Below, one piece after another: positions 1 to 64,000 of a DNA stretch of 64,000 bases. How positions within the stretch are numbered: position 1 is the stretch's first letter; every line of letters starts with the position of its first letter. Source of the DNA: Dermatophagoides farinae (lineage: Eukaryota > Arthropoda > Arachnida > Sarcoptiformes > Pyroglyphidae). Under the pieces are notes generated by a model. The model saw only the letters and a program-made list of their open reading frames with translations. It searched no databases and was not told the origin of the DNA. The stretch lies in assembly GCF_024713945.1 (NCBI RefSeq), contig NC_134683.1, positions 2,977,501 through 3,041,500 of the forward strand, read 5' to 3'. The position numbers and the translations under genes are program-made.

Positions 1-2342
1 ATAAAAGTGACCATTTCAATGGTATTTCAATGTTCATAATAATAATAATGGAATAAATCATGATGATGATTTTTTTTTTGCTTTTTCTTTTCCAACAGCA
101 ACCAAATGGTCGACGTACAGATGAAATTCTTTCAGAATTTTTTTCCCCGTTTCTCTTCAAGTTAAATCAGAATTCTCTTTTTTTCTTTCTCTTGGACAAT
201 AATGTTTTCTTCCAAAAAAAAAACTTTTCTATTTGTTTGTTTGTTTGTTTTTGTTTTGATTCAATGATTTCGATTCGAATGATTATCTTTACGGATCGCT
301 GATGTGACTGTTTTTCAAACATTTTCATTCATTCATTCATTCATTCAATTTGATTCAATTCGAATGGCCATCCATTTATTATGATCAACATCTTTTTTTC
401 AATCGTAATCGTAATCATCATTTTCAATGATAATGATTATGATGATGAACACATTGAAAGTATTGTAAAAGTGAAAAAAAAGAATTGAATCGATTCCTAT
501 CATCATCATCATCATCATCATCATCGAAAATTATCATTGATTCAATCGTGTTGGACAAACGTCGAATGTATAACGATGATAAGAATCAGACAAAAAAAAA
601 CCAATGCCCTTTTCTTATGTCGATTTTTTTTTCTCACAATCAAATCAATCGATAAAGATCGAACAACAGTACATGACAATAGCAAAAGAAAAGAAAAAGA
701 AATCTTTGAACAAAAATGGTCCATTATCTTTTGGCTAGTCATTTTAGTTTTATCAACCGAAACCAGAAAAAAAAATATTTTTTGCTTGACCAAATTCTCA
801 CTCATTCGTCTCTCTATATTATTATTATTATTATTGTCATGTTCGAAATCAACAATCATTTCCCATTTGGAACAAATGACCGAAAAACAACAACAACAAC
901 AACAACAACAACATTCTTGTTGTATACAAATCAATTTCAAGAATCTATAAAAAAAATCTCTCATGTGGCTAGTCATTGACGTTGTTTTTGTTTTGTTGTT
1001 TTTTTTAATGAAATTCTCGATATGGAACAATATATCTGTCTGTCTGTATGTTCGGAATCAAAAATGAAAATTATGATTTGTGATCGTAGGAACCAAAAAA
1101 GAAAAAAAAACAGGAAAGAAAAATAATCATTTTAAAATCATTTATAATTTTTTTTTCTTTTTTGCCCCCAATTTTTTAGGAGGTGTTTTGTTGTTGTTGT
1201 TGTTGTTAATATTTGCTTTTGCATGGTAAATGTTTCCACCAGCAGTCATATTTTGATTCTGATTTCATTTTCACATTTTTCTCTCTTTTCACTTTTCACG
1301 GATATTCACGCACACACACACACATACATACACATTTTGTAATCAAAATATAATAATAAATCATCGAATCATTTGGAACGAAGAATTCATTTTTTTTGGC
1401 CTGTGTTTGTGTTTAGCAACAAAAAAAAAATAGCAAAGATCTATGATCATGTAGTGAATTTTTTTTCCTTATTCTTAACAAACAAAACAGAAAAAAAACT
1501 AGGAAGAAGAGGAAAAAAAAGAAATTATTCTTAAAAGAATTTTTTTTTTATTTCATTCATTTTCACCCGATAGATACGATAGATATATGAAGAAGCAGCT
1601 TTGATCGTTTTTTTTCGCACTCTGTTGTTGTTGTTTTTGTTGTTGTTGGTTATCACTAACTAAACAAAACAAAACAAAAAAAATTCGCAGTAATAATTTT
1701 AAAACAGATATATAGATCAGAATCTCTTTTTTTCGATTCCAGGAACCGATTTTATTTTAAATTTAATTCACAACAATCACGCAACCAACACACACTCTGA
1801 TATATAGAATTTTTTTTTCACCCTCCATATCATAGTCATTGATTCGAAAATAATACTATTCACACACCCACACCCACACACACACACTCAATGTTGATAT
1901 AGTCTATTTTTTGTTTTTTAATTAGATTTCATTAATTTTAATTGTCTGGCCTTGTTTGTTGTTGTTGTTGTTGTACATTGTAAATTCGGGCCATGGTGAG
2001 AATTTCACACATAAACGACGACATAGACAAATCGATTCGAATGCTTCTGGCAATTTTGTTTTCAATTTTTTTTTCTGTTCTATTAGACAACCGTCCAGTC
2101 CAAACCAAAAAAAAAAAAACAACAACACATATATTCATTGTTGTTGTTGTTTTTTTCCGCTTGTTTATATCCCATAGGGATGTCCACAATGACATAAAAT
2201 TCTAGCCAACAACAACAGCAACAATGATGAAGAATATTGAACGACATTGAGAAAACCAAACGCTAAATACTGGAAAAATGAAAACTGACGACAAGTGGAC
2301 AAATGACAGCAGGGAATAAAAAAACGACGACGACTACGACGG

Positions 2343-2373
<31 letters not shown>

Positions 2374-5362
2374 AACAACCTAGGACTGCTATGGGCAAGC
2401 CACAGGATCCAAAAGAAAAAAAAATAAACGAAAATAAAAGTGAAATGCAAGAAAAAAAAAGAAACCAAGATAACAAATGAGCTTATATATCCACCATATA
2501 CGGCGGCCACTTTTTTTCACTTGTTTTTTGTTTTGTTTTGTTTCCGTGTGATGAAAGTTTTCATCATTTGCCCGGATATAAATGTGTGGGCGGTGTATAA
2601 ATGTATGTGACTTGTATATTCAAGCTGGTTTATTTTTTTTTTTTTATTATCATGATGATGATGATATAACATGTGATTTAGTTTCATAATATAATGTTTT
2701 CATGTGTTGAAACACACACAGACACACACACACACACGCGAATGAAAAATGTCAGGTGATAATTGAAAAAAATTTTCTCTCTCTCCCACTCTTTTTCCCT
2801 GTTAACATGTCCGAAATCCATTTATTTATACAATGGTTAATGGGTAGTTTGGTATATACCCAAGGTAGTTGATGATGATGATGATGATAATGATTTCTCA
2901 GTGAACAAAAAAAAAATGAAAGTAAAAGCAAGTTATTAAAATAATAACCAAAGAAAAAAAAACACAAACAGGAAATTGAGTGAACCAAACCAGAGAACAG
3001 AAAAAAAAATTTCGGTAGAAAAAATTTTTTTTTCTTCCATTTTCTTTACTGGGTTATGAAATTTTTGTGTTTTTTTAATGAATTTTGAAATTGATAAATA
3101 TTTGTCCAGTGTGTGTGTGTGTGTGTGTAATGGTGACTTACCTGTGTTGGTTTTTTTTGTTGTTGCTGTTGCTGAATCTAATGAATCAATTGGAAATCAT
3201 TTGAGACATTTTGAGAAAAGTCGAGAAGAAATTCTTTAAGAATTGGAATTTTTTTCATGGAATAAATTTTATGATGATTCTGATGATGATGGAAAAAAAG
3301 CTCAAACACTGTAAAAAGTAAAGTAAAGAAAAAAAAATTCAATCTATCGACAGAATAGATAGATTATTGTTGTTGTTGTTGCTATTGAAATGATCGAGTG
3401 GTCATGAACAAATTGTCATCATCGTTTGGTTTCTTTCTTTGGCGTTTGGAAAATTGATGATATGAAAAAGATTATTTTATACATACACACACACACACCA
3501 CAATGTCCGAATGTCGAGTTTGATTTTTTTTCTGGTATTTTGGATCGGTTATTCAAACAATGTATTACAATTTGTAAAGTTTTATGTGTGTGTGTGTGTG
3601 TGTGATGCATTTAATTCAGTATTCACTCACATACACACACACACGCACGCAAAAAGTAATGAATTTTTGTAAATGACAATAATAATAATGGGTCGAATGG
3701 ACAACACACACACACACACGATAAGCAATAATAATAAATTTTTCGTTTCTTTATCACCAACAGACTAACATTTTTTTTTCTTTCTCAGATTTGAATTCTC
3801 AATACGAGATTTGGGATGCAAAATTATAGCATGATGATAGTGAAAAAAAAACAAACAAACAAAACACATTTCACATGATCAAACTGACACTGGATTTCAA
3901 TGTGTGTGTGTGTGTCAGTCTGTGGCTGGTAATGAAAATGAAATAGAAAAAAAAATTCAAAATCAAGAATACCAGAATGTTTTCACCAACACAACACAAG
4001 ACAACGTTTGTTCCATAATGAATTTTTGTTCCAATGTTTTATATGTGTGTGTGTGTGTATGTTTCTGGAACCTATGAATTGTTGTTGTTGAAATTCTACA
4101 TATGTGTCGGTTAGAAATAGTGTGTGTGTGCGTGTAGTAATCGTTTATATATAGTAGAAAAGCTTCTAAAATAGATCAAATGGAAAAAAATGGTATCGAC
4201 TCAGAATCCATCGGGAACAGAAAAAAAATACTTGCTACAGAACGAGCCAATATTTTTTTTTTTTTTTGGTATATTGGAAGAACGCCGTTCCAGAATTATG
4301 GAACACAAAAACAACCAAGACGAACTAACGTTATATATGGCATCTTATATTCTGGTTGATTCGTTTGGTTCACTTTCGTTTATTTCCATATATTCGTTTA
4401 AAATAATACAGTGAATAAATGAAAAAAAGCCGATCCAAGCCTTTATATTCATTTAAGCGGGAAAAAGTAAAACAAGACCATATGAATAAACGACGACGAT
4501 ATTCAAATTCTTCATAGGAATCTTATTCAAGAATGACAGAGAGAAAAGTATCAAAACATTTTCATCTATCCATCTATATAGATGATAAATACAAGAATCA
4601 CTGATTTGATCTTGGAATCTTCAATTTTTGTAATGGTTTTCTCGTTATTTTGCACCTTTCAAATTCTTTTTCTTTTTTTTTCTTTTGCTTTTCGGTTTGA
4701 ACATTCATTTCTTTTTTTTTCTTCATCTGACCCAGGAGATTAGGTTTTTTTTATCAAGTTTTCCATTTTCACTTTTCTTTCACTTGTTTTTTTTCTCATC
4801 GTTTTTGCTAAAACTTCAAAGCTTTGTGTTATATTCACATAAATACAGATCGATCAGAATCGAATAACAACAACAACAACAACCAATCTGAGCAACTAAA
4901 AATCCATAGAAATGCCTCGATAATAATAATAATAAAAAAAAAGACGAGCAAAAAAAAAGTTTCCAAGAAACAAATAATCAACAAAGTAATCATTAAACTA
5001 TACGGTGAACCCAATAACCAGAAGTAACTATTTGATGATGAATGTTATGGTTATATATTTTGTTTTTCTCCACCATTTTCTTGATCATCATCCATTTAAA
5101 ACGATCGACCATACTAATAATAATAACGATAAAGTTTTTTTTCTCTCTCTCTCTCTCAAAACAAAGTGGTCTCAATCCTGAAGATTTTTTCTTCTTTTTT
5201 TTGGAATCAACGATGTGAATGAATTCTCAATGAATAGAATATATTTATCCATGTGGATATCAGACACACACACACACACACACACAAACATTGAATGGAA
5301 TTTAATTTACTATGATCACTAGAAAATTTATTCATTTTGATTTAAAATTGAATTGAATTAAA
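1..5362. other. Gene-free, microsatellite-rich stretch
   Basis: No convincing exon was seen on either strand. The stretch is built from (CAA)n, (TTG)n, (ATC/GAT)n, (CA)n and A/T runs. Open frames here translate only these repeats, for example Q/H/N runs near 890-915 and an Arg/Cys run on the minus strand near 2300-2380. Notable tracts are a GACAAC-type hexamer array near 2320-2375 and (TG)n arrays near 3110-3128, 3585-3603 and 4045-4058. It may be intergenic, or an intron of a gene outside the window. Confidence 0.6.
2320..2376. repeat. ACGACG/ACAACG hexamer-type minisatellite
   Basis: A run of ACGACGACGACTACGACG passes into repeated GACAAC units and then CAACAACAAC. It is more GC-rich than its surroundings. 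Translated on the minus strand it gives alternating Cys/Arg, which is a repeat artefact and not a gene. Confidence 0.8.
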
Positions 5363-5869
5363 TTGAATTGAATCGTTTTGATCCATTTTATTCTATATTC
5401 AACATTTTTTTTCACATTTTCGCTTGATTTCAAAATATTATAATTTGTATGAGTTTGAAATAAAAAAAAAAAATAAAAAAATTCCATCAATTCTGATGAT
5501 GGAAATGAATATAATTCAGTGTTTTGAAAAACTTTTATTTGTATACACTTGATCATCATTTCATTCAATCAGAATAAAAAAGAGAGATAGAGAGATGGGA
5601 AAAAAAGGAAAAAAAAAAAAAACTAAAATCAAATTCTATCAGAATCGACAGAATTGTTTGATTATCATCATCATTGTCATCACCATCACCATCAACAACA
5701 ACAATAACAATGTGTTGACATTGTCCAATAAATCGCATCAACACACACACACGAAAGAGATATTGTCAACGATTTCCCCCCCCCCAAAAAAAACGATCAA
5801 AACAAAACAAACAAATATTGAACAACAACAACAACAAAAACATATACACGAAATAACAATCAACCAATC
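5363..5869 (+). repeat. Long direct repeat, left copy (flanks retroelement piece)
   Basis: This ~507-bp block is repeated at 7001-7499. Both copies run from TTGAATTGAATCGTTTTG to CAATCAACCAATC. The differences I see are in homopolymer or short-repeat lengths: the A runs near 5462-5480, the A run near 5605-5622, the C run near 5777-5785, the GAGA unit near 5581 and the CAA count near 5822. It contains GAT/ATC and CAA repeats and looks like ordinary local sequence, not an LTR. The piece between the copies is retroelement-derived, so this is either a very long target-site duplication or a tandem duplication that trapped the element. Confidence 0.88.
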
Positions 5870-7004
5870 TTGGGGTCTAAGTTTTGATGTTCTACGATTG
5901 ATTTATTTACATGCAATTGAACCATTAATTACTTATGCATCACCTGTCTGGTTTTATTCTTTATCAAAAACGAATGTCAAATCTCGCTTATTATCAATTC
6001 AGCGTATTTTTGCTCTGTCAATAATAAGAGGATATCGAACTATCTCTTTAGAAGCTTCTTTAGTGTTGGCAAATATCGTACCTATTGATTTAAGAATAAT
6101 TTATCTTGCCAATATGTATCGCATTAAACATTGTTTACCAGTGGATCACTTATCAAATTTAAAATTTCAATTAACGTTGCCTGTTGAGGATTTTCACCAT
6201 CCATCTGTATCTTTTAATTTTTTAAATAATGTTTGTAATTTTAATCACAATTATCATATTTATACTGATGGTTCAAAATTGGCCGGTCATGTTGGGTGTG
6301 CAGTTGTGATTTTTCCTGCTAATTCTAATCAATCTATTGATATTTTAAAATTTCGTTTGGCTGATTCATGTTCCATTTTTCAAGCTGAATTATTTGCAAT
6401 CTATCAAGCATCTGAATGGTTAAAAAGGAATAATCAATCCGCGAAAATCTTTATTGATTCATATTCTGCTCTTCTTGCTTGTTGTTCAAGTAAAAGTAAT
6501 GATTTATTGGTTCATGGTATTCAATTAAATTTGGTTGGAATACATTTTTGTCTTCAATGGATACCTTCACATTCTGGCTATCTTGGTAATGAACTGGCTG
6601 ATCAACATGCAAAAGATGCTACAAATCTCTCTTATATTTCGTATGATTTTTGTCCAGTTTCCTTGGCAAAATATTTTTTGAAAAATATAATGTTTTATTA
6701 TTGGGATAATCGCTGGAAAACAAGTAGAGATGGAAGTGTTACAAGACGCTTCTTCCCGTCTATTTATGATCGTTTATCATACTATATTGATCTAAATTTT
6801 ACTTTAGTTCAATTTTTATCCGGACATGGTAAATTTCGTCATTATTTATATAATATTGGGTATTCTACTGACTCATCGTGCTGGTGTGGAATAGATACTC
6901 AAAATTCTATACATTTAATTTGCTATTGTCAACGATTTGCGAGTCCTCGTTTCCAGATTGAGAACCGGTGTGGTTTATCTTTACATGAAGAGACCTTGCC
7001 TTGA
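5870..7004 (+). mobile_element. Non-LTR retrotransposon fragment: RT C-terminus, RNase H and zinc-knuckle tail
   Basis: An open frame continues from the left repeat through the whole insert and ends at TGA 7002-7004, just inside the right repeat. The start at 5595 is an artefact of reading through flanking repeats; element-derived protein begins near 5870. The first ~120 codons match the post-RT (thumb) part of R1/jockey-like LINE ORF2 proteins, with an LIYLHAIEPLITYASPVW-type motif. An RNase H domain follows with all four acidic positions kept: TDG (Asp at 6267), AEL (Glu 6387), IDS (Asp 6456) and NELADQHAK (Asp 6600), plus an HSG motif. The tail has a SGHGKF...C-W-C-G...H...C knuckle as in these elements. 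The 5' part (endonuclease, RT palm and fingers), the 3' UTR and a poly(A) tail are absent. The intact frame suggests a young insertion. Codon use is T-rich (TTT/ATT), unlike the GAT/CAA style of the neighbours. Confidence 0.88.
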
Positions 7005-7499
7005 ATTGAATCGTTTTGATCCATTTTATTCTATATTCAACATTTTTTTTCACATTTTCGCTTGATTTCAAAATATTATAATTTGTATGAGTTTGAAATA
7101 AAAAAAATAAAAAAAAATTCCATCAATTCTGATGATGGAAATGAATATAATTCAGTGTTTTGAAAAACTTTTATTTGTATACACTTGATCATCATTTCAT
7201 TCAATCAGAATAAAAAAAGAGATAGAGAGATGGGAAAAAAAGGAAAAAAAACTAAAATCAAATTCTATCAGAATCGACAGAATTGTTTGATTATCATCAT
7301 CATTGTCATCACCATCACCATCAACAACAACAATAACAATGTGTTGACATTGTCCAATAAATCGCATCAACACACACACACGAAAGAGATATTGTCAACG
7401 ATTTTCCCCCCAAAAAAAAACGATCAAAACAAAACAAACAAATATTGAACAACAACAACAACAACAAAAACATATACACGAAATAACAATCAACCAATC
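7001..7499 (+). repeat. Long direct repeat, right copy
   Basis: This is the second copy of the 5363-5869 block, about 499 bp, starting exactly where retroelement sequence stops. After CAATCAACCAATC the left copy runs into the element (TTGGGGTC) and the right copy into unique sequence (GCATAAACGATAGG). That pattern is expected if a single original ~500-bp locus was duplicated around the insertion. Confidence 0.88.
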
Positions 7500-8200
7500 G
7501 CATAAACGATAGGTTGATGTTTTTCATTCATATAAAATCAGAATGATGATCGAATGAGAAAAAAAAGGCCATCACGTTATACATTACAGATACATGTCTG
7601 TTGTTGTTGTTTGACAATACGGATCTGTATCTTTGTGTGCAGTGAAGAATCGAAATGTCCAAAAACGATACTGAAAATGATCTATTTGTGTGTGTGTGTA
7701 GACATTTTCATTTTTAGAAAGCCATACATGAAAACCAGCACCACCAAAAAATAAAGCAGGATTTCTTTCTCTTTTTATTTTATATTGAGATTTTTCTGTT
7801 TTTTTTCGGAAGGGGCAAAAACAACGGAATGAATGAATGAATGAAAAGAAAAGAAAGGAAATTCATTGCATATGTTTGTGTGTTGTTTTTTTTCCAGTAT
7901 CCTACCTCGTTGATGGTCGTTGTCGTTTTTTTTTCGCTGTTGTCGTCTCCAAACTTTCGACAATAATGTTTGTTTAAAAAAAAAAACACAAGAAACGAAA
8001 CGAAATGAAATGCAAAGAAAATCAATGAAAGATGCATTTATGCAATCATCAATTGTTGCTAAATAAAAAAAGCTAACTAACTAATCCAATTCCAATTTCA
8101 ATTCATTCCAAATATACGGATTCAATTCATTCATTTATTTTGGTTTGTCTTTTGTTCAGTGTGCGGTTGTCATTGATGTTTTTTTTTCTTCATGGTTCTT

Positions 8201-8235
<35 letters not shown>

Positions 8236-8602
8236 ATCCAGTGTGTTTGGCATAATCAATTTCCTGTTCCTGAAATTTCCCGTTTCAGTTTTGTTTTTGT
8301 TTTTTGTTTTCATTTTATATTTATATTATTGATATTAATCTTCAAGTGTTTTTCATTTTCATTTAGAATCCTCTATGTGAGGAAATTCCAATTTTTTTTT
8401 CATTTGTTCAGTTTGTGTGTAAGCAGAACAGAAAAAAATAGAATCAAAAAAAAAAAAAAAAAAAAATTCGAACGAAATTTCCAAAAAAAAAATTTTTTTT
8501 TTTTGATTAAAATTAATTCGTTGTTGTTGTTGTTGTTGTGCTCATTATATGAACAGAGCGAGTATATGAACAAATCACATTTGATAAATAAACAAAAAAA
8601 AA
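7500..8602. other. Intergenic / 5' flank of the FUT8 gene
   Basis: No exon was recognised. The stretch has (GA)n/(TC)n near 8200-8220 followed by (AC)n, GAATGAAT units near 7829-7845, a 20-base A run near 8448-8466 and (TTG)n at 8520-8538. Any 5' UTR of the fucosyltransferase gene lies here, but I see no clear TATA box or initiator. Confidence 0.5.
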
Positions 8603-11035
8603 ATGAAAATGAAAACCAGATCCAACAAACAAAATCAAACACGTTCATTTATTGTGGATAGATTGTGGTCAAATAATAATAATGACCATTATCAACATAA
8701 TAATAATAATCACCATCATCATCAATATTGTTATGGACATCGTTTTTATATGGCAATAATATTTACCAATCTATTAGTATGTACAATTGTATATTATGTA
8801 ACAATTACATCAATATGTCGTATCGATAATCAGTCATCATCATTACAGCAACGATCATCAAAATTTAAACATTTTGTATTTGATCATCATCCATTTTATG
8901 GCCACCAACAACAACAACAACAGCAACAACATCATAAATCGTATGACGATGACCAACGTCCACTATTATCAAATTATGTACAAATTTCTGGCTATTTGAA
9001 AACAAATCTAGATGTTCTTTATGATTATTACAATGAAAATCGAATACATCAACATCAAAAACAGTCACAGCAATCACTAAATTATTATGATCAAAGTTCC
9101 AAAATAAAAAAAATGATGATTATAGATGAAAATTTTCTAACCGAATGGTATCGTTTGATGTATGCATTGATTGAACGATTGGATGATGTTGATGAAAATG
9201 ATATAAAACATTTACGATGGCAACGACAAAACAAATTGAAAAATTTAATCTGGACGAAAATTGATCAATTACAAAATCCAAAGAAACATTTGATAAAAAT
9301 GGATGCCAATACCAGCAGCAGCAGCAGCAACAACAACAACAACAATAGTATAAATCATCATCATCATGAAATCAAACATAACAACGATTTCGACAACAAC
9401 AACAACAACAATAACAGAGAAAAGCAATCATTGCCTCATGAAACAACAACAACAAACAATTGTAAATCGATAAACAAGATTGTTTGTGATGCATATAAAT
9501 CTTGTGGATTTGGTTGTTTTGTGCACCATATGGCCTATTGTTTGATTGCTGCATTGGCATTGAACAGGACACTAATTCTATATCCAAGTATAGAAAATTT
9601 TGACTTTAGTGATGAAATTAGTTCATCAAGTAAAAACAACCACTATTACCAACGATTATTCAAGTCATTCAAATCGATCAATTCAATTTGTGATATTAAT
9701 AGTAGTGACGGTGGTGGTGGTGGTGATGGTGGACCACAACAACAAAAATCACCATCAAATGATTGGATGTCGAATGCAGTAAACATTAATGATGTAATCA
9801 ATCACAAACAAAATCAGAAACTAAAAACAATTGATAGAAACAATAATAATGATGATGATGATGACAACATTGAATTGATCTATTTACCCATAATTGAAAA
9901 TTTAGACAATCGTGCAAAGTTTCGTCCAATGGCTATACCAGAACAATTACGTAAACATCTGGAACAATTGACTCGTATGCCTTTTGTTGTATTTTTAGGT
10001 TCAATTATAAGTTATATAATGCGTTTGAATGATGAATTTGAACGAAAATTCCTTCAATATCGTCAACGAATTAAATTCCGTATTAATGATGATGACAATG
10101 ATGATGATGAAATATTTATCGGAATACATGTACGTCGTACAGATAAATTATTCGGTGAAGGTGAATATTATCCATTAAGTGATTATATGAAAATTGTTCA
10201 AAGAATTTATGACCGTATCGATATACAAGATGCTATGATGATGATGGAAAAAAATAAAAAAATTAAGAAACGTGAACGTAAAATTTATCTAGCCACTGAT
10301 GATATTACCGTTTGGCAAAATGAAGTACCACAATATATAAAACAGGGTTATCGATTTTATGGTGATTCACAGATAACTAAATCTGCATCACCAGGTCAAC
10401 GTAATACAGCCGAATCATTCGATGGTTTCATTATGGATGTATTATCATTAAGCTATACTGATTATCTAGTCTGTACATTTAGTTCACAAGTTTGTCGATT
10501 AGCATATGAATTGATGCAAGTACAACGAACAAATGGTCGTGATATGTCCACAAATTTTTATTCACTTGATGATGTCTATTATTTTGGTGGTCAGGTATTT
10601 ATTATTATTATCATATCATCGTGTGTGTATAGATTTGAAGGAAATTTTCTGATTTTATCGAAAGATATCATCATTATCAGCATCATCTTCACCACTATCC
10701 AATATTTACATTGTAAAAATAGCCAAGCTTTTGTTTTTCTTTATTTATTGTTTTTGCATTTATAGATTTCACATCGACTTGAATCGATAATGGCCAATCA
10801 TCATCCACCACCATACGTTCATAATGGCAATAATGATAAGATCAACAATAGCCAAAAACAACATAAATTCAATGTTGGTGACAGTTTAGGTATTGAAAAA
10901 AATTTACATAATGGCTATTATTTAGGTGATCTTTATGAAACAAAAATCCAACGACTATTAGATCGTTCACTTGCATATCCAATATTCAAAGTGATTGAAA
11001 AAATTGATTCAACATCATTTAAAGCTTTTGAATAA
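8603..11035 (+). CDS. FUT8: Alpha-1,6-fucosyltransferase (FUT8-like), two exons
   Basis: This Golgi type II membrane enzyme transfers fucose from GDP-fucose to the innermost GlcNAc of N-glycans. The exons are 8603-10594 and 10766-11035, joined in phase 0 after YYFGGQ. The 171-bp intron starts GTATTT and ends TTTATAG. The predicted protein is about 753 aa against ~575 in vertebrates. There is one membrane segment at residues ~49-72. A cysteine-containing segment at ~297-325 (CGFGC, HH, YC) matches the catalytic domain start. Donor-binding motifs are HVRRTDK (509-515), YLATDD (562-567) and CTFSSQVCR (624-632). The second exon carries the C-terminal SH3 domain (VGD...NGYYLGDLY). The extra length is low-complexity Asn/Gln/His/Ser/Gly/Asp runs between the stem and catalytic blocks. 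An AATAAA at 11031-11036 overlaps the stop codon. The start codon is the first ATG giving a short cytoplasmic tail; an earlier in-frame start is not excluded. Confidence 0.93.
10595..10765 (+). other. FUT8 intron
   Basis: A GT-AG intron of 171 bp. Without splicing the frame would read on to a TAG at 10763-10765 and lose the SH3 domain. Splicing restores the continuous FUT8 reading frame (GGQ then ISHRLES). Confidence 0.88.
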
Positions 11036-11101
11036 ATTATCAAATTTTTTTTTTTTTTTTGGTTGTGAAAAATTCTTTGCCAAATTGTTTCCAATGATCG
11101 A

Positions 11102-11116
11102 TAAAAGATGGCGCGT
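11102..11116 (+). promoter_or_regulatory. AAGATGGCG-type motif upstream of BLOC1S2
   Basis: AAAGATGGCGCG lies about 215 bp before the BLOC1S2 start, inside the short FUT8-BLOC1S2 gap. It resembles the AAGATGGCGGC core-promoter motif known from other animals (YY1-like). Location and resemblance are the only support. Confidence 0.25.
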
Positions 11117-11171
11117 TTGCTGAATTTGATGGATTCTTAAATTATCATCATATTGTGTTCTTGTTTGTTTA

Positions 11172-11212
<41 letters not shown>

Positions 11213-11316
11213 ACATTGGATTGAATTTATTTATTTTCAATTTCGGTGCCAAAATTTTGTCCCAGATTCTATGATTCACATTTTTTTTGTTCTCTGTATA
11301 TTTCATCATTTCCATA

Positions 11317-12361
11317 ATGAATCAACACGAAAAAGAAACAAATGTAAATGATCAACAACAACAAGAACAAGAACAACAGCAGCAGCAGCAACAACCACCT
11401 ATCGATGTTGGTATTGAAGCTACAACATTACCATTATATGATTCCAAAAGTCAGCTAATTAATTGTAGTGAAGAATTGTTTGGAAATATTAAAAACTATA
11501 TTACATCCGAAATTGAATGTAAGCATCCTACGGTTGTTGTTCTGATTTCTTCAAAGAAACGAAATCTATGTGTTTGTGATTGCACGACAAATAATGATGA
11601 TGTTTCATACACGATCTAAATTTCATTTTTTTTTCTTTCTTAAATAGTGACATTAGAAGATTATAAACTATTGGAAACAATGAACAATTTTACAATGGAA
11701 AAATTTCAAGGAATGACCCAGATTGCCCAACAAATACAGGAAGAAAATCGTGATTTAAATGATCGATATAGGAAACTATTACCGAAATTGGAGATAATTG
11801 ATAAATTAGATCGTAAAGTTACCAGATTGGAAAAGATGGCCTATGCAATTGATGCCTATTCAAAACGATTAGGTATGTTTTTTTTCAATCCCATGTTACA
11901 TATACATTTCTTCAACATCATCATATGTGAATTGATGATTGCCAATCAACATGGTTGGCAATCATCAATCAATCGATTTTATGAATCATCATCACCACCA
12001 GAACATTGGTAGCACAAGAAATTAATCAATTTTTTTCTGATAAATTTACATATTTTTTGTTGCATGTACACACACACATTCAAACACGCGCGTCTAACAT
12101 TTTAATTTCTGTGAAAATTATTCCGTTCAAGGAAAACTTTCACTTTGGATTCGTCCATATCATCATCATCATATATGATATGTCGCCTTCATCTTGATCA
12201 TCTTTGAAGCATATAGAATCCTCAATTCATAATAACATACGATTTCGAAGGTTTTAAAGAGAAAAGTTTTGTATGCAGAAATGAAAATTCATGTATGTAT
12301 GGTAAAAGGCAATATGGTAAAAATTAGCATGATAAGAAGCAGTTTACAACCAATTACAATA

Positions 12362-12400
<39 letters not shown>

Positions 12401-13452
12401 GAATAGAAAAGCTAAATGGAAAAATTCAAATTTCAACTAAAAATATCCATTTTTACTACTGAACAGTAATAATGAATGAATATTCTGACATGAAAACCCG
12501 CGCGCACATACACACACGCACAAGCATTGAATTAAGTGTGGTGGTTCAGTCGGATCATTTGGATCAGACATTTTTCAAAAAATTTCTGGAATGAATAAAA
12601 TGACAAAAAAAAATAAGACAGAAAAAAAATGTGTGAAAATGTTTAATGCCACACATTTATAATACTAATACGTGATGACATGTAAAAGAATTATTATCGA
12701 ATGGAATCGACTTTTTAGCTATAGAACATATATATAGATGAATATATTTCTTAATTCTTGGAAAATTCTTAGCAATGAATTGTGAATGAAAATGAAAATG
12801 CTTAGGTCAGATAAAAGTTCACATCATCATCATCATCATCATACATAACCGCGTATGGTGTGTGTGTGTGTGTGTGTAATTGATGCCACAAAATTTTTCG
12901 AGTAAATAAGATAGATTGAGTGAACGAATGAGTGATATGGATTCAAAAAGTTTTTTTCTTCCCAATCCCCCTCCTCTCTCCAGAAACAACAGCAGCGCTA
13001 CATTAGCTATTTTTGTTTTTTTTTTATTCTAAAAAGAATAAAAAAAAACAATTGCGTCAAAGGGGGGAATCATTGGGGAGCAAAAACAAATTTGAATTTG
13101 AATCTTGAATGAATGATGAGAAAAGAGAGAAGGAGGCTTTAAGGGCTGAAGGCGAAATAGTTGGGAGGTTAGTGATGAGAATATTCTTAGGAGATAGAGA
13201 GAGAGAGGCATGGAGGTGACGATTCTTTATGTGTTGATTATGATGATGATGATGGTGATGGCAACGGCGGTGATAGCTGAGTTTATTTTTATTTATTTAT
13301 TTATTTTTTTTCTTCATTCATATTCTTAGGAAAATCTTTGAAAGATTTTCAATGATTGTTAATACATACACACACATACACCATACTAAAACAGGAATCG
13401 TATAGCTTATTTGACATAGTTATTGGCATTGTCGTCGATGGATGGATATTAT

Positions 13453-13486
<34 letters not shown>

Positions 13487-15285
13487 CCATATCCATCGCT
13501 TTCGTAATCTTCTGTGTGTGTGTGTGTTTGAAAAATTAAGAGAGAAAAACCTTACACGGCATGCCAAAAACATCTATTCGATACGCCCATCAAAAATGAG
13601 GAGTTTCAGACGATGTCATCATCATCGTAGTCGTCGTCGTCGTCGTTGTTGTTGTTTGTCTTCATCACATTTTCTTTTACACATAGAAGAAGACGAAACA
13701 AAGTTATTAGCCGGATAATTTTTTATTTTCAACACAAGCAAAAAAAAAACGAAACGAAACCCGATTACGTTTTGGTTTTCACGTTGCCATTGCCAATTGA
13801 TTGATGACATTATCCACAACAACATTATCATACACACACACACACACGCACACACCCCCTTTAACTTTAATTATTGACTTTTTTTCTCTTTTTATTTTTT
13901 TTCATGAAAATTCTATTCTCGCATGTCATTAGCCCATCACCATCACCATATTCAAATGCGAATGGACTTGAGATTCTTAAACTTTGAGAAAAGACATCAT
14001 AGTCTCGTCTCACTGTTCGATAATTCTGGTTGAATGATTGATAGTGAAAAAGAAAATTTTCAATTTAACAAAATTAAAAATTCATTTGAATTTGAATTTT
14101 TCTCTTTGACAAATCAAGTTAAGTTGAATCAGATTTTTATTCAGATTTGGTTTTTCGAAACAGATAGAAATTAACATGACCAAAAAAAAAATTGGGTCAC
14201 TCTTTTTTTTTCTCGGTAAATACGGAAATGGAAATTCCATTTTTCAACAATTTGTTGAATCATAATAATGGTGATGAATTTGATTTTGGTTCCAAAACAA
14301 ACAAACAAACAAACAATTTGGTGATGGTAAAATATTATTTACACATTCGTGCTTGTCTAGTCTTGCGCAAGAATTTCGGTCGTACGTGTCGTTTGTTTTG
14401 TTTGTTTTTTTCATTCATTTTTTTTCACTTGTGTCTGACCAATTTCAATTAATCAAATGAATAGCATGATGATAGGTACTATACCTGTGAACAAAACAAA
14501 AAAAAATTATCATTTTATGGTTGATGTTCATAATTTACCATTATTCAAAACAAACCAAAAAAATAATAACGAAAACAAGCAACATTCAATGGTAATAATC
14601 ATTGTTCATTTTTTTTTTGTCTTTTATTCACTCATTTTGCCGTAGTCTTGTCATAATTAATTACTTTTTTTTCCTGTGTGTGTGTGTGTGTGTTTGCAAT
14701 TGCCGAATCCAAAAAAAAAAAATGTTTTTCTTTTTCTAGCTTTTGAATATACCATATATACAAACACGCACATTTTCGGATGATTAACACTTAGTTTTTT
14801 TTCCAAATTCATTCACTTTTTTTTGTTAGAATAAAATAACCGCAGAGCGAGAGAGAGAAAATATGAATTTTTTTTTTTGGATGAATTATAAATGTGTTGT
14901 TTATACATGTTCAATTTATATACGAATTATTCATTCATTCATTTATCATGAAAATAATTGTTTACCATTTATTTCTATACACATTCTATATTCATTCGTT
15001 TGTTTGTTTTCTGGCCAAATAACTAATAATAATTTTCATTTTTATATTTCATTTTTTTTGCAACATTTTCATTTTTCTTTCTTCGTTCGTTTACCATCAT
15101 CATCATCATCATCATCATCATCACCATCACCACCACCATTTCAAATGCAATATGAAAATGACGGAACAAATCGTCTGGAACATAATAACAACAAATGATG
15201 AATTTTTTTTTTGTTTCTTGTAGAGAAACAATATAAATTATTGGAAAAAGGGTTAAACGATCATCAGCCTCATCAACAACAATAA
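11317..15285 (+). CDS. BLOC1S2: BLOC-1 complex subunit 2 (BLOS2), three exons
   Basis: This is a small coiled-coil subunit of BLOC-1 (and BORC), which acts in lysosome-related organelle biogenesis and endosome/lysosome positioning. The exons are 11317-11518, 11648-11872 and 15224-15285, with phase 1 at both junctions, giving about 162 aa (human 142). Residues ~7-25 are a Gln/Glu-rich insertion. Then come the conserved EELFGNIKNYI segment, EDYKLLETMN across the first junction, a long amphipathic helix, and DAYSKRL. The last exon, placed by phase and similarity, supplies EKQYKLLEKG, matching the family ending KLEAKYKKLEK. Intron 1 is 129 bp; intron 2 is about 3.35 kb. A cryptic acceptor at 12000-12001 would give only an EHW ending and is less likely. 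The start lies ~280 bp after the FUT8 stop on the same strand. An AATAAA is at 15478-15483. Confidence 0.88.
11873..15223 (+). other. BLOC1S2 intron 2, repeat-rich
   Basis: This 3.35-kb interval holds (TG)n at 12363-12393, 12859-12878 and 13509-13527, (AC)n at 13457-13484 and 13833-13847, a GTC/CGT run at 13628-13645 and (ATC)n at 15096-15122. No exon of another gene was recognised. The open frames inside it (for example 13356-13718 and 14863-15198) follow these repeats. Confidence 0.6.
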
Positions 15286-17695
15286 CAATAATCAAAATTA
15301 GCTAAATCAGCAACAACAATAAGAATCAACAAATCAATCATCAAGTGATTGACATATGGTTGATAAAATTCATCGATGAATCACACGCACACCCATACAG
15401 ACACATTATGTAGACAACAAACAAACAAAAATGATTCATCAAAATGATTGGATTTGGATTTTTGCAGAATATTCAAAAATAAAAGAAGAAAAAAAAGAAT
15501 TTCAACCCGTTTGGATCATCATCGTAGTACATTGTTACCGGAATTTTTTTTTGCCACCATCAATTTGATTTATATTTATTTGATGGTAATTGTAAAATTA
15601 ACAAAAACAAAAAAAAAATTTCAAATTCTTTTTTGTTTATTTTATTTTCATTTGATTATATGTTCTTCTTGTTAATAATAACTAAATGAATATATTCCAA
15701 TTTGAATGGTGATGATCAGAAAATTGTTTTCCATTCGATTCTGGAAAATTCATTCAGGTCAATATCATGGTGTGAATTTTAGTTATTCTGTTGAAATTTT
15801 TTTTTCAAAATTAAATGAAATCCCACTCTCTCTTGCCTAAAAAAAAGCCGCATCATCATCATGATGTAAAATTTTAGCTAATTAATTTTTGTTGTTGTTG
15901 TTGTTGTTTATATTCACAAATGCCGATTTAATTACATCATCATCATCATCATTGGAAATTCATAATATAAAACAAATCAGAATGTTCATCCAATTTCCAT
16001 TTTGGATTTTTGTTTTCATTTACTCATGGTACACAATTGGCCATCAATAAGAAAGAGAAAATCTTGACAGAAAACATGGAATAATATAATAAATAATGTT
16101 TACATTTTTTTCTCTCTCTCTCTCTCTTTTACCACGTAATGTCTGTCATGAAGTAAAAAAAATTTCCACACACTAATTCAATCACAAATTGATTCACATT
16201 CATTATACACTGCATATGGACCTTTTTTTCTGGTAATCAATTTTTTTTTGTTCGGAAATCCAATCAATCGATAAATGTTTGCGTGTGTTTTTTATACCAT
16301 CACCATCATCATCTATTAGTGTTACAAGATGATCATTTTTTTTTCTTTCAGAAAAAAATCATGGTAAATATTTACATACATCAATGGAATTTTTATTTGC
16401 ATTTCGAAAAAAAAAAATTTTTTTTTCATTTTATATTCATTGAAATGTACAAACACACACGCGTAAACACACACACACAAAATTTGTGAATGTTTCAATG
16501 ATTCTTTTTTTTTCTTTCTCATTCATTTTTCTTTTCAATTCTTGTATTTCACACTAAATATATTTGATGCTGTTATTTTTATTTACTCTGGATTTATGAT
16601 GACGATGATGATGGGATCAAGGTTCTTTGTTCAATCGTTTCATTCAGTGGTTTTTTTGCTTCTGATTGTCATTATTCTAATTCAATTTATTATCACCACC
16701 ATCGTCATCATTTATAACGGTGATTGTAATCAATCAATCAATCAAAAATGGAAATAGTCGTAAATATTTGATACTGTTTTTTTTTCATCCATCCAATGTT
16801 TGTTATTACTGTTTGTTTTCTCGATGAATAGGTAAATGGACTCAATATTATTGCCATCATCATCATCATCATCATGGTTGCACCGAATTTGATCGATGTG
16901 GTATGTCAAAATATTGAAAGACAGAAAGATCTGAATGAATAATCACCATGATCATCATCATCATTCGAATGTGAATGAACGTGATCTAGAATTTTTTCAT
17001 TCACATCAAAAAAAAAATGAACATGAATAAATATGGAAATTCTTCGAAAAAAAACGAAAAAAAAATCGATTCCATTTCCGTTTGTTGTTGTGAACAGCAA
17101 AAAAAAATTTGAATTTTATTGATGATGATGATGATGATTTTACTGCCGACGTTCCTTTTAATTCCTTTTCTCTCTTGCTCTTTCTCTCGATACATATATG
17201 TATTAATTGTCATCATGGTCGTCGTATACCCTCTTCTGGAACTTTTTTTTTTTGCCCATAAAAAATGATATCAAACAGAGAAAAAAAAAACAAAACAAAA
17301 CAAATGAAAAAAAACAACAAAAACAAAAGTATAATAAAAATTTTCAAAAAAAAAAACAACAACAACAACAAAAAAAAACATAATGGTCATCATCATCATC
17401 GTTGGCCATGAATGAACATTATCATCATTAAAACCCATATATATAGCTAAAATGATCTTAATTTGCTCTCAAACACGCACACACAGACACTCATACACAT
17501 TTGAATAAATATTCATCATCATGGTGGTCGTCTTCTATGACGACCATGATTTCAATATCAACCAAACATTTTCATAAAATTTCCTTCATTTTCATTTTCA
17601 TTTTGTTTTTCATCATTTTACCAGAAAAAATAGAATATATATACCAATTTATAATGAAAAATATTCTGATTTCTAGTTTATTCCGGTTCTGGTAA

Positions 17696-17730
<35 letters not shown>

Positions 17731-20490
17731 GGTAAAACACAATAACAACAGAATAAAATTCAACAACAGCTACAAAAAACAAACAATTCATTTTCATTCA
17801 AAAAAATAAAATCTAATTAAATTAATTTGATCTAATTAAAACTAATAGCTGCTGCTCTAGCTCAATATATATTGTTATATGTTATTTCATCATTCATTCG
17901 AAACTTTAAAAAAAATTTTTTCAAATGTACCACTATAATAATATAATACTAATAATGTTTACTGTTGTCAATTCATCATTATGATGATGATGATGATGAT
18001 GATGATAATAAAGTTTATGCAAAAACAAAAACAAAAACAAAAAAAAAACTCTCTAGACATTCAAAAAAAAAAACAAACAAAAAAAAACAACGAAAATAGA
18101 ATTAGCCAAAAAAAACAAAACAACAAAACAAAAAATTTGCATAATTCTAATTGGTAATTCTTCATGCATCAAATGGTGTTCATCATCACCAAGAATAATG
18201 AATAATTATACTTTATAAACTGAATCTTTAATTGTCATTTGTGGTACCATTCATTCATTCATTCATTCATTCATATGGCAAAATGGACGAAATTGAATGG
18301 AAGAAAAAATTGAATTGAATTCCAGTAGAATTTAATGATCCTGATGTTGTTGTTGTTGTCTTCTTCGAAATAATAATTCCATTTGATTCTTTGACGAAAA
18401 AAAAACAAAATTTTTGATGATGATGATGGTAGTAGGTTGTTTCAATTGAAAGAATTTTGTCTAGTTTCATATCAGATTGACAACTATATGATTTACTTGT
18501 GTGTGTCTTGGTCTACAAATCATATTTTCGACATTTAATGAGTGGAAAAAATTTTTCATATCATGTTGTAACCAACCAGACGATGCTTGAATTTTTTTCC
18601 TTTTTAAAATTATTTTTTTTACCATTTTGAAATGCAATAAAACAACAACAACAGCATAAAGTGGAAAGCATCAATAAACCAGCGCCAGGCAACAAGTTAT
18701 TATATGTGATGAGTGGGAGCGATTTTGTGGCAATCTGCCGACAATATGGCACATACACGCACACACACACATACCAGACAACCAACCAAAAAAAAAAATC
18801 AAACCACAAACACAAACTTACAAGACATGGTCTGGATAATTTTTTTGTTGTTGTTTTGTTACTGGATTACTTTATCATCATAATGATCTGGTACAAAAAT
18901 TCATTTTCATCAACTAATATATATATATATATATCATGATTTGTTCCATTCATTTTTTAGGTTTTCTAAAAATACCTATTTATTTTTTTCGTATTAAAAA
19001 TTCAATTTAAATCGATATTGATCCAATTGAATAAATTTTTATTGGATTTTAATTTCGTTGTACACTATGGACGCATGGGCAACCTGTAAATAAAATCTGG
19101 CAAAAAAAACATGTTGATTACACAGTGCCGTATATATACGATAAGATTCCGATTCTTAAATTCCAAGAATGTTGAGGATTGTTTTTTTTTTAAATCGCAT
19201 TAAATATTAGACAGCGTTTTACTGTATATCTCATTACTTTTCTTTTTGGCTCATTGATATTATCGTCGTCGTCGTCGTCGTCGTCTGTATTTGTGTGTAA
19301 ATGGTGGTAAAATTGGTAAAAAAAAAAATTTGTCTTCTGTTCTTCGATGTCTGCTGCAATGTGTTGTTTTGTTTGTTTGTTTGTATGAAAGAAAGAAAGA
19401 ACTTTATGGGCAATCACACACCACACATACACACACCGATTTTTTTTTTTTAGAAGTCCAAAACGACTACGACGACGATGATGATGATAGTTTTCTACCA
19501 GATTTTAGTTTGTCGATGTTGATCATTGTAACAACAAGAAAATAGTGAAATTTTTTTTTCTTTTTAAAGAAAAAGAAAAACACCGGTACCGGCATTATTA
19601 ATGTCCATCCACAAACAGCAACAACAACAACAACAACAATATAGGTGTTTAAAACAGGGGGTCCATTGTGTTTCAATTGAATTTTTGTTTTCTAATTATG
19701 AATAAATTAATTAATTAAATGCATATCATCATCATCAAGGATCATCCCAATTTTTTTTTGTCAATGCACATCGTTTTTTTTTTTTGATTTAATTTCCAAT
19801 TGATATATACACTTGTTGCCTGTGAACATGAATGATTAAAAGTAAATGTGTGTGTGCGTATATCGATCAATTGATTGATTGTTTTGATACATATGTTTCA
19901 AAAAATCGAAACAATCTCATCATCATCATCATTATTTATCAATCAATCAATTAAAATTGGGAAAAAAAATTGCACAACTTTTTTAGCTATTTGGTGTTTT
20001 TTTTATATAAATAGCACGATAATAATCATCGTCGTGTGATATCTGTGACTACCATTATTATTATAAAATGATTGATGATCATTATCGATTGGATAAAATG
20101 CGATAACAAAATACAAAAAAAAGATGATGATGCTACCCGTTTTTTTTTCTTGTTTGTTTCGGCTTGGAATCCTTCTTATATTGACATGATGCTGATGATG
20201 ATATCTGATGATATGATTCAAGATATTTTTTTTTCTATATCAACACAGATCTAAAATTTCTGATCCAATATCGATCCGACAATAATAATTAATAATTAAT
20301 CAATCGAAAAAAGAAAAATCATGTTGTTGACATTTTTCGATAATTTTTCAATGCATCAATTCCATTATTATAATTTTTCAATCAATTCTAATTCGATTCG
20401 AAATTTTAATCAATCATCATCAACGATTAATTTCAACAACGAATCATCAATGATAAAACGACCAAAAAACCAATCAACAACAACAACAAA
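15286..20490. other. Intergenic stretch between BLOC1S2 and the Vein-like gene
   Basis: Mostly (ATC)n, (CAA)n, A/T runs and (TG)n (for example 17696-17728), with (CGT)n at 19262-19285. Two higher-complexity patches stand out: 16596-17261, a candidate mini-gene listed separately, and 18660-18760, which is GC-richer and has no recognisable protein. Confidence 0.5.
16596..17261 (+). CDS. Candidate small secreted Cys/His-rich protein (uncertain)
   Basis: I do not recognise this. The best-supported piece is a 69-nt exon at 16832-16900. It has an AATAG acceptor and a G|GTATGT donor, both phase 1, and encodes KWTQYYC, seven His, then GCTEFDRC. Upstream, an ATG at 16596 opens a strongly hydrophobic segment (FLLLIVIILIQF) that could be a signal sequence. 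It ends with a phase-1 donor (AACG|GTGATT at 16719/16720) that would join in frame. Downstream, a possible acceptor at 17096-17097 leads to a frame ending FTADV...CINCHHGRRIPSSG...CP at TAA 17261, but it starts in an A run. The three exons are phase-compatible. The whole could be chance in low-complexity DNA. Confidence 0.25.
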
Positions 20491-23400
20491 ATGAAGTTTT
20501 TCTTTTATTTATCGAATATTCTTCATCGTTTATTATTGTTGGAAATTTTTTCATTCATAAATATAAAACGGCAACCAAACGATATTATTTATCGGCCATC
20601 ATCATCATCATCATCAACATCACATTTGTCATTGATTTGTTATCATTTATCATCATATGATAATCAGAATAATAATTTTAAATTTAAAAAATCATCACAT
20701 TATCATCATCATAAAACGCAATCATTTTACGAAAGAATCATACGATTCCTAATTATGACTATAATGATAATGACTATTGTAAATAATATGACAATATCGT
20801 TGGCCGATGATGTTGATGATAAAAGCCGAAAAAATCACATCAATAATAGTAGCCATATTTATGATGAATATAATGGACAATCAACAGGTCAAATCAATGA
20901 ACTTGTTGAATCTATGATGATTGATACAAATATAACAACATCACCTGTGAATAGGATATCATCATCATCACCATTATTGCTCGTAAATAATAAAATTAAA
21001 AAATTAACAAAACGTTCATCATCATCATCATCATCGATGATGATTATGATGAATCATAATCTACATCGTCATCATCATCAACATCATCCTCATTATCTTA
21101 ATCTTCAACAACAGCAACAGCAACAACAACAACAAAATCCACAAATAAACAGGCCGGAAACATCAACGGCCATGACAATGATAACAACAACATCGACAAA
21201 ATTACCGCCAACTACATATCATTATAATAATCAAAGGATAAATCATAATAAGCCGCAGCAACAACAAAATGAATGGCATTCCGCAATTCAACAACAACAA
21301 AAACAACAACAATATCGTACTCATGCAATAGGAATTTCATCCGATTGGATAAGAAAACGATCTCATCAGCCACCGTTGCTGTATAATCTAGGATTATCAC
21401 CATCATCATCATCATCATCATCGTCTTTATCATCCTCCTCCTCATCATCATCATCATCTTTATTTAAGAATGGTTATTATCGTCATCATTTACAACATTA
21501 TCAACAACAACAACAACAACATCAACCACAAAAACATCAACAACTTCAATTACAACATCAACGATTACAGCAACAACAATTACAACAACAACAGCAATGT
21601 CCGGAAGGACCACCAGAACAATGGTCACAACAATTAGATGTTGCTGGTAAAGCATTATTATCACCAATAGTATTTTATGGTGAATTGATCTCATTAGCTG
21701 AAGATTATGGTGGCCGTATTGGTGCAACATTTAGATTACTTAAATTAATTAAACCAGATGTGACAAAATTATCATCATCATCATCATCATCATCAACAAT
21801 AAATCATCATCATTCAATGATGAATCATAATAATAATGAAGATTTATCCATATTAATACCGAATCCTGAATATGAAACACAAGTAAAACTTTATTTTGTA
21901 CCAAATCAAAATGAAAGTATGGAAATACCATTCTGTGCACTTTATATGCCAGAAATTTGGAAAAAATTACGAACAAAAACTAGATATATTTTATTTGCAC
22001 AGCAACAAATTTTATCATCACGTGGATTTATGTTACCATCACATTCATCATCATCATCAACATCAACATCTAATAATAATAATAATAATGATCTTCATTC
22101 AAAATTTCATAATCATCGTCTATCATTTAATGATAATAATCGTATTGTTGTTGGCCATCAATTAATATCAATGATAACATATACGATACCAGAAACACTT
22201 AGTCGTAATACTAGTCGTTTAGTAAGAAAAATTCTTTGCCGTGATTGTGGTAAGTGTGATTCTTTTAATAACTTTTCAAAAAAAGAAAAAAAATATTTTA
22301 AATCTTCAACAACAACAACAACAACAAATTAACAAATTTTTGTTGTTGTTGTTGAAGTAGCAACAAATATTCAAAACAACAACAACAACAACAATTGAGT
22401 GTGTGTGTGTGTGTGTATGAGAAAATCCGGCTTGATTATAATTATCAAAATAGACAAAACAATTATAATCGAGAAAAAAAAACAAAACAAATGAATGATG
22501 GAAAGAAAACAAAATCGATTATATTGAAAGAATGTCAGATTCCCGGATCGGATTTTTTTTTCGTTTTGTTTTGTTTTGTTTCTCCTTCGTTTTTTTTTTG
22601 TTTTTATTATTTTTTTCTTTCATCATCATCATCAGTAGCCATAAAAATACTACCACTGCTACTACTACTAGTGAAAAAAAAATAGTAAATAGCAATAAGG
22701 GACAGGCCTAGCCTTCGAACAAGAAAAAAAATCGATTCTCACCATTCATATTCAAAAAGTCATTCTCTCCCACACACACACACAAATATGCCGCAAACGA
22801 ACAAAAAAAAAAATTGAAACAAAAAAAAAACTCCAGGACTTGACCTTTGGCTTTAAAGAATGATGTTGATGTTGATGATTGTTACAAGTACCATCATGAT
22901 CATCATCATCATCAATGATCGCTATGGATAGATGATTTGATCATCATTCCATATTTTTTTGATTAATGTAGCATTGATCAATTGATTGGAAAATTAATGT
23001 CAAAAGAATTTCAAAACATTCATAATTCTGTTATTATCAAAATTCTGCAGAATTAATGATTGCATCATTATTCCAAATTTTTCACACAATTTTTAAGCTG
23101 ATTGAAAATTTTGAATTTGAACAAAAATTTTTTGATTAAATTGCAATCACACACACACAGTGATCACAGAATGAAAAAAATTCAGCTACCTACTACTACT
23201 GAAGCCAAAATGATGATTATATGATGAAAATTTGCTCTACATTTTTCAATGCAAATGAATAAAAAAAAAATTGTTGTTGTTGTTGTTGAAAATAAAAATA
23301 AAAAAAAACTATTGCCCCGGACACACACACACACACACGCATACCATGAACATTTGAAGAACCTGAACGTAAACGTAAATAAAAAAAAAATAACGACACT

Positions 23401-25046
23401 ATGTATATATATAAATGAATGTGGAACACACCTTAGTTTTTTATTTTGTTAGTTTCGTTCAATATGTTTCAATCTTCGTTCTCTCTTCATGTGTGTGTGT
23501 GTGTGTGTGTATGAATGTAACAAGTCTAATTTGTCTATTGTCGTCAACAACCAACAACAACAACAACAGCACATCACAATATTCTTGGCCAAAGCCAGTT
23601 CCTGGATTCCTTTCTTTTCATCATCATCATCATCATATATGATGATGATGATAATAATAAAAATGTTTGCCGCGCCATCATCATCATCATCTGGGTTTTA
23701 AAATAGATTTCTCTCTCTCTCTTATTCACACTGCGGTACTTTTTTCTTTAGTTTAGTTTAGTTTTAATTTTTTTTCCTGGTCCTTTTTCAATCTGGTCAT
23801 TTTTTTTATTATTATTATTACTAACTTGTCAAGATGTCGGTCTGTTTTTTTTTTGTTTTGCTGTATATACACAGATATTTCTGGATAAACTTATAACAGA
23901 TCTAACTACTTACTACACTACTTATTACTATGATCGATGAATAAGAATTTTTTTTCAATTTTCGGTCTTTTTTTCCATCTATCTATCTCGATATATCTCG
24001 ATTTGATTTGTTTTGATCAATCAATCTCTTTTTTTTTTTGAATATCAATTTTGTGTGTTTAAATTTTTTTTTATTTATTTTTTTTTTGCCCACCCACAAG
24101 TGGAATTTAAATAATGAGATAGGCTAGGGAGGGCTTAATTGTGACATATTGCTCATTATTCATTAACCTGTGTGTCATTTACCTGGGTTTCATTATAAAG
24201 ATTCTCCACACATACATACATCTCAAGTATACAAATGATGATCATATTTGATGATGGATTTTTTCAATTTTCCATCATCATCATCATCATTATTGATTTG
24301 ATATCGTTTTTTTCTGGATCGATCAACTATGGCCCCTGTGGGTATATATGATTCATTGACGTTTGTACATACATTGATTCTGTGTGTTTGATTTTGTTTT
24401 GTTTTGTTTTTCACTCGTGCTGATATATATTGTTGATGATCGATCCGGCATTGATTGATTGATTGAAATAATAATAATAATAATAATAATAACACCATTT
24501 GAAACAAAAGTTCACCACTTGGATATTTACAGTTGTTGACCTTTTCTGTTGTTGTTGGAATTTATCGTTGTTTTTCAAGGTTTTTTTTTCTTGCAATTTT
24601 CATTTGTTTTTATTTTGACTTTTTGTATTGATTAATGAACCACTTGTGTCTGGTTTGGTTTCAAATGGTATTTTTTTTTTTTTTTTTTTTGAATATTTTC
24701 AAAATGAAAGAGAGAAATTCCTTTTTTTTGTCTGCCTAGAAACACAACAGACAACAACAATACTAACAGACGATCTCTCTCATCGATACATTGATCATAA
24801 GTGTTGATTGATCATAAGTATTGACAACAACAACAACAACAATGAGAAAACAATATTGTTACATTTTTGACATCTAAAAAAAATAGAGAAAGAGAGAGAG
24901 ATTGAGATATATAGAATAATAATTTGTAAATTACTTTTGATCCATCCACTTGTTGCTATGATGATGTTGATGATGATGATGATCAATTCTTTGACGTTGT
25001 TGTTTGTGTGTGGGCTGCTGATACATTATGATGATGATGATGATGG

Positions 25047-25088
<42 letters not shown>

Positions 25089-28000
25089 GAGAGATTTAGG
25101 ATATATACCTATGGGAATTCAAGTCAATTGAAGATTTGACCTTTCGCCTTTTGTTCTATACGCCATATATAATGTAGATTCTGATTTCGCTTTTTCTTGA
25201 TGATGTTTTTTTTTCTTGGTTATATAGTGATTATAATTCAAAACACACACACACACACACAAAAGATATTTACCGGTTTTTTGTTGTTGTTGTTGTTGTT
25301 GTTGTTACTTGTTTATATATCATTTATATAGCTTTAGTGGAAACAAAACAAAATCAAAATCAAACTGAATAATAATAACAATGTTTCATTGTTGTTTTTT
25401 GTTTTGTTTTCGATTTTTTTTGTTGTTGTTCTGTGGTGGCCACACAGAAGCCGGATATAGAAGTTTTTTTTATTCCAAAATGATTTTCTTTGTCTTGTTT
25501 AATCAGATAATTGTTTGTCAGTGTGTGTGTGTTGAAATGAATGTATTTTGATGATTGACTAAATTGACAGATTGAATTTGGGTTTTTTTTCAAATTTTTT
25601 TTTTTTTTTTTTGATTTGATCACGATGATAATCAATGAATTCAATGTCTGAGGTTTTGTAAACCCGGCAACAGGTTATCATCTTCATTATCTATTTATGA
25701 TTATAGGTTATAAATTTTATTGAAAAGCCGATTATCATCAGTTTAGTCATTGATCGATGATCATGATAATTTGATTATAACAGCATTCGAAATTGAATTT
25801 TTGTCTGTTTTTGTTTCTATTGTAATTCTTTATCGATTATGGCAATTACTGGTAATTGAATGGATCACGAATTTGTATTATTTATCATTTACATAACAGA
25901 GATATGGAATTTCAAATTCAAAAAACAAACAATCAAACAAACAAAAAAATTCTATAAATGTGAATGGAAAAAAAAACGTTTTTCATTTCATTCTTTTAAT
26001 TCGTAAATTTTTATATATGTGGGTGTGTAATGAACCGATTCTTTCAAAAAACAAACAACCTTCATATACTACCTAGTTTAGTTGAGTGAATTCTGATAGT
26101 TTCTGTCGTCATCATCATCATCATCATCATCGTATTATTTTCCGTCAACCGAATAAATGGTGACATTTTTTTTTCTTTTTCATCATCGTTGTCACTATCA
26201 TCATCATCATCAACATCAACATGATTATTTATGCAAAACATTTCCGACGGTTTTTTTGTCTCTCTCTTTCTTTTTGCATTTATTTCGACAGTACCAAGCA
26301 ATTCCGTAGTGTGTTTTTGCCAAATTTGACAATTTTTCGTTGTTGTTGTCGTTGTTGTTGTTGATTTACATACTAGATCAAAGAATAATTTGTTTAAATT
26401 CAAATGTTTCAATGTTTTTCGGTTGTTTTCGGTCGACACGGAAAGTCGAAAGTTAGCCCAATTTGAATAACAGCAGCAACAGCAATTGGTGTACAGCCGA
26501 CAACCTTGATATTTTTATTTTTATTCCCACACACACACACCACACACACATTCATAGATTTTTTAAGGTCCAAAAAGGGTTTTTCTATCAAATAATTCGT
26601 ATATAAAAAAAATATTGAAAAAAATCAAAAAAAAGAAGCCAAAACATACATTGTGTGTGTGTGTGTCTAAGAAACAAAAAAAAAAAAAAAAAACAAGAAT
26701 GGCCTGTCATCATCATCGTTGTCGTCGTCGTCGTTCTTGAGAAAATAGAGAGAGAAAAGAGGAAAAATTCCAAAACAAAATCTAGAAAAATAAGAAAAGA
26801 ATTATGGAAAAAAAAGAAGAAGCCGCATTTTCTATTCATATTTCTTCTTCTTCATTTTGTTGTCTAGGTTTGTGTGTGTGTGTGTGTGTGGGTCATTTAT
26901 TCATTCAATCACGATTCAATTGAGTCATTTATTATTATTTTATTTTTCCTTGATCATTCTTTTTCCAAACATAATTTGAGCCCTTCCTGAAGCCTTATTA
27001 TTATTGTTGTTGATTATTATGTCGACTAAATGAATTGTTCGTTCTCTGTTTGTGTGTGTGTGTGTGTGTGGCTTGAGTAATATATTTGTTGTTGTTGTTG
27101 TTCTCAATGTGTGGGCGGCAAATTCAAATCTGTCTCTGTCTTTTTTTTTTTTTTTTTTTTTTGCAAGAAAAATTCGTTTTCTGGAACAACAATAATAATA
27201 ATTTGAAAATGGAAACTTTTTTTCTTTTCTTCATGTTTTGCTTCTGGGTATATTTGAATGTTTGGATTTGATTTTTTTTTTTGCTACGCGGCGACAATTG
27301 TGTGAGCTTTTCATTCTCTGAATTCATGTCATTTGAATATTTTTTTTTCTTCATAAAAAAAATTTTTGTTGTTGTTGTTGTAGTCATCATTATTATTATT
27401 TGCCACCATATAAATTTAGGGATTGACCACCACCACCACCACCACCATCCAATTATCATATATATTCATTTGCTACTTCAATTCAAAATGCATTCTTTTC
27501 CATTTGACAAATGAATGAATGAATGAAGAATTTATATACACAATGCAGACGAAAAAAAGTCATATTTTTATTTCGTTGTATTATCCAAAACAAACTAATA
27601 GGAAGCTATGAAATTATTCACTTTTTTCATTTGGTTTTGGTTTTTTAAACACCTTGACACTGATTCATTACGTGGCGGCTTTTTTTCTGGCCTAGCTTGA
27701 CAAAAAAAAAAATCTTTGACAAAATTTGTAAATTGAGAAGACAAACTATATAGGTACCAATGGTGGTGGTCACTAGTACCCAAAAAAAAAAAATGAACTC
27801 GATGAATTTGTCTCACTACAGCAAAAAAAAGGGATATTTTTTTCCCATTCCTTATATGCAACACTTATGATGATGATGGCCATCAATCCATCGAATCGAT
27901 TGCTCAGTGAATACAGAGAAAAGAAATTTTTTTGACATAAAGAAAAAGGAGACCCAGCAGGAGTTTGATTTCCAAAAAAAAATTTCGGCAAGTAAGGTGA

Positions 28001-31000
28001 AAACCCTTTGCATTCAATCGAATTCAATTTGAATTCAAATTCACCACCAGTATATTTCATTCAAAAATGAATATTACGACAACGACGACGACGACCGATG
28101 ATGATGAAGAATTTGCATTGAACTTCTCATTGGTCAAAAAAAAAAAAAAATTTTGTAACCGTAACTCATTTAGCAATCCTTCTTTTATTAGGTCTCATTT
28201 TGAGACAAATTAGGTATATACCACTTTTTTCTTCGAGACCGTAATTTATGTTTATGTGTGTGTGTATGTGTGTGTCCTTTTAACAACAACAACAACAACA
28301 ACAGTAACCGAATCGGATTTTTGAATGGACCTTGACGAATATATTCGAAGAAAGAAAAACAGAAAATCCAAAAAAGAAAAAAAAACGTCATTTTTCGTCT
28401 TTGTTACGAGGTGGCCCATCACTTGTGTGTGTGTGTGAATAACGTAGATAACGAGAAAATTGAACGTATAATTGGGTATAAGGCGTTTTTTCAGGTGAAA
28501 AAATGGCTTCTGTGTTTTTTTTTTGTTTGTTTGTTTGTGAAAAGGATTGATTTTCATTATGAAAAACAAAATTTGAAGAAACAAAAAAAAGTCTTATTAT
28601 CAATCTAAGTGTGTGTGTGTGTTTTTTTTTATTGAATTTACCGCAAAACAATATCTTTTCAGATTATCGATCTGTCTGATAAATTTTTTTTGCTCACTTT
28701 TAAATAATCAATGAATGATTGTGTAATGGTTTTTGTGCTAATCGATAATTTTTGTTTTTTTTCTACTTTCTTTCATGATAATAATAATAAATAGCCAAAC
28801 CAGCACGTATTGCACATAGCAGCAGGGAACGTTTGGATATTATTGCCAAACATAATATAACATTATCATGTCGTGTTGATGGTAATCCAATTCCATGGAT
28901 CGAATGGTATCGTAATGGTCGACGTTTACGTACACGACGACGTGTGATAATCAATACACGAAGGTTAGTATCACACCCATTGCAAACACTGTCCATCGAA
29001 CGACAAAAAAAAAAAAATAAAAAAATTCTAATTTTTCAAAATGTTTAAAATGAACATGAATATGTGAATAATGAAAAACATAAGTGAATAATTTTACATA
29101 GTTCATCACCATTTTTAGCAATAAAAATTTATTATTCTTTTGAAGAATATTCTATTCTGCAACAAAAACAACAGCAACAGCATCAACAGCAACAACAAAT
29201 AATTTTTACACAGTAAAGTAGTAGACGATTATATACATTGGCGGCGACGGTACTACAATTCATGTTGACAGTGTGTGTGTGTGTGTGTAGCACACAGACA
29301 AAAATAAGAATTTTTTAACTTGTAAATATATATTACCTAACACTAGCAATAAAGGCATAAATTCCTAAAAAAAAACTCGTATAGAATATAATCATATTTT
29401 CGACAGTAAATAAATAAATAAATATAAAAAAAATTGAACATCAATTGAAGAGAGACAATTTCATAATCATCATCATCATCATCAATGATGTGTGTGTGTG
29501 TGTGTGTATAAGTGTCAAACATTTCCATTCAATCTATGGTGGTGAATGTTTGTTCCATTTTTAGAAATTCTATATCCCGATTTAGAATGAATGAATGAAT
29601 GAATGAATGAAAGAATATGAGGACAAGACATTTTATTTTTATACTTTTTACTTATTTATTTATTCAGTGTTTTTTTTTTTTGTTTATTTTCTTTTTCTGA
29701 ATTCATTCATTCATTCATGAATTGAATTGAATTGAATTGAATTGAAAATGAGGAAAAAAAATTAGCTGTAATCCAAATGTAAATGTGTGTGTGATGAATA
29801 AAATCAGTTTGTGTTTGGTTTTTCACAATTTTTTTTAAAGGCGCGATGACGTATTAGAAAGTCATTTTATTGTCGTCGTTGTTGTTGTTGTCTTCGTCTA
29901 GAGTTTTTCTTTCTGGAAAAAAAAGTGAAAGGATAATGGTCGGATAATGTTCAGTTTGGTTTTTTTGTTGTTGATGACATTTTAAAGAATTTTTTTTTCT
30001 CACATTATTTTTTTCAAATTCTCATTTGAATCCCATTTACAAAAACATATCATAAAATGGCTAGACAACACTAGACTAGACAGAATTTCATCATCATCAT
30101 CATCAGAATCAGAATCCGGGTTGTGTACCATGGTGATGGTGGTGGTTAAATTATAAATAATAAGAATAAGAATGGATTAAAAAAATAGAATTTTAAACTA
30201 ATATAACGAATTTTCTTTTTTCATTTTTTTTATCGATTATTATTCTATATAGACGAATATCACAATTAACTATTGTACATGCATCCGTTAGACGTGATCA
30301 TGGTACATATGAATGTAGAGCAATGAATGTTGTATCAAAAGAACCATCAGTAAAACGATTCCATGTTAATGTACAATGGCCAATAAATCATCCAAAACAT
30401 CGGCAATCATTAGGCAATTATCATCATCATCAAAATAATGGTAAACATCGACATCCATCATCATATTCCGGTATAAGAAAAACAACAATTAATAACGATG
30501 ATGATCGTATTGGTGCCAAAAATAATGTGATTATTGGAACAAATCATCATTATAATATTAATCATAATCATCATCATCAAATATTGAATAATAATGATGA
30601 TGTTGAAAGTGATGAAATTCATCATTATCATCCACAAGTAACTGATGATGGTTTCAATAGTTTTCAAGATAATTCTGAAATTCCACAACCATGTCCAATT
30701 GCATCATTCTGTTTGAATGGTGGTACATGTTCATTATATAAACATCTTGGTGAATATGTTTGTGAGTAAGTAACAAATAATTGATTCTCATCATCATCAT
30801 ACAGCCAAAAAAAAAAAATTTCATTTCATTTCATTCAATTTTATTCATTTTGTTTTTTTTTTTTTTTTTTGATTTGATTTGATTTAATTTCAATCAGATG
30901 TGCCGATGGTTATAAAGGTCATCGTTGTGAATATAAAGATTTACAAAAATATCGTGAGTATTGCTCATAATTCTTTCGCCAATTTTTTTTTTATTATTTA

Positions 31001-31110
31001 ATTATTGAATTTTTTTCATTCATTCATTCTTTACATTTTCAAATTTAGCGGTAAAAACATTGGTCGATTATGATCCCATAGTTGCCCGTACACCACCTCA
31101 TTCCTTTTCG
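20491..31110 (+). CDS. Vein/neuregulin-like EGFR ligand with Ig and EGF domains (3' end unresolved)
   Basis: A secreted ligand for the EGF receptor, closest in layout to Drosophila Vein. Exons: 20491-22249, 28795-28963, 30253-30765, 30898-30953 and 31049-31110; all junction phases agree and give at least 853 codons. A hydrophobic stretch at residues ~83-105 is a likely (internal) signal sequence, so an ATG near it may be the true start. Long Ser, His and Gln runs precede a conserved block from Cys370 (CPEGPPEQW...YGELISLAEDYGGRIGATF). The Ig domain has Cys612, an IEWYRNG motif and DHGTYEC (Cys664). The EGF domain has six Cys at 790, 796, 802, 813, 815 and 824, then EYKDL. The EGF is split by an intron between the fourth and fifth Cys. 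Ig and EGF are joined by a long His/Asn/Asp linker. No membrane segment is seen after the EGF, as in Vein. The last identified exon ends in a good donor (TCG|GTAAGT), so at least one more exon follows. Confidence 0.85.
22250..28794 (+). other. Vein-like gene intron 1 (6.5 kb), repeat-rich
   Basis: The donor is GTG|GTAAGT and the acceptor AATAG|CC. Contents are (TG)n (23493-23510, 26871-26890, 27052-27070), (AC)n (25053-25086), (CAA/TTG)n, (ATC)n and long A/T runs. I found no nested gene. Large 5' introns in signalling ligands often carry enhancers, but no specific element is recognised. Confidence 0.6.
28964..30252 (+). other. Vein-like gene intron 2, inside the Ig domain
   Basis: A 1.29-kb intron (AG|GTTAGT ... 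ATATAG|A) splits the Ig domain between the IEWYRNG and DHGTYEC parts in phase 2. It holds (TG)n near 29272-29288 and 29490-29508, GAATGAAT runs near 29587-29609 and GAATT repeats near 29719-29742. No other gene is seen. Confidence 0.75.
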
Positions 31111-34100
31111 GTAAGTTTGTGTGTGTGTGTGTGTTTTTTCTTTGTTTCCAAATTGTTTGATTGGCCATTTCGTGTGAGGTTTTTTCTTTTCATCATCTAT
31201 GAAACCAGAAAAAAAAACAAAAAAAAAAACAAAACACAACTTTGGCGGTCGTTATATGGAAAAAAAATTATTTTATTTTTTTTATATATATGATGATTTG
31301 ATGCCATTCTGTTCGGTTCTGGTTTTGATTTGGTTGGCCCACCAACAACACAAAATATCCAAACATTCAAAATGATGATGATGTTCAAAACGACAATATA
31401 ATTTATGTCGTCTAACCATATCATATCTCTGGTTGTTATTACTTGTTTGGATTTTACTATGAAACTCATAATTCGTTTGCATAAACTTTTATATTCAAAC
31501 AAACAAACAAACAGAAAAAAAGTTTTTTTTTCTGTTTATATGTGTATGTTTCAAACGAACCCAAAAGAACAATAAATGATTCAACTGGCCAGATTCTTTT
31601 TTTTTCGTTGTTTCTTTCTATCTACTTCAAATAATAATTGAAGGCTAGTTTAGTGCAAAAATGAAAAAAAAAATTCATCATGTGCGTGTTTTCTTTTTCT
31701 TTTTTTTTCTTGTTCATTTTCGTTTCGAGACCACCAAATAAGTTGAAGAAAAATTTTAATGATCATTATCATCACATTTGTGGTGATGAAAAATTATCAT
31801 TTTTGGCTAGTTGAATTTGTTTTCGTCTGAAAATATGGAACGAAATTGCAGCAATAGTAGTAGAAATAGCAGTAGTAGAAATGTATCGTATTCAATTTCA
31901 ATTTCGTTTTTTTTCTCTTTTTTTTTCTTGATAATTACAAGGTGATAATTTGGTAGGTGGCCTTCTATTCATTCCAAAAAAAAAAATTTTTTTGGTTCCA
32001 CGACAATTACTATTATACAAACATAGTGAATTATCGTTGACAAGCCGGTCAAACTAATGATGATGATGATGATAATGATTATATCTGGAACCTCATTCTG
32101 ATAACCTGATAACAAGGATGAATGAATGAATGATTCACTGAATCAAAGATCAAAGTCGGCAATTCAACATGTGAACAACAACGACAACAAAATTACATAT
32201 CATTTGTAAATTATCATTATACACACACACACACACACACACAATGAATTTGCCGACCAAATATGACATTAATCAAAAAAAAAATTCGTTCGATTAGTTA
32301 TTTGTTATTCTTTGTTCATTTTTGGTTCAAGAATTCAACCTCATTTAATGATGAGAATTTGCTCGGTTTCTATTTGTGTTTTTAGTGGTGATTATCATCA
32401 TCATCATCATCACCTGAACAACGATGAACAAACGAAACGAAAAAAAATTGTTGAAAAGATGAATCAATTTTTTTCGTTTCGTTGACTGTCTATTTTGTTT
32501 GAAAATTTCCGCTAAACAACAACAAAAAGAAGATAACCTAAAACGAAATTAGATCCAGAAATTTTTCTGAAAAAAATCATTTCGAATGTGATTATAAATA
32601 ACAAGGTTCCGTTTTACCTAGCCCTTATTATATTGCTGCTGCTTTGATTGTTGATTATAAATGTTGAAGCGAAGACAACTTAATTACAATGGACACTTGG
32701 AAAATTTTCTCTTCTTCTTTTTTTTTTATTATCGATAGAAGAAATGATTATCATCAAAATCATAAATAGGCGAGGAGTTTTGAACCCAATAGCGAACTAA
32801 AAAAAAAAAGAAAAAGATTGATTGAATCAATCAGTGTGGTCCATTTTTTCAGGTTCATCTGTCTATTGCTTTTGTTGTTGTTGTTGTTGTTATATTCACA
32901 ACACTAAATTTGATACAAATGACCAATATAATCAATATTACGGATTTGCCGCTTTATAGTGAATGGCTTCATCATCATCATCATCATCATCATGCCAAAC
33001 ATTCAATCATTCGTAACGTCTTGTTGATAATTTTGACGACTTTATATTGCCGACCTTGTTATTGTTTCGTGTGTGTGTGTGTGTATGTGATTGGCAATAT
33101 CGAAAAAAAATGACAGATAGAAATGTAAAGAGAAATAAAAAAAAATTCTGATCAATAGTCGGTGTGGTCACTTAAAACAGTAAAAGAAAAAAAAACGTTC
33201 GATGATTTGATGATTGTCAATGTGTCTGAAATGAAATAATGATTGTCAAATTTGACATGACAATCCAATTTCGATTCAATTTTTTTTTTAAATTGCTAAA
33301 ATTTATTTTTCATTTACACAGAATCAGAATCAATGTCAATGTCTTTTTTTTTCACTTCCATCGATAATCAATGTGTTATGCACACACACACACACACACA
33401 TCCATAAATAAATTCTTGTTTCATTCATTTTTTTTTATTATTGATGATCAACATTCATTTGTCGGCTTGCGGCAAAAGTTTTGATCATCATGATCATTCT
33501 GATCAAGATGATGATGATCATTGAGAGATGACTACTGAAAAAAAAAATATAAAATTCGATCGTATTCTTAAAAATTTTTCTTTCTGTTCATTCTAAAGTT
33601 TTTATTTCATTTTGAATACACACAAAAAAAAATTCAATGAAACTCGTGCCTCAAGAAAACTAAAAAATATTATTATTATTGGCTACCTAATAAACACACA
33701 CATACGTGATTGGTTGATTTGTTATGTTTCGATGGTCATAAAATCTAGAGAAAAAAAAAATTCCTTTAGTTTTCTTGCACACAATTTCAAATAAACAAAC
33801 AAACAAACAACTTGCTTGATTGTTGATTATTGTGTTTTATACGAATAATATAAGAAATCAACAACAAAACAACAACAACAACAACAACAAAATTGCACCA
33901 GAAAAAATACACATATATTCAGAAAAATTCAGTGTGTTGGTGAATACAACAACAGAAAAAAAAAATTTTTTTTTCTCCAAAAGAACGATGTTGTTGTTGT
34001 TGTTGTTGTTGTTGGTTTATCGATTGCATGATTACACAACAACCGACAAGAAAAAATACGAAAAATTATTGTTGTCAGGTATGGTTTGAATGTGTGTGTG

Positions 34101-36898
34101 TGTGTGTGTGTGTAGTAGAGAAACTTTCAGACAAATTGACGACGATGATGATGATGATGATGATGATCCATACCGGTCTACAACAGCATTTGAATGTGAA
34201 TATTTCAAATCACCAACAACAACAACATCAGAAAAAAAAGTGATATATGGATCAATGGCTAGAGGAGGTGATTATTATAGCCGAATGATGATTATATTCT
34301 CAATATAATAAAGTCATAATATTTACATTTCACTTGTCTTCGTAGTCGTCGTCTTCATAGTCGTCGTCTTCATAGTCGTCGCCATCATTTTCATGTCATG
34401 TTATATATCAAATAAATAAATAATAAATATATGTATTGTGAATGAATGCTGACTAACTTCATCTTCATTTTTTTTCTTTTTTTTTGAGGCTTTTTGAGAT
34501 GGTTTTCATCGGTAGCAAGCTTTTGTTGTTTGCTACCGATGTTTGTGTGTGTGTGTGTAATATATCGATTATATAATCTTTTGGAAAAAAAATTGAGTTC
34601 CACATCTTTTTTTTCATATATATTCTGTCGGTTTTTTTTTCATCATTTTTTTTTCTCGGTTATGTGTTGCTAGTGTTGTTGTTTCGTATACGTGTCGGCA
34701 GTTTTTTGTTTTGTTTTTCATTTATGATGATGAAGAGAAAACGATCGATGATGATGAGGATGATGATGATGATGATGAAAAATGAAATGAATCGTAGATT
34801 TGATTAGAATGGAATGTTTTTAATATAATTTTTGCTGTTTTTTGTGTGTTTGAGTGTGTTTGTGTGTGTGCATATAGCCGACATTGATCATTGTTGATTA
34901 TAATGTGAATGATGATGATGATGATAACGAAATATTTATCGGTGGAAAACTAACAAACAAATGCTCGATTCTCTTTGACTCTTTGATTTGATTTTTTGAT
35001 CTGTAAATCATTTTTTTTGTTTTGTTTTGTTTTGAACCGAAACAACAAAAATTGATTAGTCTCAAATCTAAAATGATTTTATTATGAACTAACCTGACAG
35101 TGAAATTGTAGGCTAGAATTCTGGATGTTTTTCCTCGTCGGAATTTTCTCATAATAAACAAAACCATTGATGAATTTCTCCGCTTTTCTTGAAGATGATC
35201 ATAACCACATCGTAGTCGGACAAAAATTTGCATTTTTTTTTGTTGCTTCTTGTGAAATAATTCTTTTTCGATTCCATCAATCTTGTGTTTATGTATGTGT
35301 GTGCATTGTGTTTATTTGTCGGGCCGCGGGCCAATAATAATAATAATAATGTCATCTCATCTCGGTCATAGTTCATCATGTTTGGCTGCCAAAAACAATT
35401 TGAATGTGTTTTTTTTTGGAATTTTTTGGACAAAATAATTTATTGAATTTTTTTGCCCCTACTTTTCTTCACTTTTATTCATTGATAATGATGATGATGA
35501 TCAAAATCATGGTTTATGGCTGATTGTAAACATAAACAGCTTTAAATCATTTAATATATACTGGATTTTTTTTTCCTGGTGACAAGAAAAATTATTATTA
35601 TCTAAGATTTCAATGGAAAAAAACAAAAAAAAATTTTTCTCAGTTATTTTTTTTGTTTTGTTTCTCCTCTGGCGGTTAGTTGCTTTGGAAATTGGCCAAT
35701 AATAATTTTTTCCTTCATTCATTCATTTTTTTTTTGCTGAGATTCAATTCACAATTTTAAATTCAAATTATTGAATGTTTTTTTTCTGTTTTTCTAAAAT
35801 TTTTCTCTTTTTTTTCTCTCTCTCTCTCAAAAAATATAGTCAAAAACCAATGAAGAACGTGCCGATAGTTGAAAGACCAAAGAATTTTAGCTGTAAGAAT
35901 TTTTTTTTCGCATAAAAAAAATTTGAAACCAAAGAATCTTTGATTCGGAAAAAAATCAACTGAAAACTATATCACTCACCACCACCAAATACATATACAA
36001 AAATTGAAACAGGACCGTGATCGTTTTTGCAGACAACATCGAACAGTGACTTGAATTTTAACGAATTTTTTTTCGAAACGAAAATCCAGACCCGCCACCA
36101 ATCTCATCATTCATTTGAAAATTATTTATCCCGTTGAAAAAAAAAATATTTTCACATTCGACCATAATTCGGTGAAACAAATTCCACTCATATAATGTGT
36201 ATGTGTGTGTGTGTGATTTTGACAATTCATTTGTCACCAAAAACAAACCAAAAATAAAATGAATTATCCGGTCAAAAACAAAAAAAAAATTCAACCATCA
36301 ATCCATCCATCATAATTCACAGCCGCGCCTTCATCACCATCATCATCATCATCATCTTGCATCGCTGATTCTATCTAATCAAACAATCAAGTCTGCAAAA
36401 ACAAAAAAAAACAAAACAAAAATGAAATCTAGCCATTTTCAATTCAATTTTTTATTATTATAATAATGATGATCTGTATGATTTGTTTGATCAAATCATA
36501 ATTTGATTTTGTTGACAAATTTTGAAATTTGATCATTCAACAACAACAACAACTTACACTGACTTTTTTTTATATTGCAAACTACTTATATCATCATCAT
36601 CATGGCAAACACTCGATTTAATTTTTTTTTATTTGTATCTCTGTAAATAATTTATTCGATTGATGATTCAATGAATTTGATTATTATTATTATTATTGTA
36701 ATTTTGATCCAAATCAACTAATTGTCATCATGGATTTTATTTTATTTTATTTTTTTTTATTAAAATTCTTAATTATTAATGATGATGATCAATTGAATGG
36801 TGGATTGATTTTGGATTGAATTTTTATGTGAAAAAATAAAATTTTCAATTTTCATCAAAAGTCAAAAGTGTTGCCATCTAGTTTCTAGAGTTGTGAAA
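31111..36898. other. Vein-like 3' region and intergenic stretch before DDX46
   Basis: Repeat-rich DNA that must contain the missing last exon(s) of the Vein-like gene. One candidate is the frame 34117-34308 (plus), which ends EKKVIYGSMARGGDYYS... at TAA 34306-34308. Its phase does not join directly to the exon ending at 31110, so an extra exon would be needed. Another candidate begins after an AAAAG acceptor near 33985 and is short and Val-rich. The patch 35095-35235 (minus) is higher in complexity but unrecognised. Other content: (AC)n at 32221-32243 and 33380-33401, and (ATC/GAT)n at several places. Confidence 0.4.
34332..34385. repeat. 15-bp tandem repeat (CTTCATAGTCGTCGT)
   Basis: About three copies of a 15-bp unit, with single-base variation (CTTCGTAG versus CTTCATAG). 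On the minus strand it reads DDYED repeats followed by a stop, which mimics an acidic tail; no splice acceptor supports it as an exon. Confidence 0.75.
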
Positions 36899-36916
36899 AT
36901 GTATCCTGCATGCAGA

Positions 36917-36944
36917 ATATCGATGGCAAAATATCGATTATTTT
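36917..36944. promoter_or_regulatory. Paired ATATCGAT elements upstream of DDX46
   Basis: Two ATATCGAT copies about 17 bp apart (GAATATCGATGGCAAAATATCGATTATT) lie some 130-155 bp before the DDX46 start codon. They resemble the TATCGATA element bound by DREF at insect housekeeping and replication genes, which fits a splicing helicase promoter. The assignment is by resemblance only. Confidence 0.4.
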
Positions 36945-37072
36945 TCTTTTTTTTTTTGGTGTAAACAAAAACAAAGCCGGTTTCGATTGTTTTTGTATTG
37001 CCAATTTCACATTTTTTTTTATTTCTTATCATCTGTTTGATTGTTTTTTTTCTACTGATTAAAACAACAATA

Positions 37073-40000
37073 ATGGGACGACATTGGGATAGTAAACGTT
37101 CCAGAAGCCGATCACCATCAAGATCTACATTATCATCTTCGTTTCGATCATCAAGTTATCGTGATCGTGATTATAAAAATCGTTCATCATCATCATCATT
37201 ATCATCACATCGTACAGAATCATCGAAATCATCATCATCATCGCGTAGAGATAAAGACCATCATTCATCATCATCTCGTCATCGTTCTAGATCTCGTTCA
37301 TGGTCTCGATCACCGGAACGCCGTGATCATCATCGTTCTAGATCACCATCTTATCATAAATCAAAACGTTTATCCAAATCACCTGAACGTGTTAACCGGG
37401 AACGTGTTGAAGATATTATTGGTCAAGATGTAAATTATAAAAATTTCGATATGGATGAACAACAGAAACGTTTGGAAAAGATTATGCAAGAACGTCGTGA
37501 ACGTATAGAAAAATGGCGTCAACAACAGAAACTTGGTGAATCATTACAAAATAGTAATACAAATGAAACTTCCACTGTTAATCAAAAAAATGATAATGGT
37601 GCCGCTGCTAACGCTGCTACTGTTTCCAATGAAATCAAAAAAGAAGATGAACCAAAAAAGACATGGACATTAGATGATGAAAATGATGATGATGACGATG
37701 ACGACGATAATGATGTTGATAATGCCAATGAAACCATTGAAGTTGATGAGGAAAATTTTCACACTCCTACAGTAACAAAAGTTGAAATTGAAGATAAAAT
37801 TGAGGAAGTTGCAAAAGGTAAATTTTGATTTGAAAATGTTTTTATTTAATATCTCATTTATTCAATCTTTAGTTGATAATAAAGAAGCAAAATCTGTAAC
37901 GAATGAAGATGAAACCATTTCAACATCGACAGAAAAAATGGAAACAGAACAACAACAAACAACGGAACAATCGGAAGAAAAACAAAAACAAAATAATGAT
38001 GATGAAGATGATGATATTGATCCATTAGATGCTTATATGCAAGGTATTCAAGAAGAAGTGAAAAAATATCGACAACAAACTGTTCATGCTAACAAACGAA
38101 ATGATAAAGTTACCGTTGTTGTTGGTGTAGCCAAGAAAAAATCCATAAAAAAGAAAGGTGAATTAATTGAACAAAATCAAGATGCAATGGAATATTCATC
38201 TAGTGATGAAATTGGCCAAAATGATGAATTAGCAAATGCAATGGATAATTTACAAGCTAAAGTTAAACAAAAAAAATTGATGACCATTTCAAAAGAAGAT
38301 ATTACATATGTTAAATTTCGTAAAAATTTCTACATAGAAGTACCTGAAATCACTAAAATGACTAATGAAGAAGTTGATGCATATAAGACAAAAATGGAAG
38401 GAATAAAAACCAAAGGTAAAGGTTGTCCAAGACCAATAAAATCATGGGCACAATGTGGTGTAAGTAAAAAAGTATTGGAAGTTTTGAAACGAAACAATTA
38501 TGAAAAACCAACTCCAATTCAATGTCAAGCAATACCGGCCATAATGTCTGGACGTGATCTGATTGGCATAGCAAAAACTGGTTCAGGCAAAACATTGGCA
38601 TTTTTATTGCCAATGTTTCGACATATAATGGATCAACCACCATTGGAATCTGGTGATGGTCCAATATCCGTGATTATGACACCAACACGTGAATTGGCCA
38701 CACAAATCTATTCGGAATGTCGGAAATTTGCCAAACCACTTGGTTTGAGAGTGGTAGCCGTATATGGTGGTACACCGATTTCCGAACAAATTGGTGACCT
38801 AAAACCTGGCGCTGAAATTGTTGTCTGTACTCCTGGACGAATGATCGATATGTTGGCTGCAAATAATGGTCGCGTCACAAATCTTCGTCGATGTACGTAT
38901 GTTGTATTGGATGAAGCTGATCGAATGTTTGACATGGGATTTGAACCACAAGTTATGCGAATTATCGATGGAATTCGACCGGATCGACAAACAGTCATGT
39001 TTTCGGCAACATTTCCGCGAATAATGGAAGCACTTGCACGTAGAATATTGGATAAACCGATTGAAGTTCAAGTCGGTGGTAGATCTGTAGTGTGTAAAGA
39101 AGTTCAACAAGAAATTATTGTTATCGATGATGATGACAAATTTTTGAAATTGCTAGAAATTCTGGGAAAATATTCGAATGAAGGCAGTGCTATTGTTTTC
39201 GTCGACAAACAAGAACATGCAGATATGTTATTGAAAGAATTAATGCATGCATCATATACTTGTTTAGCATTACATGGTGGTATCGATCAAAATGATCGTG
39301 ATTCTACAATTGCTGATTTTAAAAATGGACGTGTCAATGTTTTAGTTGCAACATCTGTAGCAGCACGTGGTTTAGATGTTAAACATTGTATTGTGGTGAT
39401 TAATTATGATTGTCCAAATCATTATGAAGATTATGTACATCGATGTGGTCGTACTGGTCGTGCTGGAAACAAAGGTTATGCTTATACATTTATAACACCT
39501 GAACAGGGTCGTTATTCAAATGATTTGATAAAAGCATTAACATCAAGTGGAAATATGATACCGGAAAGTTTACAAAAATTATTTGATGATTATAAACGTG
39601 AACAAGAATTGATGGGTAAAAAAGTCAAATCATCATCTGGTTTCACTGGTAAAGGTTTCAAATTCGATGAAGCTGAAGCAATGCAAGCTGTGGAGAAGAA
39701 AAAATTTCAAAAAGCAGCACTCGGCCTTCAAGATTCTGATGACGAAGATCCAGAAGAAGATATTGATCAAGAAATTGAAAATATGTTGGCACCAAAAAAG
39801 AAGACAATCATACAGCCATTAATACCTACTGGTGAGAAAACATTATCGGAAAAATTAGAATTAGCCAAACAATTGGCGTCGAAAATATCAATGACAAAAA
39901 CACCGGCTGTAAATCCAATTGTAACGAATAAACCATCAGCAACGGCACATACAGAAGCAATACTTAAAGGTGATGCATTTTCATTGGGAGATATTGCTAG

Positions 40001-40542
40001 CACTGTAACGGCCAAATCTATTGCTGAACAACGTGCCGAACTTATCAATGCTAAACTAAATTATACACCAAAAGATTTTGAATATAATGATGATGGTGAA
40101 ATTATCAAACGAGATGATGATGATTTATTTGCACAAACATTGACACAACGTTATGAAGAAGAATTAGAGATTAATGATTTTCCACAACAAGCTAGATGGC
40201 GTGTAACTAGTAAAGAAGCTATTGCTATGATTAGTGAATATTCTGAAGCCGGTATCACTGTTCGTGGTACTTATTTTCCAACTGGTAAAGAACCTAAAGT
40301 TGAATTGGGTGAACGAAAATTATATCTGGCCATTGAAGGTATGAATGAACGTGCTGTAAGCAAAGCTAAAAGTGAAATTATTCGTCTAATCAAAGAAGAA
40401 TTAATCAAATTGGTAAGTTGACATTTGGATTTTTTTTTTTTTTTTTTGGATATATAAATTTCATTTCAATTTTTTTTTGTTGTTTCAATTTCCACAGAAT
40501 AATACATCATATTTGAATAAAAGCCGATATCGTGTTGTTTGA
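37073..40542 (+). CDS. DDX46: DEAD-box RNA helicase DDX46 / Prp5, three exons
   Basis: This nuclear ATP-dependent helicase of the U2 snRNP acts in prespliceosome assembly at branch-site recognition. Exons: 37073-37817, 37873-40412 and 40498-40542 (introns 55 and 85 bp), giving about 1109 aa against ~1030 in human. The start is the ATG opening MGRHWDSKRSRSRSPSRS; an in-frame upstream ATG at 36998 would add only a hydrophobic stretch from poly-T and is rejected. There is an N-terminal RS domain (residues ~8-115), then acidic and charged coiled-coil segments and the conserved QDAMEYSS. Helicase motifs: Q motif (KPTPIQ), AKTGSGKT (482-489), PTRELA, DEAD (595-598), SAT (626-628) and HRCGRTGR (771-778). 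The C-terminal part has GFTGKGFKFDE and the KH-like tail (YFPTGKEPK). The last 14 residues come from a micro-exon. AATAAA is at 40678-40683. Confidence 0.97.
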
Positions 40543-41256
40543 TTATCCATTATTCATTGCAGAGATTCAAAATTTTTCTTGTTTTGTTTTAGTATAAATC
40601 ATTATTATTATCATTTTTTTTCCAACTGATGCTGCTGCTGCTGCTCATTTTGTATAATAACATTGAAAAAAAAACAAAATAAACATCATCATCATCATCA
40701 TCACCATCATTATCGTCAAAATGTATTTTTAATTATGATAATTCATATAAAGAATTTTTTTTTTGTTCAAAAAATTATCAAATAAAATTAAAAGTTCTAT
40801 TGGATTATTGTCTCGATCAATTGAGAATAATTTGTGGTGAAGATGAAAAAAATTTGTAAATGTCATCATCATTGAGTTTTGCAAATTCTTCATTTTTTTC
40901 AATCTTTATGATGATTATTATCACGCTTGAAAGAATGAAAATTATTTTATTGATGAATTGATTGATAATTGATTGAATTGCAATCACTATTGATTGTTCA
41001 ATAATGATTATTCTTTTTCACCTTGACATTGAGAAATAAAGGCATATATATGCATTCTAATAGATAGATAGAAATGGATGTTATTATTTTATCATTTTAT
41101 TATCTTTCAATCAATCGTCATGGTTCGATTGATTGTTTGATTGATATTATTATTATTTTTTTTACACACACATGACTCATGCTAATTTTTTTTCATCTTT
41201 TTTTTAAATTATGAAAAAAAATTAGGCGTTTCGTTTCGGTAGGAAGATTCCATAAT

Positions 41257-41761
41257 ATGTTAAATTCATTATCAACATTTGATGATTACATCATAAAATA
41301 TGGATTTGTTTTTTTTTCATTCGTTCGTTTGTTCGTTTTGTACATATACAACTGGATTGAAATTTTTTTTTTTTTACAATTCATAATCATCATTATTGTT
41401 CATGTGAGACCAGGAATTCCAAAATTTTCAATCAATTTTGTTTTTTTTTTCGTATTTGTATACAAAGGTATATTCGATTAATCGATTTTGATGTGGGGGT
41501 CAAAATAGTAAATCATTAGCGCGTTTGAAAGAATCATTGTTGTTGTTGTTTTTTTTTTTTTTTTGGTTTTGTTTCATTAGCTACTATAATTCGCGATGAT
41601 GATAATGATTGCGGTAATTATGATGATGATGATGACTTGAAGCAATTTAAATTTAAATTGGTAAATGTTCATTTTTTTTTGTTCTGTCAAACAATTAACG
41701 AATTAATTATCACAAGTTTTCATCTTTCAAACTAATCATCACTTTTTTTCAGTTTCATTGA
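41257..41761 (+). CDS. Candidate small gene (three phase-compatible exon-like pieces)
   Basis: Not recognised. The clearest piece is 41581-41660: a long T tract ends in CATTAG, then comes a frame TIIRDDDNDCGNYD(D)n LKQFKFKL, then G|GTAAAT. It would be followed, after a CTTTTTTTCAG acceptor at 41751-41752, by Phe-His-stop. A phase-1 donor at 41467/41468 could join an upstream frame from ATG 41257 that is Phe/Ile-rich because of T runs. All phases agree (99 aa if joined), but the first exon is low complexity. It may be an exon-like accident. Confidence 0.2.
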
Positions 41762-41778
41762 ATGGAATTGGCTGAAAA

Positions 41779-41820
41779 TATATAAATTTGACAATCAACA
41801 ATGGGAAACAACTTCAGTGC
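41779..41820 (+). promoter_or_regulatory. TATA box and TCAGT initiator of the Cys-rich secreted protein gene
   Basis: TATATAAA at 41779-41786 is followed about 30-35 bp later by CTTCAGTGC, whose TCAGT (41814-41818) matches the arthropod initiator. The first coding ATG is at 41906, giving a 5' UTR of about 90 nt. A TATA-plus-Inr promoter suits a strongly or tissue-specifically expressed secreted protein. Confidence 0.5.
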
Positions 41821-41905
41821 TTAAATAGCCCGAATTGAATACACACAGCAAGAAATTGTTTGTTGTTGTTGTTGTTGTTTTGAAAACAAAAATTTTATTT
41901 TAAAA

Positions 41906-42846
41906 ATGAAATTTCTATTAGGTTTCGGTAAGTGTTTGTTTTTTGTTTATTTTAAATTTTTGTTTTTTGTTGACTAATCATTCAATCGTAAATGTAATAG
42001 CTGTTATTGCCGCTGTCTTACCAGGATTTTGGTGTGCATGCAAAACAATTGAAGAATTAGATCAATGTGCATATGAGATTAGTTTTTTGGCTAATCGTAA
42101 TCTCAAAATACCGACCAATGATGGTGAAGTTGTTGGCATGTGTGAGTAAGTATAAATATTACCAAATATAGAATTATGCCCCCCTGTTCCATAAATTAAT
42201 GTTTCAATATTTAGTAACGCTAAAAAAGGATTAAAATGTTTGGCTGATCATGCACGTGAATGTGCTAAAGGTGCATTGAAATCAATTACAATCAAAGTGA
42301 TGAACGATCTTGAAAATCATTTACATACACGTTGTGATAATCCGGCTGAACGTGCTGAATTCTTGAGACATATTGGTTGTTTTACTGATAATTCAAAAGC
42401 TGATGCTGTACGATTATGTGCAGATAAACATATGGTCATGATGGAAAAAGTATCCAATATGCCTAAACCATTAAGACTTGGTGGTGCCTGTTGCAGTTCA
42501 CATTCATTACGCGAATGTGCCATCAATCATATTACAAATCTATGCAGTGGTGAAACAGGCGATTATTTCAATGATATGATCAGTGATATTGTAAGTGTTT
42601 TAAACTAACAATACAATCAATCTATTAACTAATCATATATGTGTAAAAATATAGGCTGAAGAAAACATTGAATTAGTTTGTAAAGAATATTCATCATTGG
42701 ATAAATGTGATGCTAAATATGATCCGGCCACATGGACCGATCTTAAAGCTATTATGGCATCCGAAGATGCATCGATGGTTGGTAAACATCAATACAAAAC
42801 CATTGTGCCGATCATTGTTAAAATGCTTAAAGAAGCACGAAAATGA
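41906..42846 (+). CDS. Small Cys-rich secreted protein (27-kDa hemolymph glycoprotein / DUF1397-like), four exons
   Basis: Exons: 41906-41927, 42001-42145, 42215-42590 and 42655-42846 (introns 73, 69 and 64 bp), all GT-AG with matching phases, giving 244 aa. The N-terminus MKFLLGFAVIAAVLPGFWCA is a clear signal peptide, split by intron 1, so the mature protein is extracellular. It contains 15 Cys in a helical, acidic sequence with no membrane segment: CKTIEELDQC, CLADHARECAK, GACCSSHSLREC and VCKEYSSLDKCD. The Cys layout recalls the arthropod 27-kDa hemolymph glycoprotein (DUF1397) family and related T20D4.11-like proteins of unknown function. The assignment is by recall of pattern, not alignment. 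Exon 1 is only 22 nt. AATAAA is at 43107-43112. Confidence 0.8.
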
Positions 42847-43021
42847 TGACCTAAATATTAATGATGATGATGATGATGATAATGATGATGTTTCATCTGT
42901 TGCACATTCCGATTCAATTTCGAAATTTAAATTTACTACGCTATAATTTTATTTTTTGTAATTTAGTATATAATCCAATGAGTCTGCACGGTTTTTGGTA
43001 CTTTTTATAGTTTGTTTATCA

Positions 43022-43312
43022 TCAATCGATATACGAGTAATCAGACATTGATTTTTTCCCTAAAAAAACAAATTCATTTGATTTATTTCTATTTTCAATT
43101 GTTTCAAATAAAAACAAATTTATTCGAAAAATATTTACATTTTTCTCTTCTATAAATGGCAACAAATTTGACAAAATCGATAAATTTTTGTAACAAAAAT
43201 CGAAAAAATGAGATAAAAATGAAAAAATATCCGCTAATCGTGCAATTTCCATCTCATTAGAATAGCTGGTTAAATGTGTGCAGAATTTTTCGAATGCCCA
43301 ATGAATCGTCAT
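43022..43312 (-). CDS. Candidate small protein, unrecognised
   Basis: A 96-aa open frame (MTIHWAFEKFCTHLTSYSNE..., ending SMSDYSYID) with normal complexity and no repeat runs, unusual for random frames in DNA this AT-rich. An in-frame stop lies just before the ATG. It is predicted to be largely helical with aromatic and Leu-rich segments; no domain is recognised. It is convergent with the secreted protein gene and overlaps that gene's likely 3' UTR signal (43107-43112 on plus). It has its own AATAAA-like site on the minus strand near 42950. It may be a real single-exon gene, an exon of a longer minus-strand gene, or chance. Confidence 0.35.
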   Translation of the reverse strand: MTIHWAFEKFCTHLTSYSNEMEIARLADIFSFLSHFFDFCYKNLSILSNLLPFIEEKNVNIFRINLFLFETIENRNKSNEFVFLGKKSMSDYSYID

Positions 43313-43614
43313 TTATGTTCGGTGCCGAACATGTTGCTGAATGGCAAACACAATAACATTCGAAAAAAAAACAAATTAATGTTTGGGGTTTTTGGATCAA
43401 CTAAAAATATCATCATTGTATTTAAATCATCATATCATATAGTATCATTTTCCCTAATTTGATCTAATTGTTTTTTATGATTATCAACATGAGTGTAAGT
43501 TTTTTTTCAGATATTTTATGATAATTTTATCATTTTAATTGGATTTTTTTTTCTGAATAGCAATACTCGATGTGATTTATTAGATGCGGCGTTTTTTTGT
43601 TGGTTGCAACATAA

Positions 43615-43645
43615 GTATAAAAATTATTTGATTATTGTCAGCTCA
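43615..43645 (+). promoter_or_regulatory. Possible TATA and initiator of the transporter gene
   Basis: GTATAAAA at 43615-43622 lies ~25 bp before TTGTCAGCT. If used, the 5' UTR would be almost absent before ATG 43649, so the assignment is tentative. Confidence 0.25.
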
Positions 43646-43648
43646 AAA

Positions 43649-45026
43649 ATGGAAAACATCAACTCTAAATGGATCAATCTGATTTATTCGTCGTGTATTT
43701 TTGTCAATCATTTTGCATTTGTGAGTCATTTTAATTGTGGTCTGTTCATATGCTAATCATTTGAATTTTAATCACAAGGGAATAACATCGAATACATTAT
43801 GGCCAGCTTTGGTTGATTTGAGTAAAATTTACCAGGTTTCAGAAGAAACAATTGGTTATCTTGCAACATTTTCATCACTTGGTTATCTCATCGGATCATT
43901 AAGTAAATTATTAACCCGAAAATCATGAATCATTAACTAAATTTATTTAAATAATTTCATTGATCTATTAGGTGGAACAATCTACAAATGGCTTAATCGA
44001 CAATTAGTACTCATATGTATGGTATCGCTAATCGCAGTGACGATGGCTTTTGTTCCATATTATGGTTCAGTCTACCTGTTGTTTGCTGCGGTAACATTTA
44101 ATGGAATCGGTGGTGGTTCATGGGATAGTTCCAACAATATCTGGCTTGTTGAAATGTGGCCAAATAAACATGCTTCTGTGATGCAATCGTCACAATTTAT
44201 GTATGGTCTCGGTACAATCATAAGTCCTACTTTGATTTCACCATATGTATCGGGAAATTCTACACAAGAGACTCCGGCAATGAGAATAAAATCCCTACGT
44301 ACACCATTTGCAATTGTTGGTGCGATCCAAATAATAGTGCCTATAATTTTTCTGATATTATTCATCATACGAAGATATCGTAAATCTGGTGATTTTGATG
44401 ATGAACATGATAGTGAAGAAATTCAAACAGTAACCGGTGTTAGTAGCAATCATATTAGTGAATATCAATCATTAAGAAAATTCAAGTTAATTCTGGTTGC
44501 ATTGCTTTTGGGCACTTATGATGCAGCCGAATTGGGTTATTTCTATTATTCACCTACAATGTTACAACATTTATCTATTGAACCCTCTGAAGCTGCTCAT
44601 GTTCTTTCTGTTTTATCGGCTGCCTATACAATCGGTCGATTAGTAACGGCATTCATTTCTCTTAAATTGACTCCCGACATAATCATGACCTATCATTTTG
44701 TCATAATAATTGCTGCACAAACTTGTCTTTATTTTGGACGTCATAATCGAACAATCATCTATATTACAACCGTTTTACTTGGTTACGGTTTTTCAGCCAT
44801 GTGGCCAGCAATTCTAGCATTTACTGAACGTCATTTTAAATTATCAAATCGAATCGGTTCATTATTATTCTTTTTTGCCGGGTTGGCAACAATTTTCACA
44901 CCATTTTTGATTGCCCGTTATCTAGAAACATGGCCTGAAGTTTTATTTGTATTTGAAGCAAGCTATCTAGTGGCCAGTATTATTATTTTCATATCGGTCA
45001 AATTATTATTAATATTTCGACCATAA
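43649..45026 (+). CDS. Major facilitator superfamily transporter, MFSD4-like, three exons
   Basis: A multi-pass plasma- or organelle-membrane solute transporter. Exons: 43649-43720, 43779-43902 and 43972-45026 (introns 58 and 69 bp), with phases 0 and 1, giving 416 aa. I see about 11-12 hydrophobic segments in two bundles, separated by a charged central loop (RRYRKSGDFDDEHDSEE, residues ~207-223). GGGSWDSSNNIWLVEMW in the fifth-helix region corresponds to the G-x-DxGxNxW motif of MFSD4/NaGLT1-type sugar transporters, and GYLATFSSLGYLIGSLSGG is the typical helix 2-3 turn. It is shorter than the ~500-aa vertebrate members. The substrate cannot be told from sequence. The start ATG gives a short cytoplasmic tail. 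AATAAA is at 45141-45146. Confidence 0.85.
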
Positions 45027-45402
45027 CAAAAAAAAAAGAAACATCAACATATATGATTTTAATTTAATAATTTATTATGTAACAAATTTTAGTTATGTTT
45101 GTTTTCAATTTGATTCATACAGAATTTTATAATTTAGAAAAATAAAATGAAAAAAATAACTCGACAATGGATTTGGCTATCAGACATGCAACATGTTTCC
45201 CATCATCATCATCATCATCATCATAATTGTATTATTACAACCATCATGGCTACCGTAACAAAAAAAAAACTTTCCATCATCCATATAATAAGATGAAAAA
45301 TTTAATTTAAATAGCTGGAAAAAATTCATAAAACCAAAAAAAAAGAATGGAAGCGAAAAAAAAAATATCTAGATCATATCCAATGTACTCGAACCAGACA
45401 AA

Positions 45403-45451
<49 letters not shown>

Positions 45452-47631
45452 ACTCACTTCATGGAGTTTTTTTTTGTTTGTTTGTTACCACCCTGACATC
45501 GAAATAACACAACAACGACTACAAATGTGGACAACCAATTTTGTTGTTGTTGTTGTTTTTGAATGACATCTAAAAATTTTTTCTAAACAATAGAATCTGG
45601 ATGGATGGATGGATGAACGATTAGCATAAACATTTTTTTTGTTTTTGTTTTTTCTACGGTTCTCACGAAAGATAATGATGACGATGATGACGATGATGAT
45701 GACGATTGATGATTCTAATTGAATCGAATATTATGTAGTGTATTGTATTTATTACCTCGTATCGTTTTTTTTTCTCTTTCAAGATTGACCAATGATCATT
45801 CATCATCATCAACTATATAGGTTCTTTTGTTCCAAAAAAAAAAAAAATTTTTTTTTCTAATTCAACCCAAACAATGAATGAATGAATCCAATTGAATCGA
45901 TCCGGTCATCATCAATTGTACAATTTTCTTCTCTCTCTTTTTTCTAATCAACAACAACATACGATCGATATGGCTATATAGCTATGATATTTACTTGACC
46001 AGTAGCATAATAATAATAATAATAATAATGGTCAAACATCATTGAAATCAAATAAATAAAAAAAATTTTTTTTTTTGACCTAAAATTGTAGATGATTGTT
46101 TGGAGGGGGGGGGGGCAATAACAATTTTTTTTTCTCAAAAAATTTTTCATTTTTTTTATGATCTCCTAGTATCATGGCATCATGGCATTTTTTTTTCTTT
46201 TTTAGTTATATAACAAAAACTACAAACATTCCAATTTGACTGAATCGAATTCAACAACAACAACAACAACAAAAACAACCGAAAAAAAGTATTAAATCCA
46301 ATTCATTCGAATGGATGCTGCCAATAATGATAACATATATTGGACGGGCAATAAAAAAAAAAAAATTTTCTTCAATCAAATAAATAAATAACCGACAAAT
46401 CAAAATAAAAAAAAATGAAATGAAATGAAATGAACATTTGATTGTCATATGATCAATTCTTCTTCGTTTGAAAAAAAATTTTTTTTTTCGGGTATAAATA
46501 TTTGTTCATTCACGAATTGGATATAATATCGACAATTTAATGATGATGATAATAAATATATTCGTCATCATCATCATCATCATCATTCATCAATAGTTTT
46601 TTTTTGAGTAGGCCAGTTGAAAAAAAAGTGGAAAAAACATTGTCCATCGATTGTCCATATAGCGTATATGATGATGATGATGATGATGATGATGATGGGA
46701 GAGCCAATTTAGTTTCATTCATTCATTCATTCATTACATTCAAATTCATATACTCATTGACGACGAATAGATTAGGTTTATGTTTAGAAATCCGTTTTCT
46801 TTTCTTTTCTTTCGTTCGTGGATGCAAATCAGATAAATTTGGAAAATACACAATGAATGAATCAATGGTCAATGACGGCAGCGCCCGAAATTTTTGTTTT
46901 TGTTTTTGGTTGAATAATGGTGTTGAATGATGATGATGATGATTATGATTATGATGATGATGATGATGATCATCGCACATCTTCATACTCATTATCATCA
47001 TCATTATTATCATCGATGATGATAAATGAATGGTAATAATGACGATGATGATGATGTGATGTTTGATGAATATTTTAACAGACTGTTTATCAAACAAGAA
47101 CAAATTTTTTTTGTTTTTTTCGTCAATCGACAGCATTCAATTTGACTAAACGATTGTTTCATCATCATCATCATCATCATCAGTTCACAATCATTTTGTC
47201 CATTTCGAACATCATCAATCAATAAAATCTGAACAAAAAAGATTCATCTACCGAAATGAAAAGAAAACAAAATATCTGGTTAAAAATGGTAATGATGATC
47301 GAAAGCAATTATCAAGTGATTATGATTTCTATTGTTTTTTTTCCATTCCTTTTCTCTCGCGTTCATTGCCATCATGGGTATATTGATAGATTAGATTGAC
47401 TGACCACAACATTGAATAACCAAAAAAAAAAAATATATATATATATATCGGGCGACAACATTAAATCATTCAATTCGACAGATGCCGATCATCTATATCC
47501 AATAATAGAATCAATCTGAGTAAATGAACGATCAATGAATGATTCGATCGATTGATTCAAATAATTTTTTTTTAAATATTTTATCCCGATTTTCATCATT
47601 TTTTTTCACTTTTCATGCATTTCATCTTGAG

Positions 47632-47666
<35 letters not shown>

Positions 47667-50600
47667 CGTGCATTTGAATTTGATTTATCCGCATCAAAAA
47701 AAAAAAAAAAAAAAAAATTTCGTTTCTATATAGCTATGGTCATTTGATTCGATTTGACCAAACAACAAGTTGCACATCTCACCCGGTAATCAATCAATCA
47801 ATCGATCGATCCATCGATCGATTTTATCCATCAAATCATCATCAACATCATCAAATTTTAAATAATCTGTTATTATTATATTACTTTTATTGATTGATAG
47901 ATGGATTGAAAATCATTCATCAATAGAAATATGATCGAAAATTTATTTATTTTTTTTTACATCCCAAAAGTGAAATTTATTGATGATGCTTCTGGTAATG
48001 ATGGCAAATGATTTGTTGTTGTTGTTGTTGTTGTTGACTATGAAATGTTCTTAAACTTTTCTTCATGTTTTATTTGTTTTTAAAAATAAAATCAACGAAT
48101 CATTCAAGTTTGGACAGTCCAATTCATTCAATTCAATTGGTATATGTTGGTCAATTGGTCAAATTGGATCCGATTTTTTTCTTCTTGTGAATTGATTGAG
48201 TGTGAATCATATCTGTATATGATTCAACATGGTGTCTCAATGCTAAATTTAGATCATCATCGATGAATCGATCTTTTTCATCATCATAATGATGATGATG
48301 ATCAATTCGATGATCAGTGAAGAGAAAATATTATTTTTTTTTCCACGATTTGATCGTTTTTTTTCCATTTGGTTGGCTGCTTGGTTGATCTTTTGATTGA
48401 TAGGTCAGCTAGTTGTTTTGTTGATTTAAGTTGATCAAGCGAAGAAATATCAAGCGGTAAAAAAAATGAAAAGGGAAAAAACTTTGTTTTGTCCGTTTGT
48501 GTCAATTTCTATTGCTGATTTTTGAGTTTGAATTTTTTTTTTTTTTTGATTTTTTGATTATTTTAAACAACGGACATAGACAAACATTGATTTCATGTTT
48601 GTAAATTAAAATTAAAATTTAAAGATGTACAAATTAATCAAATCATCTACTTATGGGGGGAAAAAAATCAGGGATGATATCTTGTTTTTCCACAAAATCA
48701 TTATTATGTTGTCATAGTGATCGATTAGATTGATTAATAGATTAATTACTTTTCTAGCTAGTTTCCTTGCAAAAGTTCATCATCATCATCATCATCATTA
48801 ATTATCACATTCAAATTCAGTCCAACACTTGACTTAACTGGTGATCCAAATGATGATCCAATCAAATCAAGTGATATATATCAATGCTTGTGAAATATCT
48901 TTCATCAATGTGAACGAAAAAAAAACTATTGTTACAAATCAACAGCTTTAAAAATAAAAATTAAAAAAAAAATGTTCCGGATATTAATGAAAAAGGCGTG
49001 TAAAGTGTACAGATTTCAGATATATCTTAATCAACATGATGATAATCAACATCATCACTTGTAAACAAGTGGCGTTAAAATTTATTACCACTAAGAGATT
49101 GGAGATGATTTCTTTTTTTTTTTTTTTTGGCTAAGCCTAGTAAATATTTCAAGATGTGAACATTTGATAAAAATGTCAACAACAACAACAACAAAATTTT
49201 TTTTTTCTGTTCTTGGTGTTTGGACAATTTTCGGTCAATACAATTGTTGTTCTGGTTATCATTGCATTTTAGATCATGAACTTATTAATGATGATGTGAT
49301 CAATTGTAAATAATGTATCAATCTTGTGAAACATGAAAACAATTCAATGAAAACAAATATGATAAATGATGATGATGATTTTATATATTGATGAAATGAT
49401 GAAATTCAATAATGATCGATTAAAATGAAAATTTTCCTTTTTGCCCTCCTATTGATTCAATATCAATAGGTGAAAAAAAAAGAGAAAACGACAACAATGA
49501 CAAAAAAAAATGAAAACAATTTCCCCTTACAACAACAATCAGATGACATTCAAATTGTGATTTGCATTTGTGTATATATTTCAAATTTCAAATCAGGTCA
49601 ATAGAATGATGATTTACTTGAACTGAATTAATGACAGAAAATAAAGGCGATGACACATTTGTTTTATTATCATACAAAAGAAATTTTTGCAATTCAAAAA
49701 AGATTATCTCACAAATGACCAACGATTATATGGTAATTGTAATGATTACGAAGACGACGACTACGAATGATCATCACGACAAAATGCATCCATTCAATAG
49801 ATGATGATGATGATGATTGTGTGTGCTTTCAACAAATCACTAACCCACACACACACACACACACACACTAATTATTTATTAATTAAACAGGTTTGATTTG
49901 AAAAAAAAAATTTTTTACTTCACGTAATGGGGCAAAAATTCGTTGGAAAGAAATCGAATGTTCAAACAAACAAAAAAAAAATATAACAATTTTGACATGA
50001 TAATATCATGTTTCGAGAATACATTTTTCACCGGCATAAAATCAACATTATCATCATTTATTTCATTTTCAATTTCGATAATAATGTAGATCATTGTGAA
50101 TGATAAATCCATCATCAGCCTGTGATTGTGTTGTCAAACTAAATTTTTTTGATTTGATTTGAATTTTCATGAATTTTTTTTCTGGTACGGAAATCTATCT
50201 ATTTCTCTTTCGTCAAACACTGTTGGCTGACAATTTTTACTGTTTTTTTGTTGTTGTTGTTGTTCCAATTTTTTTTTCATTACAATTTTTGATATTTGAC
50301 AATTTTTTGTTGATCCAGAATAGAAAAAAAAACAAATCGATCAATTGAATTCAGATGAAATGAGCATTTTTTTGTTGTTGTTGTTGTTGTAAATAAACTC
50401 ATCGTTGCGATGATGATGATGATGATGATGATGATGTGAAAATTCGTTATGACGGACAACCGATTATAAATTGATTTATGATGGCCCGGAAATTCATTCA
50501 TTACGGATAAACAATATATATCATTATTATTATGCATACCGAAAATGAAATGGACACTTAATAAACATGGAAAACATATTTTAATCGTGACCGCCCTGGT

Positions 50601-51234
50601 TTTGACCGATCTTGAAGTTTGAAAGAATATCTTGTTCCACGTTCATATTTTTTTTTTTTTTTTTTGAATGACCTCTATAGCGTAGGTTTGCATTATTTTT
50701 TTTATCTCAACCATTGAATTGTTATTGTTGTTGTTGTTGTGACCAAAATATAATATCACATGTCATATTATGTCATGTGGATATATATCATACAATGATG
50801 ATGGACATAAAAAATTTAAATATCAACATCCTCCGCACGGATTTATGGCTATATGGAGTGCGAATATTTAAATTGTTCATCATCATCATCATCATCAAGA
50901 CAACAAGCCATGATGATGATAATGATAATGGTGGTGGCCATAATAATAATATTATTTCTATCAAAATCATTTATCATTATCATCACGATGAACATGATGA
51001 TGATGATGATCGACGAGATTCATTTAATGTGACTTATTTGGATTCATTTTATATTATTATATAATATATTCATTTGACCATTGTTCGCTGTTATACATAT
51101 TTATGATGAATGGTAATTTTTTTTTCTTAAATAATGATACAATAACTACAAAAAATTTTTTTATTCAAAGTCAAAGGAAATACATTTGAATTTATTGTAA
51201 TTTGAATCCAGTTTTTAGATTTAATTGATGACAT
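45027..51234. other. Gene-free repeat-rich stretch
   Basis: No gene was recognised. The stretch contains (CT)n at 45408-45448, (TG)n at 47635-47664, (GAT)n/(ATC)n at many sites, a 23-base A run near 47696-47717, a G9 run near 46106 and (CA)n near 49848-49868. Weakly coding-like patches are 49915-50115 (minus) and 50950-51064 (plus, ending DRRDSFNVTYLDS before a stop). Neither has convincing splice sites. Confidence 0.55.
45408..45448. repeat. (CT)n microsatellite
   Basis: About 20 perfect CT units directly downstream of the transporter gene. Confidence 0.9.
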
Positions 51235-51489
51235 TTGTTGAACAAAAAAACAAAGGAAAATGTTGAATATTTTGCTACACAGTTGTTGAAAATAAGAACA
51301 CAAGATGTATACACTACACGAACAAAACAGTTATATATTTATTTCAATGAACTACGGTTATATTTATACAATGCACAAAAGTTCTTAATTGAACAATTCG
51401 TTAATCATTGTTGTTCATGTTCCAAACAATCACAACAGAAAAATATAAGAATTAGCATCAAATATATTTTTTTGGAATATTGGGAGAAT

Positions 51490-51671
51490 TTATTCAGTAT
51501 ATGGCCATGGATTAAATTTAACAATGCGAATCAATTTATCAATCAAATTTTTAAAATAATTTTCAAATTGATTCATATCCTTGCCAATACGTGATATAAT
51601 TTGATAACGAACTTTACGATAAATTTTCAATTCAGTTACACCTGAATCCAATTCAGAATTTTCACCCAATA
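51490..51671 (-). CDS. Exon-like piece, unrecognised protein
   Basis: On the minus strand a TATTCACAG acceptor (51672-51674) is followed by a 60-codon frame. It starts LGENSELDSGVTELKIYRK, continues RYQIISRIGKDMNQFENYF and ends FNPWPYTE-stop at 51490-51492. Codon use (GGT, CGT, ATT) matches real genes here and there are no repeat runs. It could be the last exon of a broken or displaced gene, or cargo next to the Helitron relic. A plus-strand frame (51235-51594) overlaps it; only one strand can be right. Confidence 0.33.
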
Positions 51672-51835
51672 CTGTGAATATTTGAAATTGAAATATTTTT
51701 TTTTATTTTTTTTAAGAAACTAATCTTTATTTCTGTAGTTCCGGTAAGCCAGATGATTTTCTGGTGATTTTCAATTGGAATATTAATATATTTACGAGTT
51801 GACGAATTTGCTTTGGAAGATTGTACACATTTGTT

Positions 51836-52380
51836 TTCAGTGAGACATTCTATCCATTCACTGTCATTGGCCACTAAACCTCCTTAAGATGGCGGCTTCC
51901 TTGAAGGTAGTACAAATCGACAGTTGTAAGGTCTTCATAACTTTTTGGATCTTTGACATTTTGAAGCAGTAACAGAAGAAGAAAAAAAACAATCAGATTC
52001 GCGAGCACTTATATAGTGGATCCTTGAAATTATTGGAACGTGACGCAGTCTTGGCTCCCACTTTTTACAGCGCTTATTCCAAACGTGTTCCAAAAGTGTT
52101 CACAAAGTTCTGTATAAAGAAACTCATTTGCATTTGAATCTTCTGCATTGAGTTTGAAAAAGGCTTTCAGCATCAGCTCTTTCACAAAGACGACAGATTT
52201 GTTTTTGTGGAATCGCTTTTCACAAAAATACATCGGTTGTTTTCTGGGCATGTTCACCGGAAGTCGATATATTGCATGAGACTTGTCGTGCATAGGAAAT
52301 TCGAGCAATATCCAAATAGCTTCATATGCAGCAGTATAGGAGGTAGAGATTATGTAGTACAACCATACTGTTGTCGATTA
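51836..52380 (-). mobile_element. Decayed Helitron helicase fragment
   Basis: Conceptual translation on the minus strand matches successive parts of the conserved Rep/helicase-linker region of Helitron proteins: EFPMHDKSHAIYRLPV, then LKAFFKLN and FLYTELCEHFW (52380-52085). After a frame change comes HVWNKRCKKW...ISRIHYISAR (52088-51990), then NVKDPKSYEDLTTVD (51979-51917), then TFKEAAILR (51910-51885), then GLVANDSEWIECLTE (51883-51836). The order is as in the family, but at least three frame shifts and in-frame stops break it, so it is a dead relic. No helicase core, CTRR hairpin end or TC start was found, so only an internal piece is present. Confidence 0.82.
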
Positions 52381-52807
52381 TTTTGCCATCATGATTCGAA
52401 CATTGCATTTCGATTTTTATTTTTTATCTCAAATCTTCAATAATACAATATTTCAATAGATTTGAATGTTTTCGAATTCGAAACTTTTTCATATGCTTGA
52501 GAACAATTTCTATGCCAAACTCCGTTTGGCCATGCCGTCAGGATCTTGATCTGCCATTTCTTTTTTTCATTGGAATTATTGAAAAAAATTGATTAATTTC
52601 AGGTATCAGGTAATAAAATAACCGAAATAATAACTTATTACCAAATACCAAATACCAAATGGTAGAATTTAAATGATAAAAAAAAAATAAAATGATGATG
52701 TGTGATGAAATTGGAACAAACAAAAATGAAAATGATTCGAAAATGATTGATGAGTATATTCAGGCAAGATTTCATAGTCAAATACTCATACAATGCCATA
52801 CAAAATG

Positions 52808-52842
52808 AAAATCACGTGTTTTTTTTTGAAAATCACGTGTGT
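52808..52842. repeat. Two GAAAATCACGTGT direct repeats (paired CACGTG)
   Basis: GAAAATCACGTGT occurs twice, with CACGTG at 52813-52818 and 52834-52839, 21 bp apart and separated by a T run. CACGTG is the core of bHLH E-boxes, so this could be a paired binding site or a small tandem duplication. No promoter is recognised nearby. Confidence 0.7.
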
Positions 52843-52907
52843 CCTTATCAAAATTCGAATTCTTTCTATGTTCTATTGAATGACTGCATTCGCTTGGCTT
52901 TGCCGCA

Positions 52908-53057
52908 TTAATGACTCACATTGATAATAATATTGATTAGTGGTGTACAGTTCTGTAATTGAATTTGCTCACCAACAGTATACTTAAGCGACGAGAATTC
53001 GTTCTCTATGAATTTAACCTTTAAGCTGCGTCTTTCCTTTTGGATTAAATTTACAAC
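52908..53057 (-). CDS. Exon-like piece, unrecognised
   Basis: A minus-strand frame of about 46 codons with good complexity (LKVKFIENEFSSLKYTVGEQ, then IQLQNCTPLIN) ends at a strong donor consensus (ATCAAT|GTGAGT, donor at 52918-52919) followed by an in-frame stop. It lies in the transposon-relic island and may be a decayed piece of a mobile element or gene. No family is recognised. Confidence 0.25.
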   Translation of the reverse strand, partial: VVNLIQKERRSLKVKFIENEFSSLKYTVGEQIQLQNCTPLINIIINVSH

Positions 53058-53218
53058 TTAGTGGCAGATGTATTGTTTTATTTTCAACTCTGATTTTTTC
53101 TTCACAGTAACAAATGATGATTTTCAAAAACAGATCGTGAAAAGGTATTTAAGGTGCACAAAAAAAAGTGAATTATTGTTTTTCAAACTCATTTATTGTT
53201 TAAAATTAGAATCAAAAA

Positions 53219-53512
53219 ATGTCTCGAAAAAAAATTCAAATCCTTGAAACATCTCATGGAAATTATATCGATTCTCAAAATATTTGGCTCAACAAAATCA
53301 ATAACCTAAGAGAAAAATGAGTGTCTCAATATTGTGGAACTTTCACCGGATCAGGTGGACCATGAATTTGGAAGATTTATATGATTGAAACAAATAATTG
53401 GCAATGCTAAACCATTTTCGTTCGTATATTCCACAACCAATTTTTCGTAGAATAATACATCATATTGTTGAAAAATATCCATCTTTATTGGACACAGGTA
53501 TGTAGCGGTACA
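53219..53512 (+). pseudogene. Broken coding relic, unrecognised
   Basis: Three short frames follow one another on the plus strand with frame changes: MSRKKIQILETSHGN...NNLREK-stop, ECLNIVELSPDQVDHEFGRF-stop, and HFRSYIPQPIFRRIIHHIVE...YPSLLDT. The last resembles the I-x-KYP-x-LxD segment seen in many uncharacterised SAM-domain-type animal proteins. It ends at CACAG|GTATGT, a donor-like site. The pattern is that of a decayed gene or element. Confidence 0.35.
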
Positions 53513-53889
53513 TTTATGAAGGATGAATGAAAAGCAGCGTGTTCGCTGTTCGTGGTTGTAAAATTGTTCGATTTGGCTTACTGACTCAAATGATTTTTGT
53601 TTTGTGATTTTTTTTTGTGTTTATGATTATTGTAATACCACCGATTGGTATGTTAAATGTATATTTATTCCTTTTTTATAATATATATCATTCCTATATT
53701 TCAGAAATAAAGATTTTCAATTGTTGTTGTAACACAGGTATGAACTAATAATGAAAAAAAAAGTAAAGTAATATAAAAATTAAGAATGCTCAGTATGATT
53801 TTTCATTTGAAATCATTCATCATTCATGGAAAATCAACCAAAACATTCTGAAATTCGCAAACAAAATTTTGTTGAAAAAAAGTTTCATA

Positions 53890-54087
53890 CAGTAATACCC
53901 TGCTTAACGCTGCCCCGTTTAGCGCTGATTCGATATAACGCTGTGCAATTACCCTACATTACATTACATTGTTACATTGTATATGAAGGGTAAAAATGCA
54001 TTATGTAAAAATAGCCCCGCTTAACGCTGTTTCGCTTAACGCTCAGAATTTTTGTAACGTAACCCCGCGTTAAGCGGGGTATTACTG
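53890..54087. mobile_element. 198-bp TA-flanked MITE with terminal inverted repeats (pogo/Tigger-like)
   Basis: The left end CAGTAATACCCTGCTTAACGC and the right end, read inward on the other strand as CAGTAATACCCCGCTTAACGC, form a 21-bp inverted repeat with one mismatch. The element is bounded by TA at 53888-53889 and 54088-54089, the target duplication of Tc1/mariner/pogo transposons. Inside are further GCTTAACGCT copies and, at the right end, a CCCCGC-GTTAA-GCGGGG palindrome. There is no open frame, so it is non-autonomous. Its GC-rich ends stand out sharply from the AT-rich surroundings. Confidence 0.9.
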
Positions 54088-56481
54088 TACTTATTTTTTT
54101 TTTTTGACTGTCCAATCCCACATAACCAACATCAAACATCGGTCATCACCAACATATTTTACTGTAAAGACAAATGTGACATATGCTTCAATCGAGAAAA
54201 GTGAAATGGTTTTTTTTAAATTTTTTTTTATCTTTTAAAATAATTTGTATTTGTATTCCATTTATGCGTTGATTTTTTTAATGAAATAAAAATTGTAAAA
54301 ATCGTTGTTATTGTCTAAAACAAATCATTTTGATCATGATCATCGTTTTATTGGTTTCATTTCATTCATCAATCGGTTACTCGTGTCTCTCTGTGTGTGT
54401 GTGGATATATGATGCCATGGCAAAACACGATCATTGTGTATTGGATGACCAAATGCCCACAATCATTAAAATAAGTCTTGCACGTTTAGGTCGATGATTT
54501 TTTTTTATCTTGTTCATGGAAAAATCTAGCCAACAACTCACATTATATATGATGGTTGATTAGCTAATATCTTCGATAAATTCGATTATGATTAATCGAA
54601 TTTTGTGCTAGGATATTTATCGAATTTATTTTGTGGAAAAAAAAATTCTTGATATTTTATCATCATCATCATTATCCGTTCGATTTCATGTTATTCGATT
54701 AAATGCAACTGAAACTGAAACTGTCCATTAAGATCCTAATAAACGGTAAAGATATGATCGATGATGGTAATCATCATCATTTGTGATGATGATGATAATA
54801 ATAATAATTTTAAAAGCTCACGAGTTTTTATTTCATCGACGATGACGATGAAAGGGAAAAAAAACTTCTAAAATATTAAATTCACAGTGTTAATTCCCCA
54901 TTGATGATGATGGACAGTTGGAAAAACAAAACGATATTTTCTTTCTATACCGTCGATGTGTCGTCGTCGTGTGTGTGTGAATAGTTTAGATCTAGATTTC
55001 ATTTTATAGAACAGAAATACCTGGAGAGATAATTTAAATTGTCTTATTCACTTCTTGTATTTTTTTTTCTTGCTGATGAAATCACCGTCGTAGCAGCAGC
55101 AGCAGCATTTGGCCATAATTGTTATTATTATATGGAGATCTAAAATTCAAATGGTTAAGAAATTTAAAAAAAAAATTAATCCATAAATAGATTGATTGGA
55201 AAAAGATATTCAATCGATTACATAATTTGTAATTCAATTATGATGCTATTTTTTTGTGTGATCAAATTAAAAAGAAAAACACACAGGAGGGGGGAAGGAA
55301 AAGAGAACAAACAAACAAACAAAAATCAAGTTGGCCATAAAAAGCTATTATATACAAACAAGGTGAGCACAGCAGTTTGCTTAGTTTCGAAAGACCACCA
55401 ACATATTCTTTGGCTAGAAAAAAAAAATTCAAATTCAAATTCAAATTTAAATTTTGTGTTTTTTTTTACAAAATCACAAAAAAAATCACATTTGCATCGC
55501 TCCACCATAATTGATCCAAAGAAATTTTTTGCTTATCATAATTGTATATCGGAATTTTTCATTTTTTCTGTTACGCCACCGCCTAAGATTACTTACCACT
55601 CTGAGTTTGTTTTTTTTTTGAGTGTGAAAATCGATGTTCCGTTATGTATTGGGTGTAACTTGTGATTGGAACAAAAAAAAATTGATCAATACAATAATAC
55701 CTAATCAATCAATTCAATGTTCAATCAATCGATCGATTGATTTTAATTTTGTTTCGTATTCGTATTGTTTACAACGAAATCATAAATCATTGGATTAAAT
55801 GGACTTTTTTTTTGCTTGATTTAATGTCGTTGATATGATGATATGGTATGGTGTTAATTGAGAAATTTGTTGCACAATTGTAAAATTATGATTGCATTCA
55901 ATAATCGTTCGTTTTGTTGACGATTTAAAATCAATGATGATGATGATAAAATTATCGATATTAACAAATCTAATAATCAATTTGAATGATGATGTTAGTG
56001 GTGGTGGTGGGTGGTGGTGGTTGTGGTGGTGGTGGTGGTGGTGATGGTGATCTTCAACCAATAATTAATAAGGATTAATTTTTTTTTGTTGCCCATTGAT
56101 CAAAATGATAAAAACAAGAGTATTAATAAGATTTTTTATTTATACAAAATAAAATCAAACGTGATTATTATTGACGGAAGTGATCACAACACATAATTGA
56201 TCGTTTTCCAATTATATGAAATGAAACAAAATATTAAAATATTTGTCCAAAAAAAACCGAATTCATTGATAAAATGGTCATTATTATCATTTATAATCGT
56301 GACCAAATCATTCGAATGATTATGGTTTTTTTTTATTGAAATCGAACGAAATTGAAAAAAAATTATTTTCCATTTCTATCCCAAAGAACACGGAGAGGTT
56401 GAAATAGATTTTGATTATCAAAAATCATTTCATGGACTGATTCTGCAGAATTTCTTCATTTCAAAATTCCATATTTGATAA

Positions 56482-56583
56482 TCAACATTCATCATCATCA
56501 TCATCAACATCATCATCAGGATGTGCATATAATTTAGATACAAAATACATCTTTCTATTTATAGATTTTTTTTGACAAAACAA
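56482..56583 (-). CDS. Candidate terminal exon, unrecognised
   Basis: On the minus strand a good acceptor (CGTTGTGTTTTTCAG at 56584-56586) opens a 33-codon frame LFCQKKSINRKMYFVSKLYA followed by HPDDDVDDDDDEC and a stop. The acidic end comes from a GAT repeat. The upstream partner exon is unclear. This may be the end of a minus-strand gene or chance. Confidence 0.22.
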   Translation of the reverse strand: MFCQKKSINRKMYFVSKLYAHPDDDVDDDDDEC

Positions 56584-58640
56584 CTGAAAAACACAACGAA
56601 ATGATAAAACATTCGAAAATTTCATTTGAATGCACCCCCAAAAAAAAAACAAATCATTCTCTCTTTGGCTATCAAGATCAACCTCTATTTTTTTCCTCAG
56701 AAATTTCAAGCTAAATGTTGACGATTGTTCTATGTATTTTATCATCACATACATGATAATTGTCATTGCTCAAATACTCAATGAAAATAATGATGATGAT
56801 GATGATTTGAACAGAAAAAAATGAACAGCTGCAGCAAATTTTTTTTTATCATTTCAACAAAAACAAAATTCGTTTTCATCTGTTTCAATTGTTTCTTTTT
56901 TTTCATTGTATTTATCGTTTGTGAATGGATCAAAAAAAAAAAGTTTCACACAAGTTTATTGTCTTTTTTGACCAAAAAAAAAAAAAAAAAATGATTCGTC
57001 TGTGTCATATGGACATTATAATTGTCTGTAAATTTATGTCTATTATCATCATCACCATCATCATCTTTAATAATAACATCAACATAACAATGTAACCAAA
57101 AGAAAAAACAACAACAACAAGCAACAGGTTTTTTTTCGGTTTAATTTTCATTTTTAAAATTAGCATCAATTGTCGTTCAATTATCATTTTTTTTATGGCT
57201 ATATCACATATAACATCTGTATCCAAAAGGGGAATTAATTATCATTAAAAAAAATTGGACTCTATGGATAAAGATTGATGATGATGATGAAAAAAAAACA
57301 TACATCATTTAACCTAGATCTGATTGGCGAAATCAAAACAACAAAAAAAAAACAAAAAACAAAAATCCAAATTCAAATTATGGCCATTATAACTTGATCT
57401 AACAATTATAGTCAAAATAGTTTTATATAATAATCATATTATACCACGTGAGTATATATATCAAAATTGTTCGCAAAACAATCCGGTTATTAATTCATAT
57501 TTTTTTGGTTTTTTTTATTGTTTTTTTTCTGTATCGAAAATAATTACAGGTTTCAATGAATATAATCATAATAATGATGATGATGATGATGAAGATTTAT
57601 TTCTACTTTTTTTTCTGGGTAATTTTTTTTTTCGTTCTACCAAATTCATTTTTATCAATTATATAATTCACATTCTCTTTTTTTTTGTTTTCAAAAAAAA
57701 AAATTTTTGTTTTCGGCATCATTAATTCACATTTGTTGTTGTTCACCCCAAAAAATTATACACAAACACAATTCCGAAGTTGAAAATTTTCCTTTTTTTT
57801 GTCTTATTTTCAGTTTCATCGTCTTCAAATGATTATGTTGTTGTTAATTTATTCATGTTTTTCTTTTCTCCTCGTCTCCGTCCAGATTCCATCAGTTATT
57901 GTTTTTAACTCGAAATGAAATAATGGCATCCGAATCCAAAAAAAAACCCCCAGAAAAAAATGGACTGAATGTTTTCCAATTGAAATTGATGAATTGAAAA
58001 CATTTGGCATTATTATGATGATTATTATGGCAAGACATAAATGATCGACAAAAACAAAACAACAACAACAACAACGACAACAATGGATGAATGAATCATG
58101 GAATTTTTTTTTTGTTTGCACCACAACTGAAATGAAGAAATTTTGAATATAATGACCATAATTGATGAATTCATAGTTATGGCCTGTATATATCAAATGT
58201 AATTGGACATCGTTGCCCAAAGATTATAATAATACCCGGTACCATTGTAATTGATGGACAGATGTGAACTGATGAAACTAACCAATCTTTCTGTACATTT
58301 TTATTTTGGACAGATTTATTTTTTTTTGCCATGATGCCGATGATGATCATAATGATGTAAATTGAACCCGAAATAATTTTTTTTTCTTGATCATCAACAA
58401 CAACAAAAAAAAATCAAATTGACTCAAACACCAATTTTAATGATTAGATTTGATCAATCGATTGATCTTGTGGTTAATTAAATTTGTGCCGTCGATTTGA
58501 GAAAAAAAAGATGAGGAAAACCAAATTAACCTATTGGATCGAATCAAATTTTAATCCATTCACATTTATCTTTATCTTTCTATCAATAGAATTTGTTCAT
58601 CACATTATCGTTATCATTTTTGGGTTCCATAGTTTAATTA

Positions 58641-58680
58641 CTGTCAGTCAGTCGGTCAGTTAGTCAGTCAGTCAGTCAGT
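58641..58680. repeat. GTCA tetranucleotide array
   Basis: About nine GTCA/GTCG/GTTA units in tandem, imperfect in the first half and perfect in the second. Confidence 0.85.
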
Positions 58681-61505
58681 ACTGGTTTGAATATTAACCA
58701 CAAACATAATAATAAATGACGACGTGATGTGAAACTTGAATCAAAAATTGAATCCGATCTCGATGATTATCATCATTATCATCATCATCATCATCATCTT
58801 TAATACTTGTATCATCGTTAATGTTGATGATAATCAAAGCCGAAAAAATAACAAATGATCATTCAATATAATAACTAAATGTGTAAAAAAAAACATTCTG
58901 AAAATTCAAAGAAAAAATCTGTTGCTGTTAATCAATTATTATTGACATCATCATCATCATCATCATCATTATTGTTGTTGTTGTTATAATTAAAATCTTT
59001 GGAAATTGAGAAAAAAAAATCAATTTTTTGGTTCATCAAGTTAAAACCATGTGGTTAATATGTTGTTATTGCTCGAACACAACACAACACATTCAATTCC
59101 ATCGACAACAAATCATTGAATCAATCAATTTTTCATTTAATTTTTTTTAGCTTGTTAAATGACAATATTATTTGTGGAATCATCGTCATCATCATGTCAT
59201 GATCATCATCATCACCTTTAATATCGTTTTTTTTTTGTTTCGAACAATTTATAGATCATCATCATCATCATCATCATCACCAATTATTATCACTGTATAT
59301 AGTAATCACATAAGCTGTCATAATGATAATGATGATAATGCTATGCCATAAGGTGTTGACTGTCAAACAAAATCAAAATTTCATCATAATAATAATAATC
59401 GTTGACAGTACTCATCATCATCATCATCATCTTCATGATCATTTCAGACGTTGTGGTTGTTGTTGTTGTTGTTGTTACTGTCTGCATTTATGTTTTCATT
59501 GAATGATTTCGATTTTCAAAAAAAAAAAAAAAAAAATATTAACGGTACCACCGATCATAGATGATCGTGACCTATCTCTTATTTCGCCCAAAAAAAAACT
59601 AGAAAAAAATGTATTGAAAAAACATTTTTTTTTTGATCCATTGGATAAAATATCTAGTGTAATATATGATTTATGATTTATAAGTTGAAAAATGAAAAAA
59701 ACTTTTGAATTTTTCTCCCAAAAAAAAAATCAAAATCAAAAAAAACGGGAAGATCTAGACACGAATTACGTTGTTGTTGTTGTTGTTATTGTTGTTGTTG
59801 TTGTTGTTGTTGTGGCATGATAACAATCTTATTTTGACCAAAAATGAAAAGGGTGTTTTAAACATTATGTCTCTTTATTTATAACGGATTTTCATATTCA
59901 CACGAATAAAATATTCATTTCAAGGTTTTTTTTTCGTCACGAATCATCATCATCATCATCATTTCTTTTGTTCATTTTCCGGTTCGTGTGTGTGTCTGTG
60001 TTGATCAATTTTTAAGATTCAAAAAAAAAAAAAAAAATTCAACCAACGAAAAACTGTAGTTGAGGTAAAAATCATTAATTTTTTTTCACAAAATTTTTTT
60101 TATTTATGGAAATCCACTGATGATGAAATGATGATGGAATGGCCACAACATCTTTCATTATTATTTTTTGTTTAAAAATGATGATGATTGTCATTATGAC
60201 AACTACAACAACAACAACAACAACAACAAATGAACAACAAACAATGTAACAACAACAACAACAGAAAAAAAATCATTTCTATAGCTAGCCCTTTTAAAAT
60301 TTAAAAACAAAGGTGGTACAAATGAAGTTGATGGATATGCCAAAAAACAGTGGCAGATATGAAAACAAAACAAAAAAGTTGATTTCTATTTTTTTTTGTT
60401 TTGTTTTTCTGGTTAGGTTGTTTAGGTTTTGGCTACCACTTCATATTAATGATGATGATGATGATGATGAATACACAAATCAGATTTTAGGTTGATTATC
60501 TGGTTGTATGAATTGTTGGATGGATGGATATTTATTTTCGAATTTACAAAAAAAAAGATAAAATGGATAAATTCATAAATGTCGTTCTTGTTTTTTCAAA
60601 AAAAAAAAAAAAAAAAATCATCATGGTATATACAAATCAACGAAATCTGAATAAATGACGATGATGATGATGAAGATGACAATTGTGCCATCATTATAAT
60701 TCAAGACAATCTATGTGTACTTATTAATTATAATAATCATTATCATCATCATCATCATCATCATTTGATGACAAGCCCATTACTTGTTTGTATATATGAT
60801 ATCCACCACTTTCATGTGTTTCAAGAAAATTTTCACGTCTATTTCAAACTTGAACTATGAAATGAAAAATAATCCTTTCATTTAATTCAATCATCATCAT
60901 CATCATAATTAGAATCATAAAAACGGAAATGACATTTCATAAAATCATCCAATGAACAATTATGAACGAATATTTTATATATTTGTTTCGAAAAAAAAAA
61001 TGAAAATGAAAATGAAAACTTTTCATCTTTTAGAATTTTAAATTCTCATTCATCATTAATAATAACAATAATGATGATGATGATGATTTGGTTTTTACCT
61101 TTTTTTTCCATTTTTTTTTTAATCCGTGTCCGGTAAACTTTTATTGTCCGAATCATCATCATCATCATCATTATAATCGTTGTCTGGGTCGTCGCCATCG
61201 TCATCTTTTGGTCATCCATTGTCCTATTAAAAGTCTTGAATGTTGCTGTTGTTCGTTCGGTTATTATTATTGTTGTTATAATTTTTAATTTTTTTTTTTT
61301 TGGGTTGTTCAAAAATAATGAAATTATTATTATCATGTCTTCCTAATAAATATAACAACAAACAATAAGAATTACAACAACAACAACAACAACAATAACT
61401 TTAAAAATGGAACAATAACCATTGAGAAGACATACTCACTAAACTCATTCAGTAACAAGACATGATTCGTCGTCGTCGTCATCGTCGTTATTGAAATGAA
61501 AATAA

Positions 61506-64000
<2,495 letters not shown>

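Follow-up and report, generated by a model that had tools for sequence, protein, structure and literature searches.

Several described systems come close to the locus reported here. In mouse zygotes, pieces of retrotransposon truncated at both ends are captured at breaks (RMDR), with microhomologies of 1-7 bp at the joints, some of which are imperfect (PMC4516963). Class 2 templated sequence insertions in humans are also made of pieces of retrotransposon or cDNA and normally come without target duplications (PMC5110952); the same source recounts the endonuclease-independent insertion of LINE-1. A further group of systems concerns the duplication of local DNA. Tandem duplications of up to 4.9 kb in rice have been ascribed to the repair of adjacent nicks, with the tandem share of insertions dropping above 125-200 bp and standing at 5% by 200 bp (PMC7971508). 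Nearby-nick tandem duplications in rice are covered as well in section 4.3 of PMC7407515, and it is through these two papers that the patch-mediated, or paired-nick, duplications of Vaughn and Bennetzen 2014 are cited. Breaks made by nickases in mouse and in human cells have also been reported to give tandem duplications, in an account that brings in CST and Pol alpha-primase (PMC8355091).

The stretch of DNA analysed here (the window, 64,000 nucleotides) is C7:2977501-3041500 of the 62.4-Mb Dermatophagoides farinae assembly. On C1 of this assembly an exon encodes the mite allergen Der f 2 (120 of 121 residues as in PDB 1ahk), with Der p 2 giving lower scores. The preliminary description of this stretch had claimed that near-identical direct repeats of about 500 bp exactly bracket a 1131-bp retroelement fragment, and a genome search together with alignment confirms it, the features in window coordinates being as follows.

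5363-5869 (507 bp), forward strand: block copy 1, intergenic, ordinary DNA (genome match and alignment)
5867-5869, forward strand: ATC at the 5' junction, the 3-bp microhomology common to the block end and the LINE donor
5870-7000 (1131 bp), forward strand: internal fragment of a LINE ORF with RNase H, truncated at both ends, with no 3' UTR or A-tail
6249-6620, forward strand: RNase H domain (Pfam PF00075, 2.7e-08; residues 127-250 of the frame at 5871-7001)
7000-7001, forward strand: 3' junction, from LINE ORF to the start of block copy 2, no microhomology
7001-7499 (499 bp), forward strand: block copy 2 (genome match and alignment)

Block, insert and block are joined without extra bases. The alignment of the two block copies has 493 matching columns, 14 gap columns at five places and 3 nominal mismatches, and all of these differences are confined to homopolymer (poly-A, poly-C), AG or AAC tracts, with ordinary sequence free of substitution, which bears out the earlier statement that the copies differ only in the lengths of simple repeats. 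At full length the block has only these two copies in the whole assembly; the remaining 18 of the 20 matches listed in the genome search are no longer than 107 bp, and 17 of the 18 fall on the ATC/AAC-rich stretch of the block (query 243-349). When the 64-kb window was scanned for direct repeats of at least 50 bp and at least 85% identity, with ordinary complexity and a separation below 6 kb, this pair was the only one to pass, and the arrangement of block, insert and block is therefore far beyond chance. A wider scan for block-spacer-block arrangements covered 331,133 bases, made up of the window and 62 of 67 partly overlapping loci (5 that repeat the window locus being omitted), and gave pairs of at least 50 bp in at least 16 of the 62 loci, none of them among the 13 protease/ML loci (L053-L065); all 16 pair-bearing loci had been chosen for matching the LINE, and the sample is too small and biased to give a background rate. 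In one of the loci scanned, L013, a direct repeat of about 380 bp is part of a tandem array of about 105 bp. A 51-nt piece of the block had 0 exact matches in prokaryotic and viral contig collections, which hold no animals, so this says little.

Downstream of the structure, after about 1.1 kb, comes the first start codon of a FUT8-domain ORF (8603-10765; PF19745, 7.3e-78). The frame of the insert is open as far as a stop at 7002-7004, and a predicted chimeric frame of 469 aa runs from an ATG at 5595 in block copy 1 through the LINE fragment to this same stop; it is probably accidental.

The origin of the insert is internal to a LINE. It is identical to a copy on contig C8 at 1130 of 1131 bases and to a shorter copy on C4 at 861 of 861 bases from window position 6140 on; when positions 5863-6994 are used as the query instead, the figures are 1127/1128 and 855/855. 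The single mismatch is at window position 6461, where the window has A and the C8 copy T, and as the C4 copy has the base of the window, the donor was either other than the C8 copy of today or the C8 copy has changed later. The insert stops short of the end seen in the C8 copy, without the final 67 nt of the ORF (a count that takes in the stop codon), the 3' UTR of about 60 nt and the A-tail, and its 5' end is a cut within the ORF, so that the fragment is indeed truncated at both ends and without 3' UTR and poly(A), as had been noted. All four RNase H acidic residues had also been said to remain, and the insert translation does contain YTDGS, QAELF, IDSYS and NELAD, which we take to carry the four acidic positions expected of that domain.

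The C8 copy runs further upstream than the insert, into a reverse transcriptase (Pfam RVT_1, 2.3e-24), and is itself 5'-truncated, whilst less closely related elements of this genome whose ORFs are longer (L028, L030) have an AP-type endonuclease, reverse transcriptase and RNase H. No complete source of the subfamily was seen among the 72 of 168 candidates scored (a lower bound), the only match over the whole ORF of the C8 copy at more than 46% protein identity being the C8 copy itself. The preliminary description had called the event recent, which fits the near-identity of the insert and of the blocks; the homopolymer differences, however, are possibly consensus errors and unfit for dating. 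Dating from the block differences was dropped, since these fall in low-complexity tracts.

Related LINEs in this genome show some further patterns. Those with long ORFs (about 1,200 aa in many cases) are concentrated at chromosome ends (C2, C3, C4, C6, C7 and C8; among others L032-L042, L044, L049 and L052), with at least 25 of the 79 listed LINE matches within 60 kb of a contig end (contigs C2 to C8), and TTAGG repeats adjoin a LINE at the right-hand end of C4 (L039). By analogy this clustering resembles that of telomere-associated LINEs, for which a literature search returned no mite title among the matches listed. Two LINE segments (query 237-433 and 495-616, 74-80% identical) recur together at five loci (C3:6866676, C7:2380847, C7:936335, C3:6742797 and C2:3927950), which from the sequence looks as if a fixed fragment had multiplied. 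At C5:2830100-2833148 (L070 1-3049) lies a palindrome without a spacer, at least 3 kb long and running up to the limit of the sequence analysed there, its arms about 97% alike and with a LINE-like frame on both strands; it is either a real inverted duplication or a read artefact from a missed adapter.

How the family inserts elsewhere was read from those copies that reach the 3' end of the element. Eight such matches were among those listed, and six were examined, with the duplications read by eye (the other two being C4:3013480 and C5:2405318, both of 76% identity).

C8 copy: A-tail, 14-bp duplication
C4 copy: A-tail, duplication of up to 10 bp (7 without three bases common to the element)
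C2 copy (76 bp): A-tail, 12-bp duplication
C4:3750727 (90% identical): A-tail, duplication of up to 12-13 bp, partly common to the element
C6:3531571 (81%): A-tail, degenerate duplication of about 12 bp
C6:10664 (79%): A-tail, no evident duplication

All six thus have an A-tail and five of the six a short target duplication of about 10-14 bp, which answers the earlier call for the flanking duplications of other copies. No long direct repeats were found in the 9-10 kb surrounding the C8 and C4 copies, and the C8, C4 and C2 copies establish that the family inserts with 5' truncation. The family normally inserts by ordinary target priming and a 507-bp duplication is not its habit; with short duplications at five of the six 3'-end copies examined, the element itself is not normally a maker of 500-bp duplications.

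Not every close relative of the insert is tailed. At about 95% identity or more there are at least six loci among the 50 matches listed, which are the best-scoring candidates so that further loci may exist, and three of these are tailed (C8, C4, C2) and three internal and tailless: the window piece of 1131 bp, one at C3:6824057 (152 bp, 94.7%) and one at C5:566474 (42 bp, 100%). The last of these (C5:566474-566515) is embedded without a tail in DNA rich in simple repeats. No flanking duplication was seen around the C5 piece within about 0.6 kb per side or around the C3 piece within up to 3 kb, and the best 24-mer matches on the far side of the insert are 24 and 24 for the window piece, as against 15 and 14 for C5 and 18 and 15 for C3, where 40 random window positions gave 14-21 in the same test. 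Among the tailless pieces only that of the window was seen between duplicated flanks. The tailless pieces therefore support the capture of fragments, but no regular tie between capture and duplication. It is conceivable, if improbable, that tailless LINE fragments are regular break-patch material in this mite, with the locus in the window being a case where both sides of a wide stagger had been filled in by the time the patch was sealed in, and thus a composite class of duplication and retroelement patch; this idea draws on three of the six listed loci being internal and tailless.

What the joints themselves hold in the way of possible end-joining features is 3 bp of microhomology on the 5' side and 0 bp on the 3' side. 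A microhomology of 3 bp or more arises by chance with a probability of 0.085 (from 200,000 pairings of a target with a donor position, drawn at random), and the ATC at the 5' junction is compatible with a microhomology-driven step without being evidence for one.

The explanation preferred here, tentatively and at somewhat short of an even chance, is that the locus is a recent scar of DNA repair, left when a break with a wide stagger was filled in and then patched with a captured fragment of the LINE. Such a break would have had one nick in each strand, with about 507 nt between them, and fill-in would leave the block on each broken end. The ends would then have been joined via the captured fragment, which may have been cDNA or a piece of DNA, with one joint possibly made through the ATC microhomology and the other a plain end-join. 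A staggered break patched with retroelement cDNA was one of three alternatives between which the preliminary description did not choose, and it is the best explanation of the data here.

A repair scar is suggested by the exact succession of block, insert and block with the block otherwise unique, by the insert having neither 3' UTR nor tail, unlike the tailed C8, C4 and C2 copies, and by the short duplications in five of the six examined tailed copies, together with the lack of any local direct repeat around the C8 and C4 copies. The two further tailless internal pieces on C5 and C3 are what one would look for if patches are made from captured pieces, and there are printed precedents for double-truncated captures (PMC4516963) and for tandem duplications by nick repair (PMC7971508). 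Counting against it, the C5 and C3 pieces have no flanking duplication (for C5 over about 0.6 kb per side), the 3-bp microhomology is not significant (P 0.085), and a stagger of 507 nt is long when set against the rice data, in which the tandem share is 5% by 200 bp (PMC7971508).

The alternative that survives best, unlikely but a serious rival, is an artefact of assembly or haplotype, where a 5'-truncated LINE would sit at 5869 on one haplotype and the contig would have been misjoined inside the LINE to the empty haplotype 507 bp upstream, producing a false second block. The published D. farinae assembly merged FALCON, WTDBG2 and Flye contigs by Quickmerge at a heterozygosity of 0.52%, and was Illumina-polished with a QV of 36 (PMC11074847). 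The block lengths differ at five low-complexity tracts, as alleles could, the 5' joint by itself could be an ordinary 5' truncation, and a misjoin would also give a blunt 3' joint like the one found, which is without microhomology; the spacerless palindrome on C5 (at least 3 kb, about 97%) looks, moreover, like an uncorrected read artefact in the same assembly. However, the window contains no N, the 2.1-kb structure is short enough for long reads to span, and the rest of the window has no comparable pair. The blocks also have zero substitutions, when a heterozygosity of 0.52% leads to about 2.6 per 500 bp (by estimate a chance of about 7% for zero).

Template switching of the MMBIR, SDSA or polymerase-theta style is slightly less likely again. 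Synthesis would run off the block end into a LINE copy at the ATC, copy 1131 bp, and return 507 bp upstream to copy the block anew, with an end product identical to that of the staggered break. The 3-bp microhomology lies where the first switch would be, and insertions from ectopic or several nearby places are known in the repair literature (PMC7407515 section 4.3; PMC2671141), but there is no microhomology at the second switch, and a DNA donor is required when the only long donor among the listed matches, that on C8, differs by one base.

It is doubtful, more so than either of the foregoing, that an ordinary LINE insertion was followed by unequal end-joining with an uninserted homologue or sister chromatid, or that LINE cDNA bridged to a break in the sister chromatid. 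Insertion with 5' truncation is shown for the family by the C8, C4 and C2 copies, and a tandem duplication of 22.6 Mb bridged by LINE-1, with the element between the copies, is described from cancer (PMC7058536). In the bridging reported there, though, the 3' breakpoint carries an endonuclease motif, whereas the joint here is without 3' UTR and tail, and the two-step version demands an additional break within the LINE.

Lastly, target-primed insertion by the element with its own nicks 507 bp apart, making the repeats an exceptional target-site duplication as had been considered earlier, formally fits the order of block, element and block but is rejected as scarcely credible, since the end to be primed has no 3' UTR, tail or shared base and the six other 3'-end copies examined, all tailed, comprise four with duplications of about 10-14 bp, a fifth with a degenerate one of about 12 bp and a sixth with none evident.

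With the repair scar as the preferred reading, the locus can be set beside the systems described at the outset. A limited search of the open-access literature gave no title on this exact make-up in a mite, and no claim of priority is made. As in RMDR, class 2 insertions and endonuclease-independent LINE-1 insertion, there is truncation at both ends, no A-tail and short or no microhomology (PMC4516963; PMC5110952). The insert is, as in class 2, a tailless, both-end-truncated fragment of a distant template. The RMDR and class 2 events described are, however, without target duplication (apart from one 4-bp example in PMC4516963), whereas the present target carries a duplication of 507 bp, so that the locus may be said to work like class 2 and is not a strict member.

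The likeness to paired-nick duplications is that local DNA which is otherwise single-copy is present twice in direct orientation, in a kind of duplication ascribed to opposed nicks and break repair; the typical case has no foreign insert between copies that are directly adjacent, whereas here the 1131-bp LINE piece separates them. The cancer duplication bridged by LINE-1 likewise has a piece of LINE flanked by both copies of what was duplicated, but is 22.6 Mb in size with an endonuclease motif at its 3' breakpoint, compared with 507 bp and neither 3' UTR nor tail in the window (PMC7058536).

Ordinary target-primed insertion differs from the locus in both its marks, as there is no end with 3' UTR and A-tail, and the duplication is of 507/499 bp versus short ones elsewhere. 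The rotifer non-LTR element R9, which reportedly makes long target-site duplications of 126 bp, is similar in lying between unusually long direct repeats, but there the long duplication is a property of the element, whereas the duplications at other copies of the present element are short. The locus also serves as a warning against equating a retroelement between long direct repeats with a long target-site duplication before further copies in its family have been looked at. Each of the parts is already known and their combination is a new example, not a new kind; if real, it is a clean and recent natural example in which duplication by fill-in is joined to the capture of a piece of retroelement, and it comes from an arthropod that is not among the usual models.
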